Assembly: GCF_001269985.1 (NCBI RefSeq)
Contig: NZ_BBZB01000001.1
Span: 4,006,935-4,070,934, forward strand
Reading direction: 5' to 3'
Length of the DNA: 64,000 nt
Origin: Pseudoalteromonas sp. '520P1 No. 423'
Lineage (GTDB): Bacteria; Pseudomonadota; Gammaproteobacteria; Enterobacterales; Alteromonadaceae
Position 1 is the first letter of the stretch. Each line of letters starts with the position of its first letter. Positions 1 through 64,000 of the stretch are shown in pieces. Below the pieces are notes generated by a model that saw nothing but the letters and a program-made list of their open reading frames with translations, was not told the DNA's origin and did no database searches. The position numbers were made by a program, and so were the translations under genes.

Positions 1-188
1 TCCCAGTTTCGTTTTTCATTTGGGCCTGCCGAAATGATGTTATACATTGCATCTATAATTGTTGCAGGACTTTTCCAGTCATTCGCATAAACGTCATTAT
101 CAGCTTCATTGGCAGTTACAATAGTGCTGGTAAATAGAGTAAATAAAAAGACGACCACTAAATTATGTGTTTTCTTGAAATTAATCAT
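1..188 (-). CDS. Secreted protein, N-terminal part only (probable NTF2/SnoaL-like)
   Basis: An open frame starts with ATG at 188 and runs off the left edge, giving 62 codons without a stop. It begins with a typical signal peptide: basic start, hydrophobic core, then a cleavage region ending around TVTAN-like residues. The mature part has a D-W-x-S-P-A-T-I-I-D-A-M stretch followed by I-S-A-G-P-N-E-K-R-N-W, a pattern I associate with small secreted NTF2/SnoaL-like proteins of unknown function. The start codon overlaps the last codons of the upstream amidohydrolase gene (8-base overlap), so the two are probably cotranscribed and translationally coupled. Family assignment is from memory of the motif and is tentative; the reading frame and signal peptide are clear. 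Confidence 0.6.
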   Translation of the reverse strand, partial: MINFKKTHNLVVVFLFTLFTSTIVTANEADNDVYANDWKSPATIIDAMYNIISAGPNEKRNW

Positions 189-1641
189 TCGCTTGCTCCT
201 TGCTTGTTAATACATATTCAGGTTGACTTAATTTTGCATCAATCAAGTTGCCTGCGAGAAACACTTGAGTAATTGTTTTTGTATTAGCAATATTTTCCAA
301 CGGATTATTTTTAAGGAATATAACATTAGCGACTTTGCCTTGCTCGATAGAGCCGTGTTGATCAGAGATATTTAGTTGTTTAGCAGCATTGATAGTTGCC
401 ATTTTTAAGATGTCACTATTTGGAATGCCAGCATCTGCAAATATTTGCATTTCCTGATGCACACTAAAGCCTGGGATCACCCAAGGGTTACCTAAGTCTG
501 TACCAATGGTAAGCGGTACTCCTTCTTTGTGTAAACGATTTACAAAACGCAGTACTTTTGGCCACACTTTTTTAGCGCGGCTGAAATCTTGCTCTTTCCA
601 ACCTATGTTAAATGTGAAAAATGATTGCCAATTATTGAGTAACTCTGGGTGAACGTATTCAAGGTTTGGGTGTGCGATAACTTGTTGGCTATCACCGTAA
701 AAACTATTTTTAAACGCGATTAATGTCGGATCAATATGAACCTTGTTCTCACGTAAAGCTTGATAAAGTTCAAGCATAGGTTTTGAGTTTAAATCAGCAT
801 GTTCATACCACTCAAAATGAGCGAAAGGACCAGGGCGACTGTTTTTCTGATATTCCTCTTTTGCTTCATTACTGAGTAATTTAGATGAAACCGGCATAGC
901 ATGAACTATCCCGTCTATTTGCCAGTTTGCAGCGTCTGTCCAGCTCACTTCTTCTAGGTGACCAATAACTTGCATGTCGAGTGTATGGCCAATGTTTATA
1001 GCATCCCGAATTTGTTGGTCAGTTAAGCCAGCGTAAAGCTTAATAATATCTATACCCGCAGCCTTTTGTTGCTCAATTGCTGTTTGCAGTGACATATTTT
1101 TATTGATATCAACGGTTAAACCTTCAAAGGCTCCTTGATTAATAATTTCACCAGCAATTATCGCCTCTGGACCAATAAGGTTTCCAGTCGCTAAGTTGCT
1201 TTTGTATCGAAGGTTATGTTCACTACTACCACCTGGGTTTCTAATGAAGGTAACCCCCCAACGCAGTAACTCCCTCGCATTCCATTCAGATATTGCATCA
1301 CTACTATTTGCATTAATGGCTAGCTTTCCACGTGTTTTTTTAAAGGTCACTTCGCCTAGTGAGATATGAGCGTGAGTATCAATAAGACCAGGAAGAACGT
1401 ACTGCCCCTGAGCATCAATAGTATCAAGTTGTGAATATTGCTTTGGCAACTCTCGGCCAACATACTCAATAGTGTCACCATTGAGCACTAAAAAATTGTT
1501 TTCGAGAATTACGCCTTTGTTCACATCAACGATATTGGCATTACTAAAAGATTTAACAGGGTTATTCGGTGTTTGATTGGCAAATGCTGTGTATGAAGAA
1601 CATAGACATATTGCAGTCGTAATAATTTTAAAGATGTTCAT
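181..1641 (-). CDS. Secreted amidohydrolase-family protein
   Basis: This is a metal-dependent hydrolase of the amidohydrolase superfamily (imidazolonepropionase-like branch) with a signal peptide, so it acts outside the cytoplasmic membrane. From the start chosen here (486 aa), the metal-binding HAH lies at H90/H92 after P-G-L-I-D-T, the bridging lysine is probably K201 in I-I-K-L-Y-A-G, further histidines are H228 and H247, and the C-terminal aspartate is D382 in T-I-G-T-D-L-G. The start at 1641 is preferred over one eight codons upstream because GGAG lies five bases before it and the signal peptide then begins properly. It follows the sigma factor and membrane-protein genes on the same strand, with an 79-base gap holding a candidate promoter. 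The substrate cannot be read from sequence; dipeptides are common in relatives. Confidence 0.85.
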   Translation of the reverse strand: MNIFKIITTAICLCSSYTAFANQTPNNPVKSFSNANIVDVNKGVILENNFLVLNGDTIEYVGRELPKQYSQLDTIDAQGQYVLPGLIDTHAHISLGEVTFKKTRGKLAINANSSDAISEWNARELLRWGVTFIRNPGGSSEHNLRYKSNLATGNLIGPEAIIAGEIINQGAFEGLTVDINKNMSLQTAIEQQKAAGIDIIKLYAGLTDQQIRDAINIGHTLDMQVIGHLEEVSWTDAANWQIDGIVHAMPVSSKLLSNEAKEEYQKNSRPGPFAHFEWYEHADLNSKPMLELYQALRENKVHIDPTLIAFKNSFYGDSQQVIAHPNLEYVHPELLNNWQSFFTFNIGWKEQDFSRAKKVWPKVLRFVNRLHKEGVPLTIGTDLGNPWVIPGFSVHQEMQIFADAGIPNSDILKMATINAAKQLNISDQHGSIEQGKVANVIFLKNNPLENIANTKTITQVFLAGNLIDAKLSQPEYVLTSKEQAND

Positions 1642-1680
1642 AAAAACTCCACAAATTAACTTCAATTTAAATTCAAACTA

Positions 1681-1708
1681 ACAGTGGAGTATTTAAAAAA
1701 AACCTTAC
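1681..1708 (-). promoter_or_regulatory. Candidate ECF-type promoter upstream of the amidohydrolase
   Basis: On the minus strand GTAAGG (1708-1703) is followed by a T-run and, 16 bases later, a C-rich CCAC element. The same layout, GTAAGG-N-TTTTT then C-N-A-C, occurs upstream of the 45-aa membrane protein gene at 3085-3061. Because an ECF sigma factor gene sits between the two sites, this may be its target promoter. This is inference from two sites only. Confidence 0.3.
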
Positions 1709-1720
1709 AATTTATTAATT

Positions 1721-2278
1721 TTATTTTAATTTAGATAAAAAATTGTTGTGCTTTTTGATTTGATTAATATTAAAGAACCATACGAGCATTAACCAAATGA
1801 TGCCAAATAAATAACGTGCGGCGAGGTCACTTATCTGACTTCCAATATATAAATACTCATAGGTAAAAGAAGTTATGACCGCTCCAGAAAAAATAGCAAT
1901 AAGGTATTTAGTATACTTTGCTCGTCGTAGCGCTTCGAGACTCATACGCTCTTCAAATTCAATGCATTCACTTGTCGAGTTTTTAATCATTTGGTAGCCT
2001 TTAAATCGGCTTTTTGACATGAGTATGAAGGTGAGTACACCGACGAATAGCGCAAAGGTAAGACCCACTTTTAAATGAATAGCCCAAGACTCGTTAAATG
2101 CCATTATTAAAAACCAAGCAACCGCAAAAATAATACCTAATTCAACTGTCGTTACGGCGAATAAACTCAGTCGCTTTTTAATGAGCCGTTTTTTTATTTG
2201 CTCTTTTGTGAATTTGCTTGGGGTATTTTGAGCTTGCCAAGCTGCCGATAAAGACTCTATATCGAAATCATCGCTCAT
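1721..2278 (-). CDS. Integral membrane protein paired with the ECF sigma factor (possible anti-sigma)
   Basis: A 185-aa protein with a cytoplasmic N-terminal stretch of about 40 residues (acidic start, then a K/R-rich segment) and four hydrophobic segments at roughly 38-62, 70-88, 124-145 and 152-172. It starts 29 bases after the sigma-factor stop with a GGAAGAG ribosome site, so the two form an operon. Membrane proteins directly downstream of ECF sigma genes are often their anti-sigma factors, and the soluble N-terminus would be the sigma-binding part. No zinc-binding H-x3-C-x2-C motif is present, so it is not a classical ZAS anti-sigma. The role is inferred from position; I do not recognise the family. 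Confidence 0.6.
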   Translation of the reverse strand: MSDDFDIESLSAAWQAQNTPSKFTKEQIKKRLIKKRLSLFAVTTVELGIIFAVAWFLIMAFNESWAIHLKVGLTFALFVGVLTFILMSKSRFKGYQMIKNSTSECIEFEERMSLEALRRAKYTKYLIAIFSGAVITSFTYEYLYIGSQISDLAARYLFGIIWLMLVWFFNINQIKKHNNFLSKLK

Positions 2279-2307
2279 AATTTCTCTTCCCGTATATAAA
2301 TTGATAA

Positions 2308-2787
2308 CTAATCATTAGACATTAATTGCGCTAAAGATTTTTTTGTTCTGGTGATTTTGACCGCTATATTGTTTTCACTCATCCCGACGATCTCCGCGAT
2401 GTCTTGCTGTTTAACACCGTCTAGATATAGCGTAATTATTTGTCGCTGGATTAAAGGTAACTGCCAAATGGCGCTCATCAAACGGTCTAACTGCTGATCA
2501 TTAGCGAGCCCTTTTTCTAAAGATGAAGCAACTGGAATGTCATAATCTTCACTCGTTGTTTTCACCTGTTTTACCTGCTTTTTTATATGACCCACGCCAA
2601 CATTATGCGAAATTTTATACATGAATGTTTCTACTGAACTGTCACCACGGAAACTATTCAACGACTGCCATATTGCCATAGCCATTTCTTGCACAAGCTC
2701 TTGCTGTAATTGAGGAATAGCTTCATAAGTTGAAGCTATTCTGGAAAGGCGCGGCCAAAACGCCTCAAGCAATTTATCTTTATTCAT
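2308..2787 (-). CDS. ECF-type sigma-70 family RNA polymerase sigma factor
   Basis: A 159-aa sigma factor with only regions 2 and 4, the usual ECF size. Region 2 spans about residues 20-75, including the F-R-G-D-S-S-V-E-T-F-M-Y-K-I stretch that melts the -10 element. Region 4 spans about 105-155, with L-P-L-I-Q-R-Q-I-I-T-L-Y-L-D-G and the helix-turn-helix Q-Q-D-I-A-E-I-V-G-M-S-E-N-N. It would direct polymerase to a small regulon, probably in response to an envelope or extracellular signal sensed through the membrane protein encoded just downstream. The start is the only methionine that gives an intact region 2. The promoter of the gene itself shows no copy of the GTAAGG motif found at its neighbours. 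Confidence 0.88.
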   Translation of the reverse strand: MNKDKLLEAFWPRLSRIASTYEAIPQLQQELVQEMAMAIWQSLNSFRGDSSVETFMYKISHNVGVGHIKKQVKQVKTTSEDYDIPVASSLEKGLANDQQLDRLMSAIWQLPLIQRQIITLYLDGVKQQDIAEIVGMSENNIAVKITRTKKSLAQLMSND

Positions 2788-2887
2788 ATTTAATTTTCAT
2801 ATAGTACTCCACTAGCCACTAATTCCTAATAGCTATCATTTCGGATGAAGTATTAACGGAGATACAAGTGATTAAGTGGTAAGAGCC

Positions 2888-3025
2888 TTAGATTATGGTC
2901 TCTTTTGCGACATAGAGAATAGCAGCAACTGCAATTATTATCTCCAAAGCAACATAAACTAACCCTACTTTTAAGATACGTTGAGACAACTTACTTTGTT
3001 TAATCTTATTTAATACTTGGTTCAT
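2888..3025 (-). CDS. Small single-pass membrane protein (45 aa)
   Basis: A 45-codon frame encodes a basic N-terminus (M-N-Q-V-L-N-K-I-K-Q-S-K) followed by one long hydrophobic helix (residues about 19-40) and the end K-E-T-I-I. It ends about 100 bases upstream of the sigma factor gene, on the same strand. GGG lies nine bases before the ATG, a weak ribosome site. The upstream GTAAGG-T-run matches that before the amidohydrolase. Composition and the lysine-rich then hydrophobic layout make it a credible membrane microprotein, but there is no family evidence. It could act with the sigma factor or its membrane partner. Confidence 0.45.
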   Translation of the reverse strand: MNQVLNKIKQSKLSQRILKVGLVYVALEIIIAVAAILYVAKETII

Positions 3026-3060
3026 TATAATACCCTATTATTTTATGATTCTTTTACTAA

Positions 3061-3085
3061 GTAGTCATTAAGTAAAAATCCTTAC
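3061..3085 (-). promoter_or_regulatory. Second copy of the candidate ECF promoter motif
   Basis: Minus-strand GTAAGG (3085-3080), then A-TTTTT, and C-N-A-C 16 bases further on, 36 bases before the ATG of the 45-aa protein gene. It matches the site at 1708-1681 in both elements and spacing. See the finding on the shared motif. Confidence 0.3.
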
Positions 3086-3662
3086 AGTTTTTTTTATATA
3101 TTTCTAAATTGAATTTATTGCATGTATCAAGATTGGAGTAAGGTTGCCTTTCGAGGTTAATTGCAATGTGTTTGTTTTGAAGGGGAGATAAAAAGTAGTA
3201 ATGACCAACAAACACTGCCTTAATGCTTCAGCTAAAAAATTCTAACTTTCTGCTCAGTACTATATTTATTCCAAAGCCTTCAATCATGGCTACACTATTT
3301 TGTATTAAGGGTAGCGCTTCATTCACCATTTGAAGCCAAGGCTTATAACAAACATTTCAAAACCAATAAAAAAGCCTGAATATCACTATTCAGGCTTTCC
3401 GTTTAAATGGTTAGAGCTACAGTAATAGATTTAAAATCTATCACATCATGCCGCCAATATAGAAGTTAACTGTTTGTTTTTACGTAAATAGATACATGGG
3501 ATAAATCAATGGTACCCCACTTTATACCCCACGAATTCAATACAAAACCTAACATATTGAATACTTTAATAAAAATTACAACCCTATAGATACTTAACTG
3601 ACTTGTAGAATTCTATTTTTTATAGTAATTAACAACTATAGAATATTCACACCATTACTACA
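3086..3662. other. Gene-free stretch with a terminator and short remnants
   Basis: No convincing gene is present between the 45-aa gene and the TonB receptor gene. The stretch holds a strong hairpin terminator at 3368-3398, an A/T-rich leader, and a short minus-strand frame (about 3440-3475) ending in F-Y-I-G-G-M-M and a stop just before that terminator, which could be the tail of a lost gene. Two direct TGGGGTA boxes on the minus strand lie near 3513-3535; such boxes often flank integrase genes, but no integrase is left. Confidence 0.4.
3368..3398 (-). terminator. Rho-independent terminator (minus strand)
   Basis: A perfect 12-bp stem (AAAGCCTGAATA / TATTCAGGCTTT) with a TCAC loop is followed on the minus strand by a T-rich tail. 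It most likely ends transcription of the TonB receptor gene, although it lies about 260 bases past its stop codon. The stem core resembles that of the groEL terminator at 8874-8902. Confidence 0.8.
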
Positions 3663-5948
3663 TTAGAATGAATATGTAATTTTAGCTCCGGCCTCTCTTG
3701 GCGCACCAAGTATTACACCCGGCGTACCATCTGATGATGTAATATTATTGTTTGTAGCGTATAACTCATCAGTAAGGTTTCGAACATAAACTTCTAATTT
3801 CACTTTATCGAATTCATACCCACCATTGAAATTCACCAAGGTATAACTATCCAATTCACGAGTATTATCTACGTTAGAGTATGAATCACCCGTGTAGCTA
3901 ACATTAACATTGCCAAAAAAGCCATTATCATCTGCATAGCGTAGTCCAATAACACCTGTTTCTTTAGGTGCAAAGCTAAAATCATTGCCACTATAATCTT
4001 CTGAGCCATCGGGAGATACAAAGTTATCATACTCTGTATGTGAAATAGCCAAGCCGGTATATAAATCAAAGTTATTGCTTATTTCGTAAGAAAAGCTAAC
4101 TTCAGCTCCTGATAAATTAGATTCACCCGCATTAACTGTCATTGTAAATGCGTCATTAGTCGTACCAGGCTCCGTGATAGCAACTTGTTGATCCGTCCAG
4201 TTGCTATAGTAAACATTAGCATTAAACACGCCTTTACCATCTAAAATAACTGCGCGAAGTGATGCTTCATAGTTCCACAGTTCTTCTGCATCAAAGTTAT
4301 TGATACCATTTAATAGTGTAAGCTCTGAGCCGCCAGAACGATAACTTTTCTTAACAAAAAAGCTGGTTGATACATCATCATTCCATTTATACGTTATGCC
4401 AGCATGAGGAAGTAAATTACTAAAATCTTCTGTTTTAGCTGTTTCTGGTACTTCCGTCACTAACCCAGTTAACTGAGAGTTAATTAAAAAGATAACTTGA
4501 TCAATGGTAACGCCACCTAAATCAACACCGCCAAATGTCCCGCCCATTTGTGGCAAAGCATAAGTACTATCAGTGATTGAAGCAGTTAAATATTCTTGTT
4601 TTTCATTATCGTAACGAAGACCTGCATTTACTATCCAATTTTCATTTAAATCGAATTCCCATTCAGAAAAGATTGCCCAAGTCGATGTGTCTACATTAGT
4701 TTTTCCTGAGTTAATGGTCGGGAAAAATGGCTCATAAAGGGCAATAGGCAATACAGCATTTGTTGTTAGGACTGCACCTAACCCTGGCATAAATTCATCA
4801 AATAAAACGGGCAAATTATAATTAATCGTATTTGTTTGACTACGCTTGGCTTCAATACCCGAAAAATACACACCTGAACTACCTCGAATACCCTCACTTT
4901 CGTAATTAAAGCGAAACTCTTGCGACCAGTTATTGTCTTCACTCTGGCGATTAATCAAACCGCCACCGCTTTCTACAGGCGTTGCCGTATTATCCGCGTC
5001 GTTAAAACGCACGCGCTCGCCTTTCTGATAGGCAGAAATACTTTTCAAGTACCAATTATCATTAATATCATAGTCAATATTGAGTGAGAATAAATCTGCG
5101 TCTGTATTGAAAGTGGAATCAGCGTCTGCAGGCGTGACACGATCTTCTTTATCATATCCATCAACAAGATAGGTAACAGCCCGACCATATTCACTTTCAA
5201 TACGTTGATAAGAGAATACAGATTTAAAATTGTCGCTCGGTTGATATAACCACTTCACACGATATACATTATTATTTGCGTGAGCGTAATCGTCTTCATC
5301 ACGGGTAATATTAGTCACATAACCGTCAGATTCATTTTGCTCTACCGCAAAACGAATAGCAGAAACATCGTCAACTAAATTGAAGTTAGCAACACCTTTA
5401 ATTTCTTGTCGACCATATTCACCAAAGCCTAAACGAACCTTTCCTTCATTTTCAAATGTAGGATCTACTGTATTAACCACAACAGCTCCAGCTAAGGCAT
5501 TACGACCAAGATTAGTTGACTGAGGACCACGAAGTACTTCTACTTGATTAACATCCCAAAGCTGACCCGCCGCTTCACTTTTTACCCAACCTGAAAGCGT
5601 TACTCCATCAATCACCGTTGATGCTAAGTCGCCACGGTTTGGCAGAGAAGCACTATCGCTATTTCTGACGCCTCGAATACGAAAACCAAACTTGTTGCCA
5701 CTAACACCCGGAGTCTGTAAGAAAACATCGGTCAAATCAGCCAAGTTACGCTCTTCTAGAGATGCTTCAGTGAAAACAACCACACTTTCTTTAGTTTCTT
5801 GTAGTGTGTTAGCTATTTTTTGCCCAGTTACGACAATTCGCTCTATACCTTTTTGTTCTTTTTTTTCTGTACTCATTTGTTCTGCCGAAGCAGAAAAACA
5901 TGCAAGGCTTACAGCAATTGCCAAGCCACTTTTAGCAAAAATTTTCAT
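3663..5948 (-). CDS. TonB-dependent outer-membrane receptor
   Basis: A 761-aa ligand-gated outer-membrane porin. A signal peptide occupies residues 1-22 (cleaved after S-A-S-A). A TonB-box-like I-E-R-I-V-V-T-G follows at about 35-42, then the plug domain to about 165 with the typical L-R-G-P-Q-S-T-N-L-G-R-N-A-L-A-G-A-V motif. The remaining residues form the 22-strand barrel, ending in the canonical C-terminal phenylalanine (K-I-T-Y-S-F). The neighbours on the same strand form a PepSY-membrane-protein operon often linked to siderophore or heme use, so an iron chelate is the likely substrate. No clean Fur box could be seen upstream. The substrate remains open; carbohydrate or vitamin transport are alternatives. 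Confidence 0.9.
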   Translation of the reverse strand: MKIFAKSGLAIAVSLACFSASAEQMSTEKKEQKGIERIVVTGQKIANTLQETKESVVVFTEASLEERNLADLTDVFLQTPGVSGNKFGFRIRGVRNSDSASLPNRGDLASTVIDGVTLSGWVKSEAAGQLWDVNQVEVLRGPQSTNLGRNALAGAVVVNTVDPTFENEGKVRLGFGEYGRQEIKGVANFNLVDDVSAIRFAVEQNESDGYVTNITRDEDDYAHANNNVYRVKWLYQPSDNFKSVFSYQRIESEYGRAVTYLVDGYDKEDRVTPADADSTFNTDADLFSLNIDYDINDNWYLKSISAYQKGERVRFNDADNTATPVESGGGLINRQSEDNNWSQEFRFNYESEGIRGSSGVYFSGIEAKRSQTNTINYNLPVLFDEFMPGLGAVLTTNAVLPIALYEPFFPTINSGKTNVDTSTWAIFSEWEFDLNENWIVNAGLRYDNEKQEYLTASITDSTYALPQMGGTFGGVDLGGVTIDQVIFLINSQLTGLVTEVPETAKTEDFSNLLPHAGITYKWNDDVSTSFFVKKSYRSGGSELTLLNGINNFDAEELWNYEASLRAVILDGKGVFNANVYYSNWTDQQVAITEPGTTNDAFTMTVNAGESNLSGAEVSFSYEISNNFDLYTGLAISHTEYDNFVSPDGSEDYSGNDFSFAPKETGVIGLRYADDNGFFGNVNVSYTGDSYSNVDNTRELDSYTLVNFNGGYEFDKVKLEVYVRNLTDELYATNNNITSSDGTPGVILGAPREAGAKITYSF

Positions 5949-6100
5949 TGTTATATTCTCTTAAGTTTTATGTTTGTTAAATTTAATTATTCAGTTAAAT
6001 AATCGTTACTCGCCGATAGGTAAATCAAGGTAAGGATTTGTTTATTTGGGTAATGCTATTTATATAAAGAAAGGATTAGTCATCGTTGCTTAAATCCGCC

Positions 6101-7732
6101 TTAGGCAGGCGCCTCATCAATTTCTTCAATTGTCGTGAGTTCTTCATGTTTGACATATCTCAGTGTTTTAATACCTACCGACAAAAGCAGTAAAGCAATA
6201 AAAGCAAACCCCGCACTGACACAACCAATCATCCAATAGCCATTTTCTATCATTAACACCATTTCTTGACCAAGTACTGACCATTCAAAAGCGACTGTAA
6301 CAGCGAGCAAAGCACCACTAACTATCAAGTTATAGCCAATGAAAGGGCGTAATTTATTAACAAAGAAGCCTGCAATAGTAATCAGTAAGAGCGAAAGGCC
6401 AAAAACATATTCAATGACATGCTCTCTTTCGCTTAATGCTTCAGGTAAGCTTCTTTCTAGGAAAAAGCAAAGAGCCGTAGCGGTTATTACACCAATACAT
6501 CCGCCTAGTGTTGCACCACGAGTGAAGGCAAGCGTTTTGGGGTATTCATTTTTCTTTTGGCGCTTAACCACCCATAGGACATTACCTGCGATGATCATGC
6601 CGCAAAATGCGATTGCTAAAACAAAGTAAATCAAACGCATATCTGTTCCCGCAAAGTTGGCAAAATGCATTGAGTACAACATTTGTAAGCCTACGGCGAA
6701 GGTATTATCTTCTGGTAAATTCATATTTTGTGGAAAGTTATTTGTCGACACTTCATAGAAGCGCGAAAACTGTTTATTAAAGCCTGAGTTATATAATCCC
6801 CTAAACTGCAACACTGCATTTTTGTCGCCATAGGCGTAGATATTAAGTTGGGTGATATCAGCTTGATGTTCTTGTGAAAGTCTTGCAGCAAAGGTTTTCA
6901 GATTAGGCATTTTTATTGATTCACCACTAGCTTCACTGTTATGGGTATAAAAGCCAGCGTCTTGCGTAACACCATTTAAATCACCTTTATAAAGTACTAA
7001 TACACTGGGTATTTGAACCAAAATCAGTAAGTTTAATATCACACCTGAAAGTGCATACATGATCGCATAAGGCAGGCTTATTACGCCGACCACGTTATGC
7101 ATATCAGTCATTTGAGCGCGTATTGTTTGATCTTTACGATATAGGAAGAAATTTTTGATAATTTTCTTAAGCTGTATAACCACTCCAGTAATCGTAATCA
7201 CAAAGAAAAATAAGGTAATGATACCGACGATGTACAAGCCCTGCGGTAGTTGCAGGCTGTAATGCAACTCATACAAAAAATGAGCGAAATCAAATGGGCT
7301 ATGCTCAGTAAATACTGAGCCACTATATGGGTCAATCAACAGACTAATAAATTTCTTTTTTACTTTATTAGCATCAACAGGCGGGGCTGTTATAGTTTCT
7401 TTTTCAGGCTGCTTTTCAGATTGTACGGGGACTTGAAAGTACATCTTCAGATAAGGCATTTTGTCATTAGGAAAGCGCAGAGTAATTCGCTCACCTGGTA
7501 AAATGCCATGAACTTTTATTTGCTCTTCAACCAAGTCATTGTAGTTAACAGAACTACCATCTTGTTTTGCTTCGGTATCAATATTGTAATAAGGCAATGT
7601 AGCCCATTGATCTAACTCAGGTTGAAAAAACGAAATAGCGCCAGCCCAAAAGACAATAAATAATGGTAGAGAAATGACTAAACCTACCCAACCATGGGCA
7701 TTTATTGCGCTCTTTAATGTTTCAGACTTCAT
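6101..7732 (-). CDS. PepSY-associated transmembrane protein (iron-uptake type)
   Basis: A 543-aa inner-membrane protein with the N-terminal A-H-G-W-V-G-L-V-I-S-L-P helix typical of PepSY_TM proteins, a periplasmic PepSY-like loop, a second conserved helix beginning M-H-N-V-V-G-V-I-S-L-P (about residue 215) and several C-terminal helices. Relatives next to TonB receptors act in siderophore or heme iron use, probably as reductases. Start at 7732 is favoured because AGGAGG precedes it; it overlaps the stop of the upstream gene in an ATGA arrangement, so the operon is translationally coupled. The protein ends with an acidic tail (E-E-I-D-E-A-P-A). Function is from family context. Confidence 0.8.
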   Translation of the reverse strand: MKSETLKSAINAHGWVGLVISLPLFIVFWAGAISFFQPELDQWATLPYYNIDTEAKQDGSSVNYNDLVEEQIKVHGILPGERITLRFPNDKMPYLKMYFQVPVQSEKQPEKETITAPPVDANKVKKKFISLLIDPYSGSVFTEHSPFDFAHFLYELHYSLQLPQGLYIVGIITLFFFVITITGVVIQLKKIIKNFFLYRKDQTIRAQMTDMHNVVGVISLPYAIMYALSGVILNLLILVQIPSVLVLYKGDLNGVTQDAGFYTHNSEASGESIKMPNLKTFAARLSQEHQADITQLNIYAYGDKNAVLQFRGLYNSGFNKQFSRFYEVSTNNFPQNMNLPEDNTFAVGLQMLYSMHFANFAGTDMRLIYFVLAIAFCGMIIAGNVLWVVKRQKKNEYPKTLAFTRGATLGGCIGVITATALCFFLERSLPEALSEREHVIEYVFGLSLLLITIAGFFVNKLRPFIGYNLIVSGALLAVTVAFEWSVLGQEMVLMIENGYWMIGCVSAGFAFIALLLLSVGIKTLRYVKHEELTTIEEIDEAPA

Positions 7733-8004
7733 ACTCCCTCCTGAATATAAAACCACGCATTAATCAACGCCGTAACTAAAAAACCTACCAGACAAATCAA
7801 AGCCGGCTTTTTGAGTGAATGCACGCAATAAAACCAACTAATCAGTGCACTCCATAAGGTAAATCCACCGATAACAGCGATAAATAAAAAGACATCACGA
7901 GGTAGCGGAACAATAAAACCAATGTTCATAAACAGGCTCATACTAAGCAAAAACCCCAGTAAAAAACCAATCAGCGTTTTAGACCATAAGGATTCAGACC
8001 ACAT
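7729..8004 (-). CDS. Small membrane protein, DUF3649-like, of the PepSY operon
   Basis: A 91-aa protein with three hydrophobic segments. The L-P-R-D-V-F-L-F-I-A-V-I-G-G-F-T-L-W centre resembles the DUF3649 pattern, and its place directly before a PepSY_TM gene is where DUF3649/DUF3325 proteins usually sit in iron-uptake operons. It overlaps the upstream gene by 11 bases and the downstream gene by 4. Its activity is unknown. Family naming is by pattern and position. Confidence 0.6.
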   Translation of the reverse strand: MWSESLWSKTLIGFLLGFLLSMSLFMNIGFIVPLPRDVFLFIAVIGGFTLWSALISWFYCVHSLKKPALICLVGFLVTALINAWFYIQEGV

Positions 8005-8329
8005 AAAAACCTCCGATCAGCGCCGTAAATAAAGTTATAACCGTGCCGAAAACGAGCGTTTTTCTTTGATAGGGGTAATATGGAATAGTTAAGGCAAGTA
8101 AAATCCAAACCAACATGATCATTACGATTAGTATCAAAGTGGCTGATAACCAGTGATGCAGCTTCAGTAACAATGTAAATGCACCAATCATGCTGACACA
8201 GAATAATAACCAGCCAAACTTTTTAGCAATAGGTTTCGACAGAATCATTTGTCGTTCAGATGCAACATAGGGGCTGACACTGCCTAACCAACACAAGCAC
8301 AGTGCTGCAACATTAACCAAAAAAGTCAT
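7994..8329 (-). CDS. Small membrane protein, DUF3325-like, first gene of the PepSY operon
   Basis: About 111 aa with three to four hydrophobic helices. The start M-T-F-L-V-N-V-A-A-L-C-L-C-W-L-G, followed by A-S-E-R-Q, fits the DUF3325 layout. An upstream TTG at 8362 would add 11 residues but has no ribosome site; neither start has a clear one, so the N-terminus is uncertain. It overlaps the next gene by 11 bases and opens the three-gene operon. Role unknown beyond the association with iron-chelate transport. Confidence 0.55.
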   Translation of the reverse strand: MTFLVNVAALCLCWLGSVSPYVASERQMILSKPIAKKFGWLLFCVSMIGAFTLLLKLHHWLSATLILIVMIMLVWILLALTIPYYPYQRKTLVFGTVITLFTALIGGFYVV

Positions 8330-8873
8330 GGGTCTATATTTTATAAACTGGAGAATAGCCAAATGTTAAATGATTTGAAAAGCAAATAAAAGCGTAAATG
8401 CGAATAAAAAATACTATCATTTATAATGGATAAATGAGCTGATAGTAATAACTGGTTTCACTTTGCATCTAATCTTAGCCAACTCTTATAACTCCCATAG
8501 TAGAAAATCACGTATCAAAGGAGTCTTTATGACTAAGTAGCAACTAAATTCGCAATTTTAATTCTCTCATATTTATGCAATTTTACTCGGACCTTTGCGC
8601 ATGCGGTTAGGTTGCTTTTCTTATGTTGTTAAACGCAGACTCCTTTAATTGTAAAGTTCTGTTTTTATAGGCTTAACATTAATAAATACATTTACAATTA
8701 TAGGTAATCTAGGCATTGGTATATCTAAGGTAAGTATGTTTTTTTATCAGTTATATTATTATTTCATTTGGTGAAGTTTTAGTAGGTATATGGAAAATGT
8801 TGAGTAAACAGTCGCCTAGCAAGTAATAGATTTAATTACAACAAACAGTGTTGTTTTACATTTAAAAAGTAAC
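8330..8873. other. Gene-free stretch between the PepSY operon and groEL terminator
   Basis: About 540 AT-rich bases without a supported gene on either strand. It must contain the promoter of the PepSY operon near 8340-8450; an A/T-rich patch there has loosely Fur-box-like hexamers but no convincing 19-bp match. Nothing else is recognised. Confidence 0.5.
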
Positions 8874-8902
8874 AAAAAGCCTGAACATTTCTGTTCAGGC
8901 TT
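8874..8902 (-). terminator. groEL terminator
   Basis: An 11-bp perfect stem (AAGCCTGAACA / TGTTCAGGCTT) with a TTTC loop lies about 50 bases after the groEL stop; the minus strand reads into TTTTTG. It closes the groES-groEL operon. Confidence 0.88.
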
Positions 8903-8952
8903 ATTAATTTCAAAGTGTTTGGATTATATTATATAGAGTAAAAACTCAATTT

Positions 8953-10617
<1,665 letters not shown>

Positions 10618-10664
10618 CTATAAAATTTTTATCTGTTCTGAGAATCAATAAATTTTGTGTAAAT

Positions 10665-10952
10665 TTATTCTACGATTGCAACAATGTTATCTTCGCGCAT
10701 GATCAAGTACTCTTGATCTTCAATTTTTTCAGTTTTTTCGATGTATTGACCGAAAAGAACTGTTTCGCCAACTTTAACTTCTAATGTTTTAAGTTCGCCA
10801 TTATCTAAAATGCGACCATTACCTACTGCAACGATTTCGCCACGAGTAGACTTTTCTGCTGCTGAACCCATTAATACAATGCCGCCAGCTGATTTTGTTT
10901 CTTCTTCTAAGCGTTTTACGATAACGCGATCACTTAATGGACGTAAGTTCAT
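10665..10952 (-). CDS. groES: Co-chaperonin GroES
   Basis: A 95-aa protein with the family start [14 protein letters not shown], the mobile loop around residues 17-32 (T-K-S-A-G-G-I-V-L) and the end [10 protein letters not shown]. It forms the heptameric lid of the GroEL ring. It is the first gene of the operon and is preceded by a sigma32-type promoter. Confidence 0.98.
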
Positions 10953-11022
10953 TTTTTATTCCTAATAATGTTGATTCTTAATATTGCGCTTAGTTATGCA
11001 ACAATAATATTTGATTATATTT

Positions 11023-11048
11023 ATGGGGATGATTTTATTTATCCCAAG
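11023..11048 (-). promoter_or_regulatory. Heat-shock (sigma32) promoter of groES-groEL
   Basis: On the minus strand CTTGGG (11048-11043) stands 14 bases before CCCCAT (11028-11023). These match the sigma32 -35 (CTTGAAA) and -10 (CCCCATNT) elements well, including the diagnostic CCCC, at the right spacing and about 70 bases before the groES start. Confidence 0.82.
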
Positions 11049-11075
11049 CAAAAAAGCTTAAAAATTAGATAAAAA

Positions 11076-11600
11076 CTACTCTTTTCGCTGAAATTGACCT
11101 TCTAGCACTTTTGGTTTTGGTACTTGAGGTTGATTTTCATAAGTTTGCCCTTGGCTATTTTCTTGATTCTGTTCTTGATTGAACGGACTTTGATTAAAAC
11201 CACCTGAAGAGAAGTGAAAACCATGCGCACCAGATGATGCGCCTTTAGCCGCAACTTGCTTTAAAATGCCTGCGGCCATTTTATTACGTATGAATGGCGT
11301 TAATAATAAAAAACCAAAAATATCAGTGACTATGCCAGGTGTTACTAATAATACACCTGCAATAATAACGCATAAGCCAGAAAATAAATCTTGCGCTGGC
11401 ATTTGACCTTGCGCCATTTGAGTTTGCACATTTTTTAATGCATCAGTGCCTTGCTGCTTAACTAATTTAGCACCTATAAATGCAGTGATGATGACTAAGG
11501 CGATTGTACTCCAACCCCCAATTACCTCACTTACTTGAATTAATAATGCAATTTCTATTATCGGAATAATAATAAAAACGAATAATAATGCCTTAAACAT
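11076..11600 (-). CDS. fxsA: FxsA family membrane protein
   Basis: A 174-aa inner-membrane protein. The family features are the N-terminal helix with I-I-P-I-I-E-I-A, then G-G-W-S-T-I-A-L-V-I-I-T-A-F-I-G-A, and the second half L-L-V-T-P-G-I-V-T-D-I-F-G-F-L-L-L-T-P. In E. coli FxsA relieves exclusion of phage T7 by the F plasmid; the normal role is unknown. The C-terminal 50 residues are Q/N/S-rich and poorly conserved. It precedes groES on the same strand, as is common in gammaproteobacteria, but groES has its own promoter. Confidence 0.92.
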   Translation of the reverse strand: MFKALLFVFIIIPIIEIALLIQVSEVIGGWSTIALVIITAFIGAKLVKQQGTDALKNVQTQMAQGQMPAQDLFSGLCVIIAGVLLVTPGIVTDIFGFLLLTPFIRNKMAAGILKQVAAKGASSGAHGFHFSSGGFNQSPFNQEQNQENSQGQTYENQPQVPKPKVLEGQFQRKE

Positions 11601-11906
11601 ACTAACCTCAGAGAAAATAAATTACATATAACGAAATATAAATGAGGGTTAAGCGGTCTTTTTTCAACCCAAGTTTATGCTTATTTTGCTGATTTACTCA
11701 GCAAACTAAGGTATAAATACAACATTAAAAATTAAGTCATTGTTTGTATGGTTTAAGTTTGTATTAAGTTTGATTTTTTAAACTCTTTAAATGAGTCAAA
11801 TCCACTTAATTTATTTAAAAATATAAAAGATGACAGCGGCCTATGGTTTAGGCTATTTAAAGTATAAGTCTTAGCTATTTACTAGACTTGATGAGGTAAC
11901 AGTTCA
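11601..11906. other. Divergent intergenic region fxsA / dsbD
   Basis: About 300 AT-rich bases between the two divergent start codons. It must hold both promoters, but I see no distinctive operator, hairpin or small gene. Confidence 0.5.
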
Positions 11907-13706
11907 ATGCGTTTTATATCTTCAATATTTTTATATTTGCTTTTATTTGTCAGTTTATTAACCCCTAACACTAGCTATGCTAACAATATACTAGATGATT
12001 TAATGGCTCCACCACAGCAAACTTTTCTACCTGTCTCTGAAGCATTTAAGCTGGACTTTGATCAACAAGGCGAAAAGCTTTTTATTACTTGGGAAATCGC
12101 GCCTGAGTATTATATTTATCAAAAAAAACTACAGTTTATTGCTAAAGAGGCCAACCTTGAACAGCCTAAATTACCTGATGGCCAATGGATAGAAGATGAG
12201 TTTTTTGGTAAAACTCAGGTTTACTTTAATGTATTAAATCTTGTTATTCCTATCTCAGATATTAAAGAAAACGCGATTGTCAAAATTCGCTATCAAGGCT
12301 GTGCTGAAGCCGGTTTGTGTTACCCGCCAGAAACTATCTCAATTCCATTAAGTACACTCACTGCTGCTAATAAAATAGTAACAACGCCTTCTAATGACGT
12401 GACTACGACTTCACAAAGTAATAACGATGAATTGTCGCTTACCGATAAATTATCGCAACAAGGATTCACTAAAAACCTCATTGTATTTTTCTTCTTAGGT
12501 TTAGGTTTGGCATTTACACCTTGTGTATTCCCAATGTTTCCAATTTTATCTAGCCTAATTGCAGGACAATCAGGCTCATTATCTACCAAACGTGCTTTTG
12601 CTTTATCTTTTGTTTATGTACAAGGCATGGCAATCACATATGCCTTATTAGGCTTGGTCGTTGCAACCTTAGGCGGTCAAGTACAATCCTATTTACAACA
12701 CCCTTATGTATTAATCAGCTTTAGTTTATTGTTTGTTGTTTTAGCGCTATCTATGTTTGGTTTATTTGAAATAAGACTACCAAGTAGCTGGATGTCACGT
12801 TTGACGCAAATGAGTAATCAGCAAAAAAGTGGTAATTATATTGGTGTATTTTTAATGGGAGTATTATCGGGCTTAATCGCTTCGCCTTGTACAACTGCAC
12901 CACTTTCAGGTGTTTTATTATATGTCGCTCAAAATGGTGATTATTTTGTAGGTGGTATAACGCTATATGTATTGAGTATGGGCATGGGTTTACCTTTATT
13001 ATTATTAGGCACTTCAGGCGGTAAGCTATTGCCTAAGTCTGGTAGTTGGATGGATCAAGTTAAAACCTTATTTGGTTTTATCATGTTAGTTGTACCTTTA
13101 ATATTGTTAGAGCGTATTTTAAGTTTTGATATTATTTTAACTTTAGGCGCAATACTTATGATAGCAACTGCGACATATTTATATTATTGGCATACGCAAA
13201 CAACACAAGCTAAGGGTAAAACAATATTATGGTTAAGTGCTTTTATTATATTATTTTCAGCGCTAAGCCTATTACAGAAACTTTATTTAACAACGGATAC
13301 TGCGCCAAGCCAGCAAACACAAACCATCACTAGTGAACAAAGTAATGGAGAATTCAAAAAAATTGCTGATTTAGCAGAACTTAATGAAGCGATTAAGCTT
13401 GCTAATCAAAACGATAAATTAGTTATGGTAGATTTATATGCAGACTGGTGTGTTGCTTGTAAAGAATTTGAGCATTATACCTTTGCTGATCATAAGGTAC
13501 TTAAAGCATTCTCAGGCTATGAACTCTTTCAAGTAGATTTAACCGATGCTAATGATACTAATATGGCATTTATGAAACACTTTAATGTGTTTGGTTTACC
13601 AAGTATTTTGTTTTTTGATAAAAACGGAAAAGAACTCTCATCTGAACGAGTAACCGGCTTTATGGATGCAGATAATTTTTCAGCGCATTTAGACAAACTA
13701 AAATAG
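11907..13706 (+). CDS. dsbD: Thiol:disulfide interchange protein DsbD
   Basis: A 599-aa inner-membrane electron carrier that passes reducing power from cytoplasmic thioredoxin to periplasmic DsbC/DsbG. Signal peptide at 1-25; periplasmic alpha domain with the C132/C138 pair (G-C-A-E-A-G-L-C-Y-P-P); membrane beta domain of eight helices with C206 (T-P-C-V-F-P-M) and C328 (S-P-C-T-T-A-P); C-terminal thioredoxin-like gamma domain with C515-V-A-C518. All six functional cysteines are present. GAGGTAAC precedes the ATG. It stands alone with its own terminator. It would also support cytochrome c maturation, relevant to the di-heme peroxidase gene at 24.5-25.7 kb. Confidence 0.95.
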   Translation: MRFISSIFLYLLLFVSLLTPNTSYANNILDDLMAPPQQTFLPVSEAFKLDFDQQGEKLFITWEIAPEYYIYQKKLQFIAKEANLEQPKLPDGQWIEDEFFGKTQVYFNVLNLVIPISDIKENAIVKIRYQGCAEAGLCYPPETISIPLSTLTAANKIVTTPSNDVTTTSQSNNDELSLTDKLSQQGFTKNLIVFFFLGLGLAFTPCVFPMFPILSSLIAGQSGSLSTKRAFALSFVYVQGMAITYALLGLVVATLGGQVQSYLQHPYVLISFSLLFVVLALSMFGLFEIRLPSSWMSRLTQMSNQQKSGNYIGVFLMGVLSGLIASPCTTAPLSGVLLYVAQNGDYFVGGITLYVLSMGMGLPLLLLGTSGGKLLPKSGSWMDQVKTLFGFIMLVVPLILLERILSFDIILTLGAILMIATATYLYYWHTQTTQAKGKTILWLSAFIILFSALSLLQKLYLTTDTAPSQQTQTITSEQSNGEFKKIADLAELNEAIKLANQNDKLVMVDLYADWCVACKEFEHYTFADHKVLKAFSGYELFQVDLTDANDTNMAFMKHFNVFGLPSILFFDKNGKELSSERVTGFMDADNFSAHLDKLK

Positions 13707-13718
13707 CAAATAGTTTAA

Positions 13719-13758
13719 AGAGCTAAAATTAAATTATAAAATTTTAGCTCTGTTTTTA
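13719..13758 (+). terminator. dsbD terminator
   Basis: A long inverted repeat AGAGCTAAAAT / ATTTTAGCTCT separated by an A/T loop is followed by GTTTTTA, 12 bases after the dsbD stop. Confidence 0.78.
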
Positions 13759-14021
13759 ACAAACCTCTCTATCTTTATGCTAAAGATTTAATGCCACCTT
13801 TTTAAAGATAAACTAAATCTCCCCAGCTGTATTATCGGCATTAAGCTTCACACCTGACTTTTTACTGATTAGACCAGTATTTTGCTGCTATTTTCTTTGA
13901 AATAACTATAATCGTTGCTGAACGTGATAAAAAGTTGCGATTTAAGTCAGAACCTATTAAGTTATGACTCAAATCATAAAAAACAACGACACTCACAACA
14001 TTTAAGGAAATTTCGCAGAAA

Positions 14022-14474
14022 ATGACTGCTAAATTTAAACTTTTAGTCCTAAATGGACCAAATTTAAATATGTTAGGTAAAAGAGAGCCTGAAACGTACG
14101 GTTCACAAACCCTTGACGATATTACCGCATCATTAACGCAACAAGCGCTTAAGCTTAATATTGAGCTGGAGCACTTCCAAAGTAATGGTGAGCAAGCATT
14201 AATAGAGCGTATACATTCAGCTTGGGGCAAGGTTGATTTTATTATTATTAACCCCGCCGCATTTACACATACCAGTGTCGCTTTAAGAGATGCATTACTA
14301 AGTGTTGATATACCTTTTTATGAAGTGCATTTATCAAACGTTCACAAAAGAGAAGCTTTTAGACATCACTCGTATTTTTCTGATGTTGCACAAGGCGTAC
14401 TCGTAGGATTTGGTGCAATGGGTTATTCCATGGCTTTAACAGCCGCGGCGAACCAATTGCAAAACACACATTAA
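14022..14474 (+). CDS. aroQ: Type II 3-dehydroquinate dehydratase
   Basis: A 150-aa shikimate-pathway enzyme converting 3-dehydroquinate to 3-dehydroshikimate in the cytoplasm. The type II signature is clear: [16 protein letters not shown] near the N-terminus with the catalytic tyrosine in [16 protein letters not shown], the catalytic histidine in [11 protein letters not shown] and the flexible-loop region R-H-H-S. AAGGAA precedes the start. It heads aroQ-accB-accC, a standard order in Alteromonadales. Confidence 0.97.
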
Positions 14475-14498
14475 TATAAAATAGAGACGGGTTTATCC

Positions 14499-14954
14499 AT
14501 GGATATTCGTAAGATAAAAAAATTAATTGAGCTAGTTGAAGAGTCTGGTATTTCTGAATTAGAAATCACTGAAGGTGAAGAATCAGTACGTATTAACCGT
14601 TACAGCCCATCGCCTGTTATGACTCAAGCAATGGCAGCACCAATTGCAGCTCCGGCTCCAGTAGCAGCTGCTCCTGCAGTTGCTGCACCAGCAGCAGAAA
14701 GCGCTCCAGCAGCAATTTCTGGTCACGTTATTAAATCTCCAATGGTTGGTACTTTCTATCGTTCAGCTTCTCCTGAAGCGCCTTCATATGTAGAAGTTGG
14801 TTCTACAGTAAATGTTGGTGATACTTTATGTATTTTAGAAGCTATGAAAATGATGAATCAAATCGAAGCTGATAAAGCTGGCGTGATCAAAGAGATTTTA
14901 GTTAATAACGAAGATCCAATCGAATTTGATCAACCACTATTTATCATCGAATAA
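14499..14954 (+). CDS. accB: Biotin carboxyl carrier protein of acetyl-CoA carboxylase
   Basis: A 151-aa protein with an N-terminal E. coli-like helix ([17 protein letters not shown]), a flexible Ala/Pro-rich linker at about 43-75 and a biotinyl domain at 77-151. The biotinylated lysine is K117 in E-A-M-K-M. It carries carboxybiotin between AccC and AccAD in fatty-acid synthesis. It lies 24 bases after aroQ and 15 before accC, forming one operon. Confidence 0.97.
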
Positions 14955-14969
14955 TCTAAGGCAAACGCT

Positions 14970-16313
14970 ATGTTAGATAAAGTTGTTATCGCAAACCGAG
15001 GTGAAATTGCACTTCGTATATTGCGTGCCTGTAAAGAGCTTGGCATCAAAACTGTTGCCGTGCATTCTACTGCAGACAGAGATCTAAAACATGTATTGTT
15101 AGCCGATGAAACGATTTGTATCGGTAAACCTTCTGCTTTAGAAAGTTACTTAGATATCCCTCGCATTATTGCCGCTGCTGAAGTTACTGATGCTGTTGCG
15201 ATACACCCAGGTTACGGATTTTTAGCTGAAAATGCTGATTTTGCTGACCAAGTTGAGCAAAGTGGTTTTATCTTTATCGGTCCTAAAGGCGATACTATTC
15301 GCATCATGGGTGATAAAGTTGAAGCAATCAAAGCGATGCGTAAAGCCGGTGTACCATGTGTACCAGGCTCAGACGGTCCATTGACTGAAGATGCTGAACG
15401 TAACCTGCAAATTGCAAAACGCATTGGTTATCCTGTGATCATTAAAGCTGCCGGTGGTGGTGGTGGTCGTGGTATGCGTGTTGTACGTAACGATGAAGAA
15501 TTAATTGATTCTATTGCATTAACGCAAAGTGAAGCACAACAGTTCTTTGGTAACCCAATGGTTTACATGGAAAAATTCCTTGAAAACCCACGTCATATCG
15601 AAGTGCAAGTATTAGCTGACGGTCAAGGTAATGCAATTCACTTAGGTGAACGTGATTGTTCTATGCAACGTCGTCATCAAAAAGTTGTTGAGGAAGCGCC
15701 TGCGCCAGGTATTACTGAAGAAATGCGCAAATTCATTGGTGAGCGTTGTACACGTGCATGTATCGATATTAATTATCGTGGTGCAGGTACTTTTGAGTTC
15801 CTATATGAAAATGGCGAATTCTACTTCATTGAAATGAATACACGTATTCAGGTTGAGCATCCTGTAACTGAAATGGTTACTGGTGTTGACTTAATCAAAG
15901 AGCAACTAAAAATAGCTGCTGGTCAACCGCTAAGCCTCACTCAAGATGATATCGTGATTAAAGGTCATGCTGTTGAGTGTCGTATTAATGCAGAAGATCC
16001 AGTGTCATTTATTCCTTCACCGGGTAAAATTACACGTTTCCACCCTGCCGGTGGTTTAGGTGTACGTTGGGATAGCCATATTTATGCTGATTACAGCGTA
16101 CCACCATATTATGACTCTATGGTAGGTAAGTTAATTACTTATGGTGAAAACCGTGATATCGCGATTGCGCGTGCACGAATCGCTTTAGATGAATTAGTAA
16201 TTGAAGGTATTAAAACTAATATCCCATTACATAAAGAAATCTTAGCCGATGAAAACTTTCAAAATGGTGGTGCAAACATCCACTATTTAGAAAAGAAATT
16301 AGGTCTACAATAA
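14970..16313 (+). CDS. accC: Biotin carboxylase subunit of acetyl-CoA carboxylase
   Basis: A 447-aa ATP-grasp enzyme that carboxylates biotin on AccB with bicarbonate and ATP. Visible features are the N-terminal [16 protein letters not shown], the glycine-rich ATP loop [10 protein letters not shown], the catalytic [10 protein letters not shown] and the C-terminal biotin carboxylase domain. Full length and intact. In many relatives prmA and dusB follow; here a terminator and a zone of decayed genes follow instead. Confidence 0.98.
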
Positions 16314-16334
16314 GTTATTAGCCGAATTAATTAT

Positions 16335-16359
16335 AAAGCCAGCATTTGCTGGCTTTTTT
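16335..16359 (+). terminator. accC terminator
   Basis: The stem AAGCCAGCA / TGCTGGCTT with a short TT(T/G) loop is followed by a run of six T, about 20 bases after the accC stop. It ends the aroQ-accB-accC operon. Confidence 0.92.
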
Positions 16360-16460
16360 GTACATTTAATTTTAAAACCAACGAGATCAACAAACCTGCT
16401 TTCATGTACTACACTTAGACAAAGAAATTTGATACTGAATATTTAAGGAAGAGTGTCGCT

Positions 16461-17157
16461 ATGCACTATGCGTTATCAGCTGATGAATTTAGCCATGCAC
16501 TCGATATGGTAAAAGAGTCATTGGTAATTTTAAATGATGACAGACAAATCCTTTGGCTAACAAAAAAACACAAACACTTTTCAACTTTAATTCACAAGAA
16601 CTTAAAGGTAAAAAATTTGCCAAACTAATAACAAATAGCCAAGATCAACCAAACAACTATGATTTAACTCACTTGTTAGCTGAAAATAATTTATTGCAAT
16701 CTAATGATACGAAAGAGGTCATATGTTATCAAAAAAATGACATCCCTTTTCCTGCGCTTTTATATTTAAACAAAACAAAAATCAATGAGCGATGGCTTTT
16801 ATGTGTCACCATAAATGACTTCACTGAAAAAACCAAAATACAAGAAAATATGCTTTGGTCTTCAACTCACGACCCTCTGACTTAATTACCTAACAGACAA
16901 CTTTTACAAACTAAGCTGCAAGATGCAATTCAACAAACAGTGATAGAACAAAACCATATTGCGCTTATATTTATAGATTTAGATAATTTTAAATTAGTAA
17001 ATGATACTTATGGTCATGAGATGGGAGATAGACTGTTAAAAATCATGAGGTATTTTAGATTCAACCTATGACATTAGAGAATATTGAATATGTTGCGACT
17101 GCAAGTATTGGCATTGCTTTTGATGATGCAGGCTCTAAAAATGCCCAAGATTTATGA
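16461..17157 (+). pseudogene. Decayed PAS/GGDEF diguanylate cyclase
   Basis: The gene starts well (AAGGAAG, then ATG at 16461) and reads a PAS-like I-L-N-D-D-R-Q-I-L-W, then a lost base near 16550 moves the frame to A-N-K-K-T-Q-T-L-F-N-F. That frame reaches H-D-P-L-T, where the expected glycine of the D-P-L-T-G-L-P-N-R motif is a TAA (16883-16885). Beyond it the same frame encodes [22 protein letters not shown], a clear GGDEF N-half. The GG(D/E)EF segment itself has been deleted, and the domain tail (A-S-I-G-I-A-F-D-D-A) follows in another frame before a stop near 17157. Frameshift, nonsense codon and internal deletion together mean no functional cyclase. Confidence 0.88.
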
Positions 17158-17256
17158 ACATAAATAATAATCGTTCATATACAATTTAATCCTTAGTTTT
17201 TAGACTATAATCTAAATGTAACGGAATAGTTAAACCTAACTTAAAAGGAAAGTAAA

Positions 17257-17690
17257 ATGTTAAAAATAAAAAAGGTGAAATCAATAATTTCAATATCTAT
17301 GCTTGTAACTGCAAATTTCTTAACAGCTTTTAGTGCGCAAGCTGAGATAGATTATATTACTTGTAATAGCTGTAGTGATAATAGAATGAAATTATCAGCC
17401 GAAGCAACTCAAGAAAATAAAATTGTAAATGTTGTTGATTTTTTCTAATTTTACTACTAAAAGTTATCTAGTATTTAATGAGCCGGGTCATAGTAGTGCT
17501 CGCGAGGTATCTGCGCATCCAGACTTACTTTCAGGAATTATCGATTTAAAAGATGCTAAAGCATATATAGATGAAGCTTTAAGTAATAACGACGTAAATA
17601 CCGATGATTTAAAAGGTTTTTTACTGAATAAAGACTCTGCCTCAGACTTCATTAAGGTTATTCGTTTTGAAGATAGACAAAGAGATATGG
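17257..17690 (+). pseudogene. Secreted protein gene broken by a T-tract frameshift and an IS insertion
   Basis: AAGGA precedes ATG 17257, and the first 30 residues are a clear signal peptide ending F-S-A-Q-A. A C-N-S-C motif follows. At a run of six T (17439-17444) the frame stops; dropping one T joins it to the next open frame (S-N-F-T-T-K-S-Y-L-V-F-N-E-P-G-H), which continues for about 80 residues until the IS3-family element at 17689. The rest of the gene is not found beyond the element. I do not recognise the family. If the T run is a sequencing slip, the IS insertion alone would still truncate the gene. Confidence 0.7.
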
Positions 17691-17760
17691 TAATCCCCCC
17701 GAAAAATAATCGAAGTCAAAAGTAGAATTTTCTCGTATGCTTAACCGCAGGAGATCATTC

Positions 17761-18027
17761 ATGAAAAAAGCACATTTTAGTGACAGTCAAATTTTAGCCA
17801 TTTTAAAGCAAGCCGAAAATGGCGTACCTATCCCCGAACTATGTCGTGAACACGGCATGAGTAATTCTTCATTCTATAAATGGCGCTCTAAATATGGCGG
17901 TATGGACGCCTCACTTATGGCAAGAATGAAAGAGCTAGAAGATGAAAATCGGCGCTTAAAAAAGATGTATGCCGAAGAGCGTTTAAAAGCTGAAATAATT
18001 CAGGAGGCCATGGCAAAAAAGTGGTAA
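17761..18027 (+). CDS. IS3-family transposase OrfA
   Basis: An 88-aa DNA-binding protein: an HTH of the transposase_8 type ([16 protein letters not shown] ... [15 protein letters not shown]), K-Y-G-G-M, then a leucine-zipper-like coiled coil ([11 protein letters not shown]). The start at 17761 has AGGAG; an upstream ATG at 17737 would add eight residues. Near the end the sequence GCAAAAAAG allows a -1 shift into orfB to make the OrfAB transposase. Confidence 0.93.
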
Positions 18028-18863
18028 GAGCTTCTGAGCGTAAAGTGATGGCTAAAGAAGCGATGGTCAGTATAAGCCTGATATGTCGTACGTTCACGAT
18101 TAGTGAAACCTGTTACAGGTACCAGCCTAAGCTAAGTGATGATAATGAGCTTATTGCAGATTTACTGTTAGGGTTAACTCAAAATCAGCGTAACTGGGGT
18201 TTTGGTTTATGCTTTTTATATTTAAGAAACGTAAAGGGCTATCACTGGAATCATAAGCGCGTTTATCGTATCTATCGTGAACTCGAACTGAATATGCGAA
18301 TAAAGCCTAATAAACGACTGAAACGTGAAGTTCCAGAGCCATTAGCTGTGCCTGAAGCGATGAATGAATGTTGGTCGATGGATTTTATGCATGACCAATT
18401 ATCGGATGGAAGAAGTTGTCGTTTATTTAATGTGATTGATGACTTTAACCGAGAAGGGTTAGCAATAGATGCTGATATATCCTTACCCGCAGAGCGTGTG
18501 ATCCAATCACTTGATAGAATTATCGAATGGCGTGGTAAACCTAAGCGTATTCGCTCTGATAATGGACCTGAATATATTAGTCATAAGCTTGCTGCTTGGG
18601 CAACAAAACACGATATTGAACTATGTTTCATTCAGCCAGGTAACCCACAGCAAAATGCTTATATTGAACGTTTTAATCGGACGGTAAGATATGACTGGCT
18701 CAGCCATTATATTTATCGTGATATTGAAGAATTACAAAACAGAGCAACACAATGGTTATGGACTTATAACCATGAACGACCTAACATGGGAATTGGTGGT
18801 ATAACCTCAATTCAAAAACGTAAACTAACACAGAGAAAAGCGTCTACTTTTGAACTCTATTAA
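18021..18863 (+). CDS. IS3-family transposase OrfB (DDE integrase core)
   Basis: A 280-aa catalytic protein with an HTH_21 region (Q-N-Q-R-N-W-G-F-G ... [11 protein letters not shown]) and an rve core. The catalytic triad is D121 (W-S-M-D-F), D180 (R-S-D-N-G-P-E-Y) and E216 (N-A-Y-I-E-R-F-N-R), with the 35-residue D-E spacing of IS3 elements. It would normally be made as a frameshift fusion with OrfA; the GTG at 18021 is only a formal start. No inactivating change is seen. Confidence 0.93.
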
Positions 18864-18879
18864 AAATGGGGGGATTACC

Positions 18880-19233
18880 GCTAACCTCTTCTTAGTTGAA
18901 GTAATATAAACTAGTAATTTTTTAATTATCATGTGTGTTTTATTTATAACATTTGCAATTTTACATCCCTTCTATATTGTTGAATTAATGTAATTTAAAA
19001 AAAGCATAATAAATATGCTAACAGTTGAATTTATAATATAGGTTTTCATAAAATAAAATAAATAACAAATACAGTAGCTTACATTTATTTTATGGGTTTT
19101 TTATTTCGTTTAAATATAAAAAGCTACTACCAGAACATCAGAAAACAACCTTTATTATTGAATTTTTGTGATTTATTGTCAGTCACATCTGAAAGTTGGT
19201 AGCATTTTAGTTACAAATTTAATTGGTGTTTAT
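18880..19233. other. AT-rich gene-free stretch right of the IS element
   Basis: About 350 very AT-rich bases with no supported gene. The expected 3' part of the interrupted secreted-protein gene is not recognisable here. A small hairpin AGCATA / TATGCT lies at about 19003-19019. Otherwise nothing is seen. Confidence 0.5.
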
Positions 19234-19431
19234 ATGCAAAGTGGAAATAAGATTAAAGATGTTTATTCTTGCGAAATTCAAAAAAGTTTAGATTCATTTA
19301 TAGAGATGGAAGCTTTTTTTGATTTAATGTTAGTAAAGAAAGAATTTAGAGTTTCATCAGTTGAAGTAATGAAAACTAAAGCAACAGAAGGAATCATTAC
19401 ATTACAAGAAATCCAATCAAACTTAAAATAA
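19234..19431 (+). CDS. Small protein of unknown function (65 aa)
   Basis: From the ATG at 19234 the frame gives a mixed, soluble 65-aa protein (M-Q-S-G-N-K-I-K-D-V-Y ending I-Q-S-N-L-K). The C-terminal half, with V-M-K-T-K-A-T-E-G-I and I-T-L-Q-E-I-Q, looks helical. A start at 19168 would add 22 residues without a ribosome site. It sits isolated in an AT-rich decay zone. The amino-acid composition is protein-like, but I recognise no family and the gene could be a remnant. Confidence 0.35.
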   Translation: MQSGNKIKDVYSCEIQKSLDSFIEMEAFFDLMLVKKEFRVSSVEVMKTKATEGIITLQEIQSNLK

Positions 19432-19589
19432 ATAAATATTTCTTTATAATTAACATTAAATTCAATTTTAACAGTGGATTAAATTTTTGGTTTACTTTTT
19501 TAAATTTCAATTATTAAATTAACTTACATAGTTTACTGGGTCTATTTTAGGGGTATCCCTCCCAGTTCAAGCAAAAGGATTAAGGATTA

Positions 19590-19758
19590 TTGTGCAAAAA
19601 CATAAGTATTACTCACAAAAAGTGCTGGAATCGAAAGTGCTTGAGGATGTGAAAGCGCATGGAAAAAACAAGCACTGCAAAATACAACACTGTCTAAAAC
19701 ACGATTTTATCAATACGCATCTATGTTAGCTATTGAACAACTCATAGTACGACAATAT
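19590..19758 (+). pseudogene. Unidentified gene remnant abutting the acnB remnant
   Basis: After AAGGATTATT a GTG-initiated frame encodes Q-K-H-K-Y-Y-S-Q-K-V-L-E-S-K-V, then shifts near 19665 into another frame reading K-K-Q-A-L-Q-N-T-T-L-S-K-T-R-F-Y-Q-Y-A and on to R-Q-Y-L-T-K-R-D-C. Codon use and the helical, basic composition look coding, but the frame breaks and it runs head-on into the end of the acnB fragment. I cannot name the family. It may be the partner in the rearrangement that cut acnB. Confidence 0.35.
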
Positions 19759-20458
19759 TTAACTAAGAGAGATTGTGAAGCAGCGCTTAAGGGCTTTACC
19801 AACCATCTTTTGAGCCAACGTATATCCTTTAGTCGATTCCGCGATGTCTTCTGGTTTAGAAAATAACTCAGTTTCAGCTAACTCTAATGCTTCACGAGCA
19901 CGGCCTGTTAAACCTCGATCGATGATCAGTGGAATACGACCACCAGCACGCACTTCATCTAATAATACAGGACTAAGTTCAAATGTTGATATCACTTCGC
20001 CAGTAGCATTTTTTACAAGACCTTCGTAAGGGTAAATATCAATAACATCACCCATATTCATTTTTTGAACGTCTAATTCAATGGGTAATGCACCTGAATC
20101 TTCCATTGTATTATAAAAGATAGGCGCTATTTTACTGCCTAAACATACACCGCCACCACGTTTATTAGGAATAAAAGGAATATCATCACCCATAAACCAT
20201 AAAACAGAGTTAGTAGCCGATTTACGAGATGAACCCGTGCCAACAACATCACCCACATAAGCCAGCTTTAATATAGGCAGCATCATCAACACCCGCAGGT
20301 ACACGATGAGTTAAAAGATCTAATAAAAACTCTTCTTCACCTGTAGGTGGATTTTTAACTAATTCAACTAAATCTGCAGTTTGTTCTGCATCTAGTGCTT
20401 TAGGTACAATCCCTTGTGCTGCACGTTCTGCTACGTGATTTCGATATTCTTGAAGCAT
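19759..20458 (-). pseudogene. acnB: Truncated, internally deleted aconitate hydratase B
   Basis: The first frame (start 20458, with GAGGG) matches the AcnB N-terminus: M-L-Q-E-Y-R-N-H-V-A-E-R-A-A, L-V-E-L-V-K-N-P-P and [14 protein letters not shown]. At A-Y-I-K-A-G-L it jumps, with a frame change near 20270, to [20 protein letters not shown], roughly 175 codons further along in the family. It continues to [14 protein letters not shown] residues and then loses homology, about residue 375 of some 860. The catalytic Fe-S domains are absent. The join lies in a GGCTTA shared by both parts, suggesting a microhomology deletion. An intact acnB presumably exists elsewhere. Confidence 0.9.
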
Positions 20459-20722
20459 GATATGCCCTCTTGGTGACGTCCTTATATTCAACAACTCTAG
20501 CAGAGTTACAGAATATGTTTATTTATCAGACTAAAAATATATCAAAAGTATACGATTTTTTCGCTAGATGAAAGTGAGTGAAGCGGATCCTTACTTTATA
20601 CTTATTATAAATTTGATGAATAGATCAGCTTATTTTCATAAATTGTAGGCATTAGGTTTTAGTAAAAATGAAATCTCTAAGGTAAGTTAGAGATCTTAAT
20701 TTTTGTAGATGTTATTATTAAA

Positions 20723-21112
20723 TTATGATAATAAAATCAATACAATACCCATGACAGGTAAAATCGCTCCAGTTAATTTACTAGTGTTTTTTGGTAAAAA
20801 AATATTATTTGGATTAACAGGATCCACATATATTTGACATGTATGTGGTTGTTGTTTCGTCTTTTTAAAAAGCTGTTTATCAAAGTTGGTAATAGCACTT
20901 AAAGGCTTACTTTCAAAGCCATATTCCACCAGCATTTGTTTGTCTTTAAATGAACTAAACGGCATCAAATCCTGAAGTGATACCATAGTTACCTTGTCAA
21001 TAAAACATACGCGCCAAGTGCGCTTTCGATATAAGCCATATATAAAATAAATTAATGGCTCAACCCCTAAAGCTGTTAATACTAATCCAGTTAAAAAAAG
21101 TTCATATTTCAT
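20723..21112 (-). CDS. Two-helix membrane protein, DUF3592-like
   Basis: A 129-aa protein with an N-terminal helix (about 5-28), a soluble domain and a C-terminal helix (110-128). The soluble part contains V-E-Y-G-F-E-S-K-P-L-S-A and the ending Y-V-D-P-V-N-P-N-N-I-F-L-P-K, the pattern of DUF3592 proteins (a short extracytoplasmic beta domain between two helices). AAGGAT lies eight bases before the ATG. It is a single gene between the acnB remnant and the hydroxyproline cluster. Function unknown; the family call is moderate. Confidence 0.65.
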   Translation of the reverse strand: MKYELFLTGLVLTALGVEPLIYFIYGLYRKRTWRVCFIDKVTMVSLQDLMPFSSFKDKQMLVEYGFESKPLSAITNFDKQLFKKTKQQPHTCQIYVDPVNPNNIFLPKNTSKLTGAILPVMGIVLILLS

Positions 21113-21303
21113 AGCATATCCTTATTGCAAAACTGAAGCTAAAATTACGCGTGAGCCTACTTTGCTTTATTATTTTATGCGAAGATCATTCCAAGTAAAT
21201 TAAGGGAAATTAACCATTTTATATTTTTCATACTCATTAATAACATAAAAGGTAGCTCCCTTAATTTATTTTTATTTAAGTTTAAATACCATTCACAATC
21301 GTG

Positions 21304-22251
21304 TTATTTGTGGTTCTGATAAACCAAATGTGCGCCAACTAAATCACTTAATGCTGTTCCTACAGATTTAAATAAAGTGATTTCATTTTTCAATTTACGC
21401 CCTGGTACATCTCCAGAACATAATTGTGCAAGTTCAGCTTTAACATCATTTTCACTAAATACACCTTCACTAATAGGTATCAGTAACTCACCCGCTTCAT
21501 TTAAAACATTAGTACGACTATCAACATAAACTGAACTATTTAAAAGGGCCTGAGTATCACACTCTCTACGGTCACTATTATGATTACCAATTAAGTCAAC
21601 ATGGGCGCCTGCTTTTAACCATTCACCTTTAAATAAAGGCGTTGCAGAACCTGTTGCACAGCTAACAATATCAGCCTGTTTTATCGCTTTTTCAACGTTA
21701 CTTTGCTCACAAGCAACAAACTCAACATCCGTATGACGTTTTTGCATTTGCGCTATTAAGCTAGCAACTTTATCGGTATTACGACCAACTATTGTTACCC
21801 TTTTCAGGTTTCTAACGCTTAAATGTGCACTGATCATGTATGTTGATAAGTTTCCGGTACCAAAAAATACCAGTGATTGACTGTCTTCTTTGGATAAGTA
21901 GCGCGATGCTAATGCAGATACCGCAGCAGTTCGCCAAAAAGTAACACTCGTACCATCAACCAAAGCTAAAGGCACACCATGCTCTCGACTAAATAGCATT
22001 ATTTTTGAATATAATGAATCGAATCCCACATCTGAATTTTGTGGAAAATAAGTAAAAGATTTAACGCCTATGACTTCTTCATTCCAAGCTGGCAATACAG
22101 CAAATGCGTTATGTTTTTCGCAACCTGGAGCTAGTTCAAATACCTGACGCTTTGGCATATTAAAATCGCCAGCAAACCCTTTATCTAAAGCAGGAATTAA
22201 ATCTTTAAAATTAAGTACTTTGTGAACTTGTTCTTTTTCTATTACTTTCAT
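21304..22251 (-). CDS. Delta1-pyrroline-2-carboxylate reductase (ornithine cyclodeaminase family)
   Basis: A 315-aa OCD/mu-crystallin family enzyme. The Rossmann fold begins at S-L-V-F-F-G-T-G-N-L-S-T-Y (about 126-138, with the third G replaced), followed by T-I-V-G-R-N for NAD(P) selection; the lysine in V-I-G-V-K-S-F and the conserved A-D-I-V-S-C-A-T-G-S are present. Its place next to a trans-3-hydroxyproline dehydratase argues that it reduces pyrroline-2-carboxylate to L-proline rather than acting on ornithine. It is separated from the peptidase gene by 87 bases that include a REP-like unit. Specificity is inferred from context and known LhpI-type enzymes. Confidence 0.83.
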   Translation of the reverse strand: MKVIEKEQVHKVLNFKDLIPALDKGFAGDFNMPKRQVFELAPGCEKHNAFAVLPAWNEEVIGVKSFTYFPQNSDVGFDSLYSKIMLFSREHGVPLALVDGTSVTFWRTAAVSALASRYLSKEDSQSLVFFGTGNLSTYMISAHLSVRNLKRVTIVGRNTDKVASLIAQMQKRHTDVEFVACEQSNVEKAIKQADIVSCATGSATPLFKGEWLKAGAHVDLIGNHNSDRRECDTQALLNSSVYVDSRTNVLNEAGELLIPISEGVFSENDVKAELAQLCSGDVPGRKLKNEITLFKSVGTALSDLVGAHLVYQNHK

Positions 22252-22286
22252 TTTTTACCTGTATAACAATTAACGGTATTTAAGAC

Positions 22287-22309
22287 CGCGTGGATAAATC
22301 CCCGCCTAC
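22287..22309 (-). repeat. REP-like unit (GTAG-headed palindrome)
   Basis: Minus strand GTAGGCGGGGATTTATCC continues to ACGCG: a GTAG head, then an imperfect palindrome. The same unit appears at the ends of the insertions inside mshD (38792-38877) and mshO (38061-38194). It sits between the reductase and peptidase genes. Confidence 0.7.
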
Positions 22310-22338
22310 AGCCTTGAATGACTCAATTACATAAAAGG

Positions 22339-23418
22339 TTAAATAACAAATGGCTTAGGTGCATGGGTTAAAACTTGAAAGTCATCGTCTGTAATAAGCA
22401 GGTCATCTTCTAATCTCACCCCACCAAAATCAGGGATATATATACCAGGCTCAATCGTAATAATATTGCCCGGCTCTAACACATAATCACAGTTAGGGCC
22501 TATAATTGGCGCTTCATGTAAAAACAAACCAACACCATGACCTAAACCATCACCCGCCCATTGACCATATTCAGATGCATTTAAAACTTCACGTGCTGCC
22601 TTATAAGCTTCAACTGCATGTAAACCAGGTTTTAAAATATCAATCGCTGCTTGCTGTGCTTGCGCAACAGTATTGTAAAGATCCGTTTGTTTTTTTGATG
22701 CTTCTCCTAATATATAACTACGTGTCATATCAGAGCGATAACCATTTATTACCGCACCAAAATCAAGTGTGATGAAATCACCATTTTTAAGCTTTTGCTC
22801 GCCCGGAATACCATGCGGTAATGAACTGCGCTCGGCAAATAACATGATAGTGTCAAATGCTAACCCTTCTGATCCAAGCTTTTGCATGCGATATTCAAGC
22901 TCTAAAGCAACATCTCTTTCAGTTACCCCTTCAACAAAGTACGGCATTAACTCACTTAAAGCTTGATCCGCAATCGCAGCAGCTAATTTAGTTTGTTTAA
23001 CTTCCCAATGATCCTTAACCATACGTTGTCGCTCAATAACACCTGTTATAGGTACAACTGTAATATTGCCAAGCTCTTTACATACGCCCTGCCACATAGC
23101 CACATTTATAAAAGCAGCATCAAAGCCTAACGTTTTTGTAATGCCTATATGGCGCTTGATACAAGCTCCTAATGTTTCTTTTTCGCGATCCCTGGTGATC
23201 ACTTCAAAATCACGACACTCATTAACTGCTTGCTCAGCATATCTATAATCAGTAATTAAATAATTCTGCTCAGGGGTAATAATTCCATAAGCGGCATGAC
23301 CGCTAAAACCACTTAAATAACGTAAATTTTCAAAACCTAGCACCAATAATGCATCTAAATCTTGTTCCACAAGCTGTGCGCGACATTGATTTTGCCTTTG
23401 CTGATAAATTTCTTTCAT
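22339..23418 (-). CDS. M24 family Xaa-Pro aminopeptidase-like metallopeptidase
   Basis: A 359-aa pita-bread peptidase with an N-terminal creatinase-like domain (1-130) and a C-terminal catalytic domain. The five metal ligands are visible: D219 (T-L-D-F-G), D230 (R-S-D-M-T-R), H294 (G-L-G-H-G-V-G), E323 (T-I-E-P-G-I-Y) and E337 (V-R-L-E-D-D). H202 and H301 are the expected catalytic helpers. It overlaps the dehydratase stop codon (ATGA), so the two are coupled; releasing N-terminal or proline-linked residues from collagen-like peptides would supply hydroxyproline. No signal peptide, so cytoplasmic. Confidence 0.9.
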   Translation of the reverse strand: MKEIYQQRQNQCRAQLVEQDLDALLVLGFENLRYLSGFSGHAAYGIITPEQNYLITDYRYAEQAVNECRDFEVITRDREKETLGACIKRHIGITKTLGFDAAFINVAMWQGVCKELGNITVVPITGVIERQRMVKDHWEVKQTKLAAAIADQALSELMPYFVEGVTERDVALELEYRMQKLGSEGLAFDTIMLFAERSSLPHGIPGEQKLKNGDFITLDFGAVINGYRSDMTRSYILGEASKKQTDLYNTVAQAQQAAIDILKPGLHAVEAYKAAREVLNASEYGQWAGDGLGHGVGLFLHEAPIIGPNCDYVLEPGNIITIEPGIYIPDFGGVRLEDDLLITDDDFQVLTHAPKPFVI

Positions 23419-24461
23419 CGAAAAATAAAACCTTCTTTTAATGGATCTTCAGGATCAATATAAAACTCAGACTTGCCTGTGATATACGCCATACCACTTA
23501 CTTGGGGAATAATCGCGTTATATTGGCCAAATTGGATAGTTTCAACCACTTTTACATTAAAGTATGAACCTAAAATACTTTCAATTTTAACTGACTCATC
23601 AATTACTAATTCACCTTTTGCATGATGAATCGCCACTCTACCACTCACTCCTGTACCTGTAGGACTGCGATCTAATTCACCTTCAGCAAAAATACATACA
23701 TTACGACTATGGGCATCATTAGCTAATGTTTGTTGATGAGAAACAAAAATCACGCCATATAAAAAGCTTAAATCAGCTTCAAAGGGATGTTTTATTATAA
23801 ACTGAGTTTGTACTGCTTCTTTTATCCGTTTACCCATATCAATTATGGTAATGCTATTTGTATCACTGAGGTCTAAATCTAAAACGTCTGCATCTACATA
23901 CGCATAAAAAGCCCCGCCATAAGCTAAATCGAAAGTAACATTGCCTAAATCGGCTACCGCGGCTTGTTGTTGCTTTAAAGCTAAAAATGAAGGTACATTG
24001 TTAAACCGAATATCAATTACTTTCTCATTTTTAACTGTAATATATGAAGTAATTAATCCTGCGGGGCTATCAATACGAAGTTCATTATCACCTTCAATAA
24101 CATCAATCACTTTAGCTTCCACCGCAGCCTTAGATAAAGCAACAATCGCATGGCCACACATAGTGCTATAACCTTCATTATGCAAAAACAATACACCAAA
24201 GTGACTTGTTTCACGCTCAGGCTCAGTGATCAATGCGGCATACATATCAGCATGTCCACGCGGTTCAAAAATAATCGCTTTACGTAAATCATCAAAATGG
24301 GTTAAACAATACTGTCGTTTTTCTAAAATCGTTTTCCCTTTAAGTTCAGGAAAACCGCCAGTGATCACTCTTAATGGTTCACCGCCAGTATGCATTTCTA
24401 ATGTCGTAATATGGAGCCAATCTGTTGGTACTTGCCAGTTAGCAAAAGGATTTTGTTGCAT
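23415..24461 (-). CDS. trans-3-hydroxy-L-proline dehydratase (proline racemase family)
   Basis: A 348-aa member of the proline racemase superfamily. The first active-site motif S-T-M-C-G-H keeps its cysteine (C102), while the second, S-P-T-G-T-G-V-S-G, has threonine (T268) where racemases and epimerases have cysteine. The Cys/Thr pair is the signature of trans-3-hydroxy-L-proline dehydratases, which form pyrroline-2-carboxylate. The reductase needed for the next step is two genes downstream, supporting the call. First gene of the cluster; no adjacent regulator is seen. Start chosen by family length. Confidence 0.9.
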   Translation of the reverse strand: MQQNPFANWQVPTDWLHITTLEMHTGGEPLRVITGGFPELKGKTILEKRQYCLTHFDDLRKAIIFEPRGHADMYAALITEPERETSHFGVLFLHNEGYSTMCGHAIVALSKAAVEAKVIDVIEGDNELRIDSPAGLITSYITVKNEKVIDIRFNNVPSFLALKQQQAAVADLGNVTFDLAYGGAFYAYVDADVLDLDLSDTNSITIIDMGKRIKEAVQTQFIIKHPFEADLSFLYGVIFVSHQQTLANDAHSRNVCIFAEGELDRSPTGTGVSGRVAIHHAKGELVIDESVKIESILGSYFNVKVVETIQFGQYNAIIPQVSGMAYITGKSEFYIDPEDPLKEGFIFR

Positions 24462-24538
24462 AGGTAAATTAATTTATAATAACATATTGCATACAATATA
24501 CTCACATTAAATTAAATTGCAAATATGCTATATCAAGA

Positions 24539-25666
24539 TCAATTAAAAGGATTGCTCAATTGAGGATCCGAAACAAAAGACTCGTCGGTTAATGCGTTTA
24601 AAAACGCGATTAAATCAGACTTTTCCTTTGAAGTTAAAACGAGCTTTTTTACAAAAGGGCTTTTATAGATATTTTTCAATACTTGTGTTTGGTTATTAAA
24701 CTGTTTATCAGCACGCCCGCCAGCATTATAATGCTCTACCACCTCTTCTAATGTGCTAATGCTTCCATCATGCATATAAGGGGCTGTAAGTGCGATATTC
24801 CTTAATGTTGGCGCTCTAAATACCCCCATATCATTTGGATCTAAGGTAATTTCACTTAAGCCAATATCCGCTAACGGATAACTCCCTTTACCATCTAAAT
24901 TATACAAACCCGTATTATGAAAAGGTCGCCTATCTAATAATTGTTTTTCATGAGTTGTAGATTGCGTGAAATTAAAACCACCATGACAATGATGACACTC
25001 TAATCTTTCTGAAAAGAATAAATCCATACCTCTAATTTGACTTTCACTAAGTGCATCATCTTGCATTGCATAAGCATAACGATCAAAAGGGGAATTAAAT
25101 GAAACAAGTCTTCTTACAAAACTTGCTAATGCCTTATTAATCTTATCGAAGTTAATATCGTCATCATCAAAAGCTGCGCTAAACATGGCTTTATAATCTT
25201 CAGTATTAAATCGGCTTAATATTTCACTTTCATAACCTGTTACGCCCATTTCAATGGGTTCTTCACCAAATAGTGGTAATAAAATCTGGCGCTCAATGCT
25301 ATCTAAACTAGGATGTGCCCAAGTAAGGGTTTTATTATAAGCGATATTCACCAAAGCCAGTGAATTACGCCTATGGCTTTGACCTGTAGAACCTATAGAA
25401 ACAGCCAAGGACTCTGAAAAAGCTTTATCTTGCTGATGACATGTCGCACAGCTTTGCGTTTGATTAGCAGATAAATTTTTATCATAAAATAAAAATCGCC
25501 CCAACTTAACTTTAGCCTCTGACATAGGGTTGTTTGTTGGTACTTGCGGCTTAGGATAGCCTTTAGGGATTGGCCATTTATATTCCGTCGTTTTTTTGGC
25601 GTTATCACACGCAATTAAACTAAAAATAAAACCTAAGATCACTGCTGACTTGAATAAATGAATCAT
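24539..25666 (-). CDS. MbnH-like di-heme cytochrome c peroxidase family lipoprotein
   Basis: A 375-aa protein with two c-type heme sites, C73-A-T-C-H77 and C224-H-H-C-H228, plus the conserved D-M-G-V-F-R-A-P-T-L-R-N and P-Y-M-H-D-G-S of the MauG/CcpA family. Start at 25666 gives a lipoprotein signal (lipobox L-I-A-C20); it overlaps the upstream stop codon as ATGA. It is coupled to an MbnP-like gene, matching the metallo-mystery-pair arrangement. In studied pairs MbnH oxidises a tryptophan of MbnP to kynurenine to build a copper site. So a maturation role is more likely than general peroxide removal. A much longer upstream extension is not credible. Confidence 0.85.
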   Translation of the reverse strand: MIHLFKSAVILGFIFSLIACDNAKKTTEYKWPIPKGYPKPQVPTNNPMSEAKVKLGRFLFYDKNLSANQTQSCATCHQQDKAFSESLAVSIGSTGQSHRRNSLALVNIAYNKTLTWAHPSLDSIERQILLPLFGEEPIEMGVTGYESEILSRFNTEDYKAMFSAAFDDDDINFDKINKALASFVRRLVSFNSPFDRYAYAMQDDALSESQIRGMDLFFSERLECHHCHGGFNFTQSTTHEKQLLDRRPFHNTGLYNLDGKGSYPLADIGLSEITLDPNDMGVFRAPTLRNIALTAPYMHDGSISTLEEVVEHYNAGGRADKQFNNQTQVLKNIYKSPFVKKLVLTSKEKSDLIAFLNALTDESFVSDPQLSNPFN

Positions 25667-26427
25667 TTTATAAGCTCTATATCTTGGGTGAAAATAACCT
25701 TTTGATTTAAGTTCTGATATAAAACACGACACGCTGATTGGTTTAATTCTCCCATGCATGAGTTTTCAGAGTTGAGTGCTAACTCTGAAGTTAAGTTATT
25801 AAATGAAATATATATGGGTTTGCTGGGCTCAAAGTTTTTAATGGCAAAACTCACCCGATTTGGATTTTTACAAGGTACTTTAGGCGCGCGCATAACTGAT
25901 GCTGAATCACAGCCAGTTGATCCTAAATGAAAAGACCAACTTTCACCTTTTACTGTTTTATTAGCCAAATCTAAACGCAAAAATTTATGCCCTAGCTGCC
26001 AAGCCCAAAACATATCTGATTGATTCAATGGGAACTTCGCTGTTAATGGATTTTTATGATTAACCTCAAAAGGCACAGCAAGTTCAAATTCCAATAATGC
26101 CTTGTGCTTTAACTGGCTATCGAGTTCAACTTCCCAATTAAATTCACCTCTACAATTTCCGCCAATCAAAGCAATTTCATTATTCACTTCTTTTAAACTG
26201 CCATCATAATTAATATTTTGCATTTTTTTATCAAGTAGTATTTTTGATAAATAGAATTGAAATGTACTTAATCGCCAAGCTTCTTCAGCAATTATCAAAT
26301 CACTGTCACATGTTACTGGCTGACCATTTATAACTGGAATAAAGTTAAGTTTAGTCGGGAGTGTTTTTTGACAAGCAATAGCCAAAAACAGAGCTAAAAT
26401 AATAAAAGTGATTAAAAAACGTCTCAT
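25663..26427 (-). CDS. MbnP-like copper-binding lipoprotein (metallo-mystery pair)
   Basis: A 254-aa lipoprotein (lipobox A-I-A-C19). Family features are C39 near the start (P-V-T-C-D), F-Q-F-Y-L-S-K-I, a tryptophan-rich M-F-W-A-W-Q-L-G-H-K-F-L-R-L-D, then H-L-G-S-T-G-C and P-C-K-N-P-N-R. These match MbnP/TIGR04052 four-Cys proteins. Two further cysteines near residues 228 and 237 may form a disulfide. The MbnH partner overlaps its stop codon. A tryptophan in the W-A-W segment or nearby is the candidate for kynurenine formation. Probably periplasmic or outer-membrane-anchored copper handling. Confidence 0.82.
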   Translation of the reverse strand: MRRFLITFIILALFLAIACQKTLPTKLNFIPVINGQPVTCDSDLIIAEEAWRLSTFQFYLSKILLDKKMQNINYDGSLKEVNNEIALIGGNCRGEFNWEVELDSQLKHKALLEFELAVPFEVNHKNPLTAKFPLNQSDMFWAWQLGHKFLRLDLANKTVKGESWSFHLGSTGCDSASVMRAPKVPCKNPNRVSFAIKNFEPSKPIYISFNNLTSELALNSENSCMGELNQSACRVLYQNLNQKVIFTQDIELIK

Positions 26428-26493
26428 ACATACCTATTATTATATTTTTATGTAAATATTAATGACTAGGGATTATAAGCACAGGAATAAAGT

Positions 26494-29250
26494 ATGTACC
26501 AGAAAACTTTACAAACCTCATTAAGTTTTATATTGATAACGATAAGTTCATTAAGCTTCGCCCATATTGAACATGATAAAGCCAGATATGTATCTGAAAA
26601 TGGCATAGATAAAGGCTATTGCGATAAACCATTTCGTGCATGTAAAACGATTAGCTATGCTGTTCAACAAGCGAGTAAAGGCGATAAAGTACTTGTTGCC
26701 AGTGGACATTATAAACTTGAATCTGAATCTGATGTTTTTTATCTACAAAGTCAATTAGTACCAGTAAAAGCCGGCTTTAATCGTATGGATCACTTTCAAA
26801 TACAAAGCCCAATAAACAATCCAACTTTTATCAGTAATGCGCCAAAGTCGATGCATAATGCATTATATAAGGCGGGGTTCACAGTCGTCAGTGATGGTAA
26901 ATCAAACTTAAACTCAGCGGCATTAAAAGTAAAATTAAACAAATTAAGTCAATTATCACAAATACAAAATAATCAAGCTTGCCAAAATGGTTCAGCCGCA
27001 GGGTTTGAATGTCAAAATGTCGATTTAATATCCCATATTCCCTTAACCAGTATTTCAGGAAGTCCTTTTTCAGGCAGTGATATTTGGGGGCATGTTGATT
27101 TAAATAACAATACTGAATACGCCATTATGGGCCATACAAAAGGCGTAACAGTATTTGATTTAAGTGTACCAAGCCAACCTAAACAAGTAGGCACAATAAC
27201 AGGTATTGCAACTAGCTGGCGTGATATAAAAGTTTATCAATATTTTGATGACACATTAAATGCCTACCAAGCATTTGCATACACTACCGCTGAATCCAGT
27301 GATGGTATCGTGATTATTGATTTAAATAACTTACCTAATTCGGTTTCTAAAATTAACCAGTTAAATCAAAAAGAACAGTTTATACATAACGTGTATATTT
27401 CAAATGTAGATTATGGTCTTGGCCTTGCGTTGCCAGGTAGTGAAGCAAATGTTATTGCATTAGGTGGTTCCAAGTCAGGTGGTGCATTTAGAAGTTATTC
27501 GCTATCAGATCCCACAAACATTCCGATCAGTTTTGAAAATTCACAAGCATCTCGCCTCGATTATACGCACGATGCTGCTTCTGCATTTATAAAAGATGAA
27601 AGAGCACAAAGAGACTGTGGTGAAACTTCTGGAAAGTGCACCGTATTAGTTGATTTTAATGAAAATGAAATGCGTGTTTGGAATATATCTAACAGTAACG
27701 AAACTAAATTATTATCAAGTATCACTTATAATGAAGTCAGTGATGATAATAAATACGTACATTCAGGCTGGTTTAGTGAGGATAATCGATATGTTTACTT
27801 ACATGATGAATTTGATGAAACTCGCGGTTCACTTAATACGACTGTACGCATTTTTGACTTACAAAACTTAACTGCGCCAGTGCAAGTGGCAAGTTGGAAA
27901 AGCAACAACCCAACAATCGATCATAATGGTTTTGCCCGCGGAAACCGCTACTACATGTCTAACTATGAACGTGGTTTAACAATATTAGATATCAGTGATC
28001 CGATAAATCCAGTAGAAATTGGTTTTTTTGATACATTCCCTAGTTCAAATAACAGCAGCTTTAATGGTGCCTGGGGTGTTTATCCATTTTTACCATCGGG
28101 GTTAATTTTATTGAGCGATATCAATAGTGGCCTCTATGTACTTAAAGATAATACAAAGCAAATAGCCAACGATAGATTATCTTTCGATAGTGCCGAATTC
28201 GAAGTTGATAACAAAGGTACTATAAAAATACCCGTTAACAGAGAAGGTAATACCCAACTTGCTGCAAGCATCGATTTTGAAACCTTAGATGGTAGCGCAA
28301 AAGCGGAATCAGATTACACTTATAAGTCTGGTACCTTACATTGGCAAGCAGGTGATAACTCAACCCAATATATCTCCTTAGAGATCAATAAAGAGTTCGC
28401 GGGCATCCAAATTAAAAACGATTTCTTTGTTCGTTTATTAAATTCACAAACTCAAAGTGCTATTGGTGAATATGGTTATATAAAAGTTAACCTCAAAGGA
28501 GTAGCTGCTGTCGGTAATATTTCTTTAAATCAAAATGAAATAAGGATAGCTGAAAACCAAGGTGAACTCGTGCTTACCTTTAATCGTTTAGGTGGTGATA
28601 GGGGCGAAATTACACTTGATCTAGATTTATCAAATAACACTGATTTAAAAGATGATTACGCTATTAGCCATACACAATTAACTTGGGCTGATGGTGAAAC
28701 AAATTCCAAAGAAATTATAGTAACTTTAGTGGACGATGATTTATCTGAGCAAGATGAAATCATAAATATATCACTGTTAGCGACTGATGAAGATGGCGCA
28801 GTACAAACAAACCAGCTAATGATCACTTTATTAGATGATGAAAATAATCAAGCGCCAATCATCAATATCTCAGGAATAGTGAGTGAGCTGCCAGGGCGAG
28901 GTACTTATTATGCGTTGCCTGATATCTCAGATCCTGAAGGTGATGAGCTCACTTTTTTATGGGAGCAAGTTTCAGGGCCGAGTATAGAGTTTATCAATCC
29001 AACACAAGCTGCTATGAATATAAATGTGGGAGACATATCGGGAGAGTTTACAATAAAGCTAACTGTAACAGATCAAAGAGGTGCTAGTAGTAGCGAAACG
29101 GTTACTATGAATATCACATCTGAAACGCAGCCTGAACCATCAAAATCGAACTCTTCTTCAGGTAGTACCTATATCCTAATCTTTTTAATGCTTTGTATTG
29201 GTAGCATGCGACAAAGATACCAAAGAAATAGCTCTAACTTTAACTTATAA
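26494..29250 (+). CDS. Choice-of-anchor B family surface protein with Calx-beta domains
   Basis: A 918-aa exported protein: signal peptide 1-23; DUF1565-like segment (about 30-75, Y-V-S-E-N-G ... P-F-R-A-C-K-T-I-S-Y-A-V); LVIVP-repeat propeller of the choice-of-anchor B type (about 170-550, with D-I-W-G-H-V-D and R-G-L-T-I-L-D-I-S-D-P); two Calx-beta-like domains (about 560-770); a PKD/REJ-like domain (790-880); then a serine-rich linker, a hydrophobic segment and a basic tail (M-R-Q-R-Y-Q-R). The tail resembles GlyGly-CTERM sorting signals cut by rhombosortase. It is divergent from the MbnP/MbnH pair with only 66 bases between the starts, suggesting shared control and a surface role in the same process. 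Confidence 0.8.
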   Translation: MYQKTLQTSLSFILITISSLSFAHIEHDKARYVSENGIDKGYCDKPFRACKTISYAVQQASKGDKVLVASGHYKLESESDVFYLQSQLVPVKAGFNRMDHFQIQSPINNPTFISNAPKSMHNALYKAGFTVVSDGKSNLNSAALKVKLNKLSQLSQIQNNQACQNGSAAGFECQNVDLISHIPLTSISGSPFSGSDIWGHVDLNNNTEYAIMGHTKGVTVFDLSVPSQPKQVGTITGIATSWRDIKVYQYFDDTLNAYQAFAYTTAESSDGIVIIDLNNLPNSVSKINQLNQKEQFIHNVYISNVDYGLGLALPGSEANVIALGGSKSGGAFRSYSLSDPTNIPISFENSQASRLDYTHDAASAFIKDERAQRDCGETSGKCTVLVDFNENEMRVWNISNSNETKLLSSITYNEVSDDNKYVHSGWFSEDNRYVYLHDEFDETRGSLNTTVRIFDLQNLTAPVQVASWKSNNPTIDHNGFARGNRYYMSNYERGLTILDISDPINPVEIGFFDTFPSSNNSSFNGAWGVYPFLPSGLILLSDINSGLYVLKDNTKQIANDRLSFDSAEFEVDNKGTIKIPVNREGNTQLAASIDFETLDGSAKAESDYTYKSGTLHWQAGDNSTQYISLEINKEFAGIQIKNDFFVRLLNSQTQSAIGEYGYIKVNLKGVAAVGNISLNQNEIRIAENQGELVLTFNRLGGDRGEITLDLDLSNNTDLKDDYAISHTQLTWADGETNSKEIIVTLVDDDLSEQDEIINISLLATDEDGAVQTNQLMITLLDDENNQAPIINISGIVSELPGRGTYYALPDISDPEGDELTFLWEQVSGPSIEFINPTQAAMNINVGDISGEFTIKLTVTDQRGASSSETVTMNITSETQPEPSKSNSSSGSTYILIFLMLCIGSMRQRYQRNSSNFNL

Positions 29251-29265
29251 AAGCGTCTTAAAGTA

Positions 29266-29304
29266 TTTAGGTTATTCATGATCCCCTAATATGAATAACC
29301 TAAA
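29266..29304. repeat. 14-bp perfect inverted repeat
   Basis: TTTAGGTTATTCAT (29266-29279) and its complement (29291-29304) enclose an 11-base loop, 15 bases after the anchor-B stop. There is no T tract on either side, so this is a stable 3' hairpin that may end or protect the transcript rather than a standard terminator. Confidence 0.75.
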
Positions 29305-29454
29305 ACGCCATACTAACGACCACTTTACCCAAACACTTGACCATATATCACCGTGTTTTACCGTTTAGCATAAATTCAATGCTTCTGTGTTTAAATCCTT
29401 TATTATTTATCTCAAGAAAACATAAATCGTATTTTTTAAGATAAGGATCTTAAT

Positions 29455-29646
29455 ATGACGACATTTACACAAACATCAGAAGGAACATTTGTAGATAAAG
29501 AACCTGGAAGGTTTACATCAAAGTTAAAAATGGCAGGTGCTATTGTAGGTTCCGCATTGGTTTTATCTTTAGTATTTAGCGGATTAATGACTTTATTAGT
29601 TGTAGGTTCTATTGTGGCAGGTATATCACTGCTATTTCGTAAATAG
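29455..29646 (+). CDS. Small membrane protein (63 aa)
   Basis: AAGGAT precedes the ATG at eight bases. The protein has a polar N-terminus (M-T-T-F-T-Q-T-S-E-G-T-F) and one hydrophobic stretch of about 35 residues (24-58) that could form a hairpin of two helices, ending L-L-F-R-K. It is followed by a bidirectional terminator, so it is a monocistronic gene. I do not recognise the family; the strong ribosome site and terminator support that it is real. Confidence 0.65.
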   Translation: MTTFTQTSEGTFVDKEPGRFTSKLKMAGAIVGSALVLSLVFSGLMTLLVVGSIVAGISLLFRK

Positions 29647-29715
29647 CTTAAACAGAGTTTAATATAAATTATAAAATAACCACTCCCTGGACTATTTTAT
29701 AATCCCCTAAAAACA

Positions 29716-29747
29716 AAAAGCACATACCTTATCCAGTATGTGCTTTT
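29716..29747. terminator. Bidirectional terminator between convergent genes
   Basis: A 12-bp perfect stem AAAAGCACATAC / GTATGTGCTTTT with an eight-base loop; T-rich tails are found on both strands. It serves the 63-aa gene from the left and the OmpA-family gene from the right. Confidence 0.85.
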
Positions 29748-29768
29748 GTTGTTTTATTAAAAGCTAAA

Positions 29769-30836
29769 TTAACGTTTTACCGGTAAACGCTGAGTTGTAC
29801 TTATATTTGCAACCACACGTCTATTTTGAGCATGGGCTTCAACAGTATTCATTTTATTAATTAAACGTGTTTCACCAAAACCAACTGTTGATATTCTATG
29901 TTCATCAATCTGATATTTTGAACTTAAAACTTCACCTACAGCTTTAGCACGCTGTTCCGACAATTTTTGATTGTAAGCTGCATTACCTTGAGCAGAAGTA
30001 TGACCTTCTAATCTCACACTGCTTTGTTCAAATTCATTTAAAAAGTCTGCAACATCTTTTATATCACTTAAGTATTGCGAATTTACATCTGAATTATCAT
30101 TACTGAAATTAACTAATAAATGTACTGATACTTGCTTATCTTCATATACTGTACAACCTTTTAAATCTACAGCATATTCAACAGGTGAGTTAGCACAATT
30201 ATCATTTACATCAAATACGCCATCTTTATCAGAATCAACAGGCTTTTCTGGTGCCGCAACTTGAGTCACTTGAGCTGGTGCTGCTTTTTTAGGGGTGTAG
30301 CTATTGTTACTTTGCCCAAAAAAGTAATTTATTCCTAATTTTAATGAAATATCTGTGTGAGTTTCATTTAAACCTTCATACCAATTTACTTCACCAGAAA
30401 CCGCAAGATTATCAGCTAAGTAATGACGCATACCTAAGCCAAGGTTACCCATATTAACAGCGCGGTATGAATTCATGTGCTTTAAGCCTGCTACACCATA
30501 AAGGCCGTTATCACCAATGTGGTATAAAAGTGCACCGCCATAGTATTCTATTTTTTTATGGCTATCTTCATCTTCAATATTAAAACTATGTAACGCATAT
30601 TCAATTCTTGCAGACCACTCTTGCGTAAATCTATAGCCAAACTCAATACCACCACCTAACGACTCACCTAAATCAATTGTATTAGATGACTCTACTTCAT
30701 CCCAATCAGCCCAGTAATACTCACCAAAAGCACCAACATAAAAGCCTTCCTTATTTGCTTCTTCAGCAGATAAAGTCGTACTTGTTAAAATTAAAAAACC
30801 TAATGCAATGCTACTTGCTAATTTATTAAGTTTCAT
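29769..30836 (-). CDS. OmpA-family outer-membrane protein
   Basis: A 355-aa protein: signal peptide 1-23; an eight-stranded N-terminal barrel (about 30-175, G-F-Y-V-G-A-F-G-E-Y); a Pro/Ala linker; a thrombospondin type 3 calcium motif D-S-D-K-D-G-V-F-D-V-N-D-N-C at about 200-213; and a C-terminal OmpA domain (about 235-348) with L-E-G-H-T-S-A-Q-G and the peptidoglycan-binding N-R-R-V. It links the outer membrane to the cell wall. Single gene with its own promoter region and a shared terminator. Confidence 0.93.
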   Translation of the reverse strand: MKLNKLASSIALGFLILTSTTLSAEEANKEGFYVGAFGEYYWADWDEVESSNTIDLGESLGGGIEFGYRFTQEWSARIEYALHSFNIEDEDSHKKIEYYGGALLYHIGDNGLYGVAGLKHMNSYRAVNMGNLGLGMRHYLADNLAVSGEVNWYEGLNETHTDISLKLGINYFFGQSNNSYTPKKAAPAQVTQVAAPEKPVDSDKDGVFDVNDNCANSPVEYAVDLKGCTVYEDKQVSVHLLVNFSNDNSDVNSQYLSDIKDVADFLNEFEQSSVRLEGHTSAQGNAAYNQKLSEQRAKAVGEVLSSKYQIDEHRISTVGFGETRLINKMNTVEAHAQNRRVVANISTTQRLPVKR

Positions 30837-30989
30837 TGTTATCCCTTTTTAATTACAAAAAAATATACATTATTCAGTTTAAATTAAGTTAATTTGTGAT
30901 ATTTTACCCGGCCTTATTTCTGCGCAACGTCAAATAGCTATAATCTAATAAGCGCCAATACATATAATCAAAGAAATTGAACATTACAT

Positions 30990-31868
30990 ATGATTAAAAA
31001 CCAGCGTCACGCTATTTATTTTGCTCTTGCAGCCGTTTTTTTATGGTCAACTGTTGCAACCGCTTTTAAACTGGCTTTACAACAGCTATCACCTTTACAG
31101 TTAGTTTTTTACGCTTCTGTTTTTAGTTGGTTATTTTTATTAGGCTGTTTAACTAAAAACAAGCAACTAGCTGAGATTTTGCCTACCTTTAGACGCAACA
31201 AAGCGCTCTACATTAAATTAGGTAGTTTAAATCCATTTTTATATTATTTAATTTTATTCAAAGCGTACGATTTATTACCGGCACAACAGGCTCAGGCACT
31301 AAATTACACTTGGGCAATTGCTTTGAGTTTGTTAGCTGTACCTATGCTTGGCCAAAAATTAAGAAAAACAGATATAACAGCATTAAGTTTCGCTTATTTT
31401 GGTGTTCTTATTATAAGTACTAAAGGCCAATTAACTGAGCTTAACTTTCAAAGCCCTTTAGGAGTAGGTCTTGCATTACTCAGTACCGTTTTGTGGGCAT
31501 TGTACTGGATTTATAGTACAAAAAACAAAGACAAACCAATTTTAAGTTTATTTATTTGTTTTAGTATTGGCTTACCCTTGATTGCAGCAGTAGTTACCTG
31601 GCAAAACGCTTGGGTGATACCAAATTTAAAAGGTACTTTAGCCGCTTTATATGTTGGATTATTTGAAATGGGGATTACTTTTGTTTTATGGCTAATAGCC
31701 ATGAAAAAAGCTGAAAATACAGCCAAGGTTAGCAATCTTATATTTATCTCGCCGTTTATATCATTAATTTTAATTAATCAATTGTTAGGAGAAGAAATTC
31801 ACCCAGCGACTTTAGTGGGGTTATTATTTATCGTTGCCGGTTTAATGGTGCAAAAGTTAGTTAAATAG
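30990..31868 (+). CDS. DMT-superfamily EamA transporter
   Basis: A 292-aa inner-membrane protein of about ten helices made of two EamA repeats; F-L-W-S-T-V-A-T-A-F-K-L in helix 1 and T-V-L-W-A-L-Y-W-I-Y opening the second half are typical. It exports or exchanges small metabolites; the substrate is unknown. No strong ribosome site is visible before the ATG, but no better start exists. It stands alone between the OmpA gene and mshQ. Confidence 0.88.
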   Translation: MIKNQRHAIYFALAAVFLWSTVATAFKLALQQLSPLQLVFYASVFSWLFLLGCLTKNKQLAEILPTFRRNKALYIKLGSLNPFLYYLILFKAYDLLPAQQAQALNYTWAIALSLLAVPMLGQKLRKTDITALSFAYFGVLIISTKGQLTELNFQSPLGVGLALLSTVLWALYWIYSTKNKDKPILSLFICFSIGLPLIAAVVTWQNAWVIPNLKGTLAALYVGLFEMGITFVLWLIAMKKAENTAKVSNLIFISPFISLILINQLLGEEIHPATLVGLLFIVAGLMVQKLVK

Positions 31869-31897
31869 CTAATTTCATAAAAATTGTAAAATTACAC

Positions 31898-31924
31898 AAA
31901 GCCAACTTCTCATAGTTGGCTTTT
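31898..31924. terminator. Bidirectional terminator between EamA gene and mshQ
   Basis: Stem AAAGCCAACT / AGTTGGCTTT with a six-base loop, followed by a T on the plus strand and a T-rich tail further on the minus strand. It ends the EamA transcript and probably the long MSHA transcript, whose last gene stops 15 bases away. Confidence 0.75.
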
Positions 31925-31938
31925 CAGTATCTTTTCAA

Positions 31939-34900
31939 CTACTGTTCTCGCCAATAAATAACGCGGTCGTTGCCTCTGTAACGACCAAATTGAATAGTAG
32001 CTCTAGGATTTAGCTGAGAGCTATCTCCTTTCCAATCAAATTGTAAATAAGCCGGGACACTATACTCAACTTCTACACTTTTTACTACGTTCGACTTCTC
32101 TAAAGAAAGCCCAAAACCAGTAGGGTAACCTCCAGATGTTAAAGTGCCATCAACTCCTAAAACAACATGTGAACCATTAGGAGCTAAAGGGTTAAGGTTC
32201 GCTTGCAAATAACCAGTACAGCCATCCAATGTATTATATTTAAATTCATTGGTTATATAATCCCAGTATTCAGCTTTCAGAGGGACTAAAATATCCTCAA
32301 GCTCAGATCCATAACTATTTTCTAAAATTAAACGACCATATCGCAAATCTATAGTTGAGCCTAATTTCGTACCAGTATAAACACTAGGATTAGGCAAAGT
32401 CGGATTTTGGTCTAAATCATCTGCTATAAACTCCACACCATCACTATCAATAATTGTCATAATAATATCAGCCATATTAAAATGCCCATCAGGTGTGGCT
32501 GCTTTCGCTAAAGTTGCAGTATCATCTCCGGTCAAAATAGTATGCCCGAGCGCCCATGTAGGTGAAGGTGCTTGTACTGATAACCTGCTGCCAAAGTATT
32601 CTGCATTTTTATAATTTGCTCCTTCATTTTCTATATGGAGCGAAACAACACCTTTAGCAAAATCACCTATATAGTTTTGTGTAATATTAGTCCCATTTAA
32701 ACTTCTTGCAGCAATATCGTAATTTACTTTGAAAGGCTGTTCCATATAATTAAAGCTACTACATTTCACCTTAGTTTTAGAAGTCAATCGTGTGAAATGA
32801 TCAGGAATAAATCGACCTATATTTATTGCATCTCCATCTACTAATATCGAGTCATCTCCATAATTACTATCTCTAATATCTAAATTTAATAAACCTACTT
32901 CATTATATTTAGCTTCCGAAAAGGTTGACGTACCAAAAGAAAAACTAGTCAAACTAACATTTTGATATTGAGCACTTGCTGCTAGTTTAGTATTAATAGT
33001 ACTAGACGTAGCATATGTAAGGCTTCCCTCTACAATTCCTAAGGTAGGCCCAGTGCGCGTTAACTTAAACTCTATTTGCCCAGGAGAGTAATTTGGAGTG
33101 GCATCACCATCAGAGTTAACAGCAGAAACATTTAAAGTAAAATCTTCACCTGCCGTATGTACTATATTAGACAATGCGCTACTACCATTTAACTCTTGAG
33201 GTATCTCATTTTTCGCGGTTACAATTAGCTTGTCAGGTCTCACCCAAAAATCATTGTCAGTACTTCCAACCAATGATACTCCACCAACATTATATTTTGC
33301 ATGCAGTTTTATTTGGCCTGCATCTTTATATAAAGGCGTTGGAATAGTAGCAATACTATCAGTTCCAAAATTAAGCTGAATATTTGTATAATTACTTACT
33401 AAAGATGAATCATTTTTCCCTATATTAATATCATTAACTTTAAACTCTAAAGTTGATGCATTTCCAGGTAAAATGCTTTGCTGTGCTAAATCAATATTAA
33501 CATTTCCAGTAAATAGCCCAGTGCAAACACCATTATCATCTTTTACTGCTTGCAACTTTAGTTTGTCTGTAGGGGTATTAAAATCAATACCTGCTATTTG
33601 TGTTGGGATAGTTGATGTATTTGCAGCACCATATAAAAACTTAAACCCAGCATCAGCAAACGCAATATCACAATCTGCACCACTTCCTGAATTGATGCAA
33701 ACAAGTGGGTTACTCGCTGCGACGGTTTCATTAGCAACAGACAAAGTTAAAGTATCTATGGTTGTTTGACTTAAACTAACTGTAGTTGAACCTGAAAAAG
33801 TAGGGGTAGATTGTGTAACACCATCAGCTTTAAAATCTAATGTAGTACTAGAACCATAAAGATTAGTACAGCTTGAATCTTCACACGCTTTAATTGTAAT
33901 TGTTTCAGCTTCACATGTTAAACCTGCGCCATCATGCTCTATGCGATAATGATCAATCACTGAACCACAATCACGCGTATCAGCCATAATAGCTGCAACA
34001 TCGGCTTGGGTTAAGTATTTATCAAAAATTCGTATTTCATCAATTGAACCATTAAAGTATCGGCCAGGAAAACCTTGGTCTTGTCCTATTTGCAATGGAT
34101 CATTATCCAAAGTTAAAGTGCCAGTGGTATTTCTGGTCGCTTTTGAAACACCATCAACATATATATGTTGTTCACCATTTTTATACACAATCGCAAGATG
34201 ATGCCATTGCCCTGGTGTAATATTTGCGCCCGATGTTGTTAAAGAACGAGAACCGCCGCCCCACCACCAAAAAATTTCTCCGCTTGAATTTACATGAAAT
34301 TCATAGTTAGAATCTTTTGAAAGAATCGACTTTAAACCAGAGCTAGGAATCGCATCAATATTAATCCATGTTGTGACAGAAAATTCATCAGCAAAGCCCA
34401 CTAAACTACTTGGAGTCGTAATTTGTAAATAACTATTAATGCCATTAAATTCACCATAACGACAAAAACCAGGCGTGCCAGATATAACAGGTGAAGTATT
34501 TTCAGTACTGGCATTATAAGATGTTAAATGTAAGTCATTTCCAGAGGAGTCTTTAACATCGCCAGCAGAACCATTCCAATCTAATTCATCAAATCTATAT
34601 TCTGCAACTGGTAATGAGCCACAAGAGCGTGTCGAGCCATTCCAATTATTGCCTGCTTCAATATTCGTTTTAATATCGTTTATTTGTGTTGTTGTGAGTA
34701 CTGAATCAAAAATAATTAATTCATCTAATAAACCTTCCCAATCTTGATTTAAATCAAAGCCCCCTTCAAAGTCATCCTGCTCTTGACCTAGTATAAGGCT
34801 GGCTATTTGCAAAGCATCATTATCGTCACCATCAGAATGTGTCACACACCCCTGGTTCACGCCATCAAAATAAAAACAACTTTGCGCAGTATTTGCCTTT

Positions 34901-36036
34901 CTCGTCCATACTAATTGATGCCAATCTCCATTATTCATATTAACAGTCGAACCTAGCTGTGTACCCGTATCAAAAAATGATGTTGTTATAGATGGCCAAA
35001 ATTCATTATTATTATCAAAATAGAATACGGCTTCATTAGTACCTTGAGCGCTGGAATCTCGGGCTCCAGATAAAATACTACTATCTTGACTTGAGTTGCT
35101 TTTACCCCAAATAACAACGCTAAAGTCACTCAAGCCATTCATTGCCGATGGATTAAGTGTTATATAGTCATTTATTGAGTTTGCACTAAAGTCCGCAGCA
35201 TTACATAACAAACCATCAACTGGCTGAACATTGGTTGCTGTCGCGTGCAAGTTATTACCAGAGCTATCTAAAATTGCATCAACACCAGAAAAATTAGTTT
35301 CATCAAATCTATATTCAGTAAATGTATTACCGCACACACCAGATAATAAATCAGGTGGCGTGATATAATTAACAACCGATTGATTTCCTAAATCTGCTCC
35401 TCCACCCGTAGTTAGCGCACCGGTTATTTTAGTTTTACTACCCAGTACTGCATAGTTTGATAAATACACATAACCAAAAACCTTTGCATTTGATGCCGTT
35501 GATAAATTACCCTTGATATAAATGAGTAAATCACTCGGTGAACCATTGTTGTTAACTCTACCTGTAATTGTTAAATTTGCATCTAGGCCTACAATTCCTG
35601 ACTCAATAAAGATTCTTGTTGGGCCTGAAACTGTATAGTTTGTCAGCATATTCACTTGCTGAGATTGAATAAAATAATCACCATTCAAATTTGTTGGCAA
35701 AGTAGTCGTTGAGCCATCGTTGATAATACTGGGGATAGATAAACTATCATCACTAGAGATAGCATCTGAGTTAGATTTGTAACATGTAACGGAATCACAT
35801 TTGGGCTGGTTTCCATTGCCATTTCCGGCGGAAATCGTCAGGTTTTGAGTTATTATCTGACCATTATTGTTATCATTTATTTTAACTTTATTTCTTAAAA
35901 TAACGTCACTATTATCAAAAGTGGCTACTCCACCAGGAAATACCTCTACACACTTAGGCAGTGCCACTGCTGTAAAAGAAATAAACAGTAAGCAAATATA
36001 TGAAATGAATAACTTAACTATTTGTTTTTTATACAT
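31939..36036 (-). CDS. mshQ: MSHA biogenesis protein MshQ (LamG and DUF6701 domains)
   Basis: A very large (1365 aa) exported protein. Signal peptide to about residue 26; a 200-residue N-terminal region; two concanavalin/LamG-like domains (about 245-460 and 475-690, each with Y-R-F-D-E, W-H-Q/H-L-V/A and D-E-L/I-R-I-F-D); the C-terminal half is DUF6701, ending F-G-R-Y-R-G-N-D-R-V-I-Y-W-R-E as in MshQ proteins. The start is the ATG at 36036; a TTG one codon earlier is formally possible. It is the last gene of the MSHA locus and may be a pilus-associated adhesin. The two LamG modules suggest carbohydrate binding, by inference. Confidence 0.88.
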   Translation of the reverse strand: MYKKQIVKLFISYICLLFISFTAVALPKCVEVFPGGVATFDNSDVILRNKVKINDNNNGQIITQNLTISAGNGNGNQPKCDSVTCYKSNSDAISSDDSLSIPSIINDGSTTTLPTNLNGDYFIQSQQVNMLTNYTVSGPTRIFIESGIVGLDANLTITGRVNNNGSPSDLLIYIKGNLSTASNAKVFGYVYLSNYAVLGSKTKITGALTTGGGADLGNQSVVNYITPPDLLSGVCGNTFTEYRFDETNFSGVDAILDSSGNNLHATATNVQPVDGLLCNAADFSANSINDYITLNPSAMNGLSDFSVVIWGKSNSSQDSSILSGARDSSAQGTNEAVFYFDNNNEFWPSITTSFFDTGTQLGSTVNMNNGDWHQLVWTRKANTAQSCFYFDGVNQGCVTHSDGDDNDALQIASLILGQEQDDFEGGFDLNQDWEGLLDELIIFDSVLTTTQINDIKTNIEAGNNWNGSTRSCGSLPVAEYRFDELDWNGSAGDVKDSSGNDLHLTSYNASTENTSPVISGTPGFCRYGEFNGINSYLQITTPSSLVGFADEFSVTTWINIDAIPSSGLKSILSKDSNYEFHVNSSGEIFWWWGGGSRSLTTSGANITPGQWHHLAIVYKNGEQHIYVDGVSKATRNTTGTLTLDNDPLQIGQDQGFPGRYFNGSIDEIRIFDKYLTQADVAAIMADTRDCGSVIDHYRIEHDGAGLTCEAETITIKACEDSSCTNLYGSSTTLDFKADGVTQSTPTFSGSTTVSLSQTTIDTLTLSVANETVAASNPLVCINSGSGADCDIAFADAGFKFLYGAANTSTIPTQIAGIDFNTPTDKLKLQAVKDDNGVCTGLFTGNVNIDLAQQSILPGNASTLEFKVNDINIGKNDSSLVSNYTNIQLNFGTDSIATIPTPLYKDAGQIKLHAKYNVGGVSLVGSTDNDFWVRPDKLIVTAKNEIPQELNGSSALSNIVHTAGEDFTLNVSAVNSDGDATPNYSPGQIEFKLTRTGPTLGIVEGSLTYATSSTINTKLAASAQYQNVSLTSFSFGTSTFSEAKYNEVGLLNLDIRDSNYGDDSILVDGDAINIGRFIPDHFTRLTSKTKVKCSSFNYMEQPFKVNYDIAARSLNGTNITQNYIGDFAKGVVSLHIENEGANYKNAEYFGSRLSVQAPSPTWALGHTILTGDDTATLAKAATPDGHFNMADIIMTIIDSDGVEFIADDLDQNPTLPNPSVYTGTKLGSTIDLRYGRLILENSYGSELEDILVPLKAEYWDYITNEFKYNTLDGCTGYLQANLNPLAPNGSHVVLGVDGTLTSGGYPTGFGLSLEKSNVVKSVEVEYSVPAYLQFDWKGDSSQLNPRATIQFGRYRGNDRVIYWREQ

Positions 36037-36357
36037 CAAAAACTCACTAAAAAATTCGTAAAGATAGTTAAAGTAAAGAAATAGTACATTAATCTATTAA
36101 ATATGGCACTATCATACATAGTTAATGCACTATAACTGCCCACTATAGTTCGGATTAAGTTTATTGTTATTTTACCAAACTTCTGATTAGGAAATGCTAA
36201 AATAATTACCTTTCATTGCTTAATCAATGTTTTACTAGAGTCTACTTATATGAAATACAAACTTTCTATGACTCAGTGAGCATTAATAGGACTGAATTCC
36301 TATATTTTCATAGTATCTGTCAAAGCCGATGATACAAAAAATATACCAATGTAAAAA
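36037..36357. other. Intergenic stretch mshP / mshQ
   Basis: About 320 AT-rich bases without a supported gene. A promoter for mshQ may lie here. No hairpin with a T tail is evident. Confidence 0.45.
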
Positions 36358-36864
36358 TTAATTAAGTGTTTTAGCTTCAACACTTATACTCCTTTGAGTT
36401 TGCCAAAAATCTTTACGGCAAGCATCGCCCTCTGCACAATTGCTTATTGAACAAGTGGCTTCGCTACTTATTCTAAATACGTTTACAAAACTAGTTGAAA
36501 CGGAAGAATCCGGTACATCCTCAATTACATCACAAGTGATTTTAGCATTACAGTTTAATAAATAAGGATCAGAATAACTTAATGTTTTTGGTGTTAAATC
36601 ATTAAAGGTATTACATGCGTCAACTGAGTTTTGATTAGCAACGGCAGGATCTGAGTTAGGATTTAACTCAAATATTTCAACTAAAGCCCAGTCCACGCCA
36701 CTTTGACCTGCTAAAAACGCACGCGCACCATAATATTCAACCGTATTATTATGAGCAGAGCTAGATAAAATATTAACTAAAGCCAAACCGAGTGCTAACA
36801 TCAATATTGCAATAAATAGTGCACTCATAAGCATACTGCCCGCTTGTTTTTTAAGACTTTGCAT
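36358..36864 (-). CDS. mshP: MSHA minor pilin-like protein MshP
   Basis: A 168-aa PilX-like protein. A short leader K-K-Q-A-G precedes the hydrophobic helix S-M-L-M-S-A-L-F-I-A-I-L-M-L-A-L, lacking the conserved Glu at +5, as is usual for MshP/PilX. A-F-L-A-G-Q-S-G-V-D-W-A follows, and four C-terminal cysteines (C-S-I-S-N-C ... D-A-C-R) may form disulfides. Together with MshO, D and C it would form the pilus-tip priming complex. It lies between mshO and mshQ, separated from mshO by an unusually long gap. Confidence 0.85.
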   Translation of the reverse strand: MQSLKKQAGSMLMSALFIAILMLALGLALVNILSSSAHNNTVEYYGARAFLAGQSGVDWALVEIFELNPNSDPAVANQNSVDACNTFNDLTPKTLSYSDPYLLNCNAKITCDVIEDVPDSSVSTSFVNVFRISSEATCSISNCAEGDACRKDFWQTQRSISVEAKTLN

Positions 36865-36976
36865 TACGCTCCTATTTTAGTTGCTTTAATAAAATTGATG
36901 ACTACCAGTAACTAAGCCAATTTCGAACATTTGTTTTTCAAATAAAACATTTTAATTAAAATATGATTTGTTATTA

Positions 36977-36998
36977 GTTAGGCTAAAGCCCAACCTAC
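36977..36998 (-). repeat. Divergent REP-like unit
   Basis: Minus strand GTAGGTTGGGCTTTAGCC continuing to TAAC. It shares the GTAG head and the GGG-N-CTTTAG-N-C core with the GTAGGCGGGACTTTAG half of the mshD insertion, so it may be a diverged member of the same family. Confidence 0.5.
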
Positions 36999-37068
36999 AA
37001 AATAAATATACAGCTAGAAATAAACTTATAAATTTCATATATATATATCGTGTTTAAATACCTTAGTC

Positions 37069-37094
37069 ATCTCCGAAGTGTTTTTATCGGAGAT
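37069..37094. repeat. 8-bp perfect inverted repeat in the mshO-mshP gap
   Basis: ATCTCCGA / TCGGAGAT with a ten-base loop. No T tract follows on either strand. It could be an mRNA stem separating mshO from mshP in the message. Confidence 0.6.
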
Positions 37095-37240
37095 CTATTA
37101 CTTACATTTAAGCCTTGTTTATCTTAATTTAAATAAAAGTAAAATCATTTATAAAATATAGATAATACGCTTATTCTTAATTAAATTATGATCAAAATTG
37201 TACTAAAATGAATTTTAATAATTTAAAAATACGCTAATAA

Positions 37241-38221
37241 TCATGGTACGTTAGGTAAATGAATTTCATGGTTAAAGGACACGGTTTCAGAATCATTAAA
37301 CCCCATTTCACTACGAATATTCACAACAGAGTTACGTGTAAGACTTGCAGTATTATAACTAAAAAAAGCAGTCTTAGAGATTGAATTTTGAATCAACCCT
37401 CCTAATAATACACCTTTTATCCCACCTATTTCATTACTTGCATTAGGTGTATTTTGATTAGTGCTAAAAGCATATCCTTCGTATCTAAATAATTGCGATG
37501 AAACAATGCAAAAACTAACGGGCTGTTCTAATACATAAACCCTTTTAGTAGGTGACTCTATAGCTAAAGAAGGATTAATAGTCCAGTTATCTAAACTTGC
37601 TGGGGTACCATCAGATATCGTTCTTAGTTGAACTCTTTTATTATTGCTCGTATCGTATACATCATTGGCATTTAAAGCGTAAACATTTAACCAATCGTTG
37701 GGGGCTGCAGTATTTTGTGGATCTACAATTATAATAGGGTTATCTGTGATATTACCAGTATAAATAGTACTCGCCTTAAATGGTACAAACTCTAAGCATT
37801 GATTGACACTACAAGCAAGATTATCAACTGAGCAACTTAAACGGACAGAATTAGGTGCAGCATGACGTAGCTCTCTTGTTAACCTCGCCAACATGAAACG
37901 AGACTGGGCTACCGCTTCATCTCGTTCTGTTGCTTCTGCATAAATTTGTGCACCTAGTGAGAGATATTGCACTGTTCCTATGCTTACAATGCCTAAAATA
38001 ATAATCACTAAAATTAATTCAACTAAAGTGAAACCACCCGAGCGACTTGTATTTAAAATCTTAGACGGGACTTTGCTGACATGGATGTCAGTACTAGAGC
38101 AATGCAGGAGCGATTGCCGATAAGTCGTGTTTATGAACTCTGCATTAAAAGCTGAAATCGGAGCGCTACTTTGCGCGGATAAATCCGAGCCTACGGGTTT
38201 ACATTTAATATTAGAGGGCAT
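37241..38221 (-). CDS. mshO: MSHA minor prepilin MshO with a 63-residue leader
   Basis: A 326-aa type IV prepilin (PilW-like). The cleavage motif S-G-G / F-T-L-V-E-L-I-L is followed by the N-terminal helix, R-L-T-R-E-L-R-H-A-A and cysteine pairs in the pilin head. The leader is 63 residues instead of the usual 6-15, because an insertion of paired REP-like units (38061-38194) is translated in frame; no methionine lies between it and the cleavage site. The ATG at 38221 overlaps the mshD stop as TAATG. The leader is discarded on cleavage, so the mature protein should be normal if the peptidase tolerates it. Confidence 0.87.
   Translation of the reverse strand: MPSNIKCKPVGSDLSAQSSAPISAFNAEFINTTYRQSLLHCSSTDIHVSKVPSKILNTSRSGGFTLVELILVIIILGIVSIGTVQYLSLGAQIYAEATERDEAVAQSRFMLARLTRELRHAAPNSVRLSCSVDNLACSVNQCLEFVPFKASTIYTGNITDNPIIIVDPQNTAAPNDWLNVYALNANDVYDTSNNKRVQLRTISDGTPASLDNWTINPSLAIESPTKRVYVLEQPVSFCIVSSQLFRYEGYAFSTNQNTPNASNEIGGIKGVLLGGLIQNSISKTAFFSYNTASLTRNSVVNIRSEMGFNDSETVSFNHEIHLPNVP
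38061..38194 (-). repeat. BIME-like REP pair inside mshO leader
   Basis: Ends are inverted copies: minus strand GTAGGCTCGGATTTATCCGC at 38194 and, on the plus strand, TTAGACGGGACTTTGC at 38061. The interior (134 bp total) also has TGACAT-GG-ATGTCA. One end differs by two bases from the mshD copy. It is fully translated as residues about 9-52 of MshO. Confidence 0.72.
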
Positions 38222-38910
38222 TAATAATTCCCCTTGTAAGCAGAGAACCCATAAACTTCATTATTGCTTGCTGTGATTTTAACTGTGATTAATTTCGCTA
38301 TTTTATTCGTATCTGAATTTGTACCATCAAAATCATCATCATATACAACCGTAATTTCAGCTGTAAAATCCTTATAATAATCAGATACATCTTCTTCTAA
38401 ACTATTTTTAAAATCAGAGTCATTCAAGGTTAAATCATGATAATCATCTACATCATTATAATTGACTCGAGTCTGTAAGCTAGAGCCTGTGCAATTTGGT
38501 GCTGTTATCGCATTATCTAAACAATCCGCACCAAAATCATCAGTTTCTGTACAAGTCACTCCATTTTCACCACAGCGAGTCCAAGGCGGGCTACGATCTG
38601 AATTTTCATCAAACGATTTACCAAGTATTTCATTCATTAAAGCTTGGCCTAATTCTGTTGCTCTGATCTGCACAACGGGATCTGCACTTTGCCTCGCTTG
38701 TGGTGCTAATAAACCAGTCATAATGGTCATTACAATTGCCAATACCACCATGCCTAATATGAGTTCTATTAAAGTGAAGCCTTTTTCTTTTGTAGGCGGG
38801 ACTTTAGTCGCGTGTTTAAAATTTGCATTAAAAGGTAAAATTTCTTCTATGACTTGCGCGGATAAATCCCCGCCTACGGGTGTTCTTTTTATATCATTAT
38901 TAACAGCCAT
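38221..38910 (-). CDS. mshD: MSHA minor prepilin MshD with a 44-residue leader
   Basis: A 229-aa type IV prepilin-like protein. The start at 38910 is favoured by GAGGGGG six bases before it and overlaps mshC by 11 bases. The leader is 44 residues and ends K-E-K-G / F-T-L-I-E-L-I-L; no closer methionine exists. Most of the leader (from about residue 10 to 40) is encoded by a REP pair at 38792-38877. The mature part has the helix, A-T-E-L-G-Q-A-L-M-N-E-I-L and three cysteines. It continues directly into mshO. Outside the leader the protein is as expected for MshD. Confidence 0.87.
   Translation of the reverse strand: MAVNNDIKRTPVGGDLSAQVIEEILPFNANFKHATKVPPTKEKGFTLIELILGMVVLAIVMTIMTGLLAPQARQSADPVVQIRATELGQALMNEILGKSFDENSDRSPPWTRCGENGVTCTETDDFGADCLDNAITAPNCTGSSLQTRVNYNDVDDYHDLTLNDSDFKNSLEEDVSDYYKDFTAEITVVYDDDFDGTNSDTNKIAKLITVKITASNNEVYGFSAYKGNY
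38792..38877 (-). repeat. BIME-like REP pair inside mshD leader
   Basis: An 86-bp insert bounded by perfect GTAGGCGGG / CCCGCCTAC inverted ends. The left half (plus strand) reads GTAGGCGGGACTTTAGTCGC, the right half (minus strand) GTAGGCGGGGATTTATCCGC; each is a GTAG head plus an imperfect palindrome. It is translated within MshD upstream of the cleavage site. Confidence 0.8.
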
Positions 38911-39442
38911 AAATGGCCCCCTCACCAGATATGCAAATAGCCACTTCGCCAACTGTTATTTTACATCCGTTCGTATCGCAATTGCCTTCATTAGTACTGG
39001 TACAGTGGCCATTAGTGAAAGTGACAGGGTTACCTAAGCATGGTTTGCCTAAATCATCAAATGCAATTTGGCTGAAAGTAGAACCGGCTGCATTATCAGC
39101 ATCAAAAGTGACATCAGTACGGCTGCTATCTAAAGTCACAGATAAATAATCTGGGTTATCTGCTGCATTGGCAGTATTTGAACAGGTATTGGTATCTGTA
39201 ATAGGAGAAGGTGGTGCGATTAAATCAGTTGAAATAATAAATTTATGACACTTATTATCATCAGTCATTTGCATGGCACGTAACTGCATAGTTCTTAAAG
39301 CCGACATCGCTTGATCGCGTGCAGTATAAGAATCAAATAATGCTGGGCCAAAAAATTTGGGGATCACTGTCACCGACAGGATCCCCAAAATAATTAATGT
39401 TATGATCAGCTCGACTAAGGTAAAACCTAGATTACTTTTCAA
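38900..39442 (-). CDS. mshC: MSHA minor prepilin MshC (TTG start)
   Basis: A 180-aa prepilin of the GspH/FimT type. A six-residue leader M-K-S-N-L-G precedes F-T-L-V-E-L-I-I-T-L. The start codon is TTG: an ATG five bases upstream is out of frame and meets a stop at once, and AAGG lies seven bases before the TTG. The head has M-R-T-like M-Q-L-R-A-M-Q-M and paired cysteines near the C-terminus. It overlaps mshD by 11 bases and follows mshA by 19. Confidence 0.88.
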   Translation of the reverse strand: MKSNLGFTLVELIITLIILGILSVTVIPKFFGPALFDSYTARDQAMSALRTMQLRAMQMTDDNKCHKFIISTDLIAPPSPITDTNTCSNTANAADNPDYLSVTLDSSRTDVTFDADNAAGSTFSQIAFDDLGKPCLGNPVTFTNGHCTSTNEGNCDTNGCKITVGEVAICISGEGAIYGC

Positions 39443-39461
39443 ATCATACCTTCATCAAAAA

Positions 39462-39986
39462 TTAACAAGCATCCACATTTACAATTGTTTTTGCTGGAAC
39501 TGTAGTACCTGTAGCAGGTTGATAAGCGACATAACATCCATCTTCATCACCATTTGTAGCAACAACATCTGCAGCGCTAGGAGCTGTACTTCCTTTTGCT
39601 GAAATTACGTAATAAGGGGATACTTCAGCCCCATCAAAATCTGTTGTGGTATCTAAATCTAATGCAACTAATAAACCATTAGCATTCGCTGTTGGGTAAC
39701 CAAATGATGTCAAAATATCAACTCCGGTATCTGTTGCGTTCCCATTCCCATTCATATCAATACCTACACCGGTATTTGCAGTAATTGAAGCTACACCTGC
39801 AATAACAGCCTTACCATATACAACATTCATAGCACTATTTATTGCCCCATCAACACCTTGAATTGTTGAAGAGTTTGCATCGCCTTGTAAATCTAAAAAC
39901 TTAGGAGCAGCTGTTACAGCTAAAATACCTAAAATAACAATCACTATTATTAATTCGATTAAAGTAAAGCCTTTATTTTTATTCAT
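39462..39986 (-). CDS. mshA: MSHA major pilin, downstream copy
   Basis: A 174-aa type IVa-like prepilin with leader M-N-K-N-K-G, then F-T-L-I-E-L-I-I-V-I-V-I-L-G and the MshA-typical A-A-P-K-F-L-D-L-Q-G-D-A. The head ends in a disulfide loop (D-G-C-Y-V-A-Y ... V-N-V-D-A-C). The start at 39986 has AGGAG; the longer frame lacks a ribosome site. It lies eight bases after a paralogous pilin gene with near-identical N-terminal 50 residues but a different head. One of the two is probably the main MSHA subunit. Confidence 0.92.
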   Translation of the reverse strand: MNKNKGFTLIELIIVIVILGILAVTAAPKFLDLQGDANSSTIQGVDGAINSAMNVVYGKAVIAGVASITANTGVGIDMNGNGNATDTGVDILTSFGYPTANANGLLVALDLDTTTDFDGAEVSPYYVISAKGSTAPSAADVVATNGDEDGCYVAYQPATGTTVPAKTIVNVDAC

Positions 39987-39994
39987 TTTAACTC

Positions 39995-40513
39995 CTAACA
40001 TTTATCTGTATTAACAATTACTACTGGTGGTGTATCAGCATCTGCTGCTTCTTTATACGAAACATAACATCCATCAGATGTAGTATCAGCTGAATCGCCA
40101 TCGCTTGCTGCTACAACTGTTGGTGCTGTACTCCCTTTAGCACGAATTACATATTCTAAAGTTGTCGCTACCGTAGAGGTAGAAAAATCATTAACTATAT
40201 CGATATCTAACATTTCAGCTACGCCATCATCTGAAGCTTCGGGATAACCATATTCTATATTAATTGTATCGCCATTAATTGTTAAGCTTTCACCTGTTGA
40301 TGATTGCTTATCTGCTATTATCGCTTTACCATAAACTATTGACATTGCACTATTTATAGCTCCATCAACACCTTTAATTGTTGATGCGTTTGCATCTCCT
40401 TGCAAATTTAAAAACTTAGGTGCGGCCGTTACTGCCAAAATTCCTAAAATAACAATAACAATAATTAATTCAATTAATGTAAAACCTGTTTGTTTTTTAT
40501 TCATCAACTTCAT
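39995..40513 (-). CDS. mshA: MSHA major pilin paralogue, upstream copy
   Basis: A 172-aa prepilin with leader M-K-L-M-N-K-K-Q-T-G and the same helix and A-A-P-K-F-L-N-L-Q-G-D-A-N-A-S-T as the next gene. The head is shorter in the middle and ends C-Y-V-S-Y ... V-N-T-D-K-C. AGAGGA lies six bases before the ATG. Being first after a 412-base gap, it probably has its own strong promoter. Whether both subunits go into the same pilus or are used alternatively cannot be read from sequence. Confidence 0.9.
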   Translation of the reverse strand: MKLMNKKQTGFTLIELIIVIVILGILAVTAAPKFLNLQGDANASTIKGVDGAINSAMSIVYGKAIIADKQSSTGESLTINGDTINIEYGYPEASDDGVAEMLDIDIVNDFSTSTVATTLEYVIRAKGSTAPTVVAASDGDSADTTSDGCYVSYKEAADADTPPVVIVNTDKC

Positions 40514-40583
40514 AAAGTTCCTCTTTTACTAATTTAACTCTTATGAAAGTTAATAAAAACCCATAAGAAATACTTAAAATTGA

Positions 40584-40597
40584 TTACCAAATGGTAA
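40584..40597. promoter_or_regulatory. Palindromic operator candidate upstream of mshA
   Basis: TTACCA-AA-TGGTAA is a perfect 6-bp inverted repeat 71 bases before the first pilin start codon, a plausible place for a dimeric regulator. No known consensus is claimed. Confidence 0.35.
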
Positions 40598-40803
40598 ATG
40601 TTTAACTACTTAATACTGCATAAGCTAAATGCTTATCTTACTAAACAAAGATCCATTTTGAATTTGTTTTGAATTTGTTTTGAATTTATCTATTTATATT
40701 ATTACTTGAATTCAATCATATTTTTCTGCTCATATATTACACTTAACAGCTAAGATACAAGCAATGACAATTCTATTTTACAGATAAAGCCTTTAACACT
40801 TAT

Positions 40804-40828
40804 ATTCCCGATACAACACTTCGGGAAT
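40804..40828. repeat. Inverted repeat ATTCCCGA / TCGGGAAT
   Basis: Perfect 8-bp arms with a nine-base loop, just past mshB. The CCCGA core also forms the arms of the hairpin at 59247-59273, so both may belong to one dispersed repeat family. Confidence 0.55.
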
Positions 40829-40925
40829 GACGATGTTTATTATTCTTTATTAGTTATTGCACTTTTTGCTTTATTTTTATCTTTTGCTACGAAGTAGCTT
40901 TTAAAAAATCTGCGCAGCAAATATT

Positions 40926-41510
40926 TTAGTTAAAGACTAAAACTTGACCCGTTTGTGGTAAATAGGTAAAGCCTTGGGTATTTGTTTTTATTGTACCATC
41001 AACCGGTATATCATTTATATCTAAAGAGTTAGTTAAGTAATAAATACATTGATCATTACCTGAATTTTCATCTAATCTCACTAAATATCTATTTTCTTGT
41101 ATATCCGCTTCTAATGAACCTATTGTGTTATTAGGCGCACTTTGCAATATATCATTAAATACTTGCTGACATTTGTCCTTAGTCATTTGAGTTGCGCGAG
41201 TGTCGCCTTCGGTACTTCGTGCTGTTGGGTAGCCAATAGTGCCATCAACACCGATTTGCAAGGTATCGTATGTTACTAATGTTTTATTTGCCGCACGTGA
41301 CTCGCCATTTGGTCGCCCTTCAAGCTCCCATTGTGCTCTAACAAGCCCTACAGCTGCAGCAAAGCCACCAGCAACGCCTTCAATTGAGGCCTCTTCAGCT
41401 TGATCTGTTACATCTAAAAAACGCGGTAAAGCAGTTGCAGCTAACAAACCTAAAATAATCACTACAATTATTAATTCAATTAATGTAAAACCACTTTGTT
41501 TTTTCATCAT
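40926..41510 (-). CDS. mshB: MSHA minor pilin MshB
   Basis: A 194-aa prepilin with leader M-M-K-K-Q-S-G, then F-T-L-I-E-L-I-I-V-V-I-I-L-G and the MshB-like L-P-R-F-L-D-V-T-D-Q-A-E-E-A-S. The head contains G-Y-P-T-A-R-S and a C-Q ... Q-C-I-Y-Y cysteine pair. The TTG at 41561 would add 17 residues; the methionine pair at 41510 gives a normal leader and is preferred. It lies between mshF and the pilin genes, the standard place. Confidence 0.9.
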   Translation of the reverse strand: MMKKQSGFTLIELIIVVIILGLLAATALPRFLDVTDQAEEASIEGVAGGFAAAVGLVRAQWELEGRPNGESRAANKTLVTYDTLQIGVDGTIGYPTARSTEGDTRATQMTKDKCQQVFNDILQSAPNNTIGSLEADIQENRYLVRLDENSGNDQCIYYLTNSLDINDIPVDGTIKTNTQGFTYLPQTGQVLVFN

Positions 41511-41614
41511 ATTAATTTTGTTTACCCTTCGTTTATGATTTTTTAAAACATTACTTTTCAAAAATTTAATAAAAATTTAAGTTAGACAATTAACTATAAA
41601 AATGACTCAAATAT

Positions 41615-42142
41615 TTAAGGGATGATTGCATTTACAACCTTACCGTTGAATAAGTTATAATCAAAAAGCTTATTTTGACCTCTAAAATACATACACCCTG
41701 TTACATTCTTCTTTGTATCAAACATAGCATCTATACGCAATGCTTTTAACACTTGCTGTGACTGCATGTTGAGCAATAGGGCTTTACAATCTACTTGTTT
41801 TGTAGCTTGGGTTTTACCATTTTGGCTTAAATTTATAGGTCAACCGACTTCATTTATGATAAAGCTCAACTCACCTTTACTCTTCAAATCTAAAGAATCG
41901 ATCAGTTGTAATGTAATTATAGCGTTTTTACTTTCTAACCATTTACCATGAATTTCACTGATACTTTGAGAAAACTCAGCAACAGATTGATTATCTGTTA
42001 CTTTATCGACAGAATCTAAAAAACCAATAATATATCGACTAAAATGACCAAAAAATACAATAACTAATATAAAAAACACACTAACATAAAATAATTTCCA
42101 TTTATGCGGCTTGTGATCAAAGTTAGTTTTATATTTAGCCAT
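41615..42142 (-). pseudogene. mshF: MSHA biogenesis gene mshF interrupted by an in-frame TGA
   Basis: The frame starts M-A-K-Y-K-T-N-F with a membrane helix at about 15-40 and runs to residue 100, where I-N-E-V-G is followed by TGA (41842-41840). The same frame then continues without further stops for 74 codons (P-I-N-L-S-Q-N-G ... V-D-C-K-A-L-L ... G-C-M-Y-F-R-G ... N-A-I-I-P) to TAA at 41615. A TGG (Trp) one base away would restore a 175-aa protein of normal MshF size. AAAGG precedes the start. It is either a recent nonsense mutation, a readthrough case or a sequence error. A truncated 100-aa protein may still be made. Confidence 0.82.
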
Positions 42143-42160
42143 ATGAATTAACCTTTTATT

Positions 42161-43226
42161 GCTGACATTATATCCCGTATTGATAGGTGAATTTACCTAA
42201 CTCTCTCTGCAACTTAACCTTTATGAATACTAACCTTTTATTGCTGACATCATGTCCCGTATTGAGAGGTGAATTTACCTAACTCTCTCTGCAACTTAAC
42301 CTTTATGAATACTAACCTTTTATTGCTGACATCATGTCCCGTATTGAGAGGTGAATTTATCTAACTCTCTCTGCAACTTAACCTTTATGAATACTAACCT
42401 TTTATTGCTGACATTATATCCCGTATTGAGAGGTGAATTTACCTAACTCTCTCTGCAACTTAACCTTTATGAATACTAACCTTTTATTGCTGACATCATG
42501 TCCCGTATTGAGAGGTGAATTTACCTAACTCTCTCTGCAACTTAACCTTTATGAATACTAACCTTTTATTGCTGACATTATATCCCGTATTGAGAGGTGA
42601 ATTTACCTAACTCTCTCTGCAACTTAACCTTTATGAATACTAACCTTTTATTGCTGACATCATGTCCCGTATTGAGAGGTGAATTTACCTAACTCTCTCT
42701 GCAACTTAACCTTTATGAATACTAACCTTTTATTGCTGACATTATATCCCGTATTGAGAGGTGAATTTACCTAACTCTCTCTGCAACTTAACCTTTATGA
42801 ATACTAACCTTTTATTGCTGACATCATGTCCCGTATTGAGAGGTGAATTTACCTAACTCTCTCTGCAACTTAACCTTTATGAATACTAACCTTTTATTGC
42901 TGACATTATATCCCGTATTGAGAGGTGAATTTACCTAACTCTCTCTGCAACTTAACCTTTATGAATACTAACCTTTTATTGCTGACATCATGTCCCGTAT
43001 TGAGAGGTGAATTTACCTAACTCTCTCTGCAACTTAACCTTTATGAATACTAACCTTTTATTGCTGACATTATATCCCGTATTGAGAGGTGAATTTACCT
43101 AACTCTCTCTGCAACTTAACCTTTATGAATACTAACCTTTTATTGCTGACATCATGTCCCGTATTGAGAGGTGAATTTACCTAACTCTCTCTGCAACTTA
43201 ACCTTTATGAATACTAACCTTTTATT
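42161..43226 (-). repeat. Tandem array, 13 units of 82 bp, between mshG and mshF
   Basis: Thirteen 82-bp units (phase points every 82 bases from 42161) follow head to tail, nearly identical. Each contains a copy of the last codons of mshG (minus strand GACATGATGTCAGCAATAAA-AGGTTAG); the real mshG end at 43214-43241 is the fourteenth copy. Units carry either GACATGATGTC or GATATAATGTC, and from 42325 on they alternate strictly, giving a 164-bp higher-order period. Each unit has AGGTAAATTCACCT flanked by GAG / CTC, a stem-loop. The array widens the mshG-mshF gap to about 1.07 kb. Confidence 0.97.
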
Positions 43227-44437
43227 GCTGACATCATGTCCCACATAGGTGTAAATATACCTAGAGCTAATACAAGTACCATGCCTGCTACAATAGAAAT
43301 TAATATGGGTTCTATTTTTGCTGTTAGGCTTTTTAAATCAAAATCGACTTCACGTTCATAAAACTCTGCTGATTCCTGTAGTAGCTCATCAACTTGACCT
43401 GTTTCCTCACCTACCGCAACCATTTGCAATACAAGCTGAGAAAACAAACCACTGTTACGAGATACCCTCAACAAGCTTTCGCCTTTTTCTATGCCACGAC
43501 GCATATCAATGACTTTATGAGCCATATGCGCATTATCAACGGCTTCTGATACTAAAGTAAGCCCTGTTGTCATAGGTACACCTGAGCGTAATATCATGGC
43601 AAAACTTCGGCTATAACGAGATAATAACGAACGTTCAATAATACTACCTACTAAGGGAATTTTTAATTTAATACGATCCCATTTTAATCGCCCGACTTCA
43701 GAGGCGATGTAGTTACGTGCAATCACACCCGTTGCTGCCATGCTACCTAATACCGCGCCCCAATAATTCACCATAAAATCTGAAGTAGAAATTAGAATAC
43801 GCGTCATCAGAGGCAATTCTGCATTGAATTTTTTAAACATATCCGCAAAGGTGGGAATTACAAAAATGTTTAAAATAAACATCGCTGCGATTAAAGCAAA
43901 AATTACAAAGATAGGATAACGCATCGCAGATTTTATTTGCTTTCGGGTTTCTTGCTCTCGTTCAAAATAAGTCGCTAATTGCTCAAAGGCATCTTCTAGC
44001 TTACCGGTACTCTCACCTACCATCACAATAGACACCATAAGTCGGTTAAATACCTTTTTATGAGATGCCATAGCAGTAGATAAATTTCGACCTTGCTCTA
44101 ACTGCACAACTAAATCTTTGAGGGTTTCGCTAAAGCGTTTATGGGTTGTGGTTTCGGCTAATCCGATTATTGCTCTAATAATCGGAATACCCGCTTTCAT
44201 TAACGAGTACATTTGACGAGAAAAAATTATTAAATCTTCTAACCCAACTGGTTTTTCAAATAAATCATTAATATCAAAACTAGCAGAATCGGATGATTTT
44301 TTTGTTTCAACAATGCGCATTGGTATGCATTGCTTTTTTAATAAACTATCAGCTGCTGCTGCTTGGTTTGTTGCCTCTAGTGTGCCCTTAATTAATTTAC
44401 CTTGGCTATCCTTAGCCTGATAAGTGAAAAATGCCAT
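43214..44437 (-). CDS. mshG: MSHA platform protein MshG (PilC/GspF family)
   Basis: A 407-aa inner-membrane protein that anchors the assembly ATPase and helps insert pilins. It has two GspF domains (about 70-195 and 275-395) with L-M-K-A-G-I-P-I-I-R-A and I-L-R-S-G-V-P-M-T-T-G, and three membrane helices. N-terminal Y-Q-A-K-D-S-Q-G-K-L-I-K-G is typical. Its start follows the mshE stop directly with no gap. Its last codons (M-M-S-A-I-K-G) are the source of the 82-bp tandem array behind it. Confidence 0.95.
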   Translation of the reverse strand: MAFFTYQAKDSQGKLIKGTLEATNQAAAADSLLKKQCIPMRIVETKKSSDSASFDINDLFEKPVGLEDLIIFSRQMYSLMKAGIPIIRAIIGLAETTTHKRFSETLKDLVVQLEQGRNLSTAMASHKKVFNRLMVSIVMVGESTGKLEDAFEQLATYFEREQETRKQIKSAMRYPIFVIFALIAAMFILNIFVIPTFADMFKKFNAELPLMTRILISTSDFMVNYWGAVLGSMAATGVIARNYIASEVGRLKWDRIKLKIPLVGSIIERSLLSRYSRSFAMILRSGVPMTTGLTLVSEAVDNAHMAHKVIDMRRGIEKGESLLRVSRNSGLFSQLVLQMVAVGEETGQVDELLQESAEFYEREVDFDLKSLTAKIEPILISIVAGMVLVLALGIFTPMWDMMSAIKG

Positions 44438-46174
44438 CTAGAGTGTGGCTTCCATAGTTTTCACTTCAATTTCAGGCATATTTTCAGCCACTCTAAATAC
44501 TTCATCTAGGCTAGTAATACCTTGTGTGGCATAAGCTAGCGCCATCATAGAAAGCGGTTCAAAATCGGGGTTATCTCTGGCGGCTTTGGCAAAAGCTTGA
44601 GTATCCGACAATCTAAGTGCATCCATCATGGCTTCATTCATTTCTAATAGCTCAAATACACCGATTCGACCTTTAAACCCTGTATGATTACAGTTAGTAC
44701 ACCCACTACCTGTATGGTAATGATGGTTTTGCTCTTTGCCTTTGCTTAAATATTGGATCCAAGACTGCTCTTGCGCATCTGGTTGGTAGTCTACTTTACA
44801 GTTATCACATAAACGGCGTACTAATCGCTGCGCTAAAATCGCTCGAAGTGAGCTGGCCACTAAGTATGAAGGTGCGCCCATATCAATTAAACGCATTGCA
44901 CTGGTGATAGCATCATTGGTATGCAGTGTAGATAATACTAAGTGACCTGTTAATGCACCACGTAAACCAATTTCAACTGTTTCTTGGTCACGCATTTCCC
45001 CCACCATGATGATGTCGGGATCTTGTCTTAATGTGGTTCGTAAAACACGCGCAAAATCGAGCCCTATTTTGCTATTCACTTGTACTTGGTTAATTCGACC
45101 AATACGATATTCAACTGGGTCTTCAACCGTAATAATTTTATTATTAGGCTGATTTAATTCACTTAATGCGCCATATAAAGTTGTTGTTTTACCAGAACCT
45201 GTTGGCCCAGTAACTAATATCATACCGTGCGGGCGTTTTAATGTTTCGCGTACACGCTTTAGCATACGATCAGGCATACCCGTTTGGTCTAACGTTAATA
45301 AACCCGCTGATTGGTCCAATAAACGCATTACAACCGACTCACCATGCTGCACTGGCATAGTTGAAACACGAATATCTAAGCTATGCTTTTTAACTTTTAT
45401 ATTAAAACGACCATCTTGCGGTAATCGTTTTTCAGAGATATCTAATCCTGCCATTAGTTTTAATCTTAAAACTAATGCAGAAGCAATCGCAACCTGATTT
45501 AAAACACTCTCATGCAATATGCCATCTATACGTTGGCGAATACGCAATAACCCATCATCAGGTTCAATATGTATATCTGATGCACGCATTTGTGCTCCAT
45601 CTTCAAAAATAGATTGCAATAACTTAACTACGGTTGCGTCTGAGGTATCATCATCAAGTGCATTTAAATCAAACTCTTCTTCGTCTTTATTTTCTTCTTG
45701 AAGTTGACTTGCAAAATTTTCTATATCTTGTGTTCTACGATATAAATTATCAAAAGCCGCCATCATTTGGCTTTCTTGAACAACCGCTAATGCAATTTCT
45801 TTAGGTGCCAACATAGGCGCTAGCTGATCTAAACTACTCAAATCTGCTGGATCACTCATACCAAGTAATACACTGTCACCTTGGTCTTCTATGACTAATG
45901 CTTTAAAACGACGTGCAAATACTTCAGGTAATAAATTAGCAATTTTTGAAGGTATTTGTCTTTGAGATATATCTAAAAATGGCACATTAAGTTGTTGTGC
46001 TAAAAAGCGTAATAGCTGCGGCTCACTAATGACACCTTGATCAATTAAGGTGGCACCCAATTTACGGCCTGAAGCTTTTTGCTCTTTTAATGCGCTTAAT
46101 AAATCTTGTTCTTCAATGATCCCTTCATGAACTAATAGATCACCAAGTCGCATTTTTAGTTTAGGTCTGATCAT
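44438..46174 (-). CDS. mshE: MSHA extension ATPase MshE
   Basis: A 578-aa hexameric ATPase that drives pilus polymerisation. The N-terminal MshEN domain carries two tandem c-di-GMP-binding motifs (R-L-G-D-L-L-V ... L-S-A-L-K-E-Q ... L-G-A-T-L-I-D-Q-G-V-I), so pilus extension should respond to c-di-GMP. The catalytic part has Walker A G-P-T-G-S-G-K-T, Asp box, Walker B (M-V-G-E-M-R-D) and a C-x2-C / C-x2-C zinc site (C-D-N-C, C-T-N-C). Complete. It sits between mshN and mshG. Confidence 0.97.
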   Translation of the reverse strand: MIRPKLKMRLGDLLVHEGIIEEQDLLSALKEQKASGRKLGATLIDQGVISEPQLLRFLAQQLNVPFLDISQRQIPSKIANLLPEVFARRFKALVIEDQGDSVLLGMSDPADLSSLDQLAPMLAPKEIALAVVQESQMMAAFDNLYRRTQDIENFASQLQEENKDEEEFDLNALDDDTSDATVVKLLQSIFEDGAQMRASDIHIEPDDGLLRIRQRIDGILHESVLNQVAIASALVLRLKLMAGLDISEKRLPQDGRFNIKVKKHSLDIRVSTMPVQHGESVVMRLLDQSAGLLTLDQTGMPDRMLKRVRETLKRPHGMILVTGPTGSGKTTTLYGALSELNQPNNKIITVEDPVEYRIGRINQVQVNSKIGLDFARVLRTTLRQDPDIIMVGEMRDQETVEIGLRGALTGHLVLSTLHTNDAITSAMRLIDMGAPSYLVASSLRAILAQRLVRRLCDNCKVDYQPDAQEQSWIQYLSKGKEQNHHYHTGSGCTNCNHTGFKGRIGVFELLEMNEAMMDALRLSDTQAFAKAARDNPDFEPLSMMALAYATQGITSLDEVFRVAENMPEIEVKTMEATL

Positions 46175-46222
46175 CTTAATAGCTCTTATTTGTTAAATCA
46201 TTTTTAGGGATACAAAACAACA

Positions 46223-47326
46223 TTATAACAATCCAATTTTTGCAAGTCTTTGTTTTGCGTGGTTATGTGCATTAGGAGATAAACCACCTAACTCAATCGC
46301 TGTTAAATAAAAACGCTTAGCGTTATGGTAATTACCTAAAGCATCATTTGATGTTGCCAATGCTAACCACCACTTTGCCTCACCAGGCTCCAACTGCGTT
46401 AATTTACCAAAGCAATTTTGTGCCACTTTATGCTCACCTAATTGCTGTGAAGCTGTTCCTTTTAAAATCCAAAAATCAATATTGGCGTTCACTTCATATC
46501 GCTTCGATAAAACAGGTGCTACCGATTGGTAACTCCCTTTCTCTACTAATATTTTAGCTAACAAAATACGCCAGCGCATTACATCAGGATTTAAACTTAA
46601 ACCATGCCTTAATATAGATTCCGCTTCTTGTGATTGCTCTCTGCCATAATAAGCTGCAGCAAGTAAACTACGCGCTTCAATATGTAATGGTATTAAAATT
46701 AAGGTTTTATCTAAAGCTGCAATCGCATCCTCAATTAAGCCAAATTGAAACGCTTCTTTACCTTGGGTAAACCAGTTTTCAGCACGTTCTCTTGTTGAAA
46801 TTTTTCTGATTTTAGCTACTGATTTTGGCTTATCTTTAATAATAGTCGGTGGTGGTATTACTTCTTTTGCAAGCGCTATTGTCTGCTGTTCTGGTTCTTT
46901 AATTGACTCTTTAACTTGTTCTGAAGAAGCTAAAGGTTTTAGTGTTTGTTCAGTTTCTTTTTTAGCAATATCAGCTTCAAGTATTTTGATGCGTTCTTGA
47001 GCTACCTTTAAAGCCGATGTTTTCACTTTTTTTAAGTCTGCATCATCAGATTCAACACTCTTTTTTTGTTTATCAACTGCTTGACTTATTTTTTGCGGTT
47101 CAACTTTTTGAATCTGTGCAGCTATAACAGGCTCATCTTGCTGTTTGCTCGGAATAAACCAGTATGCACCAATGGCTATGCTTACAGCCATTGCTACTAG
47201 ACCTATACGTTGAAATAACTGAGTATTATTTCTAACATTTTCTACTTTTACTGTTGGATCTAAGTAGAGCGCATCATTTGACTCTCTATGCTCAATGTCT
47301 TTGAGCATTTTATTTATTACGCTCAT
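46223..47326 (-). CDS. mshN: MSHA biogenesis TPR protein MshN
   Basis: A 367-aa inner-membrane protein: a short cytoplasmic N-terminus (M-S-V-I-N-K-M-L-K-D-I-E), one helix at about 42-60, a long charged periplasmic linker and C-terminal TPR repeats (about 180-360, W-F-T-Q-G-K-E-A-F ... A-L-D-K-T-L). GGAG lies before the start at 47326, which overlaps the mshM stop. The N-terminal motif is shared with PilF/ExeB-like proteins that contact the AAA ATPase MshM. Confidence 0.9.
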   Translation of the reverse strand: MSVINKMLKDIEHRESNDALYLDPTVKVENVRNNTQLFQRIGLVAMAVSIAIGAYWFIPSKQQDEPVIAAQIQKVEPQKISQAVDKQKKSVESDDADLKKVKTSALKVAQERIKILEADIAKKETEQTLKPLASSEQVKESIKEPEQQTIALAKEVIPPPTIIKDKPKSVAKIRKISTRERAENWFTQGKEAFQFGLIEDAIAALDKTLILIPLHIEARSLLAAAYYGREQSQEAESILRHGLSLNPDVMRWRILLAKILVEKGSYQSVAPVLSKRYEVNANIDFWILKGTASQQLGEHKVAQNCFGKLTQLEPGEAKWWLALATSNDALGNYHNAKRFYLTAIELGGLSPNAHNHAKQRLAKIGLL

Positions 47327-48249
47327 AAAACTTGTCTCCAAATCCAAATACCAGCAACAAATGCCGACACCAAAGCCGTACTACCAATCCACCAATAGTT
47401 ATTATTATTCTCAGCACAATCTTCAGTATCTTTTATGGCTGCTTGTATATGTTTTGCCGTTAACTCTTGAGCACCTTCGCCAAAAGCTTGCAGTAATACC
47501 TTATGGCATAATAAGTTAACTAATCTAGGTATTCCTCTACTGGCTTTTGCGATTTGCAATCCTAAGTTATTTGAAAAAAGCTTGGGTGAGTTATTGTTAT
47601 CTGCTAAGTCTTTAGCCGCTACCATGAGCCTATGTTGAATGTAGTGAACAACTTCAGAGTCATTCATAGGACGCAGATTATATGAAAAACTAATTCTTTG
47701 ACGTAATTGTCTTACCCTTTCATTTGCTAACTTTTCATCAAGCTCAGGCTGACCAAATAACACAACTTGTAGCAGCTTTTTACTTTCGGTTTCTAAGTTA
47801 GTAAATAGCCGTAAGGCTTCTAATGTATCCCAACTTAAACATTGTGCTTCATCAATGATTAACACAACCGTTTGGCCATTTTTATGAAGCTCTAACAATT
47901 TATGCTGTATTTTTTGTATCAATGCCTGCTGATCTAATTGCTCATCTAACGCTAAACCTAGTTCACTTGCAAAAGCCCAGCGTAACTCTTCAGGGTTCAA
48001 ATATGAATTGGGTAAATAGGCTGTAACCATATTCACCATATTTTTAGGTAAACTATTAAGCAACTTACGGCACAATAAAGTTTTTCCGGTGCCAACTTCG
48101 CCCGTTACTTTAATAAAGCCTTCGCCCATATTTAATGCAGTAAACAATACCTGCATTGCTTCATTATGAGGCTCTAACGCACAAAAAAACTCAGTATTAG
48201 GCGTTAAAGAAAATGGCATTTCTTTAAGGTTAAAAAAACTTAAATACAT
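47323..48249 (-). CDS. mshM: MSHA AAA ATPase MshM (ExeA-like)
   Basis: A 308-aa ATPase with Walker A G-E-V-G-T-G-K-T (50-57), Walker B V-L-I-I-D-E-A-Q (around 128-135) and a C-terminal membrane helix (W-W-I-G-S-T-A-L-V) in the last 25 residues. The family start L-S-F-F-N-L-K-E-M-P-F-S-L-T-P is present. Related ExeA acts on secretin assembly through peptidoglycan, and mshL, the secretin gene, is directly upstream with no gap. Confidence 0.94.
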   Translation of the reverse strand: MYLSFFNLKEMPFSLTPNTEFFCALEPHNEAMQVLFTALNMGEGFIKVTGEVGTGKTLLCRKLLNSLPKNMVNMVTAYLPNSYLNPEELRWAFASELGLALDEQLDQQALIQKIQHKLLELHKNGQTVVLIIDEAQCLSWDTLEALRLFTNLETESKKLLQVVLFGQPELDEKLANERVRQLRQRISFSYNLRPMNDSEVVHYIQHRLMVAAKDLADNNNSPKLFSNNLGLQIAKASRGIPRLVNLLCHKVLLQAFGEGAQELTAKHIQAAIKDTEDCAENNNNYWWIGSTALVSAFVAGIWIWRQVL

Positions 48250-49929
48250 TTAGTTAGCATACCAACTTTTTAATAATTGCATTGAACGCTTTTGCTGTTT
48301 TTGCCAAGAGTCAGCCATTACGACCGTAGGTTTAATTAAGATCACTAACTCTTTTTTCTCTTGGCGTTTTCGAATACTTTTGAATAAATTGCCCAATACA
48401 GGCAAATCGCCTAATAAAGGTGTTTTAGATTCTTCATCTGTTGTCACTGTTTGCATTAAGCCACCAATCACTACTATTTCACCAGAGCCCGCTCTGATAA
48501 TAGTATCGGCCTCACGAATATTACTTTGTGCTAATGGTAATATGAATTCTTCGTTATTGAGTGTGATCACTTTCTTTTGCTCAGCAGTTTCTGTTACCGA
48601 AGGATGTACATGTAAAATAACCGAACCGTTGACATCTATTTGAGGTGTGACATCAAGCGCAATACCCGTGAAAAATGGTGTTAACTCAATTTCAGGCGTT
48701 GTGGTAGTTGAATTACCTGTCACTGTAGTACTTGATACTTCAGTTACAAAATATTCATCTTGACCCACTTTAATCACCGCTTTTTGATTGTTAATTGCCG
48801 TGACTCTTGGGTTAGATAGCATTTGCACGTCGCCCTGAGTTTCAAGTAAGTTAATCACACCAGAAAAATCGGTATTTTTAAAAGAAATACTAGTTGAACC
48901 GCCAAGTTCAGCAGCAATTGAATTTGTAGCAGCACCAACAGCAGATGTGCCAAAAGTAATATCTGTACTGCCAATATGCCCTATTACTTGTTCCCAGTTA
49001 ACTCCTTGCTGGTAATCATCTTTAAGTGTCACTTCGATTACTTTTGCTTCTAATATGACTTGTCGTTGCAGGCTTTCTTCGCTTTTATTTAAAAAATCTT
49101 TCATTGCTGCTATTTCACTTGGCAACGCATGAACCGTAACCATACTCGCTTGAGGACTCACTATCACGTAGCGGCCTTTATCTTTTCCAACTAAAGATTC
49201 TAATGCTGTTTTTAATTCACCCCAAAAATCTGTATTAGAAGAGCTTTGAATATTAGCGCCGTTTAACTGAGAACCACCACCTGACCCGCCAGAACCATTG
49301 CCACTTGAGCTATTTTGATTGTTTACGCTATTATTTAAATTACCTGAGCTAGATGAACTACCTGCACCTTGATCAAACTGACTAACACCACCAGCGACCA
49401 CACTTACACTTGAACTACCCGAGCGCTTCATCATTAAGTAGTTTACAGGAATTGATTCTGTTCGCATTTTTGCAGGTAAAACTTGCACTACTTTACCTTC
49501 ACGAAAAACATCTATTTCATACATGCGAATGATGACTTTAATTACTTCATCTAGGCTCACATCTTTTAAATTTAGACTTATTTTTCCGCTTACTTCAGGG
49601 TGAACAGCAACACTATAAGGGGTATCGTCGACAAGACCGACAAAAAAATCACGGATTTCAACTTCATTTGCCGCAACTTCAAAACGTTTAATTTCCAATT
49701 CTTTTGGAATTAATAAATTTGAGCTTACAGAAGTTAATAACTCTTGTGCTAATGCATCAGGAACAATATCTTCATCAACGTTTTTTGCATCACCTTCTTT
49801 AGGTGTTAACTCACCTGTAATATGAGGTTGTATTGCGCTTTTATTATCTGTTATTTCACAACCGGCAATGAAACTGATGGCTAGCGATAAAATACTAAGT
49901 TGATATATTTTTTTAACGTTTAATTTCAT
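48250..49929 (-). CDS. mshL: MSHA secretin MshL
   Basis: A 559-aa outer-membrane lipoprotein (signal M-K-L-N-V-K-K-I-Y ... lipobox I-A-G-C24) forming the pilus exit pore. A secretin/TonB short domain is at about 100-150, an N1-like domain at 245-300, a Ser/Gly/Asn-rich loop lies between them (about 195-230), and the secretin barrel is at about 320-545 with V-I-G-G-L-M and T-P-L-L-G-D-L-P-V-L-G-N-L-F. The gene overlaps mshK by 17 bases. Confidence 0.95.
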   Translation of the reverse strand: MKLNVKKIYQLSILSLAISFIAGCEITDNKSAIQPHITGELTPKEGDAKNVDEDIVPDALAQELLTSVSSNLLIPKELEIKRFEVAANEVEIRDFFVGLVDDTPYSVAVHPEVSGKISLNLKDVSLDEVIKVIIRMYEIDVFREGKVVQVLPAKMRTESIPVNYLMMKRSGSSSVSVVAGGVSQFDQGAGSSSSSGNLNNSVNNQNSSSGNGSGGSGGGSQLNGANIQSSSNTDFWGELKTALESLVGKDKGRYVIVSPQASMVTVHALPSEIAAMKDFLNKSEESLQRQVILEAKVIEVTLKDDYQQGVNWEQVIGHIGSTDITFGTSAVGAATNSIAAELGGSTSISFKNTDFSGVINLLETQGDVQMLSNPRVTAINNQKAVIKVGQDEYFVTEVSSTTVTGNSTTTTPEIELTPFFTGIALDVTPQIDVNGSVILHVHPSVTETAEQKKVITLNNEEFILPLAQSNIREADTIIRAGSGEIVVIGGLMQTVTTDEESKTPLLGDLPVLGNLFKSIRKRQEKKELVILIKPTVVMADSWQKQQKRSMQLLKSWYAN

Positions 49930-50278
49930 AAGAGTAAAGTTCTAATATACGTTGTTCTGATCCTCGAGATAAGTAAACTTTTTTTGCCGTTATTTTGGCT
50001 ATATTAAATTCGCCTACTGCCTCGCCCGCTTTATAAAGTTTTCCAGAAATAATCGCTTTATATCGACCATTTTTAAAAATTAAAGATTGAAGTCTTAATT
50101 CAGAATTTTTATTAGTTTCTGATTCACCACTTGTTGAACCTGTTGTATTTCCACTTAATTTAGGGCGAGTAGGATCAATTAATTGCAAAGAATTAACTGT
50201 GCTCGCATTTACATTAATAGTACTGAATAAGGTCATCACTATTAAAAATACTAAATTAAAGTGCAATAAATTTCTCAT
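49913..50278 (-). CDS. mshK: MSHA biogenesis protein MshK
   Basis: A 121-aa exported protein: signal peptide to about residue 26, then L-I-D-P-T-R-P, a conserved early motif in MshK/PilP-like proteins, and S-L-I-F-K-N-G-R-Y-K-A-I-I-S-G-K-L-Y near the C-terminus, which resembles the secretin-contacting PilP domain. The ATG at 50278 is preferred over a GTG two codons earlier. It overlaps mshJ by 23 bases and mshL by 17, so translation is tightly coupled. Confidence 0.85.
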   Translation of the reverse strand: MRNLLHFNLVFLIVMTLFSTINVNASTVNSLQLIDPTRPKLSGNTTGSTSGESETNKNSELRLQSLIFKNGRYKAIISGKLYKAGEAVGEFNIAKITAKKVYLSRGSEQRILELYSYEIKR

Positions 50279-50945
50279 CTGCACTCACTGTTGCTATTAC
50301 CAATTTAAGTTCCGCTTTAGGATACTCCATAACCTGATATTGGAACTGACTAATAAAAAGCTTTTCTTTTATTTTTCCTAGGCTTTTTACATAATTTAAT
50401 AAGCTAAAATAATCACCTACTATTGTAAGAGACATACCATGCTCATAAAAAGCAACTTCCTTATTTTGATTTGTTTGGCTATTATTTTTAGCATTGCCTT
50501 CTTTAGCTGCTTGCCCTATCACTATTGGCTTAACAGCCTCTAAACCAAAAGATTTTAACTGCAAAGATTGATTAACCTTAAGTAGCTGTTTTAGCACCTG
50601 AGCCATTTTATATGGCGGTATGAATCCCTGGCTAAATTGAGATAAATCTTGATCTATATTTTTAAGCTCTAATTTTGCTTGTTCTAACTCTTTACGCAAC
50701 TGCAAAGTATAGTCTTGTGTTAAAGCATGGTTAAACATATCAATTTTAGTTTTAGCTTGCGCTAATGATTGATGATTTTGCTTAATGTGTTTTTTACTTT
50801 TAGCTATTTCATCATGTAAAGGTGTAATAATAAACCACACTATTAAATACAATATTAAAAATAGCCCTATGCCAAGCAGCATATACTTTTCGCGAATTTG
50901 TAATTGTGATACTTTTTCACAATACATTTCCCATTGTTGCTTCAT
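50256..50945 (-). CDS. mshJ: MSHA biogenesis protein MshJ (PilO-like)
   Basis: A 229-aa bitopic inner-membrane protein: a short cytoplasmic tail, helix at about 22-42, a coiled coil (about 50-100) and a periplasmic ferredoxin-like domain, the layout of PilO/GspM. It pairs with the PilN-like protein encoded just upstream (ATGA overlap) and with MshK in the alignment complex. Confidence 0.87.
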   Translation of the reverse strand: MKQQWEMYCEKVSQLQIREKYMLLGIGLFLILYLIVWFIITPLHDEIAKSKKHIKQNHQSLAQAKTKIDMFNHALTQDYTLQLRKELEQAKLELKNIDQDLSQFSQGFIPPYKMAQVLKQLLKVNQSLQLKSFGLEAVKPIVIGQAAKEGNAKNNSQTNQNKEVAFYEHGMSLTIVGDYFSLLNYVKSLGKIKEKLFISQFQYQVMEYPKAELKLVIATVSADEKFIAL

Positions 50946-51541
50946 GAGTTATCACCTTTTTTAGCGGTAGCGACACGAAACTCAATTTTTGACTGCTCGT
51001 CTACATGGGTAAATTCTAAAACAGAAAATGATTTCCCTGAAAAGAAATCAGATTGTTTAAGCCCATCAAACCAATATGGTAATTTTGAAGGTGACTGAGT
51101 TAAACCTTTAAGCTCAATTTCATGATTCATAAATTCAAACTGAGTTAACCATACATCTGAATGATGAAACTGCGCTAAATCAGACATAACATCCGCATAG
51201 CTAATTTTATCTTCATTATTTTTTTCTGAAATATACTTAAGCATCATTTCTTTATGTTGATACTCTTTCTTAAGTTTATTTAATTGCTGAGATAAAAAAG
51301 TTTTGTCTTGTTTAACTGCAAGCGCAGCCTGTAACTCGTTAACTTGCGCAGTTTGTTGCGTAAGCTTGCGTTTTAATTGAGTTAATTCCTGAGTTAAGTC
51401 TTTATTAACATATATTAATATACTCATATATCCGATACAAAGTACGAGTACGATAGCCCAAGATAATGCGATGTTATTTAAGCTTAATGGGTCTTTAACT
51501 GGTCTTAATTCAGATAAATAGAGATTAATGCGTTGCTTCAT
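50942..51541 (-). CDS. mshI2: MSHA PilN-like assembly protein (second mshI)
   Basis: A 199-aa bitopic protein starting M-K-Q-R-I-N-L-Y-L, the conserved MshI-binding N-terminal motif of PilN proteins, followed by a helix at about 27-48, a coiled coil (50-95) and a periplasmic domain. In many MSHA loci this follows mshI. It overlaps mshI by 17 bases and mshJ by 4. Confidence 0.87.
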   Translation of the reverse strand: MKQRINLYLSELRPVKDPLSLNNIALSWAIVLVLCIGYMSILIYVNKDLTQELTQLKRKLTQQTAQVNELQAALAVKQDKTFLSQQLNKLKKEYQHKEMMLKYISEKNNEDKISYADVMSDLAQFHHSDVWLTQFEFMNHEIELKGLTQSPSKLPYWFDGLKQSDFFSGKSFSVLEFTHVDEQSKIEFRVATAKKGDNS

Positions 51542-52469
51542 TTTCGCCTCCTATCATCTCAATTGCAGCACTAATTGCAAAGTGTAATGACTCATCTTGC
51601 CCAGCACAACAGGCTAAATGTCTTTGCAATGTTGTAACCTTAACCGGAAAGTGTACTTTTAACTGCTCTACTATTTGATCCAAGTGGTCACTTGGTAAAT
51701 ATAGTTGCAGTGATTTTAATGGTGGTTGCTTTAACTGAGATTCAAAAAAATCAATGGAACGTTGCAGCTCTAAACTAAAAGAGTCCAATAACCCCATAGA
51801 TAAATCTTCTATAGACATTGTTGGCAAGCGAGAAAAACCTCTTAAACGTCGCGAAAATAGTAAGCAACCATCTCTTACTATTTGAATACTAGGTTCCAGT
51901 CCAGCGTCTTGATACACAATTAAATGTGCTGAAGTATCTACCGCTAATAAATTTGTTAATACAAGCTCTTCACAGGTGATTAGCTCCAATTCTGCTTTGC
52001 TTTTGTGAACTGCTTTGATGATAGGCATTAATAATGTTTTATTGGCAGCAAAAACAGATATTTTTTCTTGTCCTGCTTGTTTAATAGGGTTTTCTATAAA
52101 ATCTGCAATAATGCTTTCAGCCGGAATTGTCACTAAATCTTTAACAGTCCAAGGCAGTGATTGTTTTATTTCTTCAATAGATAGGCTCGGTTTATCCATT
52201 TGCACTATTTGATATAAGTGAGAGGGTAAAACAATCGCTACTTGGGCACATTCTACATCAAGTTCGTCAATACAGTGCGTAATTGATTCTGACAATTGCG
52301 AGTCATTAGTATACGAAACTGTTTTATGAGCTACCATTAACCACTGCTCTTGTTTAAACGCTAAGTTAACAGCTATGACTTTATCTAGCTGAACTACAAG
52401 ACCAATATAATTAGTGTAACCTTTACCTTTATTTAAAAAAGGCAAACGTGAAAGAAGGTTTTTTATCAT
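51525..52469 (-). CDS. mshI: MSHA biogenesis protein MshI (PilM-like)
   Basis: About 314 aa, an actin-like cytoplasmic protein that docks the assembly machine by binding the PilN N-terminus. V-V-Q-L-D-K-V-I-A-V-N near the start and E-I-K-Q-S-L-P-W-T-V-K-D-L in the middle are typical. A TTG at 52490 would add seven residues; neither start has a clear ribosome site and the ATG is preferred. It is the first core gene of the locus, 268 bases after an EAL-type gene. Confidence 0.85.
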   Translation of the reverse strand: MIKNLLSRLPFLNKGKGYTNYIGLVVQLDKVIAVNLAFKQEQWLMVAHKTVSYTNDSQLSESITHCIDELDVECAQVAIVLPSHLYQIVQMDKPSLSIEEIKQSLPWTVKDLVTIPAESIIADFIENPIKQAGQEKISVFAANKTLLMPIIKAVHKSKAELELITCEELVLTNLLAVDTSAHLIVYQDAGLEPSIQIVRDGCLLFSRRLRGFSRLPTMSIEDLSMGLLDSFSLELQRSIDFFESQLKQPPLKSLQLYLPSDHLDQIVEQLKVHFPVKVTTLQRHLACCAGQDESLHFAISAAIEMIGGENEATH

Positions 52470-52737
52470 ATATTTTTTATTATCACTCAAATAACATGAC
52501 TCAGTTTAGATACCCAATAACGTAAATTATCAATTATTACTAAAAGATAGCAAGTAGTTTAAATATGGAGAATTTTCAAAATAAATTTCATACTAACAGA
52601 AACTGTTATAGAACACATTTATGAAGAGGATATTTACGAGATAAAATTCAAATTAATATTAAATAATTACAAGTAATCGCATTGAAAATGTAACAGTTAC
52701 ATTTTAAGTATCTTTATTTAATATAAAACTTTTAATT

Positions 52738-54093
52738 TTAGGCTTTAGAAAACTCACTTAACTCCTGTAAAGGTTCACTAAAATAATGTCCTTGCGCACC
52801 AACGACGCCTAAGATTTTTAATACATCTAACTCCAATTTTTGCTCAATACCAACGGCAAAAACAGGCAATAAACTCTTTTTTGCAAACCCTATTATTTCC
52901 TTAACTTTTTTCTGTTTATTGATATCAAAGTTTATATTGTGCACTAAATTATAACTCAACTTAAATGACTTAATGTTATATTTAACAAATAGCTCCGGAG
53001 TTATTTTTTTATCTAAAATAGCACCCTCGACTTTATCTAAAATAATCGAAATATCATGCTGTGTTAATAAATATAAAGCTTCCTGCAATTGTATTTCTTT
53101 GTTGATTAAGTCTGTTTCAGAAAGTTCTAAAATAATATTTTTACGGCGCTGTGAACGCAGTAAAACATCAGAAAACCACTGAAAAAAACTCATATCTAAC
53201 CAGCTTGATTGATATAAATTTATGCTGACATGTTGATAACTGGCCTCAGAATTAATCACATTCATCGCTTGCGTTACAATCGCTTTATCTAGTAACAACA
53301 TTTGCTTTTTTGAATTTACGTTTGGTAGCAGCTGCGATGCATTCAGTAAACCTAAGGTTTCGTGTCTAATTCTGATTAATGCTTCATGCTGTAAAATATC
53401 GCCATTAAAAATTGAAAAAACAGGCTGAAACAATAATATATAGCGTTTTTTTGCAATATAGTCTGAGATATCAGTAGATATTAAGGCAAGTAACTGAGTT
53501 TGAGTATGATTATATGAATAACGATAATAAGATAACCACTCGCTAGTTTTGCTGATCATCAGTGCTGACTGTGCCAGTTGATAAACCATCAATTGATTGG
53601 CTCCCGCATTAAAATCGCATACACCCATTTTTAAGTTTTTGATTAAATCGTGCGGTTTATTTTTACCTGCTAATGAGATGCACTGTAATATCACTTCATG
53701 TAATCTTTGTATAAATAGCGCCTCGCTATGAGAAGGTGCTTTATTTAAGGTTAATGTAAAACTGACTGTATTGAGTTTTTTAATGGAGACATTATTCACC
53801 TTTGAAAACTGTTTAAGTAATTGTGTTTTAAGTATTGAAAAAAAAGCATGTGTGATTTCTATTTGAGATACCTCAATAATAGAAAATATTTTTTTATTTT
53901 TTGAGTCAAGACTCTGAATATTAGCTTGCTGTGCACCTAATAAAGAAACTGTTAATTTAGACTCGGATACGGGACCTTGTATTTTTTTTTCAAACACTTT
54001 CAGAGGATGTTTTTTTTGTTTTACAGTTTTAGAAAGAAATTTAAAAAATAACAAATCATAAAACTTTATAATAAATTCAAATAACTTTGCCAT
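52738..54093 (-). CDS. Degenerate EAL-domain protein, MshH/CsrD-like
   Basis: A 451-aa protein with a C-terminal EAL fold (about 205-445). The E-A-L motif is kept (H-E-A-L-I-R-I, 237-239) and I-N-L-Y stands for the usual N-x-S, but the catalytic D-D-F-G-T-G is replaced by L-D-K-V-E-G and A-E-G-V-E by A-V-G-I-E, so it cannot cleave c-di-GMP. No GGDEF motif is present in the N-terminal half. In MSHA loci mshH, a CsrD homologue with degenerate domains that affects CsrB turnover, occupies this place. Compared with CsrD (about 650 aa) it lacks the two-helix sensor region. A sensing or scaffold role is inferred. Confidence 0.7.
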   Translation of the reverse strand: MAKLFEFIIKFYDLLFFKFLSKTVKQKKHPLKVFEKKIQGPVSESKLTVSLLGAQQANIQSLDSKNKKIFSIIEVSQIEITHAFFSILKTQLLKQFSKVNNVSIKKLNTVSFTLTLNKAPSHSEALFIQRLHEVILQCISLAGKNKPHDLIKNLKMGVCDFNAGANQLMVYQLAQSALMISKTSEWLSYYRYSYNHTQTQLLALISTDISDYIAKKRYILLFQPVFSIFNGDILQHEALIRIRHETLGLLNASQLLPNVNSKKQMLLLDKAIVTQAMNVINSEASYQHVSINLYQSSWLDMSFFQWFSDVLLRSQRRKNIILELSETDLINKEIQLQEALYLLTQHDISIILDKVEGAILDKKITPELFVKYNIKSFKLSYNLVHNINFDINKQKKVKEIIGFAKKSLLPVFAVGIEQKLELDVLKILGVVGAQGHYFSEPLQELSEFSKA

Positions 54094-54187
54094 GAGATAC
54101 TTTCAATGATTGATGCAATAACATAAGTGTTGTTCAACAATCAGGGGAATTCAAGCCAGGCAATAATAAGTTTTAAATTTTAATCAC

Positions 54188-54214
54188 AAAAAAAACCTGC
54201 ATAAAGCAGGCTTT
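54188..54214 (-). terminator. Terminator after the TIGR04219 gene
   Basis: Minus strand GCCTGC-TTTAT-GCAGG followed by eight T. It lies about 35 bases after the stop of the outer-membrane protein gene. Confidence 0.88.
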
Positions 54215-54249
54215 TAATTAAGCTCATTTAAATAGCTAAAAATATGATT

Positions 54250-55011
54250 TTAGAAATGCACTTGCACACCCATAAATGGGCCTTTAACGTCTAGATCTGT
54301 TGAAATATCATCAACATCATCAAGTTCGATCACTAATGAACGGTAACCAAATTTAACTGCAACATCTACAGCCATATTATCAATCACTTCCCAAGCAACA
54401 CCTACTTGAAAGTCTTGAATTTCACTATCGTCAATTGCTAATAAACTACCTTCAAAAAATACACTAAAGTCAGTCATAGGGATACCCACTTCAGCAGCAG
54501 CATAACCTAATGGCACGTAAGCAGAAAAACTTTCCTCTTCAGTTATGGTGGCTACACCATCAGTACCTGAAACTGAAATACTACCGTCTATATCTTTAAT
54601 ATTAAAACCTAAATCAATTGAAAGTAAGTCATTATCAAAAATTTCATAATATAAAACATAATCATTATGTGATAAATCTGAAACAGTACCAGCTTCTGAA
54701 TTTACTTGGAAAACGGTATCACCAAACTTAAACCCTTCAGTTAAAGTTGTAGAACCTACAACTTCAAGTTCATTATGTTTAATTTTAATATTTGGCACTA
54801 AAGGGATTGGATGCTCAAGCGCAACATAAAAACTGGTTAGTGTGTCATCCTCAAAATCAAAAGTTTCAAGATTATTTCCTTGAGCAAAACTACCTGTTGT
54901 TTGAGACTGCCAGCCTTCAATACCTGCATAAACACCTAAAATAGTATCAGCTTGTACAAGAGGTGCTGTTAAACCAGTTGCAACTAAAGCTGCTAACAAG
55001 TGCTTTTTCAT
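54250..55011 (-). CDS. TIGR04219-family outer-membrane beta-barrel protein
   Basis: A 253-aa exported protein: signal peptide ending V-Q-A-D at about 21, then I-L-G-V-Y-A-G-I-E-G-W, typical of this family, alternating beta strands and a C-terminal phenylalanine (G-V-Q-V-H-F) as in outer-membrane barrels. Calcium-like acidic stretches (E-L-D-D-V-D-D-I) are near the end. Function unknown. It follows the DUF2333 gene by three bases, so the two form an operon with a terminator behind. Confidence 0.83.
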   Translation of the reverse strand: MKKHLLAALVATGLTAPLVQADTILGVYAGIEGWQSQTTGSFAQGNNLETFDFEDDTLTSFYVALEHPIPLVPNIKIKHNELEVVGSTTLTEGFKFGDTVFQVNSEAGTVSDLSHNDYVLYYEIFDNDLLSIDLGFNIKDIDGSISVSGTDGVATITEEESFSAYVPLGYAAAEVGIPMTDFSVFFEGSLLAIDDSEIQDFQVGVAWEVIDNMAVDVAVKFGYRSLVIELDDVDDISTDLDVKGPFMGVQVHF

Positions 55012-55014
55012 AAT

Positions 55015-56001
55015 TTATCCCTGTGATAAAAGTTCTGAAAGTTCAATTAAAGCGGCATTAGCTCTGGAAATATAATTCGCCATCACTAAAGAGTGATTAG
55101 CTCCAATTCCAAAACCACTACCATTAAGAATCATAGGACTCCAAACTGTATCCTGAGTCGCTTCTAACTCTCTGATTATTTGTTGTAAACTGATTTTAGC
55201 ATTCTTTTTCTCTAATACATCAGAAAAATCAAATTCAGCCGCTTTTAAAAAATGCAGCAATGCCCATGATGCACCTCGCGCTTCATAAAATACATCATCA
55301 ATCTGCCACCAAGATGTTTTTATTTGGCTTTGTTTTGGGCTATATGTTGCTTGCTGTGCTGCACTATCACCTGCTAAATCCGTATTAATACGATCTTGAC
55401 CGACACTGGCGCTTAATCTTTGGCTTAAACTTCCTAATCTCTTTTCTGACTCTTTTAACCATTCCCTTAAATTATCCGCACGCGCATAAAACTGGCTTGA
55501 ATTAACAGTTTCATCTGCAATGCCATCACGATATTGAATTAAAAAATCTATACCTTTTTTATATTCAGATTCAGCACTTGGCCATGCCCAAGCCGTAGAG
55601 CTAATATTAAATTGTGGCTGCGCTTTTTTAAGTGCTGCATGCTCTGTTGATTGAGACTGGGAACGACTAAAGTCTTTACGCATAGATAACGCTAAGTCTC
55701 GTGTCATTTCCAATGCACCGTATTCCCAAGCCGGTATATTATCCATCACCACCGAAGGTGGCATCATATCATTTGATAAATAACCACCAGGTTTATCTAA
55801 TAATGTATTAGCGACTTCAATTAAGGTTGAAGTCGTGACATAACCTACAACTAATTTTTGATTTTTTTCATTTGCTTGCTGCTGCGCATGCTGTTTGACA
55901 TTAAAAACAGCGGGCTCAAAGCTCCAATACACAGCAATAAAATAATTAATTAATAATACACCTAATAGCCCAGCCGCTATTTTGCCTTTATGCTCTAACA
56001 T
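55015..56001 (-). CDS. DUF2333 family protein
   Basis: A 328-aa protein with one N-terminal helix (about 8-28) and a large periplasmic part. D-K-P-G-G-Y-L-S-N-D-M-M-P-P and N-I-P-A-W-E-Y-G-A-L are the family hallmarks, and A-W-A-L-L-H-F-L-K-A and N-G-S-G-F-G-I-G-A-N-H-S-L close it. The function of the family is not known; it is widespread in gammaproteobacteria. It lies nine bases after the PCuAC gene. Confidence 0.88.
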   Translation of the reverse strand: MLEHKGKIAAGLLGVLLINYFIAVYWSFEPAVFNVKQHAQQQANEKNQKLVVGYVTTSTLIEVANTLLDKPGGYLSNDMMPPSVVMDNIPAWEYGALEMTRDLALSMRKDFSRSQSQSTEHAALKKAQPQFNISSTAWAWPSAESEYKKGIDFLIQYRDGIADETVNSSQFYARADNLREWLKESEKRLGSLSQRLSASVGQDRINTDLAGDSAAQQATYSPKQSQIKTSWWQIDDVFYEARGASWALLHFLKAAEFDFSDVLEKKNAKISLQQIIRELEATQDTVWSPMILNGSGFGIGANHSLVMANYISRANAALIELSELLSQG

Positions 56002-56010
56002 ATAACTTCC

Positions 56011-56460
56011 TTAATGATGGCTATGGTTTTGTTTTTCTTCACCGATCTTTACAACATCGGCAAGAATAGAAATAGGTTCACCTTTTGTAAAGTGAAGTGT
56101 TAATTTGATTTTCTTTCCGGGTTTTGGAAGGTGAACGGGCTTGAATAACATCAAATGTAGTCCACCTGGACGAAATTGCACTTGGCTATAAGGTTTTATA
56201 TCAAGTGTATTTAACTGGCTCATTTTCATCATGCCATCAATAAATTCATGTTGATGAATTTCAACCCTTTGTATACCTGCAACTTCAGCAGAGACAAGTG
56301 TGCGCGTATCTTTAGTATCATTATCTAAATTAAAATAAGCGACGCTGTTGCTAGCGCCAGGTATAAATGCACGAACTTGCGCATCGATTATATTTGTATG
56401 CGCCTTAGCGATACTGATATTTAAAATAAAAAAAGCAAAAATAAATACTAAACACTTCAT
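56011..56460 (-). CDS. Periplasmic copper chaperone PCu(A)C
   Basis: A 149-aa exported protein with signal peptide to about residue 21 (A-K-A-H). The copper site H-x10-M-x21-H-x-M is exact: H69, M80, H102, M104. A histidine-rich C-terminus (N-H-S-H-H) may bind more metal. Such proteins deliver Cu(I) to the CuA site of cytochrome oxidase. The start at 56460 is ATG; a TTG four codons earlier is less likely. Together with the MbnP/MbnH genes it is a second copper-related protein in the window. Confidence 0.93.
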   Translation of the reverse strand: MKCLVFIFAFFILNISIAKAHTNIIDAQVRAFIPGASNSVAYFNLDNDTKDTRTLVSAEVAGIQRVEIHQHEFIDGMMKMSQLNTLDIKPYSQVQFRPGGLHLMLFKPVHLPKPGKKIKLTLHFTKGEPISILADVVKIGEEKQNHSHH

Positions 56461-56557
56461 AAATGTACCCAATTTATCTAATGAATATTTATTTTACCTC
56501 ATCATATGCTTTGGCGCACTTATCTCATTGTATTAATTTGTATTAATGAGTTTTTCG

Positions 56558-56899
56558 TTAATAACGTGCTGAAGCAGGCTGTTTTTCTCCAATAAGTAGC
56601 CAAATTACTAAGCCGATTAATAAAAATGGCCATAAAACAGCAACGCCACTAAAAAGTAACGCACCCGCAACAACTAACAAACTCGCTCCAATAATACCTG
56701 CAATACCTACAGCTAAAAATACACATACCGCGATCACGGCACAAATTGCAAAAACAACAAAAAGCACTGTTGCGATAGGTTCAAACCATAAATCATCTAA
56801 TTGAAAGTTAAATGGCCAGTGGATATGAAAATGCTCAAAGTGGAAAAACCCACACATGTATAAAAAACATATCAAGCCAATAATTATCAGTGTTTTCAT
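56558..56899 (-). CDS. Membrane protein of the psp operon (113 aa)
   Basis: AGGAG lies six bases before ATG 56899; a much longer frame is not credible because it overlaps pspC and lacks a ribosome site. The protein has a first helix (about 2-17), a His/Phe-rich segment (F-H-F-E-H-F-H-I-H-W), then two or three long helices. It is the third gene after pspA and pspC. I do not recognise the family; its place suggests an envelope-stress role, and the histidine cluster could bind metal. Confidence 0.7.
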   Translation of the reverse strand: MKTLIIIGLICFLYMCGFFHFEHFHIHWPFNFQLDDLWFEPIATVLFVVFAICAVIAVCVFLAVGIAGIIGASLLVVAGALLFSGVAVLWPFLLIGLVIWLLIGEKQPASARY

Positions 56900-56952
56900 A
56901 AAAGCTCCTAACCCCATCTCATTTCGATTTGGGGCTATCAAATTGAAAAAGG

Positions 56953-57156
56953 CTAATAACGCTCTGGTAAAACCATCGCACCAACAAAGTATCCAATTAA
57001 AACTGCAACAGGAAACATGAAAAATAAAAGTAATGTCGCTAAACGTACACCCCAAACAGGAAAGTCATTACTTTTAGCTAACCCAGCACATACACCAGAT
57101 ATTTTTTTATTTAACTTATCTTTATAAAATGAACTTGTATTTCGATATTTACGCAT
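56953..57156 (-). CDS. pspC: PspC-domain protein
   Basis: A 67-aa protein that is essentially one PspC domain: L-N-K-K-I-S-G-V-C-A-G-L-A followed by W-G-V-R-L-A-T, then a membrane helix (about 38-62). GGGGGAAG precedes the ATG. Shorter than E. coli PspC (119 aa), lacking the C-terminal leucine zipper. It lies 22 bases after pspA and would act as a membrane sensor or toxin-protective partner of PspA. Confidence 0.92.
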   Translation of the reverse strand: MRKYRNTSSFYKDKLNKKISGVCAGLAKSNDFPVWGVRLATLLLFFMFPVAVLIGYFVGAMVLPERY

Positions 57157-57178
57157 AACTTCCCCCTATATTTATAAA

Positions 57179-57838
57179 CTAAACTGCAACTTTCTTTTTC
57201 AGTTCAGCTAACTGAGCTTCTATTTCATCATTTTTTTCAAGCTCTTCAAATTGTTGCTGTAAACTGCATGCTTTTCCTAAATCATAAGATTCAACTTTTG
57301 CTTCAATCTCATCAACTTTTCGCTCTACAGATTCAAAACGCTCAAACGCTTTATTTATTTGTTCGCTATGAAGCTGTGTTTTAACTCTTAATAGCGAAGT
57401 AACGGTTTCTTCCCTTTTCATAATGCTTGCTTGCTTTGCTTTTGCTTGATCTAACTTGGCTTGTAAATTATCCACATCTTCTTTTAATTTATTTAAAGCA
57501 TCATCAACCTTTGCCAATTCAAGCGTTAAACTCTCGACTGCTTTAGCTCCTTTACTTTTTTCGATTAAAGCTGATTTTGCTAAATCATCTCGTTGTTTTT
57601 CCAGTGCGAGTTCAGCTTTTTCCTGCCAGAAGTCAATTGATTGATTAACTGAACTCAACTCTCTATTAAGCGTTTTTTTATCTCCTAAAAATCCTGCCTG
57701 CGTACTTCTAACTTCGACTAATGTTTCTTCCATTTCTTGTATCATTAGGCGCACTAGCTTTTCAGGGTCTTCAGCTTTATCTAATGCTGATAAAACATTT
57801 GATTGAATAATATCTGTTAAACGAGTAAATACTCCCAT
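57179..57838 (-). CDS. pspA: Phage shock protein A (PspA/IM30)
   Basis: A 219-aa ESCRT-III-like membrane-binding protein: amphipathic N-terminal helix (M-G-V-F-T-R-L-T-D-I-I-Q-S-N), the motif A-E-D-P-E-K-L-V-R-L-M-I-Q-E-M-E-E-T-L, and a long coiled coil to the end. It repairs stressed inner membrane and in enterobacteria inhibits PspF. GGAGAAAGG precedes the ATG. A sigma54-type promoter lies about 54-69 bases upstream. No pspF gene is in the window. Confidence 0.96.
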   Translation of the reverse strand: MGVFTRLTDIIQSNVLSALDKAEDPEKLVRLMIQEMEETLVEVRSTQAGFLGDKKTLNRELSSVNQSIDFWQEKAELALEKQRDDLAKSALIEKSKGAKAVESLTLELAKVDDALNKLKEDVDNLQAKLDQAKAKQASIMKREETVTSLLRVKTQLHSEQINKAFERFESVERKVDEIEAKVESYDLGKACSLQQQFEELEKNDEIEAQLAELKKKVAV

Positions 57839-57891
57839 AACCTTTCTCCTTGTTGATTAATATTTATTTTTAAATTTATATATTTAACTAT

Positions 57892-57907
57892 TACAAGTGC
57901 TGTGCCA
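57892..57907 (-). promoter_or_regulatory. Sigma54-type promoter of pspA
   Basis: Minus strand TGGCAC-AGCAC-TTGT matches the -24/-12 consensus TGGCAC-N5-TTGC with one change. Its place before pspA, a classical sigma54/PspF target, supports it. A second copy precedes the 95-aa gene. Confidence 0.82.
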
Positions 57908-58087
57908 ACTAAGTTATAAAAAATAAAACACTATAAAAACAACAAGATAAAACAAATACTTAAAAATATTTAGTAATTAACAATGCTAAAGTATTCTAGC
58001 CAGTATAAATTTTGGTTAATTTAACCACTACAAATAGTCTAATTGACCAACTGATTTGAAGGAGAATTTATAGTCATTTTTAGGTTA

Positions 58088-58164
58088 GAGGTTCGAGGTT
58101 CGAGGTTCGAGGTTCGAGGTTCGAGGTTCGAGGTTCGAGGTTCGAGGTTCGAGGTTCGAGGTTC
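58088..58164. repeat. Heptanucleotide microsatellite, 11 x GAGGTTC
   Basis: Eleven perfect copies of GAGGTTC, preceded by a degenerate TAGGTTA. It lies about 180 bases upstream of the pspA promoter and about 180 bases after the 37-aa gene, outside any supported gene. Confidence 0.98.
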
Positions 58165-58345
58165 GAAAATATTATTCAAGATGTTTGTTTTTCGAGGAGT
58201 AATATGAATTTTTGAAGATTAATTTTGCTGGATAAAAAAACAGAATGAATATTTATGATTTTTGCAAAGTATATAAGTATTAAGATCTCATACATGTAAT
58301 CACTTAAATAAAGTCGACATTGTTTAAGGCAACGATTTCAGACTA

Positions 58346-58459
58346 TTACAGTTGTGAGTAATAAGGCAGCTTTTGAAATAAGTTAACACCTATATAGGTT
58401 GCAGCCATGCTTAATACTGGAATTAAGAATAATGTTAAAAGCGGAAATAAATCGAACAT
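58346..58459 (-). CDS. Membrane microprotein (37 aa), paralogue of the 42-aa protein
   Basis: AGGTGG lies six bases before the ATG. The protein M-F-D-L-F-P-L-L-T-L-F-L-I-P-V-L-S-M-A-A continues T-Y-I-G-V-N-L-F-Q-K-L-P-Y-Y. It aligns with the 42-aa protein at 58617-58745 over the hydrophobic segment: P-V-x-S, T-x2-G-x2-L and a proline near the end are shared. It lies 157 bases after the 42-aa gene. A single-pass membrane protein, role unknown, probably part of the same stress unit. Confidence 0.6.
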   Translation of the reverse strand: MFDLFPLLTLFLIPVLSMAATYIGVNLFQKLPYYSQL

Positions 58460-58616
58460 TGGAGCCACCTAATTTTATGTTATCTATAAAGAAGAAACCG
58501 TAAAATAACGTAATTATTTTTAAATTATTTCATAAAGTGATGAATGGTTAATATAAATGATGAATGGAAAAACACTAAAACATTGATAAATCTAACCTGA
58601 GTGACTTAGGTTAAAC

Positions 58617-58745
58617 TTATCTCCTGTCAAAACACAATTGCATTAAATTTGGCGCTCTTTTACTTAACTGAATCCCCATAAACGTTACTAATAAACTTGC
58701 TACAGGTGTAAGTAATATGCTGAACAATAATGATGATTGAATCAT
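58617..58745 (-). CDS. Membrane microprotein (42 aa) downstream of the sigma54-controlled 95-aa gene
   Basis: The frame starts with ATG 58745, 10 bases after the 95-aa gene, with AGGGA before it. The protein M-I-Q-S-S-L-L-F-S-I-L-L-T-P-V-A-S-L-L-V continues T-F-M-G-I-Q-L-S-K-R-A-P and ends C-F-D-R-R. One membrane helix, basic C-terminus. The paralogous 37-aa gene follows. Being conserved in sequence within the locus is the best evidence that both are translated. Confidence 0.62.
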   Translation of the reverse strand: MIQSSLLFSILLTPVASLLVTFMGIQLSKRAPNLMQLCFDRR

Positions 58746-58755
58746 AGCAACATCC

Positions 58756-59043
58756 CTACTTAGTTAATTGTTTGATAATGATAGACTTTTTTTTCGTATG
58801 AGATTGGGCTTTTAAATCTCTGATAATCACGCGATTTGGTCGAATTTCATTATTAAATTCATTCAAATATTTACTAATGCTTCTATAAGTCTCTTTTTCT
58901 ATTTGAAGTTTTGCTTCATTAACTTGAGATAAAACAATATGATCCATCATAGTTTTAAAATTTACTTGTTCTGCGCTAACTGATGCTGATACACCTAAAA
59001 TAGTAAAAATACCTACTGCAACTTTTTGAGTAAACTGTGACAT
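58756..59043 (-). CDS. Small secreted protein under a sigma54-type promoter (95 aa)
   Basis: AAGGAG precedes the ATG. Signal peptide to about residue 24 (A-S-V-S-A-E); the mature 70 residues are polar and helical, with a basic C-terminal half (R-P-N-R-V-I-I-R-D-L-K ... K-K-K-S). No family recognised. The upstream TGGCAC-N5-TTGT matches that of pspA, so it should be induced together with the psp genes. It heads an operon with the 42- and 37-aa membrane proteins. Confidence 0.72.
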   Translation of the reverse strand: MSQFTQKVAVGIFTILGVSASVSAEQVNFKTMMDHIVLSQVNEAKLQIEKETYRSISKYLNEFNNEIRPNRVIIRDLKAQSHTKKKSIIIKQLTK

Positions 59044-59099
59044 TTTATTCTCCTTGAAATTAAATAATGTCGATTTTGTTTTAAAGTTACATTAGGTAT

Positions 59100-59115
59100 T
59101 ACAAGGTATGTGCCA
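59100..59115 (-). promoter_or_regulatory. Sigma54-type promoter of the 95-aa gene
   Basis: Minus strand TGGCAC-ATACC-TTGTA, 57-72 bases before the ATG. The TTGGCAC-N5-TTGTAAT frame is shared with the pspA promoter. Confidence 0.8.
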
Positions 59116-59246
59116 ACTATAAAGGAAAGATGCAAGCAGTTGATTGTAAAGGGATTTTAAAATAAAAGACTTATAAAGTGGTGAATTTAACGAAATAATT
59201 GGTGAGTTTGACGATAAAATTATAAATTTATCTTTAATGTGATTCC

Positions 59247-59273
59247 GATTTCGGGAATCTAAATCCCGAAATC
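59247..59273. repeat. Perfect 10-bp hairpin GATTTCGGGA / TCCCGAAATC
   Basis: Seven-base loop, 41 bases after the dusA stop. No T tract follows, but it may end the dusA message. The CCCGA core is shared with the repeat at 40804-40828. Confidence 0.65.
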
Positions 59274-59313
59274 AAGACACTATTTCTTACATTTTATAAT
59301 ATCTAAAGTGCAG

Positions 59314-60291
59314 TTATTCCGGCACAAATGATAATGCTTTTTCCATTGTATTAATATCAGCTTGTTTACCATGACCATTTTCAGATAAATGACGGCGGTA
59401 TGAACGTGCACCAGGTAACCCTTGAAACATGCCCAACATATGACGCGCCACATGCCAAAAATTCGCGCCTTTAGTCATTTCATCTTCAATGTAGTCATAC
59501 ATATTACGTACAACCTGATGACGTGTAATCGGGTTAACAGTTTCATCACCATAAATAAGCTGATCAACTTGCGCCAATATAAACGGGTTTGCATATGCTT
59601 CACGCCCCATCATCACACCATCAAGTTTATCTAAATGCGCAATAGACTCACTCAAAGTTTTAACTCCGCCATTAATACTAATATCTAAATGAGGATAATC
59701 TTTTTTAAGCTGATAAACGCGTTCGTAATCAAGTGGTGGTACTTCTCTATTTTCTTTAGGACTCAAACCACTTAACCATGCTTTTCGTGCATGAATAATA
59801 TAGTCATCACAACCCACTTTATGTGTGGTATCTATAAAGTCACATAAAAACTCATAGGAATCCTGCTCGTCTATTCCAATACGTGTTTTTAAAGTAACAG
59901 GAATATCCACTTGTGCTTTCATTGCTGAAACACAATCAGCAACCAAAGTCGGTTCAGCCATTAAACATGCGCCAAAACGTCCATTTTGCACACGATCAGA
60001 TGGACAACCTACATTTAAGTTTATTTCATTATAACCGCGTTCTTGTGCTAACTTTGCACACTTAGCTAAAGCTTCAGGATCTGAGCCCCCTAACTGCAAA
60101 GCAACAGGTTGTTCATGATGATTAAAATGTAAATAATCCCCTCGGCCAAATAAAATAGCACCAGTCGTGACCATTTCTGTATATAAAACAGTATTTTTAG
60201 TTAACTGGCGATGAAAAGTACGGCAATGACGGTCAGTCCAATCGAGCATAGGTGCAATTGAAAATCTACGGTTAACAGGTTTGTTGTTCAT
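59314..60291 (-). CDS. dusA: tRNA-dihydrouridine(20/20a) synthase DusA
   Basis: A 325-aa FMN enzyme that reduces uridine in the tRNA D-loop. Start [17 protein letters not shown] is diagnostic of DusA; the catalytic cysteine is C96 in [13 protein letters not shown] and I-N-G-G-V-K-T bind substrate and flavin. Full length (E. coli about 330). dusA 5' ends are frequent integration sites for mobile elements; no element is present here and the start is intact. Confidence 0.96.
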
Positions 60292-60298
60292 ATTCTAT

Positions 60299-60339
60299 CT
60301 AGGCCTTATATTTACTGGGCTTAGCTGGCTAAGGCCTAG
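60299..60339. repeat. Perfect 10-bp inverted repeat upstream of dusA
   Basis: CTAGGCCTTA / TAAGGCCTAG around a 21-base loop, starting eight bases before the dusA ATG. In the mRNA leader it could hide the ribosome site; as DNA it could be an operator or a repeat element. Confidence 0.6.
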
Positions 60340-60538
60340 CAACCGCTCAACTTCAAAATTGTTAATTTAACCATCACACGGGACCACAAATATGAACCAT
60401 AAAACTGTTCTTAATTGCATTAGGTGACGGATAAAAATAATGGCGTATTTTATCATAGAAGTTGTAAAGCCTGCCAATAAGAAAGTTTACTTATTTATAA
60501 TTCATAAAGGCCACTTTAATTTAGCGGCCTCGAATGTT

Positions 60539-61197
60539 TTATTTATCTGAATAACCCCAAGGGCTGCCGGTGGTGTAATTGGTTTAGTTAAGTCAAAATC
60601 AACACGAAATAACTTTCCTTGCCTAACTAATCTATAGGTAAATCTTTTTGGGTAAATATGCATTTCCCAAATGTTATGAGTAGATTGTGGAATTTTACGT
60701 CGGATAAAATCTTCTTTTTAATATTGATCCGCAGGGAAAAACTGCGCCAGCGCAAAACCCGCATCAACCGTGTGACCTCCATACATAGTGACATCATCAT
60801 ATGAGCCATCTTTTAGTCTATCATCGTGCTTTAATGAAATACCCGAACCTGTTTTGGTTAAAATCCAAGTTCTTGAAGCATCGTTACCCACGTGGAATGG
60901 GATCTGTAATTCTCGAACTGAACACTTTCTTACATGCATCACCAATTTTTTATTTGCAAAAGAATCACTGTTTGCGCTATCTGCAACTAGCTTGCCTTCA
61001 TAGGCTTTACCGCAATGGGCTTTTAAATTATTAAAGTAAGCATCTTGGCTGGCGATTGAAACGAAAGGAACCTCTAAAATGATCGGTGTTTCTTTGGCTG
61101 TTGCGCTCGTAGCTGCGGCTAAAGCTAGCGTAGTTGAAATCATTTTTATTATATTTTTTATTGGCTGAGTTCTAAGCTTAATTAAAGTGAACGACAT
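60539..61197 (-). pseudogene. Exported protein gene with premature stop and terminal frameshift
   Basis: The first frame (159 aa) has a signal peptide ending T-S-A-T-A-K and two cysteines (A-H-C-G-K, R-K-C-S-V). It stops at TAA 60720-60718 after F-F-P-A-D-Q-Y. The same frame continues without stops for some 55 codons of protein-like sequence (K-E-D-F-I-R-R-K-I-P ... I-Y-P-K-R-F-T-Y-R-L-V ... F-R-V-D-F-D-L-T). A missing C near 60560 then shifts the last residues (W-G-Y-S-D-K, stop at 60539). The start could also be at 61143. I do not recognise the family. The truncated 159-aa product may still be made. Confidence 0.6.
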
Positions 61198-61330
61198 ATT
61201 GGCATATCATTACAGGCACTTACTAATAACTTAAGTTAGTATGCTATTAAGATGCGGCTACTTGTATTCTCAGTTGATATAGTTAATACAAGATTTGAAC
61301 TTACCTTGTTAATAATTATTACGAAGTGGA

Positions 61331-61897
61331 TTATTTTTTATAAAATGGGTTATATATATTGAATAACTTATAAAGGGAATGTATTGGATAAATACTTATG
61401 ACAACCAAAACAAGTAAATTAATACTAACAACGGTTAATTTGTAATATGGCACAAAAGAATCAAGGTCAAGAAAACCTCTTAAATACAGTTGAATAAGCT
61501 GTATCAAACACATAATACTCGATGTCATAAAACAAAAATGGGCGACGAAATAAAACGGACATTTCTTAATTCTATGCACATAAAATAAAGCAATAACAAA
61601 TAAAAGCTCCATCATAAACATAGATAAATAAAACAGCTTTCTAAGTTTCATTTTTTCCACTTCAAATGAGAACGTAAAATCTCTGACTTCAGAAGTCATA
61701 AAATGAAAAATGAAAACTGTGAGCGCACTTAGAAAACTAGAAAGTAAAATATGATTACTTTCATCTTTATTTTTTTCGCCAAATATTAAAGGAATTATTT
61801 CACGCATAAATAAGAGCAAAATCATTGTAAACGAAAGCGCTTCAAATTTAATGATCAAGACCCCTAAAGTCTTAAGTGCGATATCAATACCTATCAT
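61331..61897 (-). CDS. Polytopic membrane protein of unknown function (188 aa)
   Basis: Five to six hydrophobic segments (about 5-35, 50-66, 85-108, 115-135, 150-172) with basic loops (K-M-K-L-R-K, H-R-I-K-K). It starts 12 bases after the small motif-peptide gene and is cotranscribed with it. No family is recognised. Possible roles, by position only, are export or sensing of the small protein. Confidence 0.6.
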   Translation of the reverse strand: MIGIDIALKTLGVLIIKFEALSFTMILLLFMREIIPLIFGEKNKDESNHILLSSFLSALTVFIFHFMTSEVRDFTFSFEVEKMKLRKLFYLSMFMMELLFVIALFYVHRIKKCPFYFVAHFCFMTSSIMCLIQLIQLYLRGFLDLDSFVPYYKLTVVSINLLVLVVISIYPIHSLYKLFNIYNPFYKK

Positions 61898-61909
61898 TGA
61901 AGAGCGCCT

Positions 61910-62176
61910 TTATTTAGGGGGCTCAATACCATCACCTCCTCCTGAACCTAGAGTTTTAGGAGGTTCAATACCGTCACCTCCTCCTGAACCATTCGGTTCA
62001 AGTATCACACTATCAAGTGCTAACTTCCTGAGCCCATCCATGCTAAAACTTACAACATCTGACTCTAAGGTGGCTTTAGTTTGAGTATTTCCCCCCTCTT
62101 TAGAAGAGCTCATGTCTTGCGAGTTGAGTGAATTTATTGCCTGATAATCATTTACTTTTGTTCCTGTAACATTCAT
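61910..62176 (-). CDS. Small protein with duplicated G-S-G-G-G-D-G-I-E-P-P-K C-terminal motif (88 aa)
   Basis: AAGGAG precedes the ATG. The first 60 residues are polar without a signal peptide (M-N-V-T-G-T-K-V-N-D-Y-Q ... L-R-K-L-A-L-D-S). The last 28 residues are two copies of G-S-G-G-G-D-G-I-E-P-P-K separated by T-L, a 42-base direct repeat (about 61913-61990) with a few silent changes. A leader-like front plus repeated short C-terminal units recalls precursors of processed peptides, but no modifying enzyme or protease gene is adjacent apart from the membrane protein. Function unknown. Confidence 0.65.
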   Translation of the reverse strand: MNVTGTKVNDYQAINSLNSQDMSSSKEGGNTQTKATLESDVVSFSMDGLRKLALDSVILEPNGSGGGDGIEPPKTLGSGGGDGIEPPK

Positions 62177-62555
62177 AACTTACTCCTTGACTTTTATTTA
62201 AAATACAAAGGTTTTCTGTAATAACTTATGCCACTTGTTATAAATAATAGACAGCTATGGTAATTCTATATTGGGAAAACATTGTTATTTATTTTTTTCA
62301 AATTAATAAATAAGTTGTATTTTATAAGTGCTATTGTATGGCCTTGAGATCAAAGGTTAATGAACTCAAAATTGCGAGTTATAAAAGCAAAAATTAAGCA
62401 AATACATTTAAATTGTTAAACTTAAAGTGAAAATAAGAGCTCTTACGTATTATGGTACATATATTAAGCAGATTTTCACGCTACATTGGTATAGAATAAA
62501 ATCATTAATAAATACCAATATAGCGATAATCTGGTTGGTATAAGGATATAAATGC
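62177..62555. other. Divergent control region upstream of zur
   Basis: About 380 AT-rich bases between two divergent genes. Near zur an inverted repeat ATTGGTAT (62485-62492) / ATACCAAT (62512-62519) and a further TTGGTAT (62535-62541) lie within 70 bases of the start; they could be binding sites for Zur or another regulator. No gene is seen. Confidence 0.4.
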
Positions 62556-63005
62556 ATGAAAATAGACTGTCAAATAGAACAAAGCGCACTAATCCAAAAA
62601 GCGAAAGATGTATGTGAAAGCAAAGGTACGCGATTTACAACAATACGTGAAAAAGTTTTTGGATTGTTAGCCGAAACAGATAGCGGTGTTGGTGCTTATG
62701 ATTTACTAGAGCAATTAAAAGTCACTGAGCCAAACGCCAAACCAGCTACAATATACCGTGCTTTGGATTTTTTATCTGAAATGGGCTTTATTCATAAAAT
62801 AGAAAGCACAAACTCATTTATGTTATGCCACCATTTTGACCATACACACCCTGTGCAGTTACTCATTTGCGATAATTGTGGTAATGTTAATGAGTTACAC
62901 TCAACAATTATATCGCATGAGCTTAATAATCAAGCGCAAGAGCTTGGTTTTACAGTATCTAGACAAACAATTGAAGCACATGGTCTTTGTCAAAAGTGTA
63001 ATTAA
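62556..63005 (+). CDS. zur: Zinc uptake regulator Zur (Fur family)
   Basis: A 149-aa metalloregulator: winged-helix domain (about 15-90) with K-P-A-T-I-Y-R-A-L-D-F-L and G-F-I-H-K-I-E-S, the latter typical of Zur rather than Fur; C-terminal dimer domain with structural zinc cysteines C105/C108 and C145/C148. C91 and the H-H-F-D-H-T-H stretch (92-98) belong to the regulatory zinc site. AAGG lies ten bases before the ATG. It represses zinc-import genes when zinc is ample. Confidence 0.92.
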   Translation: MKIDCQIEQSALIQKAKDVCESKGTRFTTIREKVFGLLAETDSGVGAYDLLEQLKVTEPNAKPATIYRALDFLSEMGFIHKIESTNSFMLCHHFDHTHPVQLLICDNCGNVNELHSTIISHELNNQAQELGFTVSRQTIEAHGLCQKCN

Positions 63006-63145
63006 AAGTAAACTTTAATGATTTAAGCTTAATTTAAATTAAAATGACTTAATAAAATAGTTTGCAATTTAAGACTAAAAGCACTTGAATTAGTAATTAG
63101 GAAAGGCATTAAGCCTTCGTTTGAAATAACAATTGGATTTGTATA

Positions 63146-63613
63146 ATGAATGTAGAATTCATCAACCCTTTTTTATCATCTCTTATGAACGTATTAAGCA
63201 CCATGGCTCAAACACAATTAAAGCCAGGTAAACCTATGATGAAAAAATCGGAAGTCGCAAAAGGCGATGTATCAGGTTTAATTGGCATGGTGGGCCCACA
63301 AACCAAAGGTTCTTTATCTATCTCTTTTGATGAAGAACTATCATTAACCATAATGGAACGTATGTTAGGCGAGCGACCTGATGACATTAATGAAGAAGTC
63401 ACCGATATGGTTGGTGAAATTACTAATATGGTTGCAGGCGGTGCTAAAAACCTTTTAGGTGAAAAAGGCTATGAGTTTGATATGGCGACACCCGTAGTTG
63501 TATCAGGTAAAGGCCATACTATCACTCATAAATGTGATGGTCCTAAAGTATTAATGCCATTTTCCTGTGATGCAGGCGCTGCTCATATTGAAGTCTGTTT
63601 CGATAAACTATAA
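63146..63613 (+). CDS. cheX: CheX-like chemotaxis phosphatase
   Basis: A 155-aa CheX/CheC-type protein. The phosphatase motif E-x2-N is at E91/N94 ([13 protein letters not shown]), with the family G-S-L-S-I-S-F-D and the closing beta strands. It would dephosphorylate CheY-like receivers; free-standing copies away from chemotaxis operons are common in Alteromonadales. It lies between zur and a YjbQ gene. Confidence 0.88.
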
Positions 63614-63627
63614 CTGAACTTATAGTA

Positions 63628-64000
63628 ATGAGCTGGTTTCAAAAAACAATTACATTAAAGCCACGTTCTCGTGGCTTTCATTTAATCACTAATGAAATAG
63701 AGCACGCATTGCCTCAACTGAGTAAATACCATATTGGCTTAGCCCATATTTTTATTCAGCACACCTCCGCAAGTCTCACCATTAATGAAAATGCCGATCC
63801 AACCGTTAGAATAGATATGGAAAGTCATTTCAATCACTTTATTCCTGAACAACAAAGCTACTACTTACATGATTATGAAGGTGATGACGACATGCCTGCA
63901 CATATTAAAGCTAGCACGTTAGGGAATAGCCTATCTATTCCTATTTCAAATGGTCAATTGAGCTTAGGTACTTGGCAAGGAATTTATTTAGGTGAGCATA
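63628..64000 (+). CDS. YjbQ/UPF0047 family protein, 3' end outside the window
   Basis: From ATG 63628 an open frame of 124 codons runs off the right edge. It has all early family marks: [39 protein letters not shown] and [12 protein letters not shown], then L-G-T-W-Q-G-I-Y. The full protein is usually near 140 aa, so only about 15 residues are missing. YjbQ has weak thiamine-phosphate synthase activity; its real role is unsettled. It starts 14 bases after the CheX-like gene, suggesting an operon. Confidence 0.92.

What the first reader, a model, noticed from the sequence alone, without database searches (positions are those of the whole stretch)
42161..43226. 82-bp tandem array with a 164-bp higher-order period made from the end of mshG
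Thirteen near-identical units separate mshG from mshF. Each carries the mshG stop-codon region, and two unit types (GACATGATGTC and GATATAATGTC) alternate from the third unit on, so the array grew by duplicating dimers. Each unit can form an RNA stem. Inside an operon this may tune expression of everything downstream (pilins included) through copy-number change.
Basis: seen in the sequence. Interest (0 to 1): 0.8.

Follow-up and report, generated by a model that had tools for sequence, protein, structure and literature searches.

The report
Tandem array of a gene's tail
Between two pilus-assembly genes of a marine bacterium the last bases of the first gene are repeated head to tail fourteen times; a close relative and many species of the distant genus Aeromonas also carry extra copies of the tail of the same gene, so this looks like a recurring by-product of DNA duplication at a tolerant gene junction rather than a switch.

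Summary
In a Pseudoalteromonas (nearest mshG relatives: NBT06-2 and P. denitrificans), 13 complete 82-bp units plus a 29-base fourteenth (window 43243..42149, minus strand) fill the mshG/mshF junction; types run A A B A B A B A B A B A A B. The unit occurs only here in the genome. The proposed function is weakly supported: the unit folds no better than shuffled sequence, no terminator-like site lies in the array, mshF has an in-frame stop, and in V. cholerae the pilins form a separate operon (PMC4624765, passages; no own promoter was found here). What is new is recurrence: two tail copies in NBT06-2, a partial copy in 1 of 3 Motilimonas, and at least one extra copy in 24 of 36 Aeromonas junctions. 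Gene-tail duplication is frequent genome-wide in two of three sampled Aeromonas (16/321 tails against 2/300 heads in one); in the window's genome it was seen at mshG (1/618) and, as arrays, at two tRNA-Thr genes. Best reading: local tandem duplication across a gene junction, which leaves both neighbours whole, then dimer growth; probably no regulatory role.

The parts
43214..44437 (-). mshG (407 aa, T2SSF platform protein); its last 30 bases, 43243..43214, open the first unit
   Evidence: ORF; Pfam T2SSF E 1.3e-56; tail
42178..43243 (-). array: 13 complete 82-bp units in transcript order A A B A B A B A B A B A A
42149..42177 (-). partial 14th unit (type B): the tail copy that now puts AAAAGG in front of mshF
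42178..42259 (-). unit 13, the only complete unit with A at column 76; the NBT06-2 copy has A at the aligned place; read as the oldest complete unit
42998..43161 (-). first A-B dimer (units 2 and 3), the 164-bp higher-order period
41840..42142 (-). mshF first piece, 100 codons, ended by an in-frame TGA
   Evidence: ORF; 44% identity over 78 aa to the intact P. denitrificans ORF
41618..41839 (-). mshF second piece in the same frame after the TGA (74 codons)
   Evidence: 43% identity over 72 aa to the C-terminal part of the P. denitrificans ORF

Best explanation
The array is a tandem-duplication product of the mshG/mshF junction. Shown: the unit is 29 bases of the mshG end (with the stop) plus 53 other bases, repeated without indels. 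Inferred: an old duplication took the end of mshG (about 50 bp) with some junction sequence. A duplication that starts inside the tail of one gene and ends before the start of the next leaves both genes whole, because the first copy closes mshG and the last copy supplies the sequence ahead of mshF, so it is hardly selected against. One pair of neighbours diverged (types A and B) and the array then grew by repeated duplication of that 164-bp pair through slippage or unequal recombination, while the end units kept older states. The same class of event has recurred at this junction in Motilimonas and Aeromonas. In this genome the array most likely has no regulatory role; the decay of mshF may have made the junction still more tolerant.
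For: Exact 82-bp periodicity and dimers. The unit aligns with the mshG end over 52 columns (score 63). NBT06-2 carries a second tail copy 73 bp on; the left flank of that copy resembles the window's last complete unit (P 0.0028) more than unit 2 (P 0.013). 24 of 36 Aeromonas junctions have an extra copy at score 26 or more, 18 of 36 at 40 or more. Among ORF tails of 80 oriented mshG loci, 4 of 954 have a downstream copy at score 34 or more and all four are mshG. In Aeromonas G174 16/321 gene tails, 2/300 heads and 0/224 middles are duplicated (tails against heads Fisher p 0.0013). In 21 tail pairs from four genomes, mismatches by codon position are 34:38:83, near the 1:1:2 that I would expect if the copy drifts freely while the gene keeps only silent changes. 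In the own genome, arrays of 80-bp units start inside two tRNA-Thr genes. No special fold, no Rfam match.
Against: Extra mshG copies in Aeromonas differ far more at silent-type columns than at gene-invariant ones (0.42 against 0.07 within arrays; about 0.09 if the often changed column 3, set apart there, is counted), which free drift of local copies does not give. Only mshG (1 of 618 tails at score 40) shows the effect among protein genes in the sampled own genome (a second tail scored 38, and one gene head scored 81), so mshG looks like a hot spot that tolerance alone does not explain. One Aeromonas, G512, has only 1/111 doubled tails. Left of the 29-base core the likeness of the unit to mshG is weak when tested alone (P 0.03; 0.197 unanchored; NBT06-2 copy against its gene P 0.08), and likeness to the mshF start is not significant (P 0.22 and 0.70). 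No promoter-like site ahead of mshB was found.
Confidence: 0.68

Rival explanations
1. Copy-number dial: units act as RNA stems or spacing elements that lower or raise expression of mshF and the pilins; slippage changes the number and gives phase-like variation.
For: Position inside the assembly operon; easily slipping repeats; copy number differs between related species (14 tails in the window, 2 in NBT06-2); no promoter-like site was found ahead of mshB on the transcribed strand, so the pilins might be co-transcribed.
Against: Ordinary fold; no terminator-like site in the array; mshF interrupted; pilin genes form a separate operon in V. cholerae (PMC4624765 passages).
Confidence: 0.12
2. Ribosome relay: in each unit a 14-codon reading frame (TTG start, AAAGG five bases ahead) ends in TGA or TAA overlapping an ATG that opens the MSAIKG frame, so ribosomes leaving mshG could re-start unit after unit and keep the mRNA covered up to mshF.
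For: 13 of 13 units keep this arrangement, and both unit types keep the stop/start overlap (TGATG or TAATG). In 47 Aeromonas copies at least one ATG of ATGATG is kept in all 47 (those copies were found with a match that includes these columns).
Against: The units are near-identical by recent duplication, so 13 of 13 is one observation. In 45 Aeromonas copies found without these columns, ATGATG is not better kept than other gene-invariant columns (260/270 against 465/495, Fisher p 0.18). mshF is broken here.
Confidence: 0.08
3. The tail is an attachment site: a mobile element recombines at the end of mshG and leaves tail copies behind.
For: Recurrence at one gene end in three families and a kept tail sequence.
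Against: No match to the array in phage (near) or plasmid (distant) records; no exact match of two tail patterns in viral contigs; in all 36 Aeromonas junctions an ORF of 152-214 aa, taken as mshF, starts within 314 bp of the mshG stop, which leaves no room for a recombinase gene between the copies.
Confidence: 0.05
4. Assembly artefact.
For: Tandem arrays are often mis-sized; the record of P. denitrificans has a run of N at this very place.
Against: The genome is in two contigs, units carry private and ordered variants, and relatives have copies of their own.
Confidence: 0.04

Closest known systems
Bacterial minisatellite / VNTR loci (recalled as a class)
   Same: Direct head-to-tail units, near-identical, dimeric higher-order period, interior homogenised and end units different.
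   Different: The unit contains the 3' end of the upstream gene, and the same gene end is repeated in other genera with other units.
tRNA-tail arrays such as the tyrT (rtT) repeats of E. coli (recalled; searches listed no paper on them)
   Same: Each unit holds the 3' end of the gene before it. The window's own genome has two such arrays at tRNA-Thr.
   Different: Here the tail is of a protein gene with its stop codon.
REP/BIME palindromic repeats (recalled)
   Same: Intergenic, inside operons, unit able to fold.
   Different: Single locus, 82-bp unit, no unusual folding.
mshG-tail copies of Aeromonas
   Same: Same gene, same junction, tail with stop repeated one to several times; 57-bp units, 4.5 copies in A. 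fluvialis.
   Different: Different spacer, shorter unit; copies keep gene-invariant positions.

Membership tests
Tandem repeat / minisatellite (VNTR) | Contiguous direct repeats of one unit of more than about 10 bp | tested here: met
   82-bp period, 13.5 copies, 97% matches, 0% indels
Tandem repeat / minisatellite (VNTR) | Copy number differs between isolates of one species | not testable with these tools
   One genome per species held; between species 14 and 2 tails, and a run of N in a third
Gene-tail array (tRNA-tail type) | Array begins inside the 3' end of a gene and every unit repeats that end | tested here: met
   Unit 1 starts in mshG; all 14 copies carry GTCAGCAATAAAAGGTTA
REP/BIME | Short palindromic element dispersed at many places in the genome | tested here: not met
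   14 places, all in this array; fold z -0.2
CRISPR | Repeats separated by unique spacers | tested here: not met
   Units contiguous and identical over the full 82 bp apart from five columns
Known structured RNA (Rfam) | Match to a covariance model | tested here: not met
   0 matches at E up to 1 in 41600-43800
Attachment site of a mobile element | Element with recombinase bounded by copies of the tail | tested here: inconclusive
   No phage, plasmid or viral-contig match; an ORF taken as mshF within 314 bp in all 36 Aeromonas junctions; no full survey for islands

The most novel reading that the evidence does not exclude
The tail copies behind mshG are not junk but a live reservoir: they exchange sequence with the end of mshG (within a cell and between species), are kept as coding-type sequence, and feed back into the gene, so the junction is a long-lived recombination cassette shared by several families. 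The Aeromonas copies fit this: within an array they differ about six times more at silent-type columns than at gene-invariant ones (0.42 against 0.07; nearly five times if the set-apart column 3 is counted), while tail copies of other genes show only about 2.3 to 1 (83 mismatches at third positions against 34 and 38). For 26 of 48 copies another species' gene tail fits the variable columns better than the own gene.
Probability: 0.12. Interest if true: 0.75.

Novelty: new variant of a known kind. Interest (0 to 1): 0.45.

Why it matters
Tandem arrays in operons are often read as expression dials. Here the comparison points to a simpler rule: duplications that run from a gene's tail into the gap are tolerated, duplications of gene heads much less, and one junction (mshG/mshF) has been hit again and again. 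If the rule holds it gives a null model for judging intergenic arrays, and the unexplained excess in Aeromonas, with its coding-like conservation at mshG, makes the source of such duplications a question that can be tested.

Tried and rejected
Looked for and not found: an RNA structure better than chance; an Rfam family; phage, plasmid or viral carriers of the unit; significant likeness of the unit's other 53 bases to the start of mshF (tempting by eye, P 0.22 and 0.70); ATG codons kept better than other fixed columns in Aeromonas copies; a promoter-like site on the transcribed strand ahead of mshB, which would have supported a separate pilin operon here. I considered that tail copies are scars of imported alleles (both sequences live genes before they met); the codon-position counts 34:38:83 in other genes do not need it, the mshG counts might.

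Weak points of my own counts. In one search, the 24 loci L010-L033 were not oriented, so those on the minus strand were read in a wrong frame; only the 80 oriented loci L039-L118 count (79 tested, L040 skipped for its run of N: 4 at score 34 or more, L117 at 32). L010 and L039 are the same genome. In one search a greedy ORF choice lost mshG in Aeromonas; one search replaced it without overlap filter, so its 954 ORF tails (own genome 547, with 2 hits, mshG 63 and one tail in L146 at 38; P. denitrificans plus NBT06-2 221, with 1 hit, mshG of NBT06-2) include spurious ORFs. In one search the mshF start is an ORF guess, so some copies (for example in L233) are cut off and undercounted. The 36 Aeromonas junctions are 30 loci and 6 stretches; of the 37 genomes one had no pattern match; they are related species, not independent events. 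The first Aeromonas control (25 of 696 at score 34) used unfiltered ORFs; (16 of 321 at score 40) is the better figure, and one of its 16 is mshG itself, as is one of the 3 in G046. G512 gave 1/111 or 1/107 (other training), G249 3/63 (four stretches only). Number of Aeromonas copies differs by rule of detection: 39, 47, 45, 48. The two tRNA-Thr arrays come from one 20-kb stretch that I happened to sample. One search used 21 pairs: 15 of the 16 from G174 and 2 of the 3 from G046 (the mshG pair left out in both), 3 from G249, 1 from G512. That genus g51 of the genome handles is Aeromonas rests on the contig and junction of A. fluvialis (L101, L230). The run of N in the P. denitrificans record may be an assembly gap or a stretch masked by the collection; I cannot tell, and my first wording took it for a gap. 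For that reason, and for the missing promoter ahead of mshB, I set the main reading to 0.68 and the dial to 0.12.

Literature: full-text searches listed no paper that by its title deals with repeats at mshG or gene-tail duplication in Aeromonas; one search listed 10 of 595; this covers only the open-licence library held. Papers seen as passages only: PMC4624765, PMC7096442, PMC9532999, PMC7439477. PMC173786 is not held.

Full report
What is there. On the coding strand mshG ends with TGGGACATGATGTCAGCAATAAAAGGTTAG (43243..43214) and mshF starts at 42142. Between them lie 13 complete 82-bp units and a 29-base fourteenth. Tandem Repeats Finder gives period 82, 13.5 copies, 97% matches, no indels. 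Variation among the complete units is confined to five columns; unit types run A A B A B A B A B A B A A B, an alternation of 11 units that 0.33% of permutations reach. The genome, 5.39 Mb in two contigs, holds the unit only here (14 places).

Whose genome. mshG is 93% identical to Pseudoalteromonas sp. NBT06-2 and 92% to P. denitrificans DSM 6059. Upstream lie an MshEN-domain ATPase, a TPR protein, an AAA protein and a secretin, downstream N-methyl pilin genes; the msh names follow gene order and are recalled.

Relatives at the same place. NBT06-2 has two copies of the tail, 73 bp apart, and, by eye, only remnants of mshF. The P. denitrificans record has a run of N that begins inside the mshG tail and ends beside another tail-like sequence; it may be an assembly gap, as an array would cause, or a masked stretch. 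An intact 237-aa ORF like MshF follows. The next relatives (L041, L042, L012; mshG 73-77%) show no second tail (by eye; L041 and L042). In the genus, 9 of 108 genomes match the tail pattern at all; only the window's genome (14) and NBT06-2 (2) match more than once. The left flank of the NBT06-2 copy is most like the window's last complete unit (P 0.0028, against 0.013 for unit 2), and unit 13 alone has the base seen there. I read this as an old duplication whose end unit is preserved while the interior was re-made.

The same gene end in other families. Screening 79 of 80 oriented mshG loci found extra tail copies at score 34 or more in four: NBT06-2, Motilimonas eburnea (1 of 3 Motilimonas there), Aeromonas fluvialis and A. 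caviae, with A. dhakensis just below at 32 (its other 24 rows are not relied on). A. fluvialis has an array of 57-bp units, 4.5 copies (sequence). A pattern search of 394 genomes of the order hit 12; by the matched sequences 10 of them repeat the mshG tail (the window's genome, Motilimonas G046 and eight Aeromonas), two are unrelated. Of 37 Aeromonas genomes 36 have the pattern of the mshG tail; of these 36 junctions 24 show an extra copy at score 26 or more, 18 at 40 or more. One of them also holds a run of N (L242). No other gene of the 80 loci does this (4 hits in 954 ORF tails, all mshG); 306 internal stretches of mshG gave none at 34.

Is it special to mshG? Gene calls on sampled DNA, score 40 or more. 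Own genome: 1/618 tails (mshG), 1/595 heads, 0/392 middles. P. denitrificans 0/132 tails, 0/126 heads. NBT06-2 1/106 (mshG), 0/103. Aeromonas G174 16/321 tails (one is mshG), 2/300 heads, 0/224 middles; tails against heads Fisher p 0.0013. Aeromonas G512 1/111 and 0/107; G249 3/63 and 0/58. Motilimonas G046 3/103 (one is mshG) and 0/99. Others: G059 0/128, G221 0/80, G040 0/98 (but 1/81 middles), G036 0/47 tails. So in two of three sampled Aeromonas about one gene tail in twenty is doubled, while in the window's genome mshG stands alone among protein genes. But that genome also has 80-bp arrays that start inside two tRNA-Thr genes (array 794-1233 of L151 within tRNA-Thr 751-826; array 392-581 within tRNA-Thr 349-424), the same architecture. 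The sampled 864 kb hold several other arrays of four or more units (periods 40-218); among arrays with units of 20 bp or more the mshG one has the most copies.

Why tails. A tandem duplication from inside gene 1's tail to before gene 2's start leaves gene 1 complete in the first copy and gene 2's approach complete in the last. A duplication of a head puts a false start in front of the gene. Selection alone can therefore filter a general duplication process into tail copies. The codon-position counts of 21 tail pairs, 34:38:83 (63 silent and 66 replacing codon changes), fit drifting copies beside conserved genes. This is inference, but it needs no new machinery.

What does not fit. At mshG in Aeromonas, copies of one array differ at 0.42 of silent-type columns but 0.07 of gene-invariant columns (47 pairs). 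Column 3, invariant in the genes but often changed in the copies, was set apart there (0.47); with it the second figure is about 0.09. By my reckoning a clock-like neutral model gives at most about 2 to 1. 34 of 39 copies resemble their own gene more than the average other gene, yet for 26 of 48 some other species' gene fits the variable columns better. Either the gene and its copies trade sequence and alleles move between species, or the copies are held as coding sequence. I cannot decide.

Function in the window. Against a dial: fold z -0.2, no terminator-like site in the array, broken mshF, separate pilin operon in V. cholerae (PMC4624765, passages). For it: no promoter-like site ahead of mshB on the transcribed strand, so co-transcription of the pilins is not excluded here. 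A ribosome relay through the units is possible on paper (13 of 13 units), but the 13 units are one recent event, and the Aeromonas copies show no extra care for the ATG codons.

Verdict. The wider finding, recurrent duplication of one gene's tail in three families and a high rate of tail duplication in some Aeromonas, is what deserves attention.

Noticed in passing
window 41618-42142 (minus): mshF is split by an in-frame TGA after 100 codons; the same frame goes on with a MshF-like C-terminal part. Intact relatives exist. In NBT06-2 (L039, between mshG and mshB) only remnants are seen, by eye.
   Followed up: partly
L247-L266 (Aeromonas G174), L316-L317 (G249), L276 and L281 (Motilimonas G046): Gene 3' tails of 33-113 bp are duplicated downstream of many genes (16/321 tails against 2/300 heads in G174; lengths); in some of the 15 contexts printed a terminator-like hairpin follows the copy, by eye.
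   Followed up: partly
L151 349-581 and 751-1233 (own genome, C1 about 1800350-1801240): Two arrays of 80-bp units begin inside tRNA-Thr genes within a tRNA-Thr/tRNA-Phe cluster: tRNA-tail arrays.
   Followed up: partly
L166 5916-6973 and 13852-14009, L149 10950-12362, L145 3516-4223, L167 6671-7127: Other arrays in the own genome with units of 40-218 bp, several built, by eye, around a TTCCCGATAAAA..CTTCGGGAATGAC-like palindrome.
   Followed up: no
L040 8292-8784 (P. denitrificans): A second array, 47 bp x 10.5, further down the msh region.
   Followed up: no
window 58082-58166: Heptamer array AGGTTCG, 12.1 copies, 98% matches, a unit length that could shift a reading frame if it lies in a gene.
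   Followed up: no
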